This document shows, piece after piece, positions 1-64,000 of a stretch of 64,000 nt of DNA. Below the pieces are notes generated by a model that ran no database searches, was not told the DNA's origin, and saw only the letters and a program-made list of their open reading frames with translations. How positions within the stretch are numbered: the stretch's first letter is position 1; each line of letters opens with the position of its first letter. Origin of the DNA: Solen grandis (taxonomy: Eukaryota > Mollusca > Bivalvia > Adapedonta > Solenidae); NCBI GenBank assembly GCA_021229015.1, contig CM037785.1, positions 38,498,766 through 38,562,765 of the forward strand, read 5' to 3'. Made by a program: the position numbers and the translations under genes.

Positions 1-62
1 TATAGCACAGCCAGGCCCCCCCCCCCCCCCCCCCCACCCCCCAAACACACACACACACACAC
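1..62. repeat. poly-C and CA low-complexity tract
   Basis: A run of about twenty C (16-35) is followed by short C runs and then a CA dinucleotide repeat to about position 62. The adjoining bases 63-879 show no recognisable gene or repeat; two overlapping short open frames near 612-807 look like chance. Confidence 0.9.
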
Positions 63-879
63 CACCTCTGAATACGTGCATGCCGACCTTAGTTGAGATA
101 GACAAACAGACAAACACTCGATCCACAACAGGGTTTACAAAACATTAACGATGAACGGCGAGACTTAAACTTAACAAACGGTAGCTAGGTTTCTTATCTT
201 CTTTTCATCTCAAAGCGAATGATTTAAATCACATTTGTTGTGTAACGTTGGTCATTATAAGCCTTTCTTTCACGCTGATAAGGAAACAAACATAACAAAC
301 TGATACACGTAAATTCACGCATCTTCTCCTCTCGAATGTTGAAATTAACAGTGAGTGGGTTTAACAACAAAACTCTCAGCTCTGGGGATAAAATGCGCGA
401 TCACAGCCCCCTTCCATATTTCTTTCACGAATTATAATTTACAGGTTCACATTTTTGGAAGCATAAGCACGGGGTCGTTTTTCATCAAAGGGCAGCAGAA
501 AGAATAAAACCCATTGACCTGACCAAATCGTCCTTGATCCATGAAAACTTTACACACACTGGTATTTCATATACTTGTACATAAAACCAGCGAATCAACA
601 GATAATATATAATGATAATTGCCAGTGGCGTTGCTACGACTATTAGGTCCTGTAGGGTCGGACCTACAAATTGGTCAAGTAAACAGCAATTTCAAAAGTC
701 CCAAAAATGCAATAAAAACAGGAAGGGGAGAGGTTCAAGCCTTATGCTTGTTTCCGGCGCCTTGGGCAGAAACTTCTATGGGCATAGAAGTTGAAAAAAA
801 AATCTGACTACGCCCCTGATCGCATGCACAAAGAGTGAATGTGATCAGTCATGTGACAGCACAGAGAAGATTTTGTCAT

Positions 880-1085
880 TTTAAGTATATGTTCAATACC
901 ATCCATAACGCTATTGCCGGTGACGGAGAAACCATGGATTTTTTTTGACAATCACGGAATGTTGTATTGGATGACCAAACGTCTGTAAATGGGTATTGAT
1001 AGATGTAATACGCAGAGTTGTAAATCAAAGTTATAGTCAATGACCATCTGTGAATTAGCTGCTTTAATAATCGTAATGTGAAAAT
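880..1085. repeat. dispersed repeat, copy 1
   Basis: This segment resembles 6781-7010 over most of its length: both carry a GTGAYGGAGAAACC stretch, a TTGTATTGG stretch, then GGGTATTGA and a GTAATAC run in the same order. It is an old dispersed repeat copy without coding potential. From 1090 to 2300 I see nothing recognisable. Confidence 0.6.
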
Positions 1086-2307
1086 CAACTTGTTCTTGCC
1101 CGGTTTTATTTTAAACTAAATCATGACTATACCGGTAAGAAGTCAAAGTGTTTACACTTTTCACATTCCAGTGAACAGTGCCAACTTCTTGCCTTAATAG
1201 TGTTCAATATCGTATATTGTTGCGACTGACGATATTTAAGTATTCAATAGTTCTTGGCTTCAATTTTATCAAAAATCGAATACTTTCTACTTAAAGCAAT
1301 CAATTCCCGAGAGATCAAAGGGTCACGCCGCCTGCTATTGTGCGGCATGTGTGAGCAAAGTTGGATTGCTTTTCCATCAATAGTGGACTATTCACACTTC
1401 AGTTATGTCAATGGAAATAAAATGGAACTTACAGATTAATAGCCGGATTGTGCCACCCTTTCTGCAATACAAATATTGCACAGGCCTTCTTTTGGCAACT
1501 TGTGAATAGTAAATACGTGGTCAATATATAAAAGTAGTATGTTCGATTTTATGGTATGAAAAACAAGACGAAAGAAAACAGCTTTTTCGTTTCTATCAAT
1601 ATTTATGTAACTTTTTACTCTCCATATGAGAGACGGTTACCAATGATTACAAACGATACCTAGCTGTTATATCGCCAAATAACGAACAATTACACTAATT
1701 AATTATACACAGATGCAGTGAGCAGTTCCAAACCAAAGACATGCATCAGATGCAAGTGAAACTAAGAGGAAATCAAATAAACGGACATACAGACGTCATC
1801 TTACCATCCATTTATTTCGACAGACCGACATAAACACATACACAATGACCGACAAAGCAAACAACAAACAGACAACAAATATACATGTATATGTATATTG
1901 TACTAAAGCGTATAGACACCAGACAGGATACACACCTATACGTTATCGCTACGTAAGAATTGTTTTGCCTACGGCCGGAGTACCTTCAGTTTCAATACAG
2001 CAAATTCTCAAATTTCAAGTGCATATCCCGGATATATTTATATAAATTGAGAGCGTAGGTCAGTTTATCACGCTTCAAACCAATATACCCTATGTTTGGC
2101 CTGTCCCGTGATACGGGGCGTAATCACTAGATGTGTCACGGTGGAGGGCCACTTCATATATATGACATTGTATATCATCCCGTCTAAACTGAGGGCTGAC
2201 TAACCCGGGTGAATCGATCCAAGGATCCTTATGTTGGAACACATGTTCGGGGCATTATTTTATGCTGTTGACATCAAAGTCGCACATGGTTCTTCCATGT
2301 GATCCAT

Positions 2308-2402
2308 ACCTGTCAAGTCTCACGCTTAAATCGTGATTCTCACGATTTTAATTTCATGGTCACGATTTCACGATTTTTGGCCATTTTCTCACGATTTTTT
2401 AT
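2308..2402 (+). repeat. CACGATTTT-rich repeat beginning CCTGTCAAGTCTCACG
   Basis: The word CACGATTT recurs four times in about 90 bases after CCTGTCAAGTCTCACG, partly as inverted copies. It looks like the end of a DNA transposon. It lies about 350 bases upstream of a BED-type zinc-finger exon and may belong to the same element (inference). Confidence 0.45.
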
Positions 2403-2748
2403 AAAAAAAATACCAAAAACATTGTGGGTCAGAAATTTTGTCTAATTTACCTTCTCTAATCGTTAAAACAACACAGGATGCAAGCCCCAATATACAGCCC
2501 ACCCTGTGACGCTTGTCTAGGGGCATTCCAATATACAGGGTACGTCACAAAACTGGTTATCGCCGGTCTTGCTTATACTCGTATATCCCAGGGCATTCCA
2601 GGGCTTCCCGAGAGAAAATCCACCAATCACAATGTTGCTTGAATTTCCGAATCCCTCCGAGTCATATACGGGAATTATCGGTAACTATTACTTAAATTCC
2701 CGGACATTGCATGATCACCATTCGCGCACTTAATGTCGACTGCAAAAC

Positions 2749-3714
2749 ATGAAGACTCCAGAAAAGAAGAAAAAGAGTTATGCCTCAAAGTACAACAACG
2801 CGTGGGAACTGGAATTTTCCTGGCTTTCAAAATCTGACACAGGACCCAATTTTGCTTTCTGCAAACTGTGTAGGAGGTATGTTGCATTCGTTTCATTTTT
2901 TTTATTGTCGTAGGTTTAAGATAATTGAATGGTATTTCTATGTAATCGATTGTATTTAAAATTTATATATCGAATGTTTAAAATATTCGACGTAACAACA
3001 TATTTTGAAAGTAATACACATGGAGTGCAGCAAAAAACATCAAATTAACGCGGATTTACCCAAATTTATTCGTCAGCGTATTATTGATACCACTTTTTGC
3101 GCATGCGCCATCTAAACGACATTTTGATACTATGGCAACAGCATTTGATTTGTAAACAGACACTTAAATGTTAATTATGAATCACTGAAGCATACTTCGA
3201 CGTTCCTTCTTTTCATAACAATAAAAGTACTAACTGATTATTGTAATCTTTGTTATAATCGCCGTGAAAAAGACCGCTCACAATTATTTTTAAACCGAAA
3301 GTACATTACAAATCGAATGTCTACATGGTATTTTTACTGTTATCAATCGGTCATTCACATATAACACAGCCACTATATGATGATTAGAATGATATAATTG
3401 CATACCAATATATTTAATCATATATAAAAACTGACTGAATTTATATAATAGATCTAGATCTAGCTAATATTTATCCAGACTTGTTAAAGTCAAAGACATC
3501 AAAATTTTAGGTAGATCTAGATCTATCTGTTTTAGTCAGTTCTTTATAGGATTTGAACCTTTGACCTCACATTTTTTAAAATAAAGTAATTCTTTTTCTA
3601 TTGATATATTCCGAGTAATATACTTAAATGCTTACTCAAACCTCATGTATACATATGTGTCATTTCAGGAGCTTTTCAGTTGGACATGCCGGCAAGAATG
3701 ATGTGAAGAAACAG
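2749..3714 (+). pseudogene. BED-type zinc-finger protein fragment, two exons
   Basis: Exon 1 (2749-2876) begins with ATG and encodes a lysine-rich start, then KYNNAWELEFSWLS and the half-finger FAFCKLCRR; it ends at a GTATGT donor in phase 2. Exon 2 (3669-3714) follows a TTTCAG acceptor and continues in the matching phase with SFSVGHAGKNDVKKQ. The W...F..W, CxxC and HxGKxDV pattern is typical of the N-terminal zinc finger of hAT-type transposase-related proteins that are abundant in invertebrates. No dimerisation or catalytic region was found downstream, so this is a domesticated, truncated or incomplete gene. The splice sites are inferred from consensus only. Confidence 0.55.
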
Positions 3715-4192
3715 GTTTTTGATGTTATTTTCTTTATTACATTTATGCTATGCATAGAAAACTATTTATCATGTATCATGAGATAAAAAGCTTATATATT
3801 CCTTTTTAATATGTGTCCAGTATTGGTGCTTTTGCTAAAGCAAAAATGTGCATTTATTTATTTGGTTGTTTTTCATGTTGATTTCTTTATTACATTTATG
3901 CTATGCATAGAAACCTATTTATCATGTATCATGAAATAAATTTTTAAAAAATTTAATTTTTTCTTATTAATTTTGTAAAAGCATGGTAACACAGGACACA
4001 AGAAATTCATACTTAATGATCTCAAAAGGCACCAGAATGCATAATTTAATGCATTTAAAAAAAAATTCTCCCAAACCCACACTCCCATCCGGTCTTCGCG
4101 ACACGTAAAAATCTCACTCCTTGCCATTCTGAAATGTTGACAGGTATGATGTGATCAGTATTGTGAAAGGGATCCAATGCACGTAACTAAAC

Positions 4193-4340
4193 AACCGGCC
4201 TCGGTGACTACATGGTCCGCGCTATAACGATAGGCCGTGGGTTCGATACCCTAACACGATATTTCATAATTGTAAACAGATATCAGATAAAGTTATTACA
4301 GTTAAGGAGTCGTCCTCTGTTGTTCAGGGTATCTCAATAT
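4193..4340 (+). repeat. tRNA-derived SINE
   Basis: The segment starts CCGGCCTCGGTGACTACATGG and carries a good B box, GGGTTCGATACC, at about 4239-4250, spaced as in a tRNA-related SINE head. The tail merges into unremarkable AT-rich sequence. Confidence 0.6.
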
Positions 4341-4924
4341 AATACACTTACCAGGTAATGTTTTTTTTGTGTTTTTTTTCAGGGACAGGATTTGGATTCG
4401 CTTGATATTTGAATCCATGATTTACATTGTTAAATTATAGAACTAATGGAAATAAATCACTTTAATAACTTCAGGATAACAGAGGTACTATAAAAACACC
4501 AATTCCTAGTTTAATTGCCCAGGAACTTCGAATGCGGAGCCCAAAATATCATCCTCGGACAAAGGTGCCTTGCCCTTCACACTGACCCTTGGTTTCAGAA
4601 TTCAAATCTTTTTGTTACCAACTTTTGTTTATGGTGAAAACCTGCCCTAGCCAGTATCCGTATGGTGCACAGCGAAAACCGCCGAAGCGTTCCACCCGTG
4701 TCAGATTTCATTTCGGGCATTCTTTCTTACATCGGATTAGTGTTAATTTCAAACCAAAAATGTTATCGGTAATACCGATTGTGAGTTCAAACGATCAAAT
4801 TAATTAGCGAAAAATGCAGATCAAACAAAATTGCATATAACTGTTCAGTCATGCGAAGACATCGCCGTTCAGTTCCTCTTTTTTATCTAGTGTACAATGA
4901 GCCGTTACATAAGGGGCTGCTTAA

Positions 4925-5177
4925 CCCTTTCCCTCATAGAAGATACCATGAAAAGACCTATGCGAACAGCATAAAACCAGATCAGCCTGCGAGTTACAGA
5001 TCAGCCTGCGAGTAACTCGCAGGCTGATCAGGTTTTATGCTGTTCGCTGCTCCTCAGTGCTCTGGTAATGAGGATTTTACAATTAAATTTGGTAAGGTTT
5101 GAGTTTGGCTTTCTGCAGATCAGGCTTAATGTGGTACCTACTGAGTGCGTCAAAATGAGTCTATATGAGGGAAAGGG
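4925..5177. mobile_element. TTAA-flanked MITE with central hairpin
   Basis: The element has inverted ends CCCTTTCCCTCAT (4925) and ATGAGGGAAAGGG (ending 5177), each directly flanked by TTAA (4921-4924 and 5178-5181). TTAA duplication is characteristic of piggyBac-type and Kolobok transposition. The centre, 4962-5047, is a long palindrome of GCGAACAGCATAAAACC against GGTTTTATGCTGTTCGC, with a duplicated GATCAGCCTGCGAG motif between. At about 253 bp it is too short to code for anything and must be non-autonomous. Confidence 0.8.
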
Positions 5178-5366
5178 TTAAAACAGTATAAATATATACC
5201 GGTACATATAGTATTTTTTAGATGTTTGAGATTGCTAGAATTCGTGGGAGAGTGAACGAAAGAAGTTAATAGTGTGTCGGTGACACCGACCGTATCTACG
5301 TGGGGTTTTAAGTTAACTTTCATATCGTAAGAGGACGTATGGCAGTACACTGAATTGATCCAAAGT

Positions 5367-5447
5367 CTCTCTCTCTCTCTCTCTCAAACGTGGTTACTGT
5401 CGGAATGACACCTGTTTAATTATATTTAATTTAATTTAATTTAATTA
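5367..5447. repeat. CT microsatellite and TTTAA short tandem repeat
   Basis: A (CT)10 run at 5367-5386 is followed by several copies of TTTAA near 5418-5447. The rest of 5182-6027 shows only a fragment resembling the reverse complement of a tRNA B box (GGGTTTGAACCCATGACC, 5884-5901), possibly an old SINE. Confidence 0.75.
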
Positions 5448-6027
5448 TACCTGTTTCATACACCGAAAGTAAAATGCATACATTGACAAATGATTATATG
5501 CAGTGTCGTAAAATACAACCGTCCATTGCACACACCTGATCAAAGAAATGTACGTACAAGTAAAAATATAAAATCAGTATACATGAGTGTCAAAATAGAG
5601 CTTTGATATGTATATGCCCTTATTTGGCAATACCATGAAAACACCACTTTCACCCATTGAACAAAACTGATTGATAGCGATCCAAGTTTAGAAGTTCAAT
5701 CGATGAGTGTATGCTTATCAATACACAACTGATAAGACAAGAAAGAACGAGTATTTTAAATTACTAATTATTTCCAAGCTTTTAGTATATCGAATTCTCT
5801 TTCATTGGCTACTGGTAGTTTCACGTTTAATTATAATCAAATAAAATACGAAGCAAAAACTTTGGAAAATGTGCACCGGTTGTTGGGTTTGAACCCATGA
5901 CCGCCGTGATAGTGCACAGCAAGTGAAGTGTACGTGGGTAGATCTGTCCGACGGCGTTAGCTCTCAACTTGTATCATACAATACGGGTGTAAAAAGATTA
6001 ACGAGTCATCCTCCTAGTGGATGGATC

Positions 6028-6127
6028 NNNNNNNNNNNNNNNNNNNNNNNNNNNNNNNNNNNNNNNNNNNNNNNNNNNNNNNNNNNNNNNNNNNNNNNNN
6101 NNNNNNNNNNNNNNNNNNNNNNNNNNN
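6028..6127. other. assembly gap (100 N)
   Basis: Exactly 100 N, the usual placeholder for a gap of unknown size. Tandem repeats begin immediately after it, so a collapsed repeat array is the probable cause. Confidence 0.98.
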
Positions 6128-6482
6128 TAAGTTTGCATATATATTAAATAGATCATATCGTGATGTACATGTGTACCTAGTTTCATCAAGATGTGTAGTC
6201 ATCTTCATAGAAAAAAATCTTAAACGCAAAGGTAAACCTGAGGAAGAACAATCAATTTCAGCATGTTCATCCAACCGTTAAATATAGGTCACAGCATGAA
6301 TTCGCATACATATTAAATAGATCATATCAAGATGTACATGTGTACCTAGTTTCATCATGATTTGAAGTCATCTTCATAGAAAAAAAACTTAAACGCAACG
6401 GTAAACATGAGGTGTGCTGAACGAACGAAAAAACGGACAGACCAAAAATCTATGTGCCCCCCAACAGAGTTTGTGGGGCATA
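6128..6482 (+). repeat. tandem repeat with period about 170 bp beside the gap
   Basis: Two units start with near-identical CATATTAAATAGATCATATC words (about 6138 and 6309) and continue with GATGTACATGTGTACCTAG and TCATCTTCATAGAAAAAAA. The second is followed by ACGGACAGACC and GTGCCCCCCAACAGAG, a tail that looks like part of a dispersed repeat. Short open frames across it reflect the repeat only. Confidence 0.75.
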
Positions 6483-6780
6483 AAAAAAAAATCTACTCTC
6501 CCTTGTTAAAAGTTGGTGGAGCCTTTGGTTTCCTGACAAATAAACTTGGCAAATATTGGTTACATTAAACGGGAAAACTCTTTTTTTTGTAAATGCAAAT
6601 CGGTTAAAATAGAATATGGTATCCTCGAAGTAGGTGCTTTCTGTACACATGACATGTTCCAAAACATTGTATCTTCACCAGTTCAGGGTAGCAATTTTGT
6701 AAGTTCAGCTTATAAAGTTAGTGCATTTGCAAAGAGTGAATTTGATACACCAATTGACAGCAAATGAAAATAGGAATTTA

Positions 6781-7010
6781 TAATTCTAAATATAGTTTCA
6801 ATACTGTCTGTAATTTTATTGCTCGTGATGGAGAAACCTTCCATTTCCTTCCATTTCTTTACAATCACATTTGGTTGTATTGGGTGACAATGCTTCAGCA
6901 GATGGGTATTGAAAGACGTAATACAAACATTTAGTTATAAATCAAATTCTTAGTCATAGACCATTTGTGAACTAGCTGCACTAACTACTGTAAAATCATT
7001 AATTTTTATT
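6781..7010. repeat. dispersed repeat, copy 2
   Basis: Counterpart of the copy at 880-1085, in the same orientation and with the same word order. It runs into an ACTGTAAAATCATTAATTTTTATTGACATAAAATTTTG stretch of the same sort as the MITE at 10249-10436, so the two repeats are juxtaposed here. Confidence 0.6.
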
Positions 7011-7480
7011 GACATAAAATTTTGATTATGTACATACGGGGATTTCATGGGTATATTTATTTGTGGATTCTTGTGGAAGAAATTAGTGGTTTGTGGCGTT
7101 TCATATATGTGGATAAAATCCTCTAAGAAATTCCAAGAAACCAAAGAAAATTAGTTTCCCATTAAAAAATAATGATTTCACAGCATTAAATTTCAACATC
7201 TCTAAACAAAATAAACGATCAATGACTTTAAAAATACTATTTTTTACATATATTTAGTAACATCAATGGTAAATTTCAAATAATAAAAATTTTATCATCA
7301 CAGGGTAAAAACAGACTAGAGCTAGCCCAGTTATTCTTGATGTCATCCAGATGAAGGTAACAGCACATGGCTCCTTCACACTTCCCTGCCTGACCTTGAC
7401 ACTGATCCTCACAACTCTGGCCCCGCCCTCCCGATTTGGCCCCAAACTTTCTCAATGTTCTAGCACAAACTTTCATCCCT

Positions 7481-10400
7481 TCAACCATTTGAATTCTCAT
7501 CTAACGAGGTTCGTGGGGGTATTGCAGGCACCTCAATCTGGAAAGTTTTTACAATCTCCTGAAACATAAAATGGAATTGGTATAACAAATTACAACTTCA
7601 AGATCACATTTGATCACGAAAACAATATCAAATTGAACACAATACAAAGTTTTCTCAAGTATTACCTGATACTACATCTAATGGCATTATCCTGACACTG
7701 GGCCAACCAGGGTCTACCCTGTATATATGCTGAATGCCAAGCAGGGTGCTAACAGCACCATTTTTATTGACTTTGGCGTGTTGCAGTAGGGTATCTAAAC
7801 ATATGAACTCTCAATCCCATGGTGGACGCTGCTCTAACCACTCATCCACCGGGGATGGGTGTGTTTTTTCACATACTGTAACAGTATGATCATTTAAAGT
7901 CTGCATTTCATTTCAGCTAAATATAAGTGTCACATAGCTATTTATACTTAAGGGCCATTACATATAGATATGGAAAATGTAAATTGAGACAGTACTCTCC
8001 ACTGGCCGGGGGTGATGGAGATCAGGGTCTGGTGACGTTTCTGCTCCCCCTCTGTCGGCTTCTCGTTCTCTTCTACTGGCCCTGTCAACAGGAAGAACAC
8101 ATCATAAACACAGACACTTGACCTGACACACCCCTGTACAATTCTGATCAAATATGCTGTGTTTTATCATCAAAGTCATTGTTTTGAAAATTCAATATTC
8201 TATTTATCTTATACAGTAGAACCTCGTTAATCCGAAGTCATAGGGACCGGGCTGAAAACTTCTAAATAATGGTAATTCGGATTAAAAATCCAATGATAAA
8301 TTTCGGTTTGTGTGCATGTATGTTTGCGTTATCATTACCGGTGAGTACTGTGAAAATCGCTACGTCGGAAAAACAACTACTGGTACGTATGAAATGAAAT
8401 GAAAAACGGATCCTGTACGTAAGAGGGTCTTCATGGAAATACAAACACATACAATTATTGATATTGAAATTTCTTTAATACATGTATGCAAATACGTATG
8501 GAAGTAATAAGAAATCAAAACAGTTCAACAGTAATTTCGTCTTTCTGTTTCAACCAAGTTGATAGTGTATTTGGTGGTACCCCAAACTCTTCGGCAATTT
8601 GCTTTTTTGATTTAATTCCCCTCTCGACTTCCTGGATGGCCGCAAACTTGTTTTGATAGGTTTTGGAGTTGAGCCTACGTTTAACCCCCTTCCGTCCTTA
8701 TGCCGATCCAGATATCCTCCCGGTATGGTTACCGGGCCCTTCTCTAGATTGCTCGACAGCGGATAGGGTTGAGACAAACCCAGTTATTCCCCCGGACACA
8801 CCTGGTATTTCACTGGATTGTTCTGACATTGTCAATTGTGTGGAATTAAAAATGAACTGACACGTGTACGATTGAAGTTAAGGGTGATATGTCTTCGAAA
8901 ATGTACGAAAATTGAATTTGAAATAAAAATTGAAAAATAGGTATAAAAAGTGAACTCGGGACTGGGATTTAACTTCCAAATAGTGAAAAAATCGAAATAG
9001 CAAAATTCAGATTAAACATTTTATTTTTAGTTAAAATATGAAGGGGAAAAATCGGGACCGAAATAAAACTTCGAAACGGTGAGGAGTTTGGTTTAACGAT
9101 GTTCGGTTTGATGAGGTTCTACTGTAATGAATGGTCCAGAACAGGGTGCCTATTCATGAAGTTTCTTTACCTTTGTTATAATGGGTGACAAATTGAGAAA
9201 GAGGCAGATGGACAAAGAATAACAAGAAGGCCCTGTGTTACTCACCTGAGTAAAATGATGGAAAAGGCAGCATGATGTAATTTTTATTAATCAAGCGAAA
9301 AATGTGGCCTCTGGATTCTTCACAAGCATATGCTGGTAATGGGATGACACAATACAAACGACAAGCGATCCTAAAAGCTTAGCCTGAGCACAACTGCTAA
9401 ACATTAAACTGCTAAACATTAAAAGAATTCTTATATTTAAATTCTACATAGATGAATTTTGAAATTAAGCAAGCTGGAATGGATTATTTTCCTTTCTAGG
9501 TTTTCATTAGAAGAAGAAGAAGAAGAAGAAATTCAAGATCTACTTACTTATGGTTGGCAAGCCATCATCATCTAGAAGGATTTTCGCTCTTCCATCCTAA
9601 AACAAAATTATTTTAAGATGTTTTTCCTGAACATACAGTAAACTCCGTATGTAACAAGATTGATGGGACATTCAAAACTAGAACTATCACTGAAGATGAT
9701 GAACACCCCTGCCACATGCTATTTCACAGAACAACTGCTGTAATAGATTTTTCTTAAGTCCAATCAGGGGCTGTTTTGTGCATAAAAAATATGTCAAATA
9801 CATCTACACATCATCATAACTGCATATGCAAAATTTGAGTTGAATCACTGAAGTACTGTATAAAAGTCAATTCAGGGGCAATAACTCTGTCATTCTTTGG
9901 ATGTCACACACAACTACACCTCATTATAAATTACACAAGATTATTCCCACAGACAGACATCCTGACAAACCAACAGACTGAGTCCTATAATTATACCCTC
10001 TCTCAAACTTTGTTTGCAAGAGTATAAAAGTATTTCAACATCTGAATACTGGTGTATCCTTTCTATTCATTTGGCATAAAATTTTCAAAAATTTTTATTA
10101 TATACTTGTACCTAAATTAGGTATAAATATTTTATTTTTGTCATGGTCATCAATTTTGCAATTTTTCAAGAATTAACATCACAGTGAGAAGGCCTTGATA
10201 AAATACCCTCTTAAAAGTTTCATATTGGATCGTCATGATATAGTCTACTACTGTGAAATCATTAGTTTTCGTGGGACACTAATTTTCATTGATTTTGTGG
10301 AGGGGTTTATCCATGAATATTAATCCCTTATGTTTTCTAGAACATAGAGCCACAAATAAATGTACCCACAAAATTTCCTTAGGTACATAATCAACAAAAT

Positions 10401-13400
10401 TTTATGTCAACGAAAATAAATGATTTTACAGGAGTAAGCACAAGTAGCAACTAGACCTATCACTGAATGTTATTAATAATACCACATACTGCTTTGACAC
10501 AGACAAGGGGCTATAATTTCTACAAAATCCTTTTTAAAATTATCTGTAATTCTTTGCTGACTTATCATGATCACTATTCCAAGCATAAAGGCATTATCAA
10601 CACCAGTTACAGGGCTCACGCTGTCGGCGTCAAATGCGCCATTGGCTCATGTTTATTAAAAAGGGATCTTATTTTTTTAATTTAGTGCATTGTCCTGGCG
10701 CATGATTGACCTAGACAGTCAGTCTGCTTATCATTTTCTTGTGGAGCTGCACTGGACTGAGAAAAATCAACATGTATCCTTTACCAGTGTGTGTATTTCA
10801 CAATTATGGCAATGACACATCTGTGTTGATGACCAACAGTTTAGCTATATTTTTACTTTGTAATTTGCATAAGCAGCTGGTCTGGTTATCAAACGACTGA
10901 CACGTGGACATGTGCTGGACCAAGAAAAAATCAATGACCAGTCAAGCACTGTTTGTGTTAACCTGTGTATTTCAGTTATGGCAGTCAGTTTGACACTTCG
11001 ACTCACTTCTCCTGGGAATTGATGAGAATTTTATCAGGCAATTAAAGTTATGATGGAAGGATTAAGGATATAGCTGATGATCTTTTAATTTACTTTAAGG
11101 TTAAAAGAAATTTGCACATGTATTTCTTACAATACTGCTTTACGCTATCCAGATTTGTTTGGCAGACAAAAATCAAAGCAGTTGAAAAAATCTAGCTCTC
11201 AGCTCCAATTTTGCACCATTTGGAGCATGTCCTGGCACAAAGAAAAAAATACCCAGTGTGAGCACTAAGTTACTAAACTTCATGTCATTTGAGTGTTGGA
11301 CAGGACATGACAAGCAAGATTCCTATGTAAATTTGGTGGTTTAACAATTATAAAATGTTCAATACTCACCCTCACTAAAAATGAAACATAAAATATATTC
11401 TCTACTGTCATCCCAAACGAATCTGGATTTATCACAAACTCAAAAAAGCAGAGTGGGTTATCTGAAAATATAAGACACATATCCAAATTGTTTAAAAACA
11501 TCATTTAAAAAAAAATTGTAAGGATTCATCAAGCTGATTCTCTTCTTACATGTAGATGGAGAAGTAATTGAGTTGCAGTACTTAAACTAAAATTTATTGA
11601 CTGAATAGCGAACAGTGCAGACCATGACCAGACTGCAGATGTGCAGGCTGATCTTGGTCTGCACTGGTCGCAAAGGCAATCACATGTGTCCACAACATTG
11701 TAAGGGATAAACATCAGCAGCTAGTTTACCACTGTCTTAACTTCATTTTTTATTTTGTTAGCTTGGATCTAACACCCCATCAATAATATTATAGTCATTT
11801 CGGGACTTTTTTTTCCTTACAAATGTCATATAGTACTGCCTCGCTGCAATTTGACTGTAAACAAATGGCAGGATACCACACCCAGTCAAACTATCCTGAC
11901 ACTGGACCAACCAGCCCTGGGAAAAACATCAAAATAAAACAACTTATGTGCTGAGCACCAAGCACATACAAATTATACCAGTACCATTTTAAATGACGTA
12001 AGTTATAGAGGCCGCAGATCAAACCTACAACTTCCCTGTTATAATATGGGCACCCTAAGAACCTGGCTAAAACTAACCACTGGAAAGTAGAAACTTAGTT
12101 GTTAGGTCAAATTCAAATGCAGGACAGGTGGACACAGGACAGGAAGATGAACGGACAGACAGGAAGACAGGTATACTGAACAGACAAAACAGATAAAGGG
12201 ATAAACAAACTAGACAGACAGACAACAGTTAGATAGATGCACAGACAAGACAGAAAAGGCAAGAGACAAACTAGAGAGATAGAAAGCCAGATGGACAGAT
12301 AAGACTTACTGTCCTCCTGCTTGTAGATATCTTTCAGGATGTCAAACACTTTCTCCACCTCCTCTGTCGTGGCTTCCTTTTTCTCCATCTCAGTGAAGTC
12401 CTTCAACTGATTAGGGGACAGCAAAATACAGAAATAGAGTTTGTTTGTTTGTTGGGTTTAACGTCCCACAGACAGTATTTCATCATTTGGAGATGATGTT
12501 TACTTGAGACAGATATAATGCTGCCACACTGCAGTGTCATGCCAAAGACATATGGCATGATACCACACCCAGTCACATTATCCTGACACCGGGCCAACCA
12601 GTCCTCCAACTACCCTTATATGCTGAGCGCCAAGCATGGGAGCTATACCAGCATCATTTTTTATGACTTTGGAATGACACGGCTGTGGATCGAACCCACA
12701 ACCTCCCGACAGAGAGAGACTCACATAATTGCAACAACATCTGTCAAAAATAATGCACATATAAAATAAATAAGGAAAAGACTACTATTTTTTTCAGTAA
12801 ATTTTCTGTACAGTAAATTAGATCAGAATCTATATAAAACAAATACATTATTTTAACGGTTAAGGCAACTTCTGATCCAAGTGGTATGCTATAGACCCAG
12901 GCCCCAGTATGATACTAGAGCAGCCTGTACTTGCCTGTTTGGGTACTGTGGCTTTGCCCTCCACATCCTTCTCTCTCACTGCCGCCCGCTGTCTTTCCTT
13001 CACAACACGCTCCCCACGCTCGAATGACCCCGCCCTGCAGTACACATATTTATCTAACATCAATAAACATTATTTCCATTTTTACATAAAAAAAAATTTG
13101 AAAGGTAAGATAATGATACCGCATTTACCTGACACAAATGAAATATGCTATTTTTTCATGACTTAAAGGACATTTTCTGGTCTGTGTTAGACCTCAATCA
13201 ATCCTTACCTAAATCTTATGATCCTACATGTACATGTATAATTTTTCCAAGGATTTCATTTTAGACTGCTTGTACCCCTTTCCGTACTTCCATGTTTTTG
13301 ATGCCTTGGCAAACAGGGTAGACCCAGATCAGACAGCACCTGTTAGCAGCTGTCTTATCAGGATGTTATTTTTTTCTTCTTTTTTTAATTGTAGCTTAGA

Positions 13401-16400
13401 ATGATCCTTTATCTCATATGGGCTCATTTTGATACATTGGCAAACAGAATATTGTAGCTCAGATTCTACAGTCTGCATGGCAACAAAAAATAAATTATTT
13501 CATATAACATTAAATGCTCAGTAAATCAATATTTTAAATAATTAACATGTACATAAATACTCCTGAGGTAAAGGTTTTAAAAAAGTGGATGTAAAAATGT
13601 AACCTAACAGTAAATGTTGCAAATGTATGACAAGAAACCTTTGGTGGATAGCCAACCATTTTGCTAGCTCATCATTAGAAAAAGCAAGCAAAGACCAAAT
13701 AGTAGTATGGTATGATTGACTTGACAAATATCTGATTTAGATGGAAACCAAAAGTAGTATGCAATTCAATTAACTTAACCTAACATCAGAGAAATCAATT
13801 TTACCAGATCTATCTTAGATTTTGTGGTCTTGTACATACTTTTATAGCACCAGGAACACTTACATGTAGTGGAAGAATGGAGACCGTCTAAAGAAAGGCT
13901 GGGCACCCTCCCCCAGCCTTGCCCAGCCCAGGGCAGAGATTCTGGCCTCTTTGTCTTGAGTCCTTAGTGGTTGCCCACCCACAAATGTGATCTGAAACAC
14001 CAGGAAAGAAAATGAGTAAAACTTAGTTCACTGACTGTTAACAAAAAAATCTATCTATACCGATGAAATAAAATTGTGTTCATTTTAAAAGGAATCAAAT
14101 AACATGGATATAGAACCAGATTTCTCACATGACTAAGAAACCGTTTGGAAAATATTGGAAGAAAATGGTGAAATAAAAGCATCCTGTTTGGTACTGCAAA
14201 ATTTTCAATACAAACACATTAAAAAACCAAATGACCATATATGACTTTCCACGGTCAAATTGAGCTATGCTTCAAAATTCAAATGAATACCCCCTGAACT
14301 TAAAAAAAAAAATACATCCTTACTAATTCCTGGCCTTAATCAGTAAGCTAAAAGTCCCTAGGCAAAATACATGGTAAAGTCTTCATAATGCGCCAATAAC
14401 ATTGATTTCCCCAACAGTCAATGAAAATGCCAGATACTGGATTGCGTTATCTGCACAAAAAGATATGGTGGCCAATCAGATATATGACACAACTCTAAGA
14501 AGATTTTAGTGTATTTGCCCAGAGTGAATAGTCTCATTAGCCAGTATTTAAAAAAAAAAAAGGTTGTAACTAAGTTGACAGACTATAGATGTCATTCACC
14601 AGTAACTATTCTACCATATATTACAATTCATCTGTACTGAACAGCTAGTTTATACCTGATCAAGCACTGACCATGTTCCTTACTCCCCCTTTTATTGTCA
14701 TGACAACCCTGGGATATCTAAGAACGATTAAGTCAATCATGCTTACCAGTTTTTCCGCAAACTCTACAGGCTGGAACCTAATGAACTCTGTGTGAAGAGC
14801 CTCGGCCTTACGACGCCCAAAGTCAGCAATGATGGACATTGTCTGTGAGTCCAAGACAACCTCCCTTGTTGTTTTGACTGGAAACAGAAATTACATCACA
14901 AATATGTTATTTACCCTGGGACTTTCAAGAAAATGCCACATTCACCTTGTTTTATTGTAATAAGCACATATTCTGAGGGGAAAAAAGCCTATAACCATGT
15001 TATGTATGGGTCTCTAAGCTTTTCTTGTTAACAATTCATGACAACAAACTTATAACTAGAAGTTTGTTTTCATAGAATCATAGAAAACTGGTGTCCCCCC
15101 ACACACACTCATACATCAAAGTTGAGGTGGATATCAATGAAAGTGCAGCAGTACTACACTGTAGTGAACCCCCAAATCCTGTGATGTAAAATTCTCTCAG
15201 CATGTAGATAATTTTAAATTATAAATTTTGTGTTCCACCTGAAGTTTCAACTCAACAGCATTAGTATTCCCACAGATGAAGCATCAGTATATCAGGAGTT
15301 TTCTTGTGGTCAAGAAATTTGAAAAATGGGGATAACTCTAAAGTACTAACACCAGAGACAGAGTTATGGACCTAATGCATGACACTTTCTCTCATCAAGT
15401 TCTTTCCAGAAATGAAATTTACTTCAATAGCATAAGTAGAAGGGGATTTATCTTTCAGAAAAAAATGTGCGACAGACAGACAGATGGACAGACAACTTTG
15501 ACAAAAAACAATAAGTCTCACCCATAATTATATTGGGAGCAGATATAATAACAAGAAGTGTTACCTGGAACATGAATGTCACCAGCTGAAAGAAGCTTGA
15601 AGGAAGTGTGACAAAGTATGACAAATGAATAGACAGACAGATGAATGACAGAAAGTGAGGAGGCAAGGATTTTTCATGGACCTTCCCTGGCAAAAAGTAC
15701 TGGTCAAACCCAGGAACCCTCAAGAGGGATTAGTATAAGTTGCAAAAACTTGTTTCCCAATCAATGTGAAATAAATTAAGTTTTAACTTAAGAATTGGAT
15801 TTCAAAACCTAACACAAGTTGTGTAAAGATCAGTGGTACTTCACAATTTACCTGGCTTAAAGAGTTCCTCAGCTTCATTAAGACGCTCATGTAATTCGTC
15901 CGATTCTGGATTGGTGAGTTCTTCCGCATTTTCTAAAAATAAATTATTAAATAAAATCTATTTTAAGTAGGGCTGTAATTGATTGGAATTTTCTGATTTT
16001 TTTTTTTTTTTTTTTTCTCCCAAGTAACCAAAACCATATTCATCGACAAGGAATCATTTCTTTTGAAGACTAACATATTTTTCAAACCATAAACATGTGT
16101 TGTGTAAAGTTATTCTTATAAAAGATCATTTTTTAAAAAAAAAAAAAAAAATGCAAATACCATCAAGGGGAATAACACTAATGATTGCACAGCAATATAT
16201 TTTTTGTCTTCATCTATATCTTAAGCAAGTGCATCTATATATAGATATGAATTGGACAGAAAATATTGACAATACATAAGTAACAAAGGTTACGATGACA
16301 GCTCTAATTAAAGGGATAAAACATACCAAGGTGCAGAAGTCAATTTGACTGCTTGCCTTAAAATGAAAAATTAAAACCACTTTGAGCGTATTTTATTTTT

Positions 16401-18121
16401 TATCTGTCCTTATCAAATGAATGCTGCAAGGGTAAAAGTTGGAAATTTAAAAAACTCAGAATCCTGAATTTAGCAATTTTTATATAGTTTTAAATAGAAT
16501 AAGAAATCATTTGGCAATCAGAAAACTTTGAAAATCAGGAAAATTCCTGAAAACTTTTATCCATGATGCTGTGATTCTGACATCAAACAAGTGTTGTGAC
16601 CTTGACCTTAAAACTATCAACCTTGTACTTGTTCACAACACATTGTCTTGTCCTAGGGATCACTTGTGCCAAGTTATTTCAAAACAGGATCATACATAAC
16701 AAATAATAGCCAGGACACGATTAACTGCAAAAATTTTATGGTCAACTGACTGATGTGTCCTTGACTTTGAAGCTAGTGAACCTCCTGCCATGGCCAGTAC
16801 GAAAACATAACTGGAGATTAGGCCATGGGGGGATGACAACACCATTATGTAAATATCAATGAGAGTTTGGTGTCTGCCAAATTATGGAAGGTCAAACACA
16901 AATGTATGTTTTTGCATATGAATATTTAGATCACAGAAATATAAATATCATTCAAAGCATTGCTACAAAGTTGCTCTCGGTGAAATATGTAAAATTCTGA
17001 ATTGTTTTTTGTTTTTCTGCTGTGTATGTGTTTGTTGTGGATGTTGTGATTGTCAGAGATGGTTAAAAATTTTGTGATTTTTCTTGCAACACTTGGGATT
17101 TTTATTCATACAAAGTCAATTTAATTGAAATTTCAAGTAAGGATTGTGAGGAAATATCACTGTTGGTCTTAACTGCGCCCCTGTACTAACACCACCACCT
17201 TCCTTTTTGTTATCGTTGTCTCCCAAGATTTTATCACACACACAAACCACTGTGAGAATCTTATTGCTATGTTTTAGTAAATAATCTCAGATGATTTTTG
17301 TACGAAATTTTGATTCAACAGATAAATATTGCAAATTTTATCTCACACTACTCCTTTTGTTTTTTTTCTTAATACAAAACAATTTCCATGCAGAATGGCC
17401 CTTTTACAACCAAGTTTTTAAAATAAAGGTATTGGAATTCCTTAATTCCATCTGCTGTGTTTTCATAATTATAAATGGAAGTCATACAATTCACTACTGC
17501 TATGACGTCACCTAGATGTCGGGGTTAGGAAAACACAGAATGATGGGATAATATTTGACTCCTAATGTGTTAAATGTTATTCTCAAGTGAATAATCATTT
17601 ATAAAAGAATTTATTGAGTGTCATTGAATTTGATAGAATTAATTGGTACGTGAACAGTTTCTATTCTATGTTTTGTATTCATGTTGCATTTCCTAATTAA
17701 ATCTTAGAGGGGCGCAGTTTGGACACTCGAGGATATAAGTGATTATGATCTTTTTTTCACAGATTTGTGTTTAAACTTTATTAAACATATATTACAGTCA
17801 ATCATTGTATCAAGCACAGGTGTCCTGTACAAATAGTATATATAAAATAGCTCCTTTGTATATACTATATGGGCATCATTCCCAATCATCAAGCACCCAA
17901 CAGATCTGTTCTTGGCTACTTTCACTTTTCGAAAAAAGAGCCAACAAAAAGAAGTGAATATTGAAACGTTTCGAACAGCATACAATAAAAGCTTTGAGGA
18001 TATATTTAGATAAGTATGTCTTAATCCTCTTACGCTGTAAATCCTCGATAAGATTGCGATATCGTTTCCTGATATGTCTTCTTTCTTCTTCGTCGGTTGC
18101 TGGATTTTCATTTTCCGCCAT
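7481..18121 (-). CDS. NSMCE4A: SMC5/6 complex kleisin subunit Nse4 (NSMCE4A), ten exons
   Basis: Nse4 is the kleisin that bridges the SMC5 and SMC6 heads in the nuclear DNA-repair complex. I place coding exons at 18034-18121, 15852-15932, 14747-14877, 13864-13991, 12935-13034, 12310-12406, 11370-11461, 9548-9596, 7996-8081 and 7481-7558. All phases agree and sum to 930 bp (309 residues plus stop), close to the known family. The start is ATG at 18121 in a good context (GCGAAAATGG). Recognisable blocks, in order, are [16 protein letters not shown], the helix [45 protein letters not shown], the conserved C-terminal [16 protein letters not shown], and [15 protein letters not shown] at the end; these parallel the vertebrate protein. 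Intron 5 starts with GC and the exon 9 donor is GTACTG. Introns contain a Tigger remnant, a MITE and SINEs. Exon limits come from splice consensus and homology by eye. Confidence 0.93.
7688..7850 (-). repeat. partial SINE copy
   Basis: CCTGACACTGGGCCAACCAG and TGCTGAATGCCAAGCAGG match the body of the SINE at 38763-39075 in reverse orientation. It lies in the last intron of NSMCE4A and is degenerate. Confidence 0.6.
8214..9124 (-). mobile_element. Tigger/pogo-type transposon remnant
   Basis: The ends are CAGTAGAACCTCGTTAATCC at 8214 and an inverted counterpart, GATGAGGTTCTACTG, ending at 9124; both are flanked by TA, as expected for the Tc1/mariner superfamily. On the minus strand near 8520-8690 an open frame keeps the CENP-B-type N-terminal helix-turn-helix ([20 protein letters not shown], then [12 protein letters not shown]). 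The rest of the transposase, including the DDE domain, is absent, so at 911 bp the element is dead or non-autonomous. It sits in an intron of NSMCE4A, opposite in no sense: its reading frame runs in the same direction as the host gene. Confidence 0.82.
10249..10436. mobile_element. palindromic MITE (ACTGTGAAATCATTAGTTTTCG ends)
   Basis: Imperfect inverted ends, TACTGTGAAATCATTAGTTT against the reverse complement of AAATAAATGATTTTACAGGA, enclose about 190 bases that are largely self-complementary. It lies in an intron of NSMCE4A. A related stretch occurs near 6990-7030. Confidence 0.65.
11829..12040 (-). repeat. degenerate SINE body
   Basis: GATACCACACCCAGTCAAAC, TATCCTGACACTGGACCAAC and TGCTGAGCACCAAGC show this is a reverse-strand copy of the SINE seen at 38763-39075. 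The tRNA-like head is poorly preserved around 12020. Confidence 0.65.
12120..12305. repeat. GACAGA-rich simple repeat
   Basis: Imperfect GACAGA/CAGACA repetition runs up to the donor of NSMCE4A exon 6. The long minus-strand open frame across 12113-12424 is only exon 6 read through into this tract. Confidence 0.7.
12439..12712 (-). repeat. tRNA-headed SINE, reverse orientation
   Basis: From its 3' end (GGGTTTAACGTCCCACAGAC) to a reverse-complement B box (GGATCGAACCCACAACCTCC), this copy parallels 38763-39075. It is inserted in intron 5 of NSMCE4A, between exons 5 and 6. Confidence 0.8.
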
Positions 18122-18184
18122 TTTCGCCCGGTGCTATATAATAACAACACAACTGTGAGCATTGATAGCAGGTATATTATGTAG

Positions 18185-18640
18185 CTGTCACATAGTTGTA
18201 TCGTGCGGACGGTGCATAGACGTATATCAAACTCCGCGCACCGGTTACGTCACGCTACGCTACTTTACGTTGTTTGAGACGTATATATTGAATATACGTC
18301 TCTGGACGGTGGAACACGGTATAAAGCGGGGCATTGAGTGATCCGTGAACACGACTGCCGGCGAGGTAAAAGCGATGGAACACGGTAGAACCCGGTATGA
18401 GGACGGAGGGCCGGTACGAGGACGTTATGGAACCATTCATGGGACGGTGACGACGTACTAACCGTCATACCGAGCTCTACGTTGACACACTATATATATA
18501 TCATTCTCATACCGGCTACCTACCGACCCCATCTCTTAACGTTTTTAAAACCGGTCTCTTAACTACCTAATAACGTCCTCTTACCGTTCCACCGTCTTCA
18601 TAACGTCTCGCATACCGGTCTGTTGCCGAGTGTTTTCAAT
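18185..18640. repeat. degenerate CCGGT-rich repeat block, inverted halves
   Basis: Words such as ACACGGTA, CCCGGTATGAGGACG and GGTACGAGGACGTT fill the left half, while the right half (from about 18490) carries the reverse complements (CTCATACCGG, AACGTCCTCTTACCGTT). The block is therefore an imperfect inverted repeat centred near 18480. It starts just upstream of the NSMCE4A start codon. Similar material resumes at 20370-20560 and 21895-21975. Confidence 0.6.
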
Positions 18641-18806
18641 GAACCCGTTTAAAAACCATTCAAGACACCGTGACTCCATAGTTTACTGTAAAAAAAACAA
18701 CAAAAAACAACAACAACAACAAAAAATGACGAGTTTGAAAGTGAAAATAATCTACTTACAGACACAATAATAAGGTAGATACAGACAATAATATACTGAA
18801 ACTTAC

Positions 18807-18898
18807 CCGTGTTATCAGAAGACTCATACTTGGGATTCGGCTTCTTACCATTGAAGTTGTGGATCTGGATGGAGGATCCTGCGGTTCTAGAAGCTTTC
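18807..18898 (-). CDS. possible orphan exon, product unknown
   Basis: On the minus strand a short open block reads KKASRTAGSSIQIHNFNGKK followed by PNPKYESSDNT and ends at a strong donor, ACGG|GTAAGT (exon end 18807). An in-frame stop lies just upstream, so an acceptor near 18898 (AAAG) would be needed. I do not recognise the protein. It may be one exon of a gene whose others are outside the part I can parse, or a transposed fragment. Confidence 0.25.
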
Positions 18899-19061
18899 TT
18901 ACTTTACCCACCCCTAGGCATTAGTTACGAATTGTGAGAAAAATTATGAGATGTCAAATACCTATTTTAAATGTTATTATAGGTCTTTGGAGTAGTACAT
19001 GTACGTAAAATTCTTGAACTGATGTGTGACCGGACGGGTGAATTCCCAGCTTTTATAGAAC

Positions 19062-20330
19062 AGAACAGAACATATATTTTATTGACTTGTACATAGTACA
19101 TCATTATATATATATATATATATTTTATTGACTTGTACATAGTACATCATTATATATATATATTTGTTAATAACAAAATAGAAAATACATATATGCAGAA
19201 CATTTAAATACTAATACAAAACTGTCATCTATTTCATATGCAAAGCATCACGTGATCAAGTATACATTTATCCTAAAGAGAGATGAACTAATTATCATGA
19301 GACAGACTTATACGTACAGAAAAGCAGATTTTATAAATTTTGCCAGGTTAAATAATATATCAAAATAATTTGTCTGTAATAGTTGTATAAATTTAACCAT
19401 GCTTGGTCTTACATAATAAAACTTATCAATATACTTTGTTCTTAATTCCGAAAAACAAGGACATTTAATAATTAAATGAAATTCATCTTCAATATCCTGT
19501 CTTCTGCAATATATACAATATCTTTCTGACCTGGGAATTCTATTTAAACCATATCGACCAGTTTGTATGCGTAAACTATGAGAAGAAAGTCGAATTCTGC
19601 AAATATATATTCTTAAATTGTGTAGTAGCATATCTAAATAAGTTTCATATCCAAATACATCTTTAATATTATTGTACAAACACATAATTTCACTCTTTTC
19701 CTTGTCTGAATACCATGTTTGACAGAAATTATCAATTAAACGTCGTTTAAATATTACAATGAGCTCATTTTCATTGAAAACAGACTGCTGATCCCATATA
19801 TATGCAAAACCATTTTGACACAATAAGTTTTTAACATTAGACAACCAACTTTTTCTCCCCAACTCACAATCATTATAAGAAATTTTATACATATGTTTTA
19901 ATATTATGTTATCAGTATTTAACAATTTACACCAATACTTCAAAATTCTTACAGAACGAGATATATTATAAAGGATATCTTTCAAGTTCACCATAAACAC
20001 CTATATTAGGAGTAGTGGTTTTTACACCGAGTATAGTTTTACAAAATTTTAAATGAATACGCTCTATTTCCTTTGATTTCCTTTGAGTTCCTGTACTATA
20101 TCATTACCTAATTTAGAAAAATATTCATAAAATTCTTCAAGACTTAAGTCATTGTTGCTAGATTTTTTCTTATTATTAAAATAACGCCAAAAATTCTTAG
20201 GTTTCTGTGAACGAAGATTCTCAATTTCCTTCAGCCGTTTTTGTTCATACAGTTTACGTGTTTTCCTTATCATATCCTTGTGTTTCTTTTTACATGCACA
20301 AAAATATTGTCTGTTTTGGTCAGATTTCAT
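19062..20330 (-). pseudogene. non-LTR retrotransposon (LINE) with internal deletion
   Basis: Two coding blocks share the minus strand. The upstream one, 20064-20330, is a basic linker-like segment containing KPKNFWRYFNNKKKSS, typical of the region between endonuclease and reverse transcriptase. The downstream one, 19308-20000, is the C-terminal part of ORF2, with the cysteine-rich RYCIYCRRQDIEDEFHLIIK and CPCFSEL. The whole RT core, including any Y/F-A-D-D motif, is missing between them. The 3' end has two copies of TTTTATTGACTTGTACATAG separated by TA repeats (about 19070-19165). It is inserted within the CCGGT-rich block. Confidence 0.75.
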
Positions 20331-20369
20331 TCTATTAAATGCTATTTATATACCGTGTGTGACATCAGC

Positions 20370-20560
20370 AAGGCGGCGCGAACGTTTAACGAACGGTATG
20401 GGGGCATTCCGGGCATTAAGGGGCCGGTAGCCACACGTACGGTGAGGACCCGGCATAGGACCGGCTAGACCCGGCAAGCAACGGCCAACACGGTGATACT
20501 GGCTGCTACGAGGACGCTTTAAGCGGTATGGACCCGGTATGGAAACGTTTAGTACACGAC
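20370..20560. repeat. CCGGT-rich repeat block, second part
   Basis: GGGGCCGGTAG, ACGGTGAGGACCCGGCAT and GGACCCGGTATGGAAACG repeat the word set of 18185-18640. The intervening LINE suggests one original block split by insertion. Confidence 0.55.
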
Positions 20561-20572
20561 TGAAAAAATAAA

Positions 20573-21894
20573 TAAGAGGGCCAAGATGGCCCTAAATCGC
20601 TCACCTGAGAAACTTTGTCTTCATTGTCAGTTATTGTATTATGAGTCATACTGAATACATAATCCATGCAGAAGTACAAGATCATATAAATTCCACACAA
20701 AAACTGCACCAGCCATCTAAATTTTGAAGGTCATAGCTCTGATAAGTCTATATAAAATCAAGTGACCTCTGGGGTTGGGTCAATTTTGACACCAAGGCCA
20801 TGCTTTGAACAGACTTGGTTGAGGTTCACTAGTAAACATCTTCACCCCAGGCTTCGTGATTTCTTGGAAGATCTTTTTAGGGTTTTCCGATACAAGTATA
20901 TATATGTGTGTAAAATAAAGTAACCCCTAAGGCAGGGTCAATTTTGACCCAAGGGCCATAATTTGAACAAACTTGGTAGAGGTTCACCTGGCCATGTTAC
21001 ACACCAAATATCTAAACGTTAGGCCTTGTGGTTTCTGACAAGAAGATTTTTTCTAGTTTTTCCTAAATAAGCCTATGTAAAATCAAATGATCCTAAGGGC
21101 GGGGCCAATTTTTACCCAATGGCCATGATTTGAACCAACTGGGTAGTGGTATACTAGATAGGCCATGTTACACACCAAATAAGTAAATTCTAGGCCTTGT
21201 TTTTCAAGTGACCCCTGGGGCGGGGCCAATTTTGACCCAAGGGCCATGATTTGAAAAATCTTGGCTGAGGTCTACTAAACCATCTTACACACCAAATATC
21301 TAAACTCCAGGCCTTGTGGTTTCTGACAAGAAGTTTTTTTTCTAGTTTTTCCTATATAAGTCTATGTAAAATCAAGCGACCCTTTTGACCCCAGGGCCAT
21401 GAACCAGTTTGGTCGAGGTCTACTAGGCCTTTTTACACACCAAAAATCTAAACTCTTGGCCTTGTGGTTTCTGACTAGAAGAATTTTTTCTTTTTTCAAT
21501 GTAAGTCGTGACCCCTTGGGCGGGGTCATGATTTGAAAAAAAAAAAAAAAAAAAAACTGTGTAAAGGTCCATAAGACAATGACACACACCAAATATCTGA
21601 GCTCTAGACCTTGCGGATGCAGAGAGGAAGATTTTTAAAAGATTTTTAAAAACCTAATCTATTTTTAGATCCTGTGACCCAGCTATGCAACGGAAGGGAA
21701 CCATTTGAACATCTTTGGTAGAGCTTTATGCAAGGAACATCACAGGCAATTTTCATCACATTTTGCCCAGTGGTTTTGGAGGAGATGTTGTTTAAAGAAA
21801 ATTGTTGACGCCGGTCGTACGCACCGTACGGACGCCGGACAAAAGGCGATCACAGTAGCTCACCATGTGTACGTTGTGCTCAGGTGAGCTAAAA
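20573..21894. repeat. tandem-unit repeat bounded by CTCACCTGAG / CTCAGGTGAG
   Basis: GCTCACCTGAG (20599-20609) and CTCAGGTGAGC (21880-21890) form inverted ends. Between them a unit of about 185 bp recurs some six times, each with GACCCAAGGGCCATGATTTG, CACACCAAATATCTAAAC and GGCCTTGTGGTTTCTGACAA. Homopolymer expansion occurs at 21537-21556. I know sequences of this kind as abundant dispersed repeats of molluscs; no coding capacity is visible. A short CTCACCTGAG-type fragment also occurs near 9240. Confidence 0.75.
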
Positions 21895-22680
21895 CTAATG
21901 CGGACGGAGAGATTATTACCGGTTGTCATTTAAATCAAACGGTATGGGCCCGTTGGGCTTAACCGGTGCTATGTGACAGAACCATTACATCTGTACCAGA
22001 CACATAGTCGTACGCCGAAACAAAATACATGTATATCAGCATAAAGTCATGAAACTTAGCACACATGATCATTGGATGTTCTTTCATCTCAAAGGAAATG
22101 ATTTTAATTGATAAAGATTTCCAGTTATAAATGTCAATTAACTTTTCCTTACCTGTCACATCTCTTTATAATAAAGTCCCCGCTTTCATGATTGACATTG
22201 ATAAACAGTTCTGAAGACAAGGAAAATAGCGCTAAAAATTAGTTTTTCTTTTTTATGTTATATGGAAGTATATTCCACCATGTCTGTTTCTAGACATATT
22301 TCATCGGACCCCCCCCCCCCCCGCTGACTTATTCTTTATTCTTCAGGCGTGGGTAGTCAACGATGGACATATTCAAGACTTAAATACATGTAACTATCGT
22401 AAGAGCGGATAGGTATAAACAAAGAAATCGACTCCATTTCGCGAAATGGACCAAAATAGCTATCCATATCTACCGATCGTACCAACTTACAATATATTTA
22501 CAATATTCGTTAAGAATTTATTTTATCAATTTCATATTTTTTATTATCCTTTTTTTTGTGGGGGTGGGGGTGGGTATTTTTGTTAGAGAAACAAAAAAGA
22601 TGAATAAATGATAAGTATTTAAGAATTAATTTAGAGCCAGGGACTCTATATACATATTACATAGAGTCATTGTTTACAGA
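21895..22680. other. non-coding region with CCGGT remnant and poly-C
   Basis: The first 80 bases (ATTACCGGTTG, CGGTATGGGCCCG, AACCGGTGC) look like the third piece of the CCGGT-rich block. A poly-C run lies at 22310-22322. I see nothing else. Confidence 0.5.
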
Positions 22681-23452
22681 TTAAGATATGAATTCATTGG
22701 AAACCATTGCAAATCGTGAGCTTGGCGATCAGAGTGGCGCAAATTAGTCATTGTTAGTAAGCATAAATCTTATCAATATCGTTGAACATCAATTTTTCCT
22801 TAAAATTCATTCTCACATGTATTCATTGTATAAAAAACGATTGATTTGTATTAACCACTTTACCCTTTTAGACATTGATTATAGCATATTTCACTAATCG
22901 CTTAACGATGCAGTAAGGATTTTGTACACACAAACTACGTCTATCATCAACGCACGTTAAGATAATTTCTTGACAGAGTGTATTATTATGTTAAAGAATA
23001 TCGTTATTGACATGTATATATGTTATAAACAAAAGAAGTACATGAGGTATCATAAAAGAAAAGGCCGACTTCGGGTAACGGGTAATAAATTTTGTACCCA
23101 GGTACCGGTAATATTCCACCGACTCGCGGGTACCTGGTTACTCGAGCTCGTTTCAGCCCTACCAATCAGCGTATTATAAAGAATTTCGATCTGATTCACT
23201 GATGATTTTTTTTTCAAAATCGCGATTATTCGAAGACCGTGGGGGTATAAAAATGATATTCGGAAAACCGAGAAATTATATATTTAGTTTTATGGATGTG
23301 TAGTTGAGCTCGTTTCGGGACTAGGACTTTATCTCGGATAAGGCAAGGTATTCGGAATTTTGCTTCTCGGGATATTGCCATTTTCACGGCACATGTACGT
23401 TGTTTGCACTTTATTTATTTTACATCAATTACGAAACAATATATTAATCACT

Positions 23453-23645
23453 CTCGATGGCTGTGGTGGCGGCCTATGTGGTCATTATTGTGGGAGGAAA
23501 CCGGGGAGCCCGGAGAAAACCCACATGTCTGGACGGGCGACCACTATACCCTCTCACGTACGTGACTAAGTACCAAACGAGGAACGCATTGGTGAGAAGC
23601 GATGCGCGTTACCACTACGCTATCCAGGCATCCAAGGATCGCATA
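23453..23645 (+). repeat. SINE-like dispersed repeat (GGAAACC..AGAAAACCCACATG)
   Basis: TGTGGGAGGAAACCGGGGAG followed by CCCGGAGAAAACCCACATG is a motif of very widespread animal interspersed repeats. The copy lies about 300 bases upstream of the first C1q start codon; the second copy of the duplicated segment lacks it, so it inserted after the duplication. Confidence 0.6.
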
Positions 23646-23821
23646 TACTTTTAAAGTGCATACGGATTCAGGTTTGTGCAACGTTTATGTGTGTCACTTT
23701 AAAGGTTAAAAAAATACGAAAAAATAAAAGAGAAAAAGAAAACAATATTTATTTGCGTGAACAATGGCAATATTTAATTGCATATTTATTCTACATTTTT
23801 TAAAAAAAGTTTTGTGTTAAA

Positions 23822-23822
23822 T

Positions 23823-23860
<38 letters not shown>

Positions 23861-23862
23861 AT
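23822..23862 (+). repeat. GA microsatellite upstream of C1q gene A
   Basis: A (GA) run with a single slip, ending about 65 bases before the start codon at 23926. It is followed by GTGATTTGTTATCTCGA, which is also present at the equivalent place in copy B, so this is a shared promoter or 5' UTR feature. Confidence 0.9.
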
Positions 23863-23925
23863 TTACGGTGATTTGTTATCTCGAAGAATATCCGTAACAT
23901 AGTCAGATGACTGTAGACTTTAAAG

Positions 23926-26662
23926 ATGAAAGCTAGTGCTCTTTCCACGTTGTGTTTAATGCTGTTGTTGTCAATGGCAACAGCTGATGACAGCACGAGC
24001 AGCACGGTACAGGAACTAGCAGATCGACTGATGAGAATGGAAAAAATAGGTAATTTTCCGGATTGATTATTTGTTTTATTTATTTATTTGCTGAAGGGAG
24101 GTTTGATGTTGACCTAGAAAATAAATGTTGCCACTTCATGCGGTAGTAGAAATATCTGTAGTTTTGAGTATTTGATGTTTAGATGATTGTTCATATGACT
24201 GAAATGGCAGCTCTCGTCAGTTCTGTTGAGTTAGTATGGTACATTACAAAATATACAATGTAGTTTTCCATGACTTTTAATGAGTTTCGTCCAAGAGAAA
24301 TCAACTGCCATGTCAAATGACATAAAAGTACATCTGTATACCTAATATGCAGTTAAAATAAATAAATAACCGTCGTTTTTTACCTTTAATTTATGGAACC
24401 CACCCACACAATAAGCCGGTAATGATATTCAAACTTATGTATTCGTAAGGTACTCCTATGATCATGATGAAAGCATCCCTTGACTTGGGATTATAGGGTT
24501 CCTTTGCTCAAAGTCATAAAGGCTTGAATTTACTGTAACATTCCCATGATCACACAATTTAATGATGGGTGGATTACCTTACCTAACTTTAATTCTCTTT
24601 CCATTTTCTAACGGACACATCCAGTGACATCTGACATATGAAATAAAATGAAAGTGTATCTGTACACCGAAGATGCAAATTTATACAATGGCATTTTTGC
24701 GTGTTGAAAACAAAAAATGAAAAGGGTATACATGTACCGTTAAAGTGAAATGAGACAGTATTGCTACTTATGCATGTGCACTCCTAACGTTGACACCGTG
24801 TTTCTACAATTCTAGCGGACGAAAAATTCCAATATTTTCTTTTGAAGTTGACAACATGGTAATAAAAGATCTTGTTTAATTATAAACACAACTTGTTCCT
24901 ATATATTCAAAAGAACATGATAATAATTATTATAAAACGTGACAAAATATAAAGACTATGTGGTTCACTGGTAGCGTACCCGATTGCGAATCGGCAAGAA
25001 TTTTTCATGATCTTTCTAGGCCCATAGTACTGGTCCAACCAAGTTTAAACTAAAATGTAAAGGAACAGAAATATAATCACAAGTATTTATGATAATGAAA
25101 ATAGAAAACTTTCATAACTTTTATGTAACTTTGTTTAATGATTGATATTCTAATTCAACAGCGTACCGGTTATCGATCTTAAAATTATCTTTATCTTCTC
25201 GAACAGAAAACTATACATTAGTCTAATTATCAACACTAAACTAAAACTATGGCCATTTAATTCATTAGAGATTTAAGTTTCTTATCGTATTTTTTTTAAA
25301 GGTCGCAAATAAAAATGAAGGCAAATTTTATATGTGACTGATTATGTGATTTCAGTGAAGTCACAAGCTGACCAGATGAGGGCCGATGCTGCGAAGATGG
25401 AGGCTATGAAACAAGATTTAGAAGAACTGAAAGAAGAGGTGAAAGACCTAAAAGGAAGAAATGAAGTGTTTACCGGTGTTAGAAGTCGCTTACGCAAAGG
25501 TAATAAAATAACAAAATAAATCGCTTTATTCAATGCTTTTACTGGTATAAAACCTATCAAATACACACAAGATAACAAGGAAAAGAAAATATCATTTCCT
25601 TTGATATATTTTTACCTCAAATATGAACATTTAGAGAATTCGAAAAACAATCCGAAAATGTTTATCCCTTTTACACTTCACATTTACAAAATCAATAATT
25701 TATTACGGTATACACCCTCGCTTCACAAAGTTTTGCCATTTATGGTATGAATTCTTATTCGTATTTTCATTATATAATGTGATCTAGATTTTCATATCTT
25801 ATCTTAGTTTGATCTCAAATGTCCCTATTATCGTCATGGTGAGCTATGGTACTCAAAGGGGTCTGGTACGAAAGGTGGAGCATAAATCACTGTATATGAA
25901 TATACTTGTACTAATTATATAAAATGTTGTGCCAGATCCCTTTGATGGTACTTGGAACATTCTAGTGTGTTTTAATTAACATTTCTCTGGCCATTGGGCA
26001 TATTTGCACACACAGGAGTCGGTATTGTAAAATGGCGCTGGTCTGGGAAGCGGTTATCAGGTATATATTTCTAGTCCCGTCACAAGAGCACATCGCATAA
26101 AACTAAATACAACATCCAGTTTTATAGATTTTCAGAGTTTTGCAAATGGTCTGAGTTTTATACTCCCACTAACATTTACAGCAGTTTTTTTTTACTTACA
26201 GAAAAGATGACAAAGAGATTTATTCTTAGTGAATCTGAGGTGGGCCCAGTAATATTCACAGCACGAATTGACAGCATCCATGTTGATCACGTGAAGGATA
26301 ATGAGATCATGAAATTCCCGAACGTCATCACCAGTCTTGGAGGCGGTTATAATCCTGTGTCGGGGATATTTGTTGCTCCCTATACAGGCATATACATGTT
26401 CTCGTGTTCTCTACTGGATGATGTTTCGGGATCTCATGGTAGTACTATGCTTCATGCCGAGATCGTCAAGAATCAAACAGCTCTGGCCCGGGTGTTCGCC
26501 CATGGAGAAGGTGTGATATACAGAGACCAAGGGGCACAGACGGTGTTCACGCATGTCAACAAAGGGGAGCAGGTGTTTGTCCGGTCTATCGAAAATACTG
26601 ATCTGTCCTTAGGTGGGGAGATGTACTCCACATTCTCTGGGTACCTCGTCTGGCCAATGTGA
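23926..26662 (+). CDS. secreted C1q domain-containing protein A, three exons
   Basis: Exons are 23926-24049, 25356-25499 and 26202-26662, all joined in phase 1, giving 242 residues. Exon 1 encodes a signal peptide (LCLMLLLSMATA, probable cleavage before DDSTSS) and the start of an amphipathic helix. Exon 2 encodes a charged coiled-coil stalk (MEAMKQDLEELKEEVKDLKG). Exon 3 encodes the whole C1q head: GPVIFTAR, then SGIFVAPYTGIYMFSCSLL, QTVFTHV and the terminal STFSGYLVWPM. There is no collagen repeat. Such proteins are extracellular trimeric pattern-recognition lectins, greatly expanded in bivalves; the ligand cannot be told from sequence. Splice sites are GT-AG. An AATAAA lies near 26840. It is the paralogue of the gene at 30975-33648. 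Confidence 0.93.
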
Positions 26663-27454
26663 GGTTCAACAGTGGCGTTCACGGGGACATAGTCAGGATT
26701 ATTGCCAATATGCTCGTCCACTGATAGTGGGATATTTTAACATAAGAACGTGAGCCAGAAACATTAGATATTTATATAATATGTCTCCGACCGCCTATGA
26801 AGATGGTGCTGGTTTTTCCAAATGTTATAAATTCATATGAAAATAAAGGGATTTAATTTAGTCGATAGATACTTATTTTTATTATTTTCGGACCTTCATT
26901 CCATCAAATCTCTCTCGTGGTGTTATTTCAATATTTTGTCAGTCACTCAGTTTCCACTTTCAAAATTAATTTGATCTTTTTTTTCTACATTGACGACAGT
27001 CTACCATTACAATAAAACGTCACAGCATTTGTGTCCTTAAGGTCATTAACCAATACAAAGTAGTATTTTTATTACATACATGTAATCCTTTCTGCCCTAA
27101 AATTTTTTTTTCTATTGTAATTTCTCTGAATCAGCTTCATCAATAAAATGTATATGCCAGTATGAAAGACGAATTCATGCAAATTCATAAAACTGCCAAT
27201 GGCTGCTCACGCATATATAGAGGATTTGATTTCATGGCTTTTATCGGCGGCCATATGGTTCGGAAAATATTATTTTTATTTATAGTCGGACCCTGCTTAA
27301 ATCATCCTCGAATTTACAGTAGAAATTGCTATATTCTCAACAAACCCAAATAGTCAAGTCCTATCACCCAAGTGGTCCAATAGTTTGTTGTTGTATTGTT
27401 GTATTGAGGTTTACCGTCGCTGCGATAGTATTTCAATCATATAGCGACGTCCAG
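26663..27454. other. 3' flank of C1q gene A
   Basis: Contains the probable polyadenylation signal (GAAAATAAAG near 26838) and AT-rich spacer. I see no gene. Confidence 0.5.
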
Positions 27455-27645
27455 CTAATTACAGGTGGAGGAAGACCCCGAGTACACAGAGGTACCTGGG
27501 TAGAACCACCGACCTACGGCAAGCAAGCTGGAAGGCTTCCTCACATGAAAAATCCGAAGTCCTTAACGGGATTCGAACCCACAGCGATGAGGGGCTGAGA
27601 GGTTTGTAGTCCACGTCTGTAACCGCTCGGCCAGGGCGCCCCCTC
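27455..27645 (-). repeat. tRNA-derived SINE, reverse orientation
   Basis: The reverse complement has an A-box-like GGCCGAGCGGTTAC and a B box GGGTTCGAATCCCG, at tRNA spacing, and a body containing CTTCCAGCTTGCTTGCCGTA. A fragment of the same family lies at 41872-41965. Confidence 0.75.
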
Positions 27646-28740
27646 CCCCCGTCCAATAGTTTAGAAAATGCATTATCATCACAGTTCTTCTCATTTACTT
27701 GAACTAATGAACTTAATATTTAATACCGTGTCCTAACTTTCTTCCACATGCTTAACAATAGCTTAAGAACCTTCAGTTTTAAACAAAGGTTTCATGCTGG
27801 CCAAAGCATCATATCACATGCGACTGCAAACAGACATTGGGCTTGTTTAAACAGTTGTAAAACTTAAAACGCTTTTTTGATAATAATCAGCTGCTTGGAG
27901 GTCTAATAGTGAATGTATTCTACTAAAAACCTCTTGAGCCCATAGGCCATTTCTTTCTTAACATTTTTGTTGATAACGTCTTGAAACTCAACAGCTCTGA
28001 TAGGAAATACACCATTTTCCAGTTTAACTTTTTGTCATTTACTTTTGTATATTTTCCACAAAATATGCAGCATGTTTGAAAATCGATGGAATAAGTGTTA
28101 TTGTTGTAATCACATGATTTTTTGATTTCCAAGTTTCGTTAAGGAAAAAAATCACGGTGGCAACTGGTGTCACAGTGGTGTGAACAGCTTGACAGTTACT
28201 GTTGGCTTAATTACCGTAGAATGGGCAAACATCTTTCAGTTGAAATCAAACCAAATATTGGCAAAGATATTGAATATATCTCTTCATTGATGCTTTTTAC
28301 CCAGAAAAACGCTACATGTCTGGCTGCAGTAGCAGGCCTGGAAACGAAAAAAAAAATGCATCAAATAAAAAAGGTGACGCCAACTCAGAAAATCAGGTGT
28401 AGAAATCAATATCTATAAAGCAATGAATAATTTGTTACGTTAGTTAAGTCATTCAGACCACTTATTTATCGAAAGCTTTGCAAAAGAACAACTAAAAATA
28501 CTCATTTGGTCCTACAATTCCTATTTCAGTACTGTTATACAATATTGTACTAAATGTATAGAACTGGCATTTTTAGTTCATAATTAGTTGTTTCATTTAT
28601 TTTTTTTTTTGGTGTGTGTGTGGGGGGGACGCTAAGTAAGGTTAGTGTACTAATTAAAACACATGTACCTATATCGAGGGATGAGAGTGAAACCACGCTA
28701 AGTGCATATATTTATATAAGAACTTAGCTTAGTTTCGTTT
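27646..28740. other. intergenic, weak minus-strand coding fragment
   Basis: A minus-strand open block around 27923-28100 contains TCCIFCGKYTKVNDKKLNW, which looks like a scrap of a protein, perhaps of a mobile element; I cannot name it. Otherwise the region is AT-rich spacer. Confidence 0.3.
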
Positions 28741-29641
28741 TCACTCCTTGATATGATTTACAAAAATTACAGACCATTACAAATCGTGAGCTTTTCAGTC
28801 AGTGTCGAAAATAAGTCCTTGTTAGTAAGCCTAAATCTTATCAATATTGTTGAACATCATTTGTTCCTTAACGTTTCTACGCATACATTTTGGTTCCCTT
28901 ACTGCTTGTATTTTAAATTGCTTCGTAAATATACGCGGGCGAATTGGAATGTATTTTTCTCATCCAATCAGCGTCTCTATACTTTATAATTTTATTTTTT
29001 TAATCGCGATTATTCAAAGACCGAAGGAGGTATAACATCGAAATGCGGAAAACCGAGAGAAAATGAAAATAAATGTACGAGTTATTTGGTTTCATGGAAA
29101 GTAATGCAGCTTGTTTCGACACTAGGCATGGTATTTGGATAATTGCCCTTCAGGATATCGCCACTTACGGTACATGTATGTACTTTAAAGATTCAAGATT
29201 CAAGAGTTTATTCCGTAAACCAAGTACAATTTTCAAGTTGCATACACACCTATTAAAACACCTTAGCTTAAAACAAGGTCATGACAAATCTTGTATGATG
29301 ATGCATATAATGTTCCAATGACAGCATCAAGTTTGGAACACAACAACAACAACTCTACGCATGATATATTCGATATTGAGGACGTATCTATGATGCGTTG
29401 TTCAATGCGCTGAGAGACTGCAGCCTGATTAACATGAAAAAGCTGTGATTCTTAATTACTGATATAACAGAGGCAAAAGCCACATGACACAAAAACTCCA
29501 CACACTCTCCTGCAACTATAGTGACTTTTGATTAGTCTGTAGTAAGACAATCGAATTCGCACTCTGTTTGTGACCAAACAAGCCGGAATTAGGGTCATGA
29601 ACCTGACTGTATGAACTTAGTTTAAACATATTTTATTGCCA

Positions 29642-29670
29642 TACATACTTACATACATACATACATACAA
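29642..29670. repeat. CATA microsatellite
   Basis: CATA repeated about six times with one interruption, within the extra 1.5 kb that separates the duplicated flank from C1q gene B. That 29.2-30.8 kb stretch shows no other recognisable feature. Confidence 0.8.
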
Positions 29671-30819
29671 AGAACAAACCAAAAAGAAGAATGCAAATGG
29701 GTCAAGCCACTGTATGAACTGTAGGTCATTCCCAAGGACCGACTTATATACACTATCTACTGTTACTTAAATGTAGACTTTGACAAGGCCCTTGACTGTT
29801 TTAGATACTTGAGTGTTTGTTCCTATTTCAAAGTTAAGAAATTCTCTGGGAGTAACCTAACTCGCTTTCATGGAAAATTACGCGTGAACTACTTTAGGTG
29901 AATTACGCTACTTTTTTCTTTTTACAAGAGTAGATCTTCAAATATGTAAAATGGGTTGCTGTTTTGATTTACAAGTGTCACGGATATATTGTTAACGCTT
30001 AAAATGGATGTTTACAGAGCAAAATAACACGTTTACAAACAACAGCATATGAATAGCGGTTAGGGTTATGAATAAAAGGTCTGCGTAACATATTCCATTC
30101 GTATTCATAAGTGCAGAATCGCATTGCGTGGATCCGCACTAAGCGCGATATATACAGTTAAACTTGTCATGAAAATTATGCAAATCAGCAAGGTCAGCGA
30201 TGCCTGGTAAGCGTTTGTAGCTACTAAAGACGTGATACACAAATTTCACTAATCTGATTATTTCGAACCCATGATAACATAGGTCTCTCTATAAAGGACA
30301 TTTATGTATAAATAAAACACGTCCTCTTTGTCTTCAGAGTTACATTCAGTACATATTCGCAAGTAACGTTATATTCTATTGTTACCATAACGACCAGATT
30401 CAAATCTCAACAATGTGATGACAGTCGGAATCTTGATAATGCATTCCTATACTTTTTGGATAATGTTTCTAAATTAAACTCATGTTGTAACTTTGTTTTG
30501 AATGTTTAATGTGAGACTTAGGTATCACTTGTACTAATGTCATTATACCATGGATGTTAAAATATACTAACAGCCCGTAATTTGAACTCTAAATGAGATA
30601 TATCAATATTATAGTAACTGGGGTCATTCGAGCGTCTGAGAACCCATGTAAATCAAGAAGTAATTTTTACGAATTATATTTGTCAATAAAAAAATATCTA
30701 ATTACATGTATTATATCATTTGAATTAATAAAACACAATATTTATTTCCGTGAATAGTAGAAATATCATATTTGACCTTCAAACTAAGTATTTTACTTTT
30801 GATATTATTTATGTTTCTA

Positions 30820-30857
30820 GGAGAGAGAGAAAGAGAGAGAGAGAGAAAGGGAGAGAG
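30820..30857 (+). repeat. GA microsatellite upstream of C1q gene B
   Basis: GAGAGAGA with AAA interruptions, followed by GGTGATTTGTTATCTCGA as in copy A. It ends about 118 bases before the start codon, farther than in copy A. Confidence 0.9.
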
Positions 30858-30974
30858 GTAAACGTTACTTGAGGTGATTTGTTATCTCGAGGAACGGTCA
30901 GATGCATACAAAGATCTCGTCTTATCAGTGTAGAATGCTCGTGGCATTACGTTATATGACTGCAGACTTATAAA

Positions 30975-33648
30975 ATGGAATCACGTATTCTTTACGCGGT
31001 GTGTCTGTTGCTGTCGTTGTCCAGGGCAACAGCGGATGACAGCCTGAGCAGCACGGTACAGGATCTAGCGGATCGTCTGCGCTTAATGGAAGAGAAGAAT
31101 ACAGTTCTGGAAAACATAGGTAGTTCTCAAATAGGCGGTTTTGATTGTTTTTTGTTTTATTTACTTTCAAAGGTAAGGTTTGATTTTGACCTTGCAAATA
31201 AAAGTTTCCAATTCATGTGCTATTTGATATACATGTAGTTCTTAGTATTGCTTATTCTGGCAGCTGACGTCAGTTCTGTTGAAAGAACTTCATACGTAAG
31301 TCGGTCTGAGGTCATGATATAGGTACAAAGGTAGCATAGACTAACAGTTCACAGTGCTTTTTAGTGACTTTCGTCCTGAAGAAAATAATGACAATTAACT
31401 GACATGCGAAATGACACGAAGGTACATCTGTATTCCGAAGGTGCAATTGTAAGAAATAAACGTCATCATTATTCTGTAATTTAACGAACCCACTCACAAA
31501 ATAACTAAGTTAACGATACTCACACTTGTGTATTTTAACTTTGCCACCACTTTCTAGCGGAGATTTTTTTTTCAACTTCACAATGTTTAACAACAATTAT
31601 ATGGTCGTATTTCCACCATATCCACCATATTCAGGCAATCATTATTATAAAATAAGTTAAATATAAATCTTTTCCGAAATGAAATAAAAAAATTACAGAA
31701 AAAAAATTAAATTTAAAAATTCAATAATATATACTCAAACTTCCATAATCTAAGCAATAAGAAAATATATAAAGACATAATATGAGAAATCCCACATATA
31801 AAATGAACCGACTTGAGAAGAAGTTGTATGTACGAGTAAATGGTCAATAAAAACACAGCGACAAGACAGGGTGAAACAGAGAAATACCAACACTCTTGGG
31901 TTATTTTTATTATTATTATTATTATAATGACAGCTCCTGTTTGCTTTAAAATAAAATTGTACTAAAGTCTAATTTTAACCCCAAACTCAAAATTTTGTAG
32001 GGATTTGAATATGATATTTACTCATATGTTACTTTTAAAAGCTCGCAAATAAAAATGTGCGATGGCATGTGTGAATTCAGTGGAGTCACAGGCTGACCAG
32101 ATGAGAGCGGATACCTTGGTGATAGAGGCTATGAAACAAGACTTAGAAGAACTGAGAGAAGAGGTAAAAGACTTAAAAGGAAGAAAAGAAGAAGAATTCA
32201 CCAGTGTTAGAAGTCGCTTACGCAAAGGTAAAAAAATAACAATGAAACGCTTAATACATGCCTTTGTTGGTGAAAAGACTGAAAAAAATCACACAAGAGA
32301 ACAATAAAGACAAAATGAATTGATATACTTTTATTCTAAACGGGAAAATATTGTGAATTTGAAAAACGATCTGTAAATGTTTATGCATTCTTACACATAA
32401 CATTTACAAAATATATGTTCGTTTTTTCCCATATAGTAATATCAATATTTCATTACACCATCGCTTTACAAAGTTTTGGCTCTTTGTGGTTTAATGCGTT
32501 TATTTGTATTTACATTCTAAAATGCGATCTAGAATGTTCATATCTTATTTCATTTTGAACAAGCTTTGGTAAACTCTGAAAAGTCTTAGTTGGCCTTGAG
32601 CTATGGTACATATATGAACAATATTGGAGCTTTTTTAGTGCATTTGTTTTAACAACGCTATGGCCAATGGACATATACCTTTACAGTCAAAAGCCAACAT
32701 TTTATTTTAAAGACAATTTAAAGTTATTTATTTTACGTCGAATGGGAAATAAGTCCTTACAACTTATCCTACAATCTCTCGTTGGTTCTTGGTTTGGACA
32801 AGTACTTTATGTCTGGGAAGATCCTACCCCAAACTGGGGTTTGAACCCACAACCTTCGCAGGATATGTTACCACTTGACCACGGCGACTATCTTTTTTCA
32901 ATTTTACACCGAATGGTGCACGAGAATAAAAATCCTAGCCATGTATAATGATAAGATCAGCCATTTTGAAAAAGAAGGCTGACCGAGGGTGTCTGAAACT
33001 AAATTTGGATACCATAACATGTACAGTCTTCAGTTACTCTGAGAAGCAGTTATCCGAATACCATGTCTAATCCGAGATACATTTTAATGCATTTCTAGTC
33101 CAGTTCAGTCTAGATAAATTCATTTGACCTTTAAGTTCATATTTGCATCTTGACTTAAACCATATTGCCTTTTACTTGCAGATGAGATTTCAAAGAAATT
33201 TATTCTAGATGGAGCTGAGGTGGGCCCAGTCATATTCACAGCACGTATTGATAATAAATCTGTTGAACACGTAAAAATCAATGAGATCGTAAAGTTTCCA
33301 AACGTTATCACAAATCTTGCAGGCGGTTACAATAAGTTGTCGGGGATATTTGTTGCTCCCCAAACAGGCATATACATGTTTTCGTGCTCTTTACTGGATG
33401 ACTATTCGGGACCTCAAGGTACGTTTATGCTTCATGCCGAGATCGTCAAAAATCAAACAGTTCTGGCCCGGGTGTTCGCCCATGGAGAGGACAATGCGTC
33501 GCCGTACAGAGACCAAGGGGCACAGACGGTATTTACGCATGTCAACGAAAAGGAGCAGGTGTTTGTCCGGTCTATCGATAATCCCGATTTATCCTTAGGT
33601 GGGGAGATGTACTCCACCTTCTCTGGGTACCTCGTCTGGCCAATGTAG
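30975..33648 (+). CDS. secreted C1q domain-containing protein B, three exons
   Basis: Exons are 30975-31119, 32081-32227 and 33182-33648, joined in phase 1, coding for 252 residues. Exon 1 gives the signal peptide (YAVCLLLSLSRATA before DDSLSS) and a longer helix start than paralogue A (extra EKNTVLEN). Exon 2 is the coiled-coil stalk (EAMKQDLEELREEVKDLKG). Exon 3 is the C1q head with SGIFVAPQTGIYMFSCSLL and STFSGYLVWPM; next to HGE it has two more residues than copy A. Most heads are conserved, while NKSVEHVKIN and a SPYRDQG neighbourhood differ, possibly in surface loops. No collagen region is present. Function is inferred as an extracellular lectin of innate immunity. Confidence 0.93.
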
Positions 33649-33849
33649 GTTTCCACAGTGGCAATCGCACGCTCAAGGGGACAGTCAAGACATTCTATAT
33701 GCACCTGAACATGTATCAGCTACACTTGACATAGGATATGAAATTAAGCCAGAAAAAAATGAAAATTTGCTTATATGTCTCCGAGCGTCTGTGAAGATGG
33801 TGAAGGTTTTCCAAATACACGTAATATAATTAATATGAAAATAAAAAAA

Positions 33850-34842
33850 AACTAGACTTCGCTTGTCCCATAAACAATAAGGGCTTTCTGCGCGCGCTAC
33901 AAACCAGATTAAGCCTAATCAGCTGAAAAGAATTTGTTAATAATGTTGGCATCCCAAATATACGTTTCCTTGTGGTGTAATACATGCAGTTCCATATTGA
34001 GAAAATATGTGTTCTACCTAACTTAGTTCACTTCCCATGTATCCTTTCTTTAATAAGAAACAATTTTCCTTGGTTTTCATAACATTTAACATAAAGTATA
34101 TGGTGAACAAACCATTTCATTTACTTTTTTCCTTATCTTTATTTTAATTTAACAATAATGAATTAAAGGACACTAAAATAAAGTATGGATTTTATACACT
34201 AGACATTTCTTTAAAAAGAAAATATATATATAGATAAACCGAACAAATATAGTAGGCCGCGGCCTCACATGAGCACAGGTAAACGTTGTACCTTTACTTC
34301 TTGCTTACAGTGACGCCCAGTACTTAGATTTTTCAATAGAACTTAACATTCTACTTTATATATATATATATATATAGACAGAGAGAGAGAGATCGAACAA
34401 ATAGAATTTCATGATAAACGCACTAGAAATGTAAATTATTAATTTTTTTTTCTAACAGAAACATTTTATGTTACAGTAAAGATAAGACACGCATATTTCA
34501 ATGACGTTGCAAAATTTTGTTACTCGTGCGACCTTATCCTTGTCAAAATCATTCGTCTGCTGTGTTTATAGCGAACGCAGCTCGAGACGGGCAACATATA
34601 TAACTATGTGTCAGTCTCTGTGACATTTATGATTAAAACACATGCATGAACCTTTAAGGTTCTTCTCGAGAATTTCTGGATCTAATCGTACTTACTAGTA
34701 TATTTTGCTTTATCATTATGATAAATCTTATGCGTCTACATGTATTGTAGATTAGATCTCTCTCTCTCTCACTCTCTCACTCTCACTCAATGATAAAGTA
34801 AATCAAGCTCAAAAGGTTTTCAGAAATATTCTTATATTAAAG
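33850..34842. other. AT-rich spacer with TA and CT microsatellites
   Basis: A (TA) run with attached GA repeat lies at 34356-34392, and CT/CACT repeats at 34758-34789 immediately before the next signal-peptide exon. No gene is visible. Confidence 0.6.
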
Positions 34843-34900
34843 ATGAAGTTTATCTATGCATGTGTTTTTTTTATATTTTCGTCAATGATCCAGTGTCACA
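34843..34900 (+). CDS. first exon of a secreted protein (signal peptide only)
   Basis: The ATG at 34843 opens a 19-codon block, MKFIYACVFFIFSSMIQCH, which is a convincing signal peptide, and it ends in phase 1 at a GTAAGA donor. The phase and the CT repeat just upstream match the arrangement of the C1q genes. I could not find further exons before the 6.2 kb element that begins at 35430; that insertion may have separated or broken the gene. CT-rich sequence also follows at 34913-34934. Confidence 0.45.
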
Positions 34901-35429
34901 GTAAGACCCACATATTCTCTCTCTTTCTCTCTCTTCATTTCTTCCTTAGACTTTTTACACAGCAGACAAAATTCCACTCATGAAATTTATACTTCAACCC
35001 TGAAACAATCATATGGTTATTTTGTATGTAGTTAATTTATATGCATGGGCTTGGTTAAAGTATTAAGATGCAAGTTTGGCCATGTTATTGGTAAAACACA
35101 CAATTCCATTGTATAAATTAGCATTTCTTCTTCTTTTTTTTAATGCTTTATCATTCAGGTCTGGATAACATTCATCCTGTAAATATGCAATGGACTATAT
35201 ATAAGTCGTTATTCAATCTAGTGACCATCTATTCGATTATGTCTTTATCCCCTGTTACAAAAAACACAATTTATTTTTATTTATTTCCTAGTCTTTTTGA
35301 CTTCACTAGTCTTTTTGACTACCCCCCCCCCCATGTAGAATGGGTCCCCCGGTGGCTGGTTTTGGACCACTTTTACACCGAATGACCTTTGCGATCTTTT
35401 TCTTGCAACCTCTATATCTTTTTATTTTA

Positions 35430-35646
35430 CTATAGCGCAAATTTTGCGGAAGCTATCGCGGTTTCGACAACCTTTTTTGTAGTACAGCCATGCCAAGTAG
35501 GTACACTAGCCAGGTAGGTATAACCAACCAACCAGGTAGTTACAACAAGCCAGATAGGGTAGGTACAACCAGCCAGCCATGGATACATCACCGGGGATAG
35601 CACAAGAGGGGTGTCTTTTGGTTGTCGAAATTGTTTTCCTATTAGA
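35430..35646 (+). repeat. left terminal inverted repeat
   Basis: Matches the reverse complement of 41415-41630 with only scattered mismatches. Inside it, a GTAGGTAC(A)ACCAGCC-type motif recurs (GCCAGGTAGGTATAACC, AACCAGGTAGTTACAAC, GGTAGGTACAACCAGCC), so the repeat is itself made of short direct repeats that could bind protein. Confidence 0.9.
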
Positions 35647-38600
35647 GAAAAGCAAACACCTAGCATAGAGCAACCCGCATACCTACAGCAACAATGACAG
35701 TATAAGCTACATTCCATGCGATGGAGATACGGTCCGAGAAGTCTGTGGCCACCCATTTGCTCTCGAAAACGCGCACGAGAGCAACCTCGTTCCAGACATA
35801 GCCGAGGTCGACTACTTGGCCGGAAACTTGAGACGCACCCACCTACGCCCCCTAGAGGGACTTCCGACGTTTGTCGACGATGTGTACGTGTTTGGGTACA
35901 TGCGACGCGAAGACTGCGTATCTTGAGCCGGTCGCCTCTACTGCACAATCGGAGAAGACGGCACCGCAAAATACATCGTCGCTAGGATTTCTACCGCCGT
36001 GCGCGAGAGCATGGGGAAGGACCCAAATGGAAAATCGATAGGCCACATACAGGCGAACATAGTCAACACGCTTGCGACCCGAAAAAACGTCGAAGGCAGC
36101 GCTATCTTGGAGACGATCGCCAGTTTCGAGTCCGACACCAGGAAAAAAGCGCTGGCGAATTGGCGAGAGCTGTACCCGAAGACCGAACCTGCCGGAGTCT
36201 TTGTGACAAAGGTGGACGTTTCCAAGATCCCTATGGGCGAGCCGCAAGCATCTTTGCCGGCCTTCGAACGCCAGCTGTTGGCCCATGGATATGCCCTCTA
36301 CTGCATAGACTACACGCAGGACTTTTCTGGGGTCCTAGACCGAAAAGCTCTTGTGGAATACCTATGCGAGTTCGAAGGGTTCCGCGAGCAAGGCGACCTG
36401 GCCACCGCAATGCGAACGTCCACTGCCACGATCTTGGCGAACACCGACAGCGTAGGAAAGCACGTTTGTACATAGGTGCGAAGCGAATCTGGCTACACGG
36501 TCCGCACAAAGCTGTACAACAAGGTTGTGTCGAACTTCGAGGCTGGCGAGGTCGGAGAGCCTATTGGCGGGCACTTGGCCGACTACGTCGACTGCCCAAA
36601 CGACCACCTGCGGCGCACATTCTTGCATCCAGACGTACAGGCGCGCGGATGCACCCGTATCGAAGTCTCTCTGTATGCCTGCCGAGGACGAGATCTCTCG
36701 GAACACACGGCCAAAGAGGTGGTTTGAGAGGCCCTTGTCTCCCCCTAGAAAAAAGAAGGCTTGTTTGTTGTCCAGCCACACACCAAGCAGTGGGAGAACC
36801 TTTCTACGTGCCTCGACCGGTGTCTTGTCTTGGCCGACTGACCCCAGGGATCGATATTCGTCGCCTGGTATGCGTACACTACGACGGGATGAGTCTCGGG
36901 AGTTCGAGTCCGGCCCACCAAAGCCAACGTAGACAACGACAAAACTTGGGATAGGGCCGTGGAGTATTTGCAGCCAGCAAGAGGCCAACCCAACTACACC
37001 CGAAAGGCCCAAACCCTTCGACCCTTTTGCCACCCTCGGCAACGGTAGAGTGGGTTTGGAGGGCCAAAAAGTGCCATGCGATAGGCGTAGACGTCTCGGC
37101 CTACGAAATACAAGAGGTCCCAGAGGTGACAGAAGGCTGCAAAATCTCTTTGCTATCGAGATGGAACCGCGAAAAGCGCCTCCAAGAAATCCGAGACGCG
37201 GCAAACGCCGAAAAGTGGAAGCGACGTGCCTGGGCTAGAAGAAGAGAAGCGACACTACAAAGAACAACAGAGCCGAAGAACTTGCATGCTTGGCCAAAAT
37301 AACGGAGGCAAAAATGAGGTACGAGGCGTTGTCGCTGGAAACCATGGAGCAGGTCGAGGACGCTTTGGGCGCATATACGACGGACAAGGTTGCAGACATA
37401 GCCGGGCCAGATAGATGGATCGTTCTTGGGTACCGCCAGACACAAACAGCCATCGCGTAGTCTTGGTACGCACGGACGATAGAGCCCTCTATGTCGTGTG
37501 GGCAACGAAGGGACTCGGAAGGGTGCTAGACGAGTGCGCCGACCTGTTCGAGTCGAAAACCGACGGACGGAACAAAAGAACAACACACTGGCTTCCACAA
37601 GTTGGCACTGGTAGTCTCGCTGGGCTCGAAATAGAGATAGAGCAGGGTATTCCAGGCCAGGGGGGACCAGATCTCTTGGAACCCGATACACGTTGTTGCC
37701 GCCCCAGATCCCCAGCAACTGGCCACCCTGCAGGCCTTGGCCAAAAAAGAGCAAGAGTACCAGAAGGTCGTGCAGTATGGTATGCTGCTGGAGGTCCCAG
37801 TCCCGAAAATCCAGGATACAAGAAAGGCGCTCGACATGCCACCAGGCGAATACCTCTGCCGGTGTAACGTTGTAAACTGACCCCATAGAATAATGACCCC
37901 CCGGTCATTAAATTATATAAAATAGTGACCCTTTTCTATAAAATACTGACACCCCTTATAAAATAATGACCCCCACAGAGTTTATCTATAAAATATTGAC
38001 CCCACCTAACCTGTTACTAATATACTCTATATCAATTCAAGTCACTGTCGTGTTTCAATCGCTTATATTTGTTGCTGTTGTTGTTGCTGCTGCTGCGTCC
38101 ACAGATGACACAACAACAGTTTATCTTAGAGCCCGCTAGGAAGTAAGCATGCATTTATTGAAAATAAAAGCTAAAATTGTTTTCATTTGTAATTGTAGGT
38201 TAAAGTTAACTTAAAAATAGAGAGAAACGGTATTTAGGATGGATGATAATTTTGGTTTTGTTCACAAACGGTATATTATCATCAATAATTAGACATCTAA
38301 AATGATTTTGGTCATTGATTTTTCTTGAGACATTGAGATCATCCTTTAGAAAGAAAACGTTTTCAAAAGTAAAAAACATTTGGAAACATATTTTATATGC
38401 TGGTTCGTCATCAATTTTGGGCCTTTATATAACCTATTTTACGGAGAAAATTTATTTATTTGCTTCTCCATGACATTTTATAAACAGTGAAACCTTAAGA
38501 AAAGAAAGAGTCACATAATGATCTATTAGCATTCTGCCGCAATAACAATTTTACTGGTCACTCATTCTTATTGTTTGTTGTGTATATTTGATTTCAGTCG

Positions 38601-38762
38601 TTTAAAACCTTTTTTTTGGCATATCAGCTAAAATATTTGTTGGCAAAGTTACATTTTTCTGGTTTGTTTTCAACTAAAATGGTAACAATTTCATCTGAGT
38701 GACGTAAGATAACCTTTGTTCATTACACGGTAGCATTGTTAAAAAAAAGCTCAATGCGCCTA

Positions 38763-39075
38763 CCGGCCCCGCTGGCCTAGTGGTTAGAGCGTCCGCATCG
38801 GGTGCGCGGGAGGTCGTGGGTTCGATCCCCGGCCGCGACATACCAAAGTCGTAAAAATGGTTGTGTTATAGCTCCCTTGCTTGGCGCTCAGCATATACGG
38901 GAAGTTGCACGACTGGTTGGCCCGGTGTCAGGATAGTGTGACTGGGTGTGGTATCATGCCACATGTCTACGGCGTGATACTTCAGTGTGGCAGCACTATA
39001 TATGTCTCAAGTAGACATCGCCTCAAAATGACTGAAACACTGTCGGTGGGACGTAAACCAAACAAACTCAATGCG
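38763..39075 (+). repeat. tRNA-headed SINE, best copy in the window
   Basis: The head has an A box (TGGCCTAGTGGTTAGAGCG) and B box (GGTTCGATCCC) like a tRNA gene, but its arms do not pair well enough for a functional tRNA. The body contains CTTGGCGCTCAGCATATACG, GGCCCGGTGTCAGGATAGTG and GGTGGGACGTAAACC. Relatives in reverse lie at 7688, 11829 and 12439. It sits inside the nested element, so it is the youngest of three stacked insertions. Confidence 0.85.
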
Positions 39076-39222
39076 CCCAAGAAGTAAGCCAGGCCTTCAC
39101 TATCGATGCCATCTCAAAGGTGAAAATGGGCAGTGTCTATTATGTTTCGTGTAGACTGCATCATTTCCGGAAACAGTTCCTTTGATTTACAGTAGAAATG
39201 CTGCTCATTTAACATCAAAGAA

Positions 39223-39251
39223 ACAAGCAAGCAAGCAAGCAAGCAAGCAAG
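39223..39251. repeat. CAAG microsatellite
   Basis: About seven copies of CAAG, inside the 1,950 bp nested element. The remainder of that element outside the SINE is AT-rich and non-coding. Confidence 0.9.
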
Positions 39252-40137
39252 CTGTATTTTATTGGCTGTATTATTTATACTAAGAAAAGTATATTTTAAA
39301 GAATACAATTATTATTATATCAATATAAGGCATAAATCTGTAAATCGGTTGTGGGGAAGTCCTATGTTTTATGAACTGCGACGCACATGGCAATAAGATG
39401 TTGTTCGAATTTAAGGGCTATAACTCTCGAATAGGTGGAGCAAATTCATTTCTTTCTTTGTGCACAATTAGGAATCGGCAGTAGTAGGCCTAATCCCTGA
39501 AAGTTTAAATCAATTCCGTCCAATAATGAATGAAGAGTGGTCACAAAATACTGTTGCGCATACGCACGTACAGACTGGTGCCATTACCATATTCTCCTCC
39601 GATGCCTATGTAATAAGTATACATTACATGGATATAGATTTGGGATAGGGGGTCGTTATTCTATAGGGGGTCACAATTCTACGTGTGGGTTTTTTTGGTG
39701 GATCATAATATTATGACCCCCGGTCATAATATTATGACCGGGGAGTCACTATTTTATATAATTTAATGACCGGGGGGTCATTATTCTATGGGGGTCAGTT
39801 TACAACGTTACACCGGCGCTATGCTTCGACAACCTTTCGAGGCTCGCCACGCACGATCCTATTCCTGGTTCCAGTTGGGGAGGATGGAGAACCCGCGACA
39901 GATGTAGAAACGCCAACATACGGATACTTTCTCGAGAGAGAGTTGGGCAAGGTCGAGTCGCTGCGAAAGACGCGTTCCCCCCTCCTCTGCAATTTGGGTG
40001 CGGTGTGGACGACGCCACAAAAAAAGGAAAGACCGTCTAGTCTGCCTGGTATCTCCAGGTTCTGCTACGGCCTAGACCACGACCACCCCACTTGGCAAAC
40101 AAAACAACATAGATCCGTGGTGCCCAACTACATATAG

Positions 40138-40527
40138 TTCTCCAAGGTCCCATTCCAGCAATTTTTTCGCCGCTTCTACCCCTATGCTCCCCAAAATTTC
40201 TGTCGAGTCGTTTTTGGCTACAAGATCTTCGAGCAACTTCCAAACTCGAGGACTCCCAGTTTCGAACCCCTTTCGAAGTTTTTGGATTTTTTTTCGAATG
40301 GAAAGCGTGGTGGGTTGCCTCTCCATGTTTGTTGTATAGCATACACGTGTCCTTTTCTCCAATTCCAAAATATTTTTGTTCGATTGCGATACACCCAGTC
40401 GTTTCAATCTGTGCAACCAGTTGTTTGCCATTGTTTGCAACCCTACAATAGACGTTTGCAATAGTTTGCAAATATTCCACACTTTCTTGCAGTACAATTG
40501 GAGGCTGGGAAATTGTATATTGCCATG
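40138..40527 (+). promoter_or_regulatory. spacer between the element's two genes
   Basis: About 390 bases of lower G+C than the flanking genes, with T-rich words and no continuous coding signal. It would be the natural place for a promoter of the downstream gene; no specific motif is claimed. Confidence 0.3.
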
Positions 40528-41212
40528 CCACCTAGACGAGATTTGTCCAAGGAGCAGATCCAAGAAATCCGCTCCCTCCGAAGTCGGCTGTCGGCATACG
40601 AGGCGAAAAATCGTTATGGTATCGGGTCCTCGAGGCTCTACAAGATTTGGCTGGACGATTTGGCAGTTCCTACCACGCAAAATGGTGTGCCCGATCCGAA
40701 AACTGCAGTCGTGCCGTACGGTTCCTGGGCCGCTTCGTACCCGAGGGACCTCTATAGAAAACCTATACGAGAGGTTGGGGCGGCTAGAGGCGGGATCGGA
40801 GCAGACTATGCCGCTACCTAGAGGAACCCCTATCGAAAAACTATACGAGAGGTTGGGTAGACTACAGGAGCGCGCGGAGCAAAATACAGATATGTTGGCA
40901 GAAGTGCTGGCCAAGATGGAGACCGACGACGACGACGACGCCTTTCTCGACGAGCTTCTGGTTGCTGTCGACAAGCAACAAAAAGGGCTGGCTGTCGAAG
41001 ACAAGAAGCAAGAGATAGAGGAGGATAAGAAGATAGTGGAAACAGCCCAGAAGGGGGCCTGCATTTCCATCGCTGCGGTAGTCGTAGTTGTGGCAACCTG
41101 GAAGCAATGCCAGCAGGAAATTCCACAAAAACCTACTCCCGTCCAGAAAACCGTCTATATGCCTCCACCTCCGGTTCCATCGACACGCATAGACCCCAAC
41201 TACATGGAATAG
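40528..41212 (+). pseudogene. second gene of the element: HTH-like, coiled-coil protein, one frameshift
   Basis: The N-terminal block (ATG 40528) reads MPPRRDLSKEQIQEIRSLRS then SAYEAKNRYGIGSSRLYKIW, a helix-turn-helix-like pattern as in DNA-binding N-termini. Around 40735 the coding signal moves to another frame and continues to the stop at 41210-41212. That second block has a duplicated 78 bp unit (about 40736-40805 and 40814-40882) encoding two LYERLGRL coiled-coil repeats, an acidic run ETDDDDDAFLDELL, a lysine/glutamate-rich stretch, a hydrophobic segment ACISIAAVVVVVATW that could be membrane-spanning, and a proline-rich tail. No relative recognised. A partner or regulator of the upstream gene is conceivable. 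Confidence 0.5.
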
Positions 41213-41214
41213 GC

Positions 41215-41414
41215 GCGAAAAAGGAGATTGGCTAGTGTACCTACTTGGCATGGCTGTTCTACAAAAAAGTTGCCCCAATTCGGCTCTCCCCGATGTGCCA
41301 CAAAAAGGTCGTGTTCGGTGCAAAAATTCTGCTCTCCCCGATGCCAACACAAAAAGGTCGTTCGGTGCAAAAAGTTGCCCCAATTTGCGGTTGCTCCGAC
41401 GAAAAATACACTCT
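41215..41414 (+). repeat. subterminal direct repeats
   Basis: GTTGCCCCAATT occurs at about 41270 and 41374, CTCTCCCCGATG twice (41284 and 41333), and CACAAAAAGGTCG twice (41298 and 41348). GTGTACCTACTTGGCATGGC at 41234 repeats a part of the adjacent inverted terminal repeat (41557). Such arrays next to transposon or replicon ends often bind the recombinase or initiator. Confidence 0.65.
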
Positions 41415-41630
41415 AGTATAGGAAAAAAATTTCGACAACCAAAAGACACCCCTCTGGTGCTATCCCCGGTGATGTACCCATGGCTGGCTGGTTGTACCTA
41501 CCCTATCTGGCTTGTTGTACCTACCTGGTTGGTTGGCTGTACCTACATGGCTAGTGTACCTACTTGGCATGGCTGTACTACAAAAATGGTTGTCGAAACC
41601 GCGGTAGCTTCCGCAAAATTTGCGCTATAG
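41415..41630 (-). repeat. right terminal inverted repeat
   Basis: Inverted partner of 35430-35646. Differences include GCTACCGCGG for GCTATCGCGG, CCATGTAGG for CCAGGTAGG and GCACCAG for GCACAAG; overall they look a few per cent diverged, implying some age since insertion. Confidence 0.9.
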
Positions 41631-41639
41631 TAATAACCT

Positions 41640-43180
41640 CATTGTGTGACAATATGGATAAAGAGTTTTCTCATTTTTAGAGGATTGTGTTTACAGAACA
41701 GGTGAGTCCATATGCTGGGCTCGCCAGCGGGGTGGGGCGGGCCCTGGTAGCCTACATTTGCGATAGCTCCGGCATGTGGGTCTGGACTATTAGAAATAAT
41801 GAGGGGCTCCGTTCGTCATAAAGGAGTAGTAATGAAAGGCTGGTCCAGAACAAGCCTTTTTATTACTACTCACCGACCTACCGCAAGCCAGCTGGAAGGC
41901 TTCCTCACCTGAAAATCCCGAAAAATTCCGGGATTCGAACCCACGTGGTGAGGGGCTGAGTGAGTGTTAAAGTTAATTCATTTATGTTCTGCAAAATGCA
42001 GGACTTTTTTTGTAAGAGGAAGGGGTCTCTAGGCTTGTCTAGCTACCGATCCTAAAACTTACCAGGGACCATATTTGTATTATCGAGCTACGTACATTAA
42101 CGCGATATTACACATCGAGCGTGACGTAACTTGACAGGAAAACACCAATAATTCGCAAAATTTCAAAATTGATCCTTTTTTCCAAACTTATTTTTTCTTA
42201 AATATAAGGAAAAAAGATAAAAACATGCATTTAATAAAAAGGTACCAAACCATTTTCATTCATATTTCTTTTATCTATTTTTTTTCCCCAAACCACCCCG
42301 TTAAATCTGCTTATAACTCTCAGCTAGCAGACTATAACAGATTTATGTAAGCCAACAGCTGCCAAGCGTTCAGTGAAGGCGACCATTAGCAATTGCAATT
42401 TGGTACCCTGCTTACACTCTGTAGTATAACAGGGGTGCAACCGCTCACGTTAACGATTACTGGATTCACTGAACAAAGAACAGTTCTTAAAATAATGCAT
42501 GTTTGATGCACTTCTCAACATTCCTATATACGGAAGTCATTTAGTTGTTGTTAAAGCAAAATTCACCCTTGACAATTATCACAATACAGCATGCCCATAT
42601 ATTCCATACAGGTTTATTTACCTACAAAATTGGCCATGTATCCACAAAATTGTAGGGCTCTCTTTATGAAGGGGAACAAAGCTCTGGAAAAACAAACAAT
42701 TGTATCCCCAGATATATGACCACTGTGAGTATGATGTTTCTTGTTCTCGTTTGGATCATCTTAAATCTTACACGCCAATATGTTCTGTTACGAAGAACAC
42801 ACCACTTCATTACAACTTTTGTTTATTGATATTATCTCTTAATGTCCGCCATACACGTGACAGACTTATTTTGAGTTCAATACTGACAACTGAAGGCGTT
42901 ATTTTGGAAATAGTTTGACTGTTGTTGGTTTTGGACGTTTTTTTTTTAATATCATTGACAACTTATAACATTTCAAGGGATGTATTGATGTATTAGGGGG
43001 ATATTTATTCTTAAGGTGAGGATCGGTCTTATGGTGAATTCGATACTCTGGAAAAGTCCAGTAGCACGTACTATCAAAAGAGACTACTAGAGGCAGTAAT
43101 AAACTCATGCCAAGTCAAGACAATTATAATCTGCGCTCGCTTCGAGGCTTTGCCTTTTACATTTTTTTTTTATTTCAAGG
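41640..43180. other. right flank of the element, repeats only
   Basis: Contains an imperfect palindrome (AGTAGTAATGAAAGGCT at 41825 against AGCCTTTTTATTACTACT at 41861), a SINE fragment with reverse B box (GGGATTCGAACCCACG, 41931-41946), and otherwise AT-rich spacer without a convincing gene. Confidence 0.5.
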
Positions 43181-43213
43181 TTGCTCAGGTTTTCTTATTT
43201 ATGTATAAACAAG

Positions 43214-43616
43214 TTAGGTTTGGATATCCTCTCTGTAGTGTTCGGACGTTAGCGAAAAGACTTTTCTGGTGGCGCAAATCTCCGCCCCTTCCGATAGCCA
43301 AAATTTTCGAATATCCACGCAGTTGAATCCGCTCTGCGCGGTTACGTACCAGTTTCCGCCGAGGTGATGTCGACAGAACGTGTCTTCTCCCAATTCCATT
43401 CCCCGACAATGGTATCGAGGACTCAGGTGCGGTAGAAAAGCGTATAATTCGTTACATCTCTGTAACGTTAACACGATCCCGTCTTTGGTCGGAAGTTTTC
43501 CGGCTAACAACTTTCTCACGTGAATGTATGTGGTTCCATTAATCACGCTGTCAAACAGAAACAGTCCTTTTCCGACGTCTTGTAGATAACGAGCTTTATG
43601 ATTTTCATTCAGAACC
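43214..43616 (-). CDS. tandem PC4-like domain protein, one exon
   Basis: On the minus strand a block begins after an acceptor CCCCACAG (first exonic base 43616) and ends at a stop at 43214. It holds two successive units with the look of the PC4/p15 coactivator single-strand-binding fold: first DVGKGLFLFD, TTYIHVRKLL, PTKDGIVLTLQRCNELYAFL, then HHLGGNWYVT, FNCVDIRKFWL, TRKVFSLTSEHY. The first half-domain pattern (glycine strand, I-x-x-R-K, P-x-K-x-G-I-x-L) fits PC4 well; the second is more divergent. PC4 proteins bind single-stranded DNA in transcription and repair. The upstream exon was not located. Codon use is richer in G+C than the surroundings. Confidence 0.45.
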
Positions 43617-43822
43617 CTGTGGGGCGCGTCAGTCAGTTAAATTCTGGTAGACATGATGTTTCTCCTTCGACGACTTAGAGCGGAATGAGGCATTTCGAGG
43701 GTCTAAGCTAGATATAAAAATTATTACTCTCATCTGATTGGTCCGAAGAATTACATCGTTTGCTAATTATAGACGGTGACGCTAGTGTTGCTACGCGTTG
43801 TTGAGAATATGGATATCCTTTG

Positions 43823-44131
43823 CTATACATGTATATCAAAGTGACAGGTTCGCGATTCGTTTTCGCGCTTTTCGCCACCGATCATTTTCAGGAACGCGCA
43901 AGAAGGTGACCACTGCTGATGCTCCCGATATTGATCATCACGCTGTTCCCAAGATAGTTTGCAGCAAAAACAAGTAACCTTGTCGTATTGTCCCGTGTAG
44001 AAAAATCCGTTTCTCGCCAATGCGAACGGCTCTGGTTTTATTTGCTTTGGCCAAAACTTAAACGTTTCCCGTCGGTCGTCGTACAGCTTCATGTCTCTCC
44101 GATTCCAGTCGCTTGCGTCCGACATTTCCAT
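43823..44131 (-). CDS. single BIR-domain protein (inhibitor-of-apoptosis type)
   Basis: The 102-residue frame starts with ATG at 44131 and is almost entirely one BIR domain: RRETFKFWPK, FALARNGFFYTGQYDKVTCF, then the zinc ligands in CFCCKLSWEQ, EHQQWSPSCAFL, i.e. C-x2-C-x16-H-x6-C. BIR domains bind caspases or IAP-binding-motif proteins. No RING, CARD or second BIR follows, so it is shorter than classical IAPs; it may be an exon of a larger gene or an independent mini-IAP. It lies about 200 bases upstream, in the same orientation, of the PC4-like block. The GT of the ATG context (GGTATGG) could also be a splice site. Confidence 0.75.
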   Translation of the reverse strand: MEMSDASDWNRRDMKLYDDRRETFKFWPKQIKPEPFALARNGFFYTGQYDKVTCFCCKLSWEQRDDQYREHQQWSPSCAFLKMIGGEKRENESRTCHFDIHV

Positions 44132-44310
44132 ACCTTCAGATAGCTAGGCGTAAAATGATTTTCCGATCCAATACATCGGTCATTTATAATACTGTACAGT
44201 ATGACATATATTTTCTTAAAGTTACATAGCCTGCAAATCGCATAATAACATAAGAAAATGGTGTTCTGCGTAGAGATCTTTACATCCCAGAGTATGTTCT
44301 ATTCCCTTAC

Positions 44311-44380
44311 CATTTTCCCATAGAAAAATACGCCTGATGACCTCGTTATCGACAACGATACATTTCATCCAAACTTCCAT
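44311..44380 (-). CDS. possible short first exon, unknown family
   Basis: A minus-strand ATG at 44380 opens MEVWMKCIVVDNEVIRRIFL, then WEN, and reaches a strong donor AATG|GTAAGG. The KCIVVDNE-x-R-R/K-x-F pattern resembles RKIVVIDNEMGRKRLF in the frame at 44800-45081, so the two may be related. No function is claimed. Confidence 0.3.
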
Positions 44381-44799
44381 TATGAGCTCTTCGACGTTAA
44401 TTTAACGCCATATTTTTCGAGTAAACGTATTTAAAACGTTTTAAATTGTCCGAAAGTGGACTTTTCGCTTAACCATCGTTTATACACAATTTGGTCTTCA
44501 TCGATGGTATTCTACACGTTTCGTATAACACCATTTTGTACATCTCGTATCCGAGAATGTTTCAAAGATATAAACGTTTTTTTCTACTAGGAAATGGTAT
44601 ATATCGTCGCATACGTGGGCGGGTAAAACGTCCATGTTTCGCGTTTTAGCGCCGAATGACGGTTAACTCGTGACCTTAATAACCACGTGACCTCATTTAA
44701 GGGAGCGGTAGGGGCTGCAGCTCGATGTAATTGTTTCAATCGCGTTTTTGCGGTCAATGACGTAGTTCATCAATTGTCCCGAATAACAATACGATATTA

Positions 44800-45081
44800 T
44801 TAAAGAATAAATATTGCGGTTTTACTCATCCTCGAAAACAAAAGACACGTGACCTCGTTAAAGGGTATGACATTATCATCGGGGATAATGTCATACCCTA
44901 AACAATAGGCCATTGTCCTAATTAATGACGTCATAGCGTGCTTTAAGTTATCCAAGCTATCCAAGTCGAAAAGTCGTTTTCTCCCCATCTCATTGTCTAT
45001 TACTACTATTTTTCTAATTAATATGGATGAAATATGGAAATCACGACTCTGAAATTCATTACAAAACTCATTTAATGGCAA
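44800..45081 (-). CDS. hypothetical protein fragment
   Basis: A 93-residue minus-strand frame with LNEFCNEFQSRDF, RKIVVIDNEMGRKRLFDLDS and SLIRTMAYCLGYDIIPDDNV. I do not recognise it. The part GYDIIPDDNVIPF is encoded by a perfect DNA palindrome, which weakens the case that this part is real protein. It may be the same gene cluster as the BIR and PC4-like blocks. Confidence 0.3.
   Translation of the reverse strand: MPLNEFCNEFQSRDFHISSILIRKIVVIDNEMGRKRLFDLDSLDNLKHAMTSLIRTMAYCLGYDIIPDDNVIPFNEVTCLLFSRMSKTAIFIL
44863..44898. repeat. perfect 15 bp inverted repeat
   Basis: GGGTATGACATTATC and GATAATGTCATACCC are separated by six bases (ATCGGG). It could form a stable hairpin; it does not end in a T run on either side that would suggest a terminator. 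Confidence 0.9.
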
Positions 45082-45089
45082 ATTAAATT

Positions 45090-46655
45090 GCTGTTCGATG
45101 TCATTGTAGATTAAAAAAGTAACCGGGTCATGTTATTTTTTTTATCGAAACTGAAAGTATAACCATGATTTCAATGTCATTATGAAGCGAAACTGAAACC
45201 GGAATTGTCATTTTGACTGGGCACTACACTTGCTTCTTCATATGGCATACAACGTGAACTCCTTATATTTCCTGCACATAAGATTATATGTTTCTTTGAG
45301 TTTCGTTAACTAAGTGTAAGAGGACATTCGGAACGTAAGTTACATTTTGTTTTTATATGCCTAAATACATAAAAATACTGAAAGCACTCTTGACTTCTTT
45401 TAAAATTAATTTCTTTTAAAATTTATAACAGACGCATACTGCAACATAATTACATTGGATTATCAATGTTTAATTAATTATAATCGTTAAATCTCAATGC
45501 CCCCCCCCCCCCCCCTTATTAAATGCTTAGCACAAATTGCCAGTCAAGCAACACGAAAAATGTACAATAATCGATTCTAGTGACTAAAATTATCAACCTA
45601 CTAGACATTTATCGACTGTACGTATATCGTAACAAAAATAAAACGCGTATAAAATTGTTCGTTATTTACAAACGTACCGTTAATCTACCACATACCTTAT
45701 GTGAGAAATCAACAAGATGATAGCTCAGTCTGGTTAAAGTACCACCAGGCCCTTTTTTTAATGATTTTGACAAAACATAGTGTATTGTCAAGTCAATATA
45801 TAATATCCATATACCGTAATTTCCGAAAAGGGCTTACCTGACGAGAAATTTATCAAGAAATTTATCAAGAAACAAAACAAAAAACCAACAAAAAAACAAC
45901 ATTTTATTTTGTTTTCTTTTTTTTTCCAGTTTACTTCATTTAGCTACTCGAAATGTACTTATTTCACTAGCAGACATGTTATGAAAACGATTTTTCTGCA
46001 ATAAAATACCATTTCTCTGAAATTATTGGTTGTCAATGGGAATGAATGATTGCTAAATTTGAAGAAAAAAACAACATAAATATAAAAAACTGTTCAAAAT
46101 GTAATTCATTTTATATCATAATGTAAAGTTATTAAAACGTCAGTTTAAAAAAGATGTAGAATTAGACAGGCCCCTCTTCTAGAAAATCGGAAGGATTTCA
46201 GTGTTAAGGTGATGACGTGTAAACACGTAACCCTTCTGGTTCTCTACTCATAATGAGAGCCAGATTGAGTGTAAAAAATGTTATTTTGGTTCCCGACTTT
46301 CTATTATAGTACCAATAGTAGTAATGGACTGTTTTTTAGAACCAACCAAAATATTCGAAAAGAAGAATACCTCATTTGTGAAAAAAAAGAAATCCATTTT
46401 TTTTCAAATTTATAATCCTATTTTCTTTTTTCTGACCTATTTTTTAATTAAACGTCTATCAAATTAAAATGAAACAAAAACATGCTATTTAGTAGAAATT
46501 ATTTCGTTTGTACAAACATTTGTACAAACATAGAATGCATTATCATTATAAGGTTACTTTTTATTTAGCTTCGTGGTTATGATAGACAAAAGTTCGAGGT
46601 TATTCCTATCGCGATCCCCTCAATCATATATACAGTTCATAACTTCATCAATGTT
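45090..46655. other. AT-rich non-coding region
   Basis: Contains a poly-C run (45500-45516) and AT-rich spacer. No gene or known repeat recognised. Confidence 0.5.
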
Positions 46656-46660
46656 TGCAA

Positions 46661-47896
46661 CATCCCAACCAACATTCTATATCGGCCCGACATTGGCCCG
46701 ATGTCGCTGTCTACGTTTGAAATATCGGCTGCAAAGAGGGTGGCTGTCGGGCCGAGATCGGGTTTAATATCGGCCCGATATCATGATGATGTCGGCCCGA
46801 CGTCGGCTCTATATCGGTCGAATGTCGTTTTCTATATCGGCTGCAAAGAGGGCCGCTGTCGCCGCTGTCGGGCCGACGTCGGGTTTATATATCGGCCCGA
46901 TATGATGATGATGTCGGCCCGATGTCGACTTGTATCTGCCGAATGTCGTTTCAAATATCGGTTGCAAAGAGGGCCGCTATCAGGCCGACGTCTGGTTTAT
47001 ATATCGGCCGTATATCATCCTGACATCAGTCCGATGTCGACTGTGTATCGGCCGAATGTCGTTTGTTATTCACTTAAAATGCATCATTTCATTTTCTTCA
47101 CGCAGGAAATGAAAATGCGATCAATATGTTACAAATAAATTTAAAAATACAATACTTATTGCAAATACTCTTATTAAGAGTGGATTACATTTCTATCGTG
47201 CAAAAATCAAGTATCTGCTTCACAAAAAGTTTTAGATTTCAATGATAATTCGCGAAATTATGTTACATTAATTGGGCGCAATGATTTAATGGTTTCCATT
47301 AAAAACAAAACTTAATTGTGACAACTAAATATGAATGTATAAAATAACAAACACATCTTACTATCAATTAACTGTAAAGTAAAAGATTTACAAATAAGTT
47401 AATAACAGCATAATTCGTCTGCAATGTTTTATATTCAAGTAGGCGGCATTTTGTGTCGGAAATGAGGACAAGTTTAATAATCGGGCCTTACTCTGTGGCC
47501 GGATTTTCTAGAAAAATAAGACACATTTTAAACGTTGAAACCTTAAATAAACTTTTATCAATGTACAGTGATGAAAATGTTAAAATAATATTTTATTTTA
47601 TTTTACTATATTGAACTTGAAAAATGTGTAAATATAAAGAAATTTAAAAAATCTCAGATCGGTCTGATGTAGTAAATTCGATATATGTTGAAGCTTTTTT
47701 GCCTCTTGTGTATGTTAGAATGATCAAATGACAAATAAATTCGACAATTACTTTTTAAGAAACATTTTACGAGACATTTACATGTTCTGTCCTATATCAT
47801 TCCGAATATGGCCCAACGTAGGCCCGATATCGTCCCGAGATCGAAAAACTAGCCGATATACCGATATCGGGCCGACGTAGTCATGTTAGCTGGGAT
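46661..47896. mobile_element. non-autonomous element with ATCCCARC..AACAT ends
   Basis: CATCCCAACCAACAT (46661-46675) and ATGTTAGCTGGGAT (47883-47896) are imperfect inverted ends, each followed inward by ATATCGGCCCGA-type sequence. Three tandem units of 113-121 bp (46723-46836, 46837-46957, 46958-47070) repeat GCAAAGAGGGYSGCTGTC, GGGCCGACGTCGGGTTTATA and CGGCCCGATGTCG. The rest of the interior is AT-rich. Long open frames through the tandem units (46701-47138) come from the repeat. No transposase seen. Confidence 0.65.
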
Positions 47897-47899
47897 ATA

Positions 47900-48980
47900 C
47901 CATTTACAACGCTTTTCTTTTTTTATCGTTCTTTTTTATAAACTTTTTTTCTTTCATTAATTCGATGTCTTTGTTTGGTAACTTAATTTTCCTTGAATAC
48001 ATAATACAGATGCCAAGGTTTTAAGTGGTTTACTTAGTACTTCTCCTGGTCTCGGCCCTTGCTCTAGTTTCGTGACCATTTAAGATTCGAAAGATTCGAC
48101 TTCCGCATTCTCGGTAAATACGGAAATACGAGATAAGTTTTGTTGTCTGTTTTGAAAAACAATTTTAACGCAAATATTTGTGATACATAAACAATTATGC
48201 AGGTTAAGAAGGAAAACTGAATGAATATCAAATTATAGGTTTTTCTTTTGTTTATTTTTCAATGATTCTGACATTATTTTTTGTTTTAAATGAACTTTTA
48301 TCTGCCCGTCCGGTCTTAAAATAGTGACCATTTTGTTTTGCGTGTTAAGTAGAAAAGCCGAGGTAAGGTCAAGGATTTCGAATTGTCGAAAAACTATAGA
48401 ACATGCAAAAATAGCATTATACGTAGACTTTAAACGTCAGTTATAAATACTGAATGATATTTTCATTGACATTTTCAATTTTGTTCACGTTCTTTGAGTT
48501 TGTTTTTGATTTCATTCAATAATTCAAAATGATTAAGCGTTAAAATCCAAATGCGCATGCGCGAAGATTTACTTAAAGGGTCACAAAATTAGGACAAACC
48601 ATGCTGAACGCCTAATATGTCTATCCCTGATGTTTTAAAATGACCTACTTTGTTCATTATTATCATATTTTAAAGTATGAATTCTTTGACCAATTTGACA
48701 TCATAGAGAAACTAGAACACCACACAAATACAATACACCAACTCCTTGTTTTATACTTCCGTTGATGGGTACACCCAGTATGGTATTTTTCTTAAAGACA
48801 CGGTCGTCAGACTTGACCATTCATATTCGAAAGACGTATGACCAAACCAGCAACATTTGCATGAGTAAATAACTAAGAGAGATGTTAAGCATGGTTTCAC
48901 ACAAAGTCATGTACAAATATCGAAATATGAAAAATGAAATAAATGATAATATATATTTTTTTTCAATTTGATTCAGGATT
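47900..48980. other. AT-rich spacer
   Basis: No gene or repeat recognised between the preceding element and the signal-peptide exon at 48988. Confidence 0.5.
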
Positions 48981-48987
48981 TTGTGAA

Positions 48988-49069
48988 ATGGAAGAAGGCA
49001 TGCTATTGAGAACTGCGGTCGTGCTTTTCGGTATAGCAACCATCTTATCTCTTAAAATTACACCAACAG
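48988..49069 (+). CDS. first coding exon of a secreted protein
   Basis: ATG at 48988 follows a possible acceptor (TTGATTCAG at 48967-48975), so a 5' UTR exon may precede. The exon encodes MEEGMLLRTAVVLFGIATIL and SLKITPT, a plausible signal peptide, and ends in phase 1 at a good donor, ACAG|GTGAGT. No downstream exon was found within the window with confidence. Confidence 0.45.
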
Positions 49070-49719
49070 GTGAGTCAACGTTAATGTAACTCGATTTCTT
49101 TTTTGGCTGTTCAAAAAGTTTGGTGCGTAAAATAGTTCTAATTGGAAAATCCAATCCATTTAACACATTTAATTTCACTTTTTGATTTATAATTTTACAA
49201 CTTTAAACAACAATAAATTATCTTATAAGCTAAAAGTATTATCAGTCAGTAAAATATTGATTCATGTCGGTCATTGAATGTATTAAATGGTAAGTTGGCA
49301 TGCCGTTCAATGATAGTCAGCTAAGTTTCATTAAGGCCGAGTATTTTAATGAAAATACCGATATCAATAAAAGATCTCTTGCGAACTGAAATTGAGCATG
49401 CGCGAGAATCATGGCTTGAGTAGGTTTAAGTGCTTAAAGTGACTCACTTCTTCATCTGTGGCTATAACCTTTATCTCACCTTCCGGCAAAATTTGTTAAG
49501 TAATGACACTCAATGTTGTGTCATTTAAGTAAACAACAGAAGAATATTAAGGGAATTCCCGATACTTTGGTGAAATGGTCTATTGTGACATAATTCTCTG
49601 ATAATGTTACTCCCTAGTCTATCATCTTTTTATATTAGTATTGAATTGGTGAGAACTTCAAATAGAAATGCTAAACCCTTTTAAAACTTATTTACGTCAG
49701 GATGTTGTTTTAGGTAGAG

Positions 49720-50390
49720 CCACGAGGCGAGCTAATGGAGTCACTCCCTGTACATTTTATTTTTATAATTTTTATTTTAAAAAGACAAAAAAAAAACCCT
49801 TAAAAGTCTTCCTTTTTTAATCCAGAGGTAAGAATTTTAATTTCATTTGGCACATATGGTCACCTCGAGGCCCTTATTGCTAAAATAAAGTTGATCCTTT
49901 ACCCTTAGGCGTTGGCTAGTTTCTAGTTTCTATATAAACTAGAACTCTACATACAAAAAAAATCATTTTTTTTATTCTATGGAACCAACAGTCAGAATGT
50001 CCCTCTTATAGCCTTCTTCAATAATTACTAAAATAAAGTTGAAAAAATGTGACTTTTATTGGGATCGTCTAATTCATTATATAGAAAAATAAAAAAATAT
50101 TCTTCTATGATGCCATTGGTTATAATTTATTTCCACTGGGAACCTATGGCCATCCTTAAAGCCCTCTATCATGATTGCTGAAATAAAATTGATCCTTTGA
50201 AAAAAGGCACAAGGGAGTAATGTTGGCTAATTTCCTTGCTCTATAAAAATATGCTCAATATAGAACTTTTCAAACTTATTCTTCTGTTAAACCAATGGTC
50301 AGAATTTGATTCCATTTGGCACAAATTGACACCTGAATTGTTTTAATTAGGCTGTTGGTACTCTGGTAAACGTTTTAAGGCCACCCACCA
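49720..50390. repeat. degenerate tandem repeat, four units
   Basis: Units of roughly 150-170 bp share ATTCTATGGAACCAACAGTCAG, GCCCTTATTGCTAAAATAAAGTTG and GGCACATATGG-type words. The following 50.4-52.4 kb is AT-rich spacer; 51170-51260 and 51390-51500 resemble each other (CACCTCTGTCATATAT word) and may be another short duplication. No gene is visible. Confidence 0.55.
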
Positions 50391-52387
50391 TAATCCCCTT
50401 GTTTAAGTTTATCCCAGGTAGTCACCTAATAGATTATATTGGGCTTTTGATAATGTAGATTGGTGGCTATGTTTAGACTATTTCAATCCGAAATGAGACG
50501 TAAACGAGCACTTCCCAAACACCTAATCTACATTTTGGTATAAAATTCCACACAATGTTTCATGAGTTGTAAACATAAACTTAAGATTTTGAACTAGTCA
50601 CCGATTGGTCAATATAATTTAGCGAATTATACCGAGGACTGCCGAACCCCTCTGGAAACGGTCTGTTGGATAGAGTCTATTAAGACAATTCTACAGACAA
50701 AAGGAGACCGAAACGGGCATTAGCGAGCGAGCGTAGGCTTCTATTGTCTGGAGGAATGTCTTAATAGATTCTATCCGACTTAGAAAGTCACTTAGATTTT
50801 GCCAAATATATCGATCTATTAAATAAATAATTTTGAAAATGTGATCTATTTATACAGAATAGAAAATCACAAATAAATTTGTATTGATGAGCCAAAAATT
50901 TAGGGTGACTTCTATATCCGTTATGACGATGATGTTGTCCAAAATTCTTGGTGTTTTGGTTGAGGATTTTTCTAAAGGCTATTAAACTTTGGAGGTTATT
51001 TCTTGTGTGGCCTCTTCGTAGTAATGAGAGTCAAGATAATGCTTTTAATCTAGCTCCTTGTTAGCATGTGTATTTGTTTAGTTAAACGTAGTTGGAATGA
51101 TCGATAATATTGTCTATTTTTTAAGATTCTAAGGTTTTAGTTAAAGCGATTTTGTGGGGCAAGTAGTCCTGAACATCCTATCAGTACTTCTTTGTGACTT
51201 TTAGCTAGATGTTCCCATCTCACAAGATGTAACGATGTTTCTTTTAACCATAATAAATGCACCTCTGTCATATATTTAGACTTAAAATGGTATGGATAGA
51301 TCTCAGTGCTTTTAAATGAACATTTTTGTTGGGCTTTTGTTGGAGTTTCGTTTTTCAGCCAATGTGCTATGCCTACATGTATTTGTATAATTCAGGGATG
51401 CCTGGAGTTCTGTTTTCGTTTATTGTCTTTATGTTTTCCATTTCACAAAATGTTACAATGTCTTTATTGGCCATATTTAATACCCTCTCTTAATGGACCT
51501 CTGTCATATATGATTTTACTTCCTTTCAGACAATTCTCTTTACCTTCTTATGTAAGTCAGTGTTGCGTTTAGTTCTGTTTTTATCTATGGTCTTTCTAGT
51601 CTCTAAAGTGGGTTTACCTTCATTTTTTTCTGAGTTTTGTACAATTTGGTATTTTCATTGAAAAAATTCAGATGTCATTTGTCCCCTCATTAGACTGGTG
51701 TTTTTCTAGTTCGTATTGTTCGACTTTTTATCTTGAATAGTGTTAAGGAGGTACTTGATGAAAATGAGTCTATAAAAGTGGGTCAAGTAATTTGTTGTCT
51801 CTTATGCAGACGTAAGAAAAGTGAGACACATAAAATCAATTCTGTCACATTTGTAATACATGTATATTAGATCTAAGTAGTAACACGTACAGCACAAAGT
51901 TCTATGCTGTAATGGTTCCGCTACGTCTTGGACCACATAACATCTACCAAGATAACCAAGGTACTCTAATGAAACATTAGGAAACCTTGGTTTTCTCCGT
52001 GAAAGGTCATGAGGTCCGAAATGAAGAAGAACCACTACAGGGACTTTACCTTAACTGCTATTGTCATATCAAAGCACTTTCATAAGACTTTGTAAGTATC
52101 TATTCCTAGAGATCACATGTACTTGTTTAGTGGTTCTGTGTAGTGAGCTTCATACATATAATATGTGTAGCTACATTTTATTCATTTATTTATGAGTAAG
52201 ATTTGTTGTCAGTATTCCTAATTTAGGAAACTTACTTTGTGCTATTTGTGTGAACCTTATATGTCAAAGAAAAAAATCTATTTTGCGAGTGGTAAAATAG
52301 GAAATATAAAGGCGTATTAAATATAAATCGATAAATTTGAATTTTCAAAGCTTCTGTTTGGCCACAAATTTAAGATGACTTCTTCTT

Positions 52388-52748
52388 TTTTTTTTTTTTG
52401 AGGCCCCATATGGGTATCCCCATTTATTTTCCCCGTAATAGGTCAACAGAGGGAACCATCCTCAGTTGACCGTACAATGCAACATTAAGTTTAATCATTA
52501 TAAAAGAATTTTACAGAGAAACAAATAAACTTTATATTTTACTTTGTATTAAATTCAACTATATAGGCACTTTATTTTTTTTATGGATTGAAAGATACAA
52601 ACAATACAAATAATAATGAAAAAGAAAGAAAAAAAAAACTAAGTTAAAGTAAATTGTTCTTCACATGTGATTAACATTAAAATGCTTCAGAATTCACATT
52701 CAGTAAAAATACTAATCCTTATCTTGATTTTAAAATCCTTATCTTGTT

Positions 52749-52804
<56 letters not shown>

Positions 52805-54746
52805 TCTTCAATTATCAACTATACCTTTTACAAGTTTCCAATTTGATTTTTCAGTTTCAGTGATATTTGATATTTTCTAAATTCCCTAATCTAATTTTAC
52901 TATCTCCCTGAATCCTCCAATTGTTGGTAATATACCTTTTTAATTCAAGAAATAAAATTTCAAGTTTAATTTTAATGTAATCAAGATTAGGTTTTATTTT
53001 ACAACAAGACCAAAACAAATGGGATAAACTTTCAACATGTTCTTCACAAAAGGTACATAAACTAGTGTGAACAATCTTCATTTTGAATAATAAGGGATTT
53101 GTTGTTAATATTCAGTGTACTATTCTTGTTTGAAGCCATTGAATGTAAGCATTTCTAGTACATGTATATTTAAATACGTCACCATAAATGTTTTCCCAAT
53201 TTAAATTGATATGTACATATAATGATATCCATTATTTTTGACTAGTTGGAACTTCTTTATTTTTAATTAATGTATTATATATGATTTTGTTTGCATTCGT
53301 ATTATTTTTCATATTCTTTAAAGCCAAAAGTTATTTCATCATATGTTAAAGGCCCTTTTTAATTCTAATGATTGTTCATCACTCAATTTTGATATTTCAA
53401 TATTATACAGTTCATCATCTAGACCAACATAATCATGTGTTTCTTGTGCGCTATATAAAATTTTGTAGTAAATACTGGTTGCTTGTAAAATTTCGTTTTG
53501 GTCAAATATGAAAGAGCCATCATTTATTTCTAAAAAAAAGGGATATTTTAGCTTAGAATAAATTGTTTTTCTAGAGAACAAAAGTACTTAGTGCTTTTTT
53601 CTCCATTTTCTATCCACTGCGATTTTGACCTAATAATGTGTCCTCTAACTTTATTGTTTTTTATTTCATGAAGTTTATTTTGTAATAGTACTAATCTGTC
53701 TTTATTTCCTTCATTTAAACATGTCTCAATTTTTGATATCTCATTTATTAACTTTTCTTCATCTTTTTTATTCTCATTGGATTTAATTCTTGAATATGAT
53801 ATGGTTTTGCTACGAATTTCCATTAATAGTATCTCTAAAACAATTCGTCATTTATTACAAATTGAATGCTAGATTTATCTATTTCAAAACATTATTCATA
53901 TCATAAATGGTATACAATATTGTTGAATGATTTCGTCAATTTTCTTATTAATACAATTAAGATCTCCAATGTCATTTAGTAAAGAGTTATTGAATTTCCA
54001 TAAACCTCTACCATGTTTAATATTTGAAAATCAAAGCTCCAGATCAATAATTGAGTCCACTGGTCTGATTTGTATGACATATCAATATCACAATTTCTAA
54101 CAAAGTTAAGGATGTTTGTATTAAGAAAAAAACTCCAGACGACCGTGTTGTAAGGGAGTTAACCTCCTCCAACTATATTTTTGTTTACCACCATGTAATT
54201 CTCTAAATGGGTCCACTAAATGCTTTTCATCAATAAAGGATAATAATCATTTTTTTTGCATTGGCATTGTGGTTTATATATTTATAATTTCTATAATCAA
54301 TAGATGGATTCAAAACTAAGTTAAAATCTCCACATAAAATACATGTAGTATTTGATTCTAATAAATCAACCAAACAATTTTGTAAAAAAGTCTGATTTAT
54401 CAATATTCGGTGCATAAATATTTCTAAGAATAAATTTTGTGCTATTAAATCCAAGTTCAAGAATAAGAAAACTTCCATAATTGTCTTTTCTAATGTTTAA
54501 CACTTCCACATCAAGATCCCTTTTAGATAAAATGACAACTCCTTTAGAATAAGACTTTCCGTGACTATAAAAACATTTTCCATCCCATTCTGTATATATA
54601 AATTTCTCCATATCTTCAACAAAATGTGTTTCTTATAAACACACAACTTCAGTTTTCTTTTCTTTGATGAGATTAAAAACATCAATTCTCTTTGATATGT
54701 TCCGTAAACCTCTACAATTATATGATAATATTTTTAAGTTATCCAT
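52388..54746 (-). pseudogene. L1/Tx1-type LINE ORF2, RT core deleted
   Basis: ORF2 starts on the minus strand at 54746 (MDNLKILSYNCRGLR) with an APE-type endonuclease: YNCRGL, a stop just before ETHF, SKGVVILSKRDL, then CILCGDFNLVLNPSIDYRNY. It goes on through the linker (RSKSQWIENGEKSTKYFCSL, 53548-53823; DDELYNIEISKLSDEQ, 53339-53581). Directly after the LTYDEI segment near 53330 the reverse-transcriptase catalytic region is missing, and the trace resumes at the C-terminal cysteine-rich CTFCEEHVESLSHLFWSC (52857-53081). A T run at 52388-52402 is the probable poly-A tail. Several frameshifts and stops show it is dead. Confidence 0.8.
52754..52801. repeat. (TA)n microsatellite
   Basis: About 23 uninterrupted TA copies inside the 3' part of the LINE. 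Confidence 0.95.
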
Positions 54747-55172
54747 AATAATAAAAAGTGTTTTTCAATGTATAACTATTTATCCTAAAAGATATAGTAT
54801 TTTTAAGATCTTTTTTAATATGAAAATCATATAAAAACAATGGCATGAATCAAATTGACAGTTCTTCATATATGTAATCAATTAAAACATGTGAATAAAC
54901 ATATATATGCATGAAAAAGACATCAGTTTATAAAGGATAAGTTTTACAAAAGGTTTGAAATATTCTAAATACTGTATATTGTACTTGGTACCTCTCTTAC
55001 TGCAGTGAATAAACAGTTATTGTATATCCATCAGTGTATCAAGTTACATTCATATATTTATTTCCCCGCTCTCCTCTCTCCCACATATAGTTATGCACAC
55101 CGGTACCTGTATACCAGTCATACACTCAAATATATATATATACCACAATACTGACGTATGTACAACAAACAT

Positions 55173-55175
55173 AAT

Positions 55176-55208
<33 letters not shown>
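55173..55208. repeat. GA microsatellite
   Basis: AGAGAGAG run of some 17 copies with one interruption, in the spacer between ORF1 and ORF2 of the LINE. Confidence 0.95.
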
Positions 55209-55210
<2 letters not shown>

Positions 55211-55265
55211 ATGGTATATACATATATGTCTGAAACATCAATACATGCTCTGATAAACGGATACA

Positions 55266-55960
55266 TTATGCTCTGCGTTGGACTCTTTGTCGATGCGCTG
55301 CAATCACCTCCTGAAAATTGTCAAAAATGTCAAACTTCTCTCGCTCACCCCTTACCGTCTGTCCATATATCAAACCATTAAAACCCATGCACTGGATATC
55401 TCGTCATGTTGCATCAGCCTGTTAATGAGTCCCGTGTTCAGTTTTGTCACATCATCACTGATCTTGGGATCATCACTTCTCATCTCTTTCCTTTTCCTCA
55501 TGATATTTGCTTTCGCATCATTGTTAATAGTTTTTATCAACACCGGTCGAACTCCTCCCCGTTTTGTTGGTATGCGATGCATGGCCACAATATCTGCTGG
55601 TTCCACTCTAATGTCATGCTTCGTTCCACTCTAATGTCATGCTTCGTTCCACTCTAATGTCATGCTTCTTGAATATATTCATCACTTTCTCCCCAACTCC
55701 TCTCTTCCCTCATGTTGACTCTCTTGGATGTTTGCAATTCTCACACTATTTTTTTTTAATACTTTTGTTTTTTCTCTGACTCTCTCTTCTTTTTTTTTAA
55801 TTTTTTTCTTATTCTTATATTTCACATTATCATTTGGTCACAGCTTTCATTGCTAACATCTGAAGGAGTTCTTTTATCTTTTTTGATGGTGGTTGACTTG
55901 TTATTTTTCGTTTTGGTTGTTGAACTTGACCTTTCGTTTGACTTTGACCCCTTCCTGTCA
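55266..55960 (-). pseudogene. LINE ORF1 remnant
   Basis: Minus-strand blocks belong to an L1/Tx1-like ORF1 (nucleic-acid chaperone). Near 55850-55955 is a basic N-terminal region (KRKITSQPPSKKIKELLQ in one frame). The RRM-like core is 55370-55606: IVAMHRIPTKRGGVRPVLIK, then NNDAKANIMRKRKEM. A one-base shift then leads to NGLIYGQTVRGEREKFDIFD and the stop at 55266. It lies about 520 bases upstream of ORF2 in the same orientation. A 23 bp unit (TTCCACTCTAATGTCATGCT) repeated three times at 55601-55668 disrupts it. Confidence 0.65.
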
Positions 55961-56127
55961 TGCTGATTGCACTCTTTCTTGACTTAAATTGAAGTAGTAA
56001 ACAGTTATGTGTACAGGTTTCACCTTAGTTTGGATAGTTACAGTAGCAGTAATTAGTCCACTATTGACACAATTTCTCTACAGCCTATTGCACACAATTG
56101 TCAACACAATAGTCTAATCAAGACAAC

Positions 56128-56227
56128 NNNNNNNNNNNNNNNNNNNNNNNNNNNNNNNNNNNNNNNNNNNNNNNNNNNNNNNNNNNNNNNNNNNNNNNNN
56201 NNNNNNNNNNNNNNNNNNNNNNNNNNN
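56128..56227. other. assembly gap (100 N)
   Basis: Exactly 100 N at the entry into the satellite region. Confidence 0.98.
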
Positions 56228-57712
56228 ATATTGCCCTTACCTTTGCAAATTTCATTTTAACGTTTTAATGTGAGGTTTTTCAAACATAACAAATACATAA
56301 CTTGTGAAAATATCATGAGAATGAACCTAAAATAAATCAGGAGCGACCAAAAAACATCTTTTCGAAATTTTAATTTTCTAAAATTTAGTGAAGTTTACCG
56401 TTCTAGAGGACAAACCATGCAATTATTAAATTCGCTTTCCCCATATATTTTGTGCGTATATGGTCTTGCAAATCATTGCAGCAAACAGAATTCTTCTATC
56501 TGATGTCTAAACAAAAATCGGATAGGTTTTCGTACACAACCCTCACTGCACATTTTTTTTGCGAGGTTTCTAACTTTCAACTTCCGTTGCTAGCTCAAAA
56601 GTTCAGCCACTCATACCTAGAATCTATCATATTTTATTAGCTATCACAAGAAACTAATGCAATAAATCGCATTTGGATCAGGCTTTAACTTTTTTGAGTG
56701 TATAAGTAAAGATTGATTTCAAGCTAATCGCCCCCCTACGGGCAAAATGAAACAAAATTGAGTAAAATTTTTTACATTAGTACCAAGCAATGCAGCAAAT
56801 AGTTCAATCCAAGTACCAAGTCGAACTGTCGAACATTCTAGTTCTTATATATCACAATTGAAAGCATAAAACCTGATTTAAACAATTCTGCCAAAAAAGG
56901 AACAACAAACTTGGACTGACGTAATATGACCAAACAATCCGATCTTCAAAAACTAAACATCACTGGAAGAGCACTAAAGAACTAAAACTTTTGTTCAATA
57001 CTCTCAATGAAATCTTATTTATTTTGAGCTATTTGGGGCCCCGAATAAAAACACAATAATCGAATATACCTTGACCTTTTCAATTAATTTTTATAAATAT
57101 CCCTTCAAACATAACATACAGTTACATTGTGAAAAATATCATGAAGAATTAACAAAAAATAAAGTCAAAGCGATAAAAAACATGTATTTTGAAACTTTAA
57201 CTTTCTAAAATTTAGTGAAGTTTGACCATTTGCAGAGGAAAACCATACCATTTCTTAAATTCGCCACCCGAAACCCATAATTTTGTGCGTATATTGTCTT
57301 GCAAATCATTTGCCATGCAAACAGAATTCGTCTATCTGATCTCTAAGAAAAATGGATAGGTTTTTCGTAGAACCTACCCTCCTTTGCCACATTTTTTCGG
57401 AGGTTCGAACATTCAACCTTTCAGTAGCTCAAATACTTTCAGCGACACGTACCTCGAAACCTATCATATTGTATTGGCTATCAACAAGGAAACAGAATGC
57501 AAAAATCCGCATTTGAATCGGACCTCAAATAAGTGAGTTATTAGCCATTAATAAATTTCATGCAAACGCCCCCTGGCGGGAAAAGTAAGACATAAATGAA
57601 AATTTTCTCAACGTTAGGATCAAGTTTCAAATAGGTGGTAATAACTGATTAAAATTTCATACATGTGACTTTTTTCTATCATGGTGCTATGCCGTTCACA
57701 AAATAAGGTTAG

Positions 57713-57755
<43 letters not shown>

Positions 57756-60700
57756 AACAGAAGAAGAACAATAGGTTTTTGCACTGCGAGGTGCGAAAAC
57801 CTAAAAAAAAAAAGAAACAGAAGAAGAACAATAGGTTTTCGCACTGCGATGCGAAAACCTAATAATTCTACTGAGGCTGAAAGCCCTAATAAAAGTTTGA
57901 AGAAAGCGTTATAACTAAGGCAATGTGCTTATCGGTCCTGGTGTACACCATGCATCCTAAAATGCACCTCATTCTCTCAAATACGCATCGCAATTCACCT
58001 TTCAACACGGACACTCTTTCCTGCGTAGGAACGTCCGGATCGTGGGTAACCAACCCAATAACCGCCTTCTTCCCTTACTTCAATGCTAGATTTTCGTATA
58101 CAAGCCCTTATCCGAAAACATGAATATATGCAATGTTTTGTTGACGAATCACTTGAATTTTTCAGGACTTTTTGCACCTTGTAGTCTAACGCATTCTTGC
58201 AATTTCAACTTCAAACATCAACTTGTCGATTTTATATGAATTTTTAAATAATTTCTGCTTAAATATGTATGAAATCATAATCACGTGACCAAACAAGTTT
58301 TCCCTTTGCAGTATACATCACTTCACTTTTCATGAATAAAACTTTTGAATAAAACTTTTGTTAATATACTTTTCAATGAAATATTTTTTGTTTTGGACTA
58401 TTTGGAGCCAAATAAAAACACAATAATCGTAATAAGCCCTTGAACTTTGCAATTTCTTTTTAACTTTTAAATTGTGAAGTCCTTTCAGACATAACAATAC
58501 ATAACTGTGAAATATATCTTGAAGAATGAACAAAAAAAAAGTCAGGAGCGACAAAAACATGTTTTAGAAATTTTAATTTTTCCTAAAATTTAGTGAAGTT
58601 TGACCATTTCTTTGAGGACAAACCATGCATTTCTTAAATTCGCCACCCCATATATTTTGTGCGTTTATGTCTTGCAAATCATTTGCAAACAAACAAATTC
58701 TTCTATCTGATCTCAAACAAAAATGATAGGTTTTTCGTAGACCTACCCTCATCTGCACAGTTTTTTCGAGGTTCGAAAATTTCAACCTTCCGTTAGTAGC
58801 TCAAAAAGTTTTAGCCACTCATCCACTCATACCTAGAAACTATCATACTTTTTTAGGCTATTAACAAGGAACACAATGCAACAAATCGCATATGGAACAG
58901 ACTTCAACATTTTGAATTATAAGTAGAAAAGTGCTTTCAAAGCTATGCGCCCCCTAGCGGCAAAATGAGGGACCTAGCAATGCGGCAAATATTCAATTAA
59001 GTATCCAAATCGCACTAGTCGAACATTCTGTTTCTTATACATCACATTTTGAAGCATAAAAACTGATTTACAATTATTCCAAAAAAAGGGTCAAACTTTG
59101 GACTGCCGTAAAATGACCAAATCAAGTCCGAACTTCAAAATCTAAACATTATTAAAAGACTTTTCTAAAACTAAATCTTTGTTCATATATTGTTTATGAA
59201 TTGTTTTTTTTATTTTGAGCTATTTCAAGCCGAATTGATATACAATTATCCTAATATGACCTTGACCTTTACCATTAATTTTTTACTTTTATATTGTGTG
59301 ACACTTAAGAACATAGTTTTACATTAAATGTGAAAATTTCATAGAATTGAACTAAAAATGAAGTCAGGAGCTGCAAAAAATCTTAACAGTCATGCTTTGA
59401 AAATGTTGATTTTTCGAAAATTTGGTTAAGTTTGACCGCGTACTGTGGACAAACCAGCATTTCCCGAATTCGCCACCCCCTATTTTGTGCGTATATGTCT
59501 TGCAAATCATATCAACAAACAAAATTCTTTTTATCTCAATTCCAATAAAATGGGCACTTTTTGTAGACCTACCCTCTTTTTTCCTGTTTTTTGCGAAGTT
59601 CGAACTTTCAACAATCCGTAGTCAAAAAGTTTTATATACGCAGATTTTTAAAACCTATCATATTTGATTAGGCTTATTGACAAGGAACACAATGCAAAAA
59701 ACCACATCTAAATCGAACCTCAAATAACAGAGTTATTAGCATTTGTTAATTTTTTTCAAAGCGCCCCCTAGGGGCAAAATAACAAAAATAAAATTTCTCA
59801 ACGTGGGATCAAGTTCAGAATAAAACAGCATAAAAAAGAGAAATAATGATGAAGATTGAACAAAAAATAAGTCAGGAGCAGCAAAAAGGGGAAACATGGG
59901 GATTTTCCCAATTGTTTTATAAGAGGATCAAATTTTTTTTTTTTTTGGATTGTGGTCATTTGATCAAATGAATCCGATCTTCAAACCAAAAACACCAATG
60001 GAAAGATCTCTTTCCCCAAACTAAAACTTTTGTTCATATACTTTCTATAAAATATTTTTAGACTTGGAGCAAATTTTATGCCGATATAAATAAACTTTTT
60101 TGGGTATATGACCTTGCCCCTTGCATATTATCTTGATTTTTTTTTCTATGTTTTTTTATTTGTTTTTTATAAAAATGCATAAACATGAAATAATGATGAA
60201 GATTGAACAAAAAATAAAGTCAGAGAACAAAAAAGAGGAAACAATGGATATTCAATTGTTTGATAAGAGGATCAAACTTTGGACTGTGGTCATTTGTTTC
60301 AAATGAATCCGATCTTCAAAAACTAAACACCAATGGAAAAACTCTTCACAGACTAAACTTTTGTTCAAAATACTTTCTATAAAATATTTTTAGATTTGGA
60401 GCTATTTTATGCCGATATAAATATATAATTGGTATAATGCCCTTTGGGACCTTTGCAAATTATGCTTGATTTTTTTCTATGTTTTATTTGTTTTTATAAA
60501 AATGCATAAACAGTGAAAAAATGTTTTAAGATTGAAAAAAAAATAAAGTCGGGAGCAGCAAAAAAAAGAGGAAACATAGGGGAATACAATGTTTTGATAA
60601 GGGGAATAAAAACTTTGGACTGTGGTCATTTAAATTCAAATGAAGTCGATCTTCAAAAACAAAACCCCAAATGGAAAGATCTCTTCACAGCCAAAAACTT

Positions 60701-62990
60701 TTTTCATATACTTTCTATAAAATATTTTCAGATTTGTAGCTATTTTATGCCGATATAAATAATACTTATTGGTATAGACCTTGACCTTGCTTTAATTATG
60801 GGTAATTTTTTCTATGCTGTTTATTTTTTTTTTATAAAACAGCATTAACATGAAAAAAATGTGAAGATTTAGAATAAAAAAATAAGTCAGGAGCTGCAAA
60901 TAACCTTAAAAGTCATGCTTTAAAAATGTTTATTTTTCGAAAATATTGGTTATGTTTTGACCGCGTACTGTGGACAAACCATGCATTTTTCAAATCGCCA
61001 CACCATATATTTTGTGGCGTATATGTCTTGCGAATCATATGCAACAAACAAAATTCTTCCTATCTCAATTCCTGAAAAACGTGGATAAATTTTTCGCAGA
61101 CCTACCCTCATTTCACAGTTTTTTCGGATTTGAACATTCAACAATCCTAGCACGAAAGTTATATATACGCAACTTTTTGAAAACTATCATATTTATTAAG
61201 TAACTGACAAGGAACGCAATGCAAAAAACCGCATTCAATCGGACTTCAAATAACAGAGTTATTAGCCCTTAGTCACTTTTACAAACGCCCCCTAGCGGCA
61301 AAATTAAGACAAAAATGAAAATTTTCTCACGTTAGGATCAATTCAGATCTAGGAAAAAACTGTACAAAAATCAGAACAGTGACTGTTTCCACTGTGATAT
61401 GCCGTTCACAAAGAGACGGAAAATAATAATAAAAGAAAAAAAAAAAGAAAAGAATAAAACAGAAGAAGAACAATAGGTTTTCGCAAGCGAGCGAAATCAC
61501 TAACTAATCGCCAATCAGAATTGCATATCACTAAGTTTTCGCATTCAATCACTTTTTAAGCAACAGAAATTGAAACGTATCATTTAGATCGTTTAGATTT
61601 GGGGCTTTTTGTCCCAAATAAAATGACAATAATTGGTATATGACCTTGCCCAATATTATGCTTGCTTTTTTTCTATGATTTTATTTGTTTTATAAAAATG
61701 CATAAACAGTGAAATAATGATGAAGATTGAACAAAAAATAAAGTCAGGAGAAAGCAAAAAAGAGGAAACATATGGATATCAATTGTTTGATAAGAGGATC
61801 AAACTTTGGACTGTGGTCATTTGATCAAATAAGTCCGATCTTCAAAACCTAAACACCAATGAAAGACTCTTCACAGACTAAAACTTTTGTTCATATACTT
61901 TCTATAAAATATTTTTTAGATTTTGAGGTATTTTATCCAAAAAATAATAATAATTGGTATATGACCTTGACCTTTGCAAATTATGCTTGATTTTTTTTTC
62001 TATGATTTTATTTGTTTTATAAAAATGCATAAACAGTGAAATAATAATGAAGATTGAACAAAAAATAAAGTCAGGAGCAGGGAAAAAGAGGAAAAGTATG
62101 GATATACAATTGTTTGATAAGAGGATCAAACTTGGACTGTGGTCATTTGATCAAAATGAAGTCCGATCTTCAAAAACTAAACACCAATGGAAAAGATCTC
62201 TTCACAGACTAAAACTTTTGTTCATATACTTTCTATAAAATATTTTTAGATTTGGAGCTATTCTATGCCGATATAAATAATACTAATTGGTATATGACCT
62301 TGACCTTTGCATATTATGGGTAATTTTTTTTCTATGGTTTTATTGTTTTTATAAAACTGCATTAACAGTGAAAAAATGATGAAGATTGAATAAAAAATAA
62401 AGTCAGGAGCTGCAAATAACCTTAAAAGTCATGCTTTTAAAATGTTGATTTTTCGAAAAATATTGGTTATGTTTGACCGCGTACTGTTGGACAAACCATG
62501 CATTTCTCCAAAATCGCCACCCCATATATTTTGTGCGTATATGTCTTGCAAATCATATGCAACAAACAAAATTCTCCTATCTCATTCCTGAAAGACGTGG
62601 ATAAATTTTTCGCAGACCTACCCTCATTTCACAGTTTTTTCGAGATTCGAACATTCAACCTCCTGTAGCACGAAAGTTATATATACGCAACTTTTTGAAA
62701 ACTATCATATTTTATTAAGTAACTGACAAGGAACGCAATGCAAAAAACCGCATTTCAATCGGACTTCAAATAACAGAGTTATTAGCCCTTAGTCACTTTT
62801 ACAAAACGCCCCCTAGCGGCAAAATTAAGACAAAAATGAAAATTTTCTCGACGTTAGGATCAAATTCAGATCCTTGGACATAACTGGTAAAAAAATCAGA
62901 ACTATGACTATTTCCTATCTTGTTGATATGCCGTTCACAAAAAAGAGACGGAAAAATAATAATAAAAAACTAGAATCGCAATTAGAATTG
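56228..62990. repeat. complex AT-rich satellite, large units
   Basis: The landmark GCCCCCTAGCGGCAAAAT occurs, with variants, at 56730, 57569, 58949, 59763, 61287 and 62808; the last two intervals are about 1,524 and 1,521 bp, while earlier ones are 0.8-1.4 kb. Other landmarks recur in fixed order: GACCGCGTACTGTGGACAAA, CATATATTTTGTGCGTATAT, TTTTTCGCAGACCTACCCTC, AATCGGACTTCAAATAACAG, and a shorter inner unit of 330-380 bp with AACTTTTGTTCATATACTTT, GCATAAACAGTGAAATAATG and GATAAGAGGATCAAACTTTG. Copies differ mainly by single-base indels. No coding sequence is supported. Confidence 0.85.
57713..57860. repeat. poly-A tract and AGGTTTTCGCA palindromes
   Basis: A 42-base A run (57713-57754) is followed by two copies of GAAGAAGAACAATAGGTTTT, each with a palindrome pairing AGGTTTTCGCACTGCGATGC with GCGAAAACCT (57833-57860 is the better one). 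A third GAAGAAGAACAATAGG occurs near 61452, so this belongs to the satellite unit. Confidence 0.8.
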
Positions 62991-63339
62991 CGATATCATC
63001 GGTTTTCGCAATTCAGTCTCATTCTTTTCAAACATTGCAATTCACGAATTGTATTACAAAAGCAAATGAATTTCTATGCGTGTGTTGATACTTAAGAGTA
63101 CAAAATTGCTGCTTTTATGTAAAAAGGTGCATAATCTGTGATTTATTCAAAGATATAAGCTTTAATCGGACTTCGGTACAAAATTTGTTACAAAGTTTGA
63201 AGATGATTGCAAAAGAAATGTTTTTCATATACCCACACAAGTCTGCAACATTCAACCTTCTATAGCCAGTAGAAAAAATCAGGTTTTTGGTCCTTAGATT
63301 TATCAAATTTATCAGCTTTCAACAAGAATATCAACTTTC

Positions 63340-64000
63340 TTACCTATTACAACAAGAGTGGTCAGAAGACAACATGCTTACCGTAACAGCACTTTTTGTC
63401 TAAGATTTAAGTTTTTGAAAAAGTAGTCAACTCCAAGGCAAGGTCACAAGCCAAAAGTCATAGTTCCAAATGATAGATCTTGAATTGGCTGTCTTCATGT
63501 AAAATATCTAAGCTCTATCTCTTAGAATATAAAAGATATAAGCCAGGTTAAAGGTTTGTTCACGGACGACAACGACGAAAATGGCGCCGGGGGTTTGACA
63601 TTAGCTCTCCGGACTTTCTTCCCAGATATCAAGCAAAGTTCCCCTTAGCGAATATGATAACAAAATTTATTTACATATTGCAATTTAGGTCATAGAAATG
63701 CAGTAAATTAAGATGGCTGATATCTGCCATTTCTTATTTTCGTGTACTACCCTTAAAGGTGAAAGGGGAAATAACGCAATCATGTGTCTTTATGTCTTGG
63801 CCAAAAAAAGGCGAAAGAAAGAAAACGTGCCATAATTGTTGTTATTTCGACTTTTGACAAAGACACGAAATCACGAATATGCACTGAAATAAACTTTTGA
63901 GGTAACATACTGATTTAAGATTTTTTGATAAAGGATCAAACTTGGACAGTTGTAATTTGATCTAATGAGGTCCGATCTTCAAAAACTAAACACCAATGAA
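63340..64000. repeat. dispersed repeat, then satellite resumes
   Basis: 63340-63640 (ACAAGAGTGGTCAGAAGACA, AAGGTCACAAGCCAAAAGTC) resembles the widespread bivalve repeats that carry ACAAGAGG-type starts. From about 63905 to the window end the inner satellite unit returns (GGATCAAACTTGGACAGTTG, GGTCCGATCTTCAAAAACTA), so the array goes on beyond the window. Confidence 0.6.

What the first reader, a model, noticed from the sequence alone, without database searches (positions are those of the whole stretch)
35430..41630. Unclassified G+C-rich element with 217 bp inverted ends and an initiator-like gene
Seen: long inverted ends abutting TA, an interior of very different composition from the host, two genes reading inward from the left end, subterminal direct repeats. 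Known: TA duplication with inverted ends would suggest Tc1/mariner or related DDE elements, and self-synthesising elements carry DNA polymerase B. Neither protein is visible; instead the main gene has motifs recalling Rep_trans replication initiators. A eukaryotic element with long inverted repeats and such a Rep would be a new combination: an integrated linear or circular replicon, a virus relative, or a new transposon class.
Basis: partly seen in the sequence, partly recalled or inferred. Interest (0 to 1): 0.92.

Follow-up and report, generated by a model that had tools for sequence, protein, structure and literature searches.

The report
Animal mobile element with bacterial-style nickase
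A 6.2 kb stretch of DNA with long mirror-image ends carries broken copies of two genes whose relatives turn up in other genomes, sea anemones among them for the main one, and that main gene is predicted to encode a DNA-nicking enzyme of a type that a 2026 paper knew only from bacteria and archaea, so this would likely be a new kind of animal mobile element.

Summary
In detail: 35430-41630 is bounded by inverted ends (216 bp, 9 mismatches) abutting TA; interior G+C is 0.55 and 0.50, against at most 0.41 in any 2.2-kb stretch outside. The left gene is a decayed member of a sizeable unnamed family: 213 proteins in a profile search (120 listed), sea-anemone records included; none was confirmed in the viral, phage, plasmid or prokaryotic-genome collections scanned. 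The right gene (HTH, coiled coil, hydrophobic segment) has one full relative, and one further protein carries both the left-gene core and the HTH. No Pfam or PDB match identifies the left family, and profile-profile alignment to Rep_trans failed. But the published Rep_trans catalytic residues, at published spacing and order, fall on the family's conserved columns (8 of 20,000 column shuffles do as well; 1 of 20,000 with R and K equal). The HUH motif is absent. I conclude: likely a new kind of inverted-repeat element driven by a Rep_trans-like tyrosine nickase. Fold, copy number, empty sites and exact target duplication could not be tested (structure prediction off; genome search unreachable).

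The parts
35427..35642 (+). left terminal inverted repeat; begins CTATAG at 35430, flanked by TA; carries repeated GGTAGGTAC-type units
41418..41633 (-). right terminal inverted repeat, 9 mismatches to the left one; ends CTATAG at 41630, followed by TA; about 23-bp units, 3.1 copies
35708..37880 (+). left gene, first part: decayed member of the Rep_trans-like family, interrupted by in-frame stops (35924-35926, 36473-36475, 36725-36727) and later frame changes; homology traced by tblastn to 37641, the rest inferred
39817..40037 (+). probable end of the left gene, resuming after the nested insert (inferred from open frame and composition; no homologue found for this piece among 131 proteins)
   Evidence: sequence; no match
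37858..39817 (.). nested AT-rich insert with its own inverted ends (27-bp and 49-bp perfect arms, overlapping by a few bases), splitting the left gene; not part of the original element
40040..40531 (-). open frame on the minus strand between the two genes; no Pfam or PHROGs match and no match among 131 fetched proteins; tentative
40498..40821 (+). right gene, N-terminal helix-turn-helix part (homology 40525-40680)
   Evidence: weak Pfam HTH_19, E 0.0057, below its cut-off
40733..41212 (+). right gene, coiled-coil, hydrophobic (membrane-like) segment and proline-rich tail (homology 40841-41164); frame differs from the HTH part
41229..41269 (-). extra 41-bp copy of part of the terminal repeat inside the right end, 98% complementary to 35472-35512

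Best explanation
The 6.2-kb stretch at 35430-41630 is likely a broken copy of a new kind of eukaryotic mobile element, with 216-bp inverted ends and two genes that have relatives in other genomes, and its left gene is predicted to encode a Rep_trans-like tyrosine nickase that would start its replication and movement. Shown: the ends, the TA flanks, the foreign composition, the decayed left gene with many relatives, the right gene with one full relative, the two genes together in one further protein, and conserved Asp-x3-Asp, Thr, Lys-x-Tyr-x-Lys and Arg-x-Glu columns in the order and spacing of the Rep_trans active site, after an earlier conserved Asp. Inferred: that these residues form a Rep_trans active site (metal held by two Asp and the Glu, Tyr as nucleophile), that the enzyme would nick near the CTATAG ends after binding the repeated units in the inverted ends, that copying from the free 3' end would give a single-stranded or circular intermediate, and that this would insert at TA. 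The right gene would be a membrane-anchored DNA-binding partner, for tethering or regulation. The copy here is dead: stops, frame changes and an inserted AT-rich element break it.
For: Inverted ends and composition. Family: 30 homologues of one 181-aa piece, best 72% identical, Nematostella vectensis; 213 proteins by profile, 120 listed, including Actinostola. None confirmed in viral contigs or prokaryotic genome contigs; no tblastn match in phages or plasmids. Catalytic template taken from PMC4797284 (passages: D46, R140, D142, A144, D146, T176, Y178, G180, R189, Y191, K193, R212, E214): score 7.48 of 13, reached by 8 of 20,000 column shuffles, 9 of 5,000 letter permutations and 38 of 20,000 random-spacing templates; true block order ranks 1 of 24; 8 of 10,000 shuffles on a second alignment. 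With R/K equal, a choice made after seeing the data: 1 of 20,000, 1 of 5,000, 3 of 20,000, 0 of 10,000. Two shorter templates, also chosen afterwards, gave 1 and 0 of 20,000 shuffles, 8 and 1 of 5,000 letter permutations. Conservation: D 56 of 60, D 121 of 125, D 118 of 123, T 106 of 118, K 107 of 111, Y 103 of 109, K 106 of 109, R 74 of 87, E 79 of 85. The four key columns lie in strand-like stretches (2 of 2,000 random quadruples reach this). Right gene; both genes in P0070.
Against: No member matches PF02486: 0 of 71 at E up to 0.19, 0 of 18 at E up to 1. hhalign against 9 Rep_trans proteins not significant (core against core score 16.1, reached by 9 of 60 column shuffles). Full Rep_trans block profiles not significant: 531 of 3,000 shuffles reach the score, and 0 of 23 members tested exceed the best of 48 E. 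coli decoy frames. Four template residues are absent (R140, A144, Y178, G180). The first Asp is a one-residue block without spacing information: the template put it at column 27, and its assignment to column 54 rests only on the in-order block placement, where that block alone scored better elsewhere. The lead of the true block order is small (7.48 against 7.28). The beta-propensity test is a weak yardstick: in real Rep_trans only 2 of 4 catalytic positions stand out. Terminal hairpins are no more stable than shuffles (75 and 79 of 200 fold as well). No structure could be predicted. No second copy, empty site or circular form was seen, because the own-genome search did not complete.
Confidence: 0.55

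Rival explanations
1. A cut-and-paste DNA transposon whose transposase is a diverged RNase H-like (DDE) enzyme; the conserved Asp and Glu residues would be a DDE triad, and TA would be a Tc1/mariner-like target duplication.
For: Inverted ends next to TA; eight Asp or Glu columns are conserved at 85% or more.
Against: No DDE or other transposase family in Pfam for 11 window pieces or for 71 relatives. The conserved Lys-x-Tyr-x-Lys and Arg-x-Glu have no role in a DDE triad. The conserved Glu lies in a strand-like stretch, whereas the DDE Glu usually sits on a helix (recalled).
Confidence: 0.22
2. An endogenised relic of a small animal DNA virus or linear/circular episome with inverted ends, the Rep-like gene being its replication initiator and the right gene a virion or membrane protein.
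For: Rep-like gene, inverted ends, a helix-turn-helix protein with a hydrophobic segment and proline-rich tail; strongly different composition; a weak match of the right gene to a phage family of unknown function (phrog_451, E 0.0003), possibly only through its coiled coil.
Against: No capsid, polymerase or packaging domain in the window pieces scanned (11 against Pfam; 6 against PHROGs). Relatives were not confirmed in IMG/VR viral contigs in three protein scans for the left gene, one for the right gene and one exact pattern scan for the end sequence.
Confidence: 0.18
3. The resemblance to Rep_trans is convergence: the family is a new tyrosine nickase or recombinase of unrelated fold with a similar set of residues.
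For: Profile-profile and block-profile tests fail; four template residues missing.
Against: Order and spacing match above chance. Archaeal Rep-Arvir shows that true relatives can be invisible to sequence tools (PMC13107129, abstract passage).
Confidence: 0.2

Closest known systems
Rep_trans replication initiators (PF02486; pT181 RepC, RepD; NicK/MobT relaxases)
   Same: Order and local spacing of catalytic residues: Asp-x3-Asp, Thr, basic-x-Tyr-x-Lys, Arg-x-Glu, with an Asp upstream.
   Different: Not recognised by the Pfam model or by hhalign; R140, A144, Y178, G180 not kept; longer protein; animal hosts; inverted ends.
Rep-Arvir (archaeal viruses and plasmids, DUF7845/PF25227)
   Same: Also a Rep_trans relative not recognisable by sequence, per PMC13107129 (passages).
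   Different: Archaeal; Tyr in a KHYYM context in SNJ2 rather than YNK; 0 of 71 members here match PF25227 at E up to 0.19.
Replitrons and Helitrons (eukaryotic HUH elements)
   Same: Would also move by a single-strand nickase.
   Different: They rely on an HUH nuclease (recalled; one search gave listings only); no two majority-His columns two apart here. Long inverted ends are not a Helitron feature (recalled).
Tc1/mariner and other TIR-DDE transposons
   Same: Inverted ends next to TA.
   Different: No DDE domain found.
Polintons/Mavericks
   Same: Long inverted ends (recalled).
   Different: No DNA polymerase B, integrase or capsid match in 11 window pieces; far smaller (recalled).

Membership tests
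Rep_trans (PF02486) | match to the curated Pfam profile | tested here: not met
   0 of 71 members at E up to 0.19, 0 of 18 at E up to 1; 4 of 4 bacterial/phage controls scanned match
Rep_trans (PF02486) | profile-profile similarity | tested here: not met
Rep_trans (PF02486) | catalytic Tyr with Lys two residues on, preceded by a basic residue | tested here: met
   K-x-Y-x-K conserved 107/111, 103/109, 106/109; here Lys where Rep_trans has Arg189
Rep_trans (PF02486) | metal-binding Asp (second) and Glu in order around the Tyr, with Asp-x3-Asp and Arg-x-Glu context | tested here: met
   121/125 and 79/85; template test above chance
Rep_trans (PF02486) | first metal-binding Asp (D46) on an N-terminal strand | tested here: inconclusive
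   a candidate Asp is kept in 56/60, but the one-residue block does not single it out (template placed it at column 27)
Rep_trans (PF02486) | further strictly conserved residues R140, A144, Y178, G180 | tested here: not met
   mostly S/C/Q, T, V/I, T
Rep_trans (PF02486) | TBP-like fold | not testable with these tools
   structure prediction switched off
HUH nickase elements (Helitron, Replitron, CRESS Rep) | His-hydrophobic-His motif | tested here: not met
   majority-His columns 13, 110, 207, 239, 276, 287, 294, 376: none two apart
Tc1/mariner-type TIR transposon | DDE transposase | tested here: not met
   no transposase family in Pfam for 11 window pieces or 71 relatives
Tc1/mariner-type TIR transposon | TA target duplication | tested here: inconclusive
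   TA on both sides, but CTATAG is palindromic and only one copy was seen
Polinton/Maverick | DNA polymerase B, integrase, capsid genes | tested here: not met
   none in 11 window pieces scanned against Pfam (7, 4)

The most novel reading that the evidence does not exclude
A new class of animal mobile element: long inverted ends plus a Rep_trans-type (non-HUH, TBP-fold) tyrosine nickase and a membrane-anchored DNA-binding partner, spread through marine invertebrates, partly by horizontal transfer. It would be the first Rep_trans-lineage enzyme in eukaryotes, completing the three domains of life.
Probability: 0.45. Interest if true: 0.93.

Novelty: categorically new. Interest (0 to 1): 0.82.

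Why it matters
The single-strand mobile elements of eukaryotes that I know of use HUH nickases (recalled). A 2026 paper (PMC13107129, passages) states that Rep_trans enzymes appear restricted to bacteria and extends the fold to archaea by structure alone. An animal family with the same catalytic layout would extend it to eukaryotes and would add a new transposition mechanism, with inverted ends and a Rep-type nickase in one element. It would also give a name to a gene family that the records seen here call 'predicted protein' or 'hypothetical protein', or leave unnamed.

Tried and rejected
Rejected: tRNA or Rfam features as the basis (none). A terminal hairpin as nick site: stability equals shuffles. 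An HUH nickase: no His pair. A phage or plasmid origin: no tblastn match. A 13-mer shared by the end and 39825: expected about 0.4 times by chance, set aside (own arithmetic).

Led nowhere: A1 was too gappy for a locus scan, so a smaller alignment, A2, was scanned. In one search two of seven queries (the minus-strand frame and the coiled-coil part) were translated out of frame; both were redone in frame. Two of the codon-position rows were also out of frame and are not used. A viral-contig scan with an inovirus Rep found nothing. Nine paper searches listed no report of a Rep_trans protein in animals; only their listings were read, plus passages of PMC5703833, PMC4797284 and PMC13107129. Repbase and Dfam were not available.
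Full report
The ends at 35427-35642 and 41418-41633 are inverted copies over 216 nt with 9 mismatches. From CTATAG to CTATAG the element is 35430-41630, with TA on each side. Outside TTACTATAG the flanks diverge. Interior G+C is 0.553 left and 0.503 right, against at most 0.408 in 53,363 stretches of 2,215 bp elsewhere. The target duplication cannot be fixed from one copy, because CTATAG is a palindrome.

37858-39817 is AT-rich (G+C 0.379), has its own perfect inverted arms of 27 and 49 nt, and splits the left gene. Without it the element is about 4.2 kb.

The left gene appears to be one long frame, broken by three in-frame stops in its first kilobase and by later frame changes. A 181-aa piece found 30 homologues, the best 72% identical, a Nematostella vectensis record; others are filed under symbiont bins (Candidatus Thiodiazotropha, a Ctena orbiculata symbiont), where clam host DNA is the likely source (that these are lucinid symbionts is recalled). 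A profile of eight of them found 213 proteins with E at most 0.01 among 5,820 candidates; the best 120 were listed, many on contigs of hundreds of kilobases, one from the sea anemone Actinostola. Relatives were not confirmed in viral contigs or prokaryotic genome contigs, nor matched in phage and plasmid records. So, as far as the records name hosts, this is a family of animal genomes; most listed proteins carry no host name.

What the left gene encodes was tested in several ways. Pfam: no match that would identify it for the window pieces (11), for 18 members or for 71 members (23 families, each in at most 4 members, none Rep_trans). PHROGs: only E 0.19 or worse for its three pieces. PDB by sequence: nothing; one search gave three matches at E 0.26 or worse. 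hhalign failed, also core against core (101 of 130 family rows against 9; 9 of 60 column shuffles reach the score). Whole block profiles failed too: 531 of 3,000 shuffles reach the score, and 0 of 23 members tested beat the best of 48 decoy frames; but the best in-order placement of the four blocks on the family profile fell on the four expected motifs, and three of the four blocks (not the first) have their single best position there.

The active-site residues alone give a clearer result. PMC4797284 (passages) names D46, D142 and E214 as metal ligands, Y191 as nucleophile, and R140, A144, D146, T176, Y178, G180, R189, K193, R212 (and E196, left out of my template) as conserved. Used as a fixed-spacing, in-order template on the 130-row family profile, the 13 residues score 7.48; 8 of 20,000 column shuffles and 9 of 5,000 letter-permuted templates do as well, and 38 of 20,000 random-spacing templates. 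Treating Arg and Lys as equal, a choice made after seeing the data, gives 1 of 20,000, 1 of 5,000 and 3 of 20,000. Two shorter templates, likewise chosen afterwards, gave 1 and 0 of 20,000 shuffles, and 8 and 1 of 5,000 letter permutations. The true order of blocks ranks first of 24, by a small margin (7.48 against 7.28), and a second alignment (71 rows) gives 8 of 10,000 and 0 of 10,000. Nine of the 13 sites are kept in at least 85% of the rows that cover them (Lys in place of Arg189); R140, A144, Y178 and G180 are not. The first Asp is a block of one residue: the template placed it at column 27, so the assignment of D46 to column 54 (FVDD motif) is only a proposal. The four proposed columns lie in strand-like stretches (2 of 2,000 random quadruples); this is soft evidence, since only 2 of 4 stand out in Rep_trans itself by the same measure. 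No two majority-His columns lie two apart, so the HUH class is not met.

The right gene is real. Its 159-aa piece found one homologue among 297 candidates, P0131, which matches both the coiled-coil part (39% over 119 columns) and, separately, the helix-turn-helix part (52% over 52) of the window, so the two pieces belong to one gene. The hydrophobic segment scores 1.68 here and 0.99 in P0131 on the Kyte-Doolittle scale, so membrane anchoring is plausible but not certain. P0070, a protein from another assembly (longest contig 361 kb), carries the left-gene core (57% to P0006 over 161 columns) and the helix-turn-helix part (54% to the window over 37 residues) in one gene model. That links the two genes outside this window, with the caution that gene models can join neighbours wrongly. 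Each of these two links rests on one protein.

Mechanism. I commit to a nickase-driven element: the Rep-like protein would bind the roughly 23-bp repeats in the inverted ends, cut one strand near CTATAG, stay bound through its Tyr, and let the host polymerase copy the element from the free 3' end. Binding, cutting, intermediate and insertion are all inferred. A simple hairpin at the end is not supported.

Novelty. PMC13107129 (passages) states that Rep_trans enzymes appear restricted to bacteria and finds archaeal relatives by structure. My nine paper searches listed nothing on such proteins in animals; the lists are capped, Repbase and Dfam were not searched, and most subscription papers are missing from the library.

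Limits. The own-genome search did not complete (17 calls), structure prediction was off, and no DNA around the relatives could be fetched. So the inverted ends have been seen in one copy only, and their link with the gene family rests on this window.

Noticed in passing
window 37858-39817: AT-rich insert with perfect inverted arms and TGACCCCC-type repeats near its ends, nested in the left gene; it looks like a non-autonomous transposon of its own.
   Followed up: partly
window 38743-39077: A tRNA-like stretch (box A and box B-like sequences, by eye) flanked by 18-nt direct repeats (89% alike), likely a SINE inside the nested insert; a box B-like stretch lies at 41928-41945 on the other strand. 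ARAGORN reports no tRNA gene.
   Followed up: no
window 41229-41269: A 41-bp piece of the terminal repeat is repeated inside the right end, as if the end had been partly duplicated.
   Followed up: partly
P0003, P0004, P0013, P0023, P0066, P0102, P0122: Seven fragments of the family are filed under one Candidatus Thiodiazotropha bin (AB2556 locus tags), probably DNA of the clam host in a symbiont bin and a sign of many copies.
   Followed up: no
P0001 against window 35930-36475: 72% identity between a decayed copy here and a sea-anemone record is high for old vertical descent and hints at horizontal transfer; contamination of the 8.2-kb scaffold is not excluded.
   Followed up: no
P0078: A gene model joins the Rep-like core to Kelch repeats; either a model error or a host gene fused with the element.
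   Followed up: no
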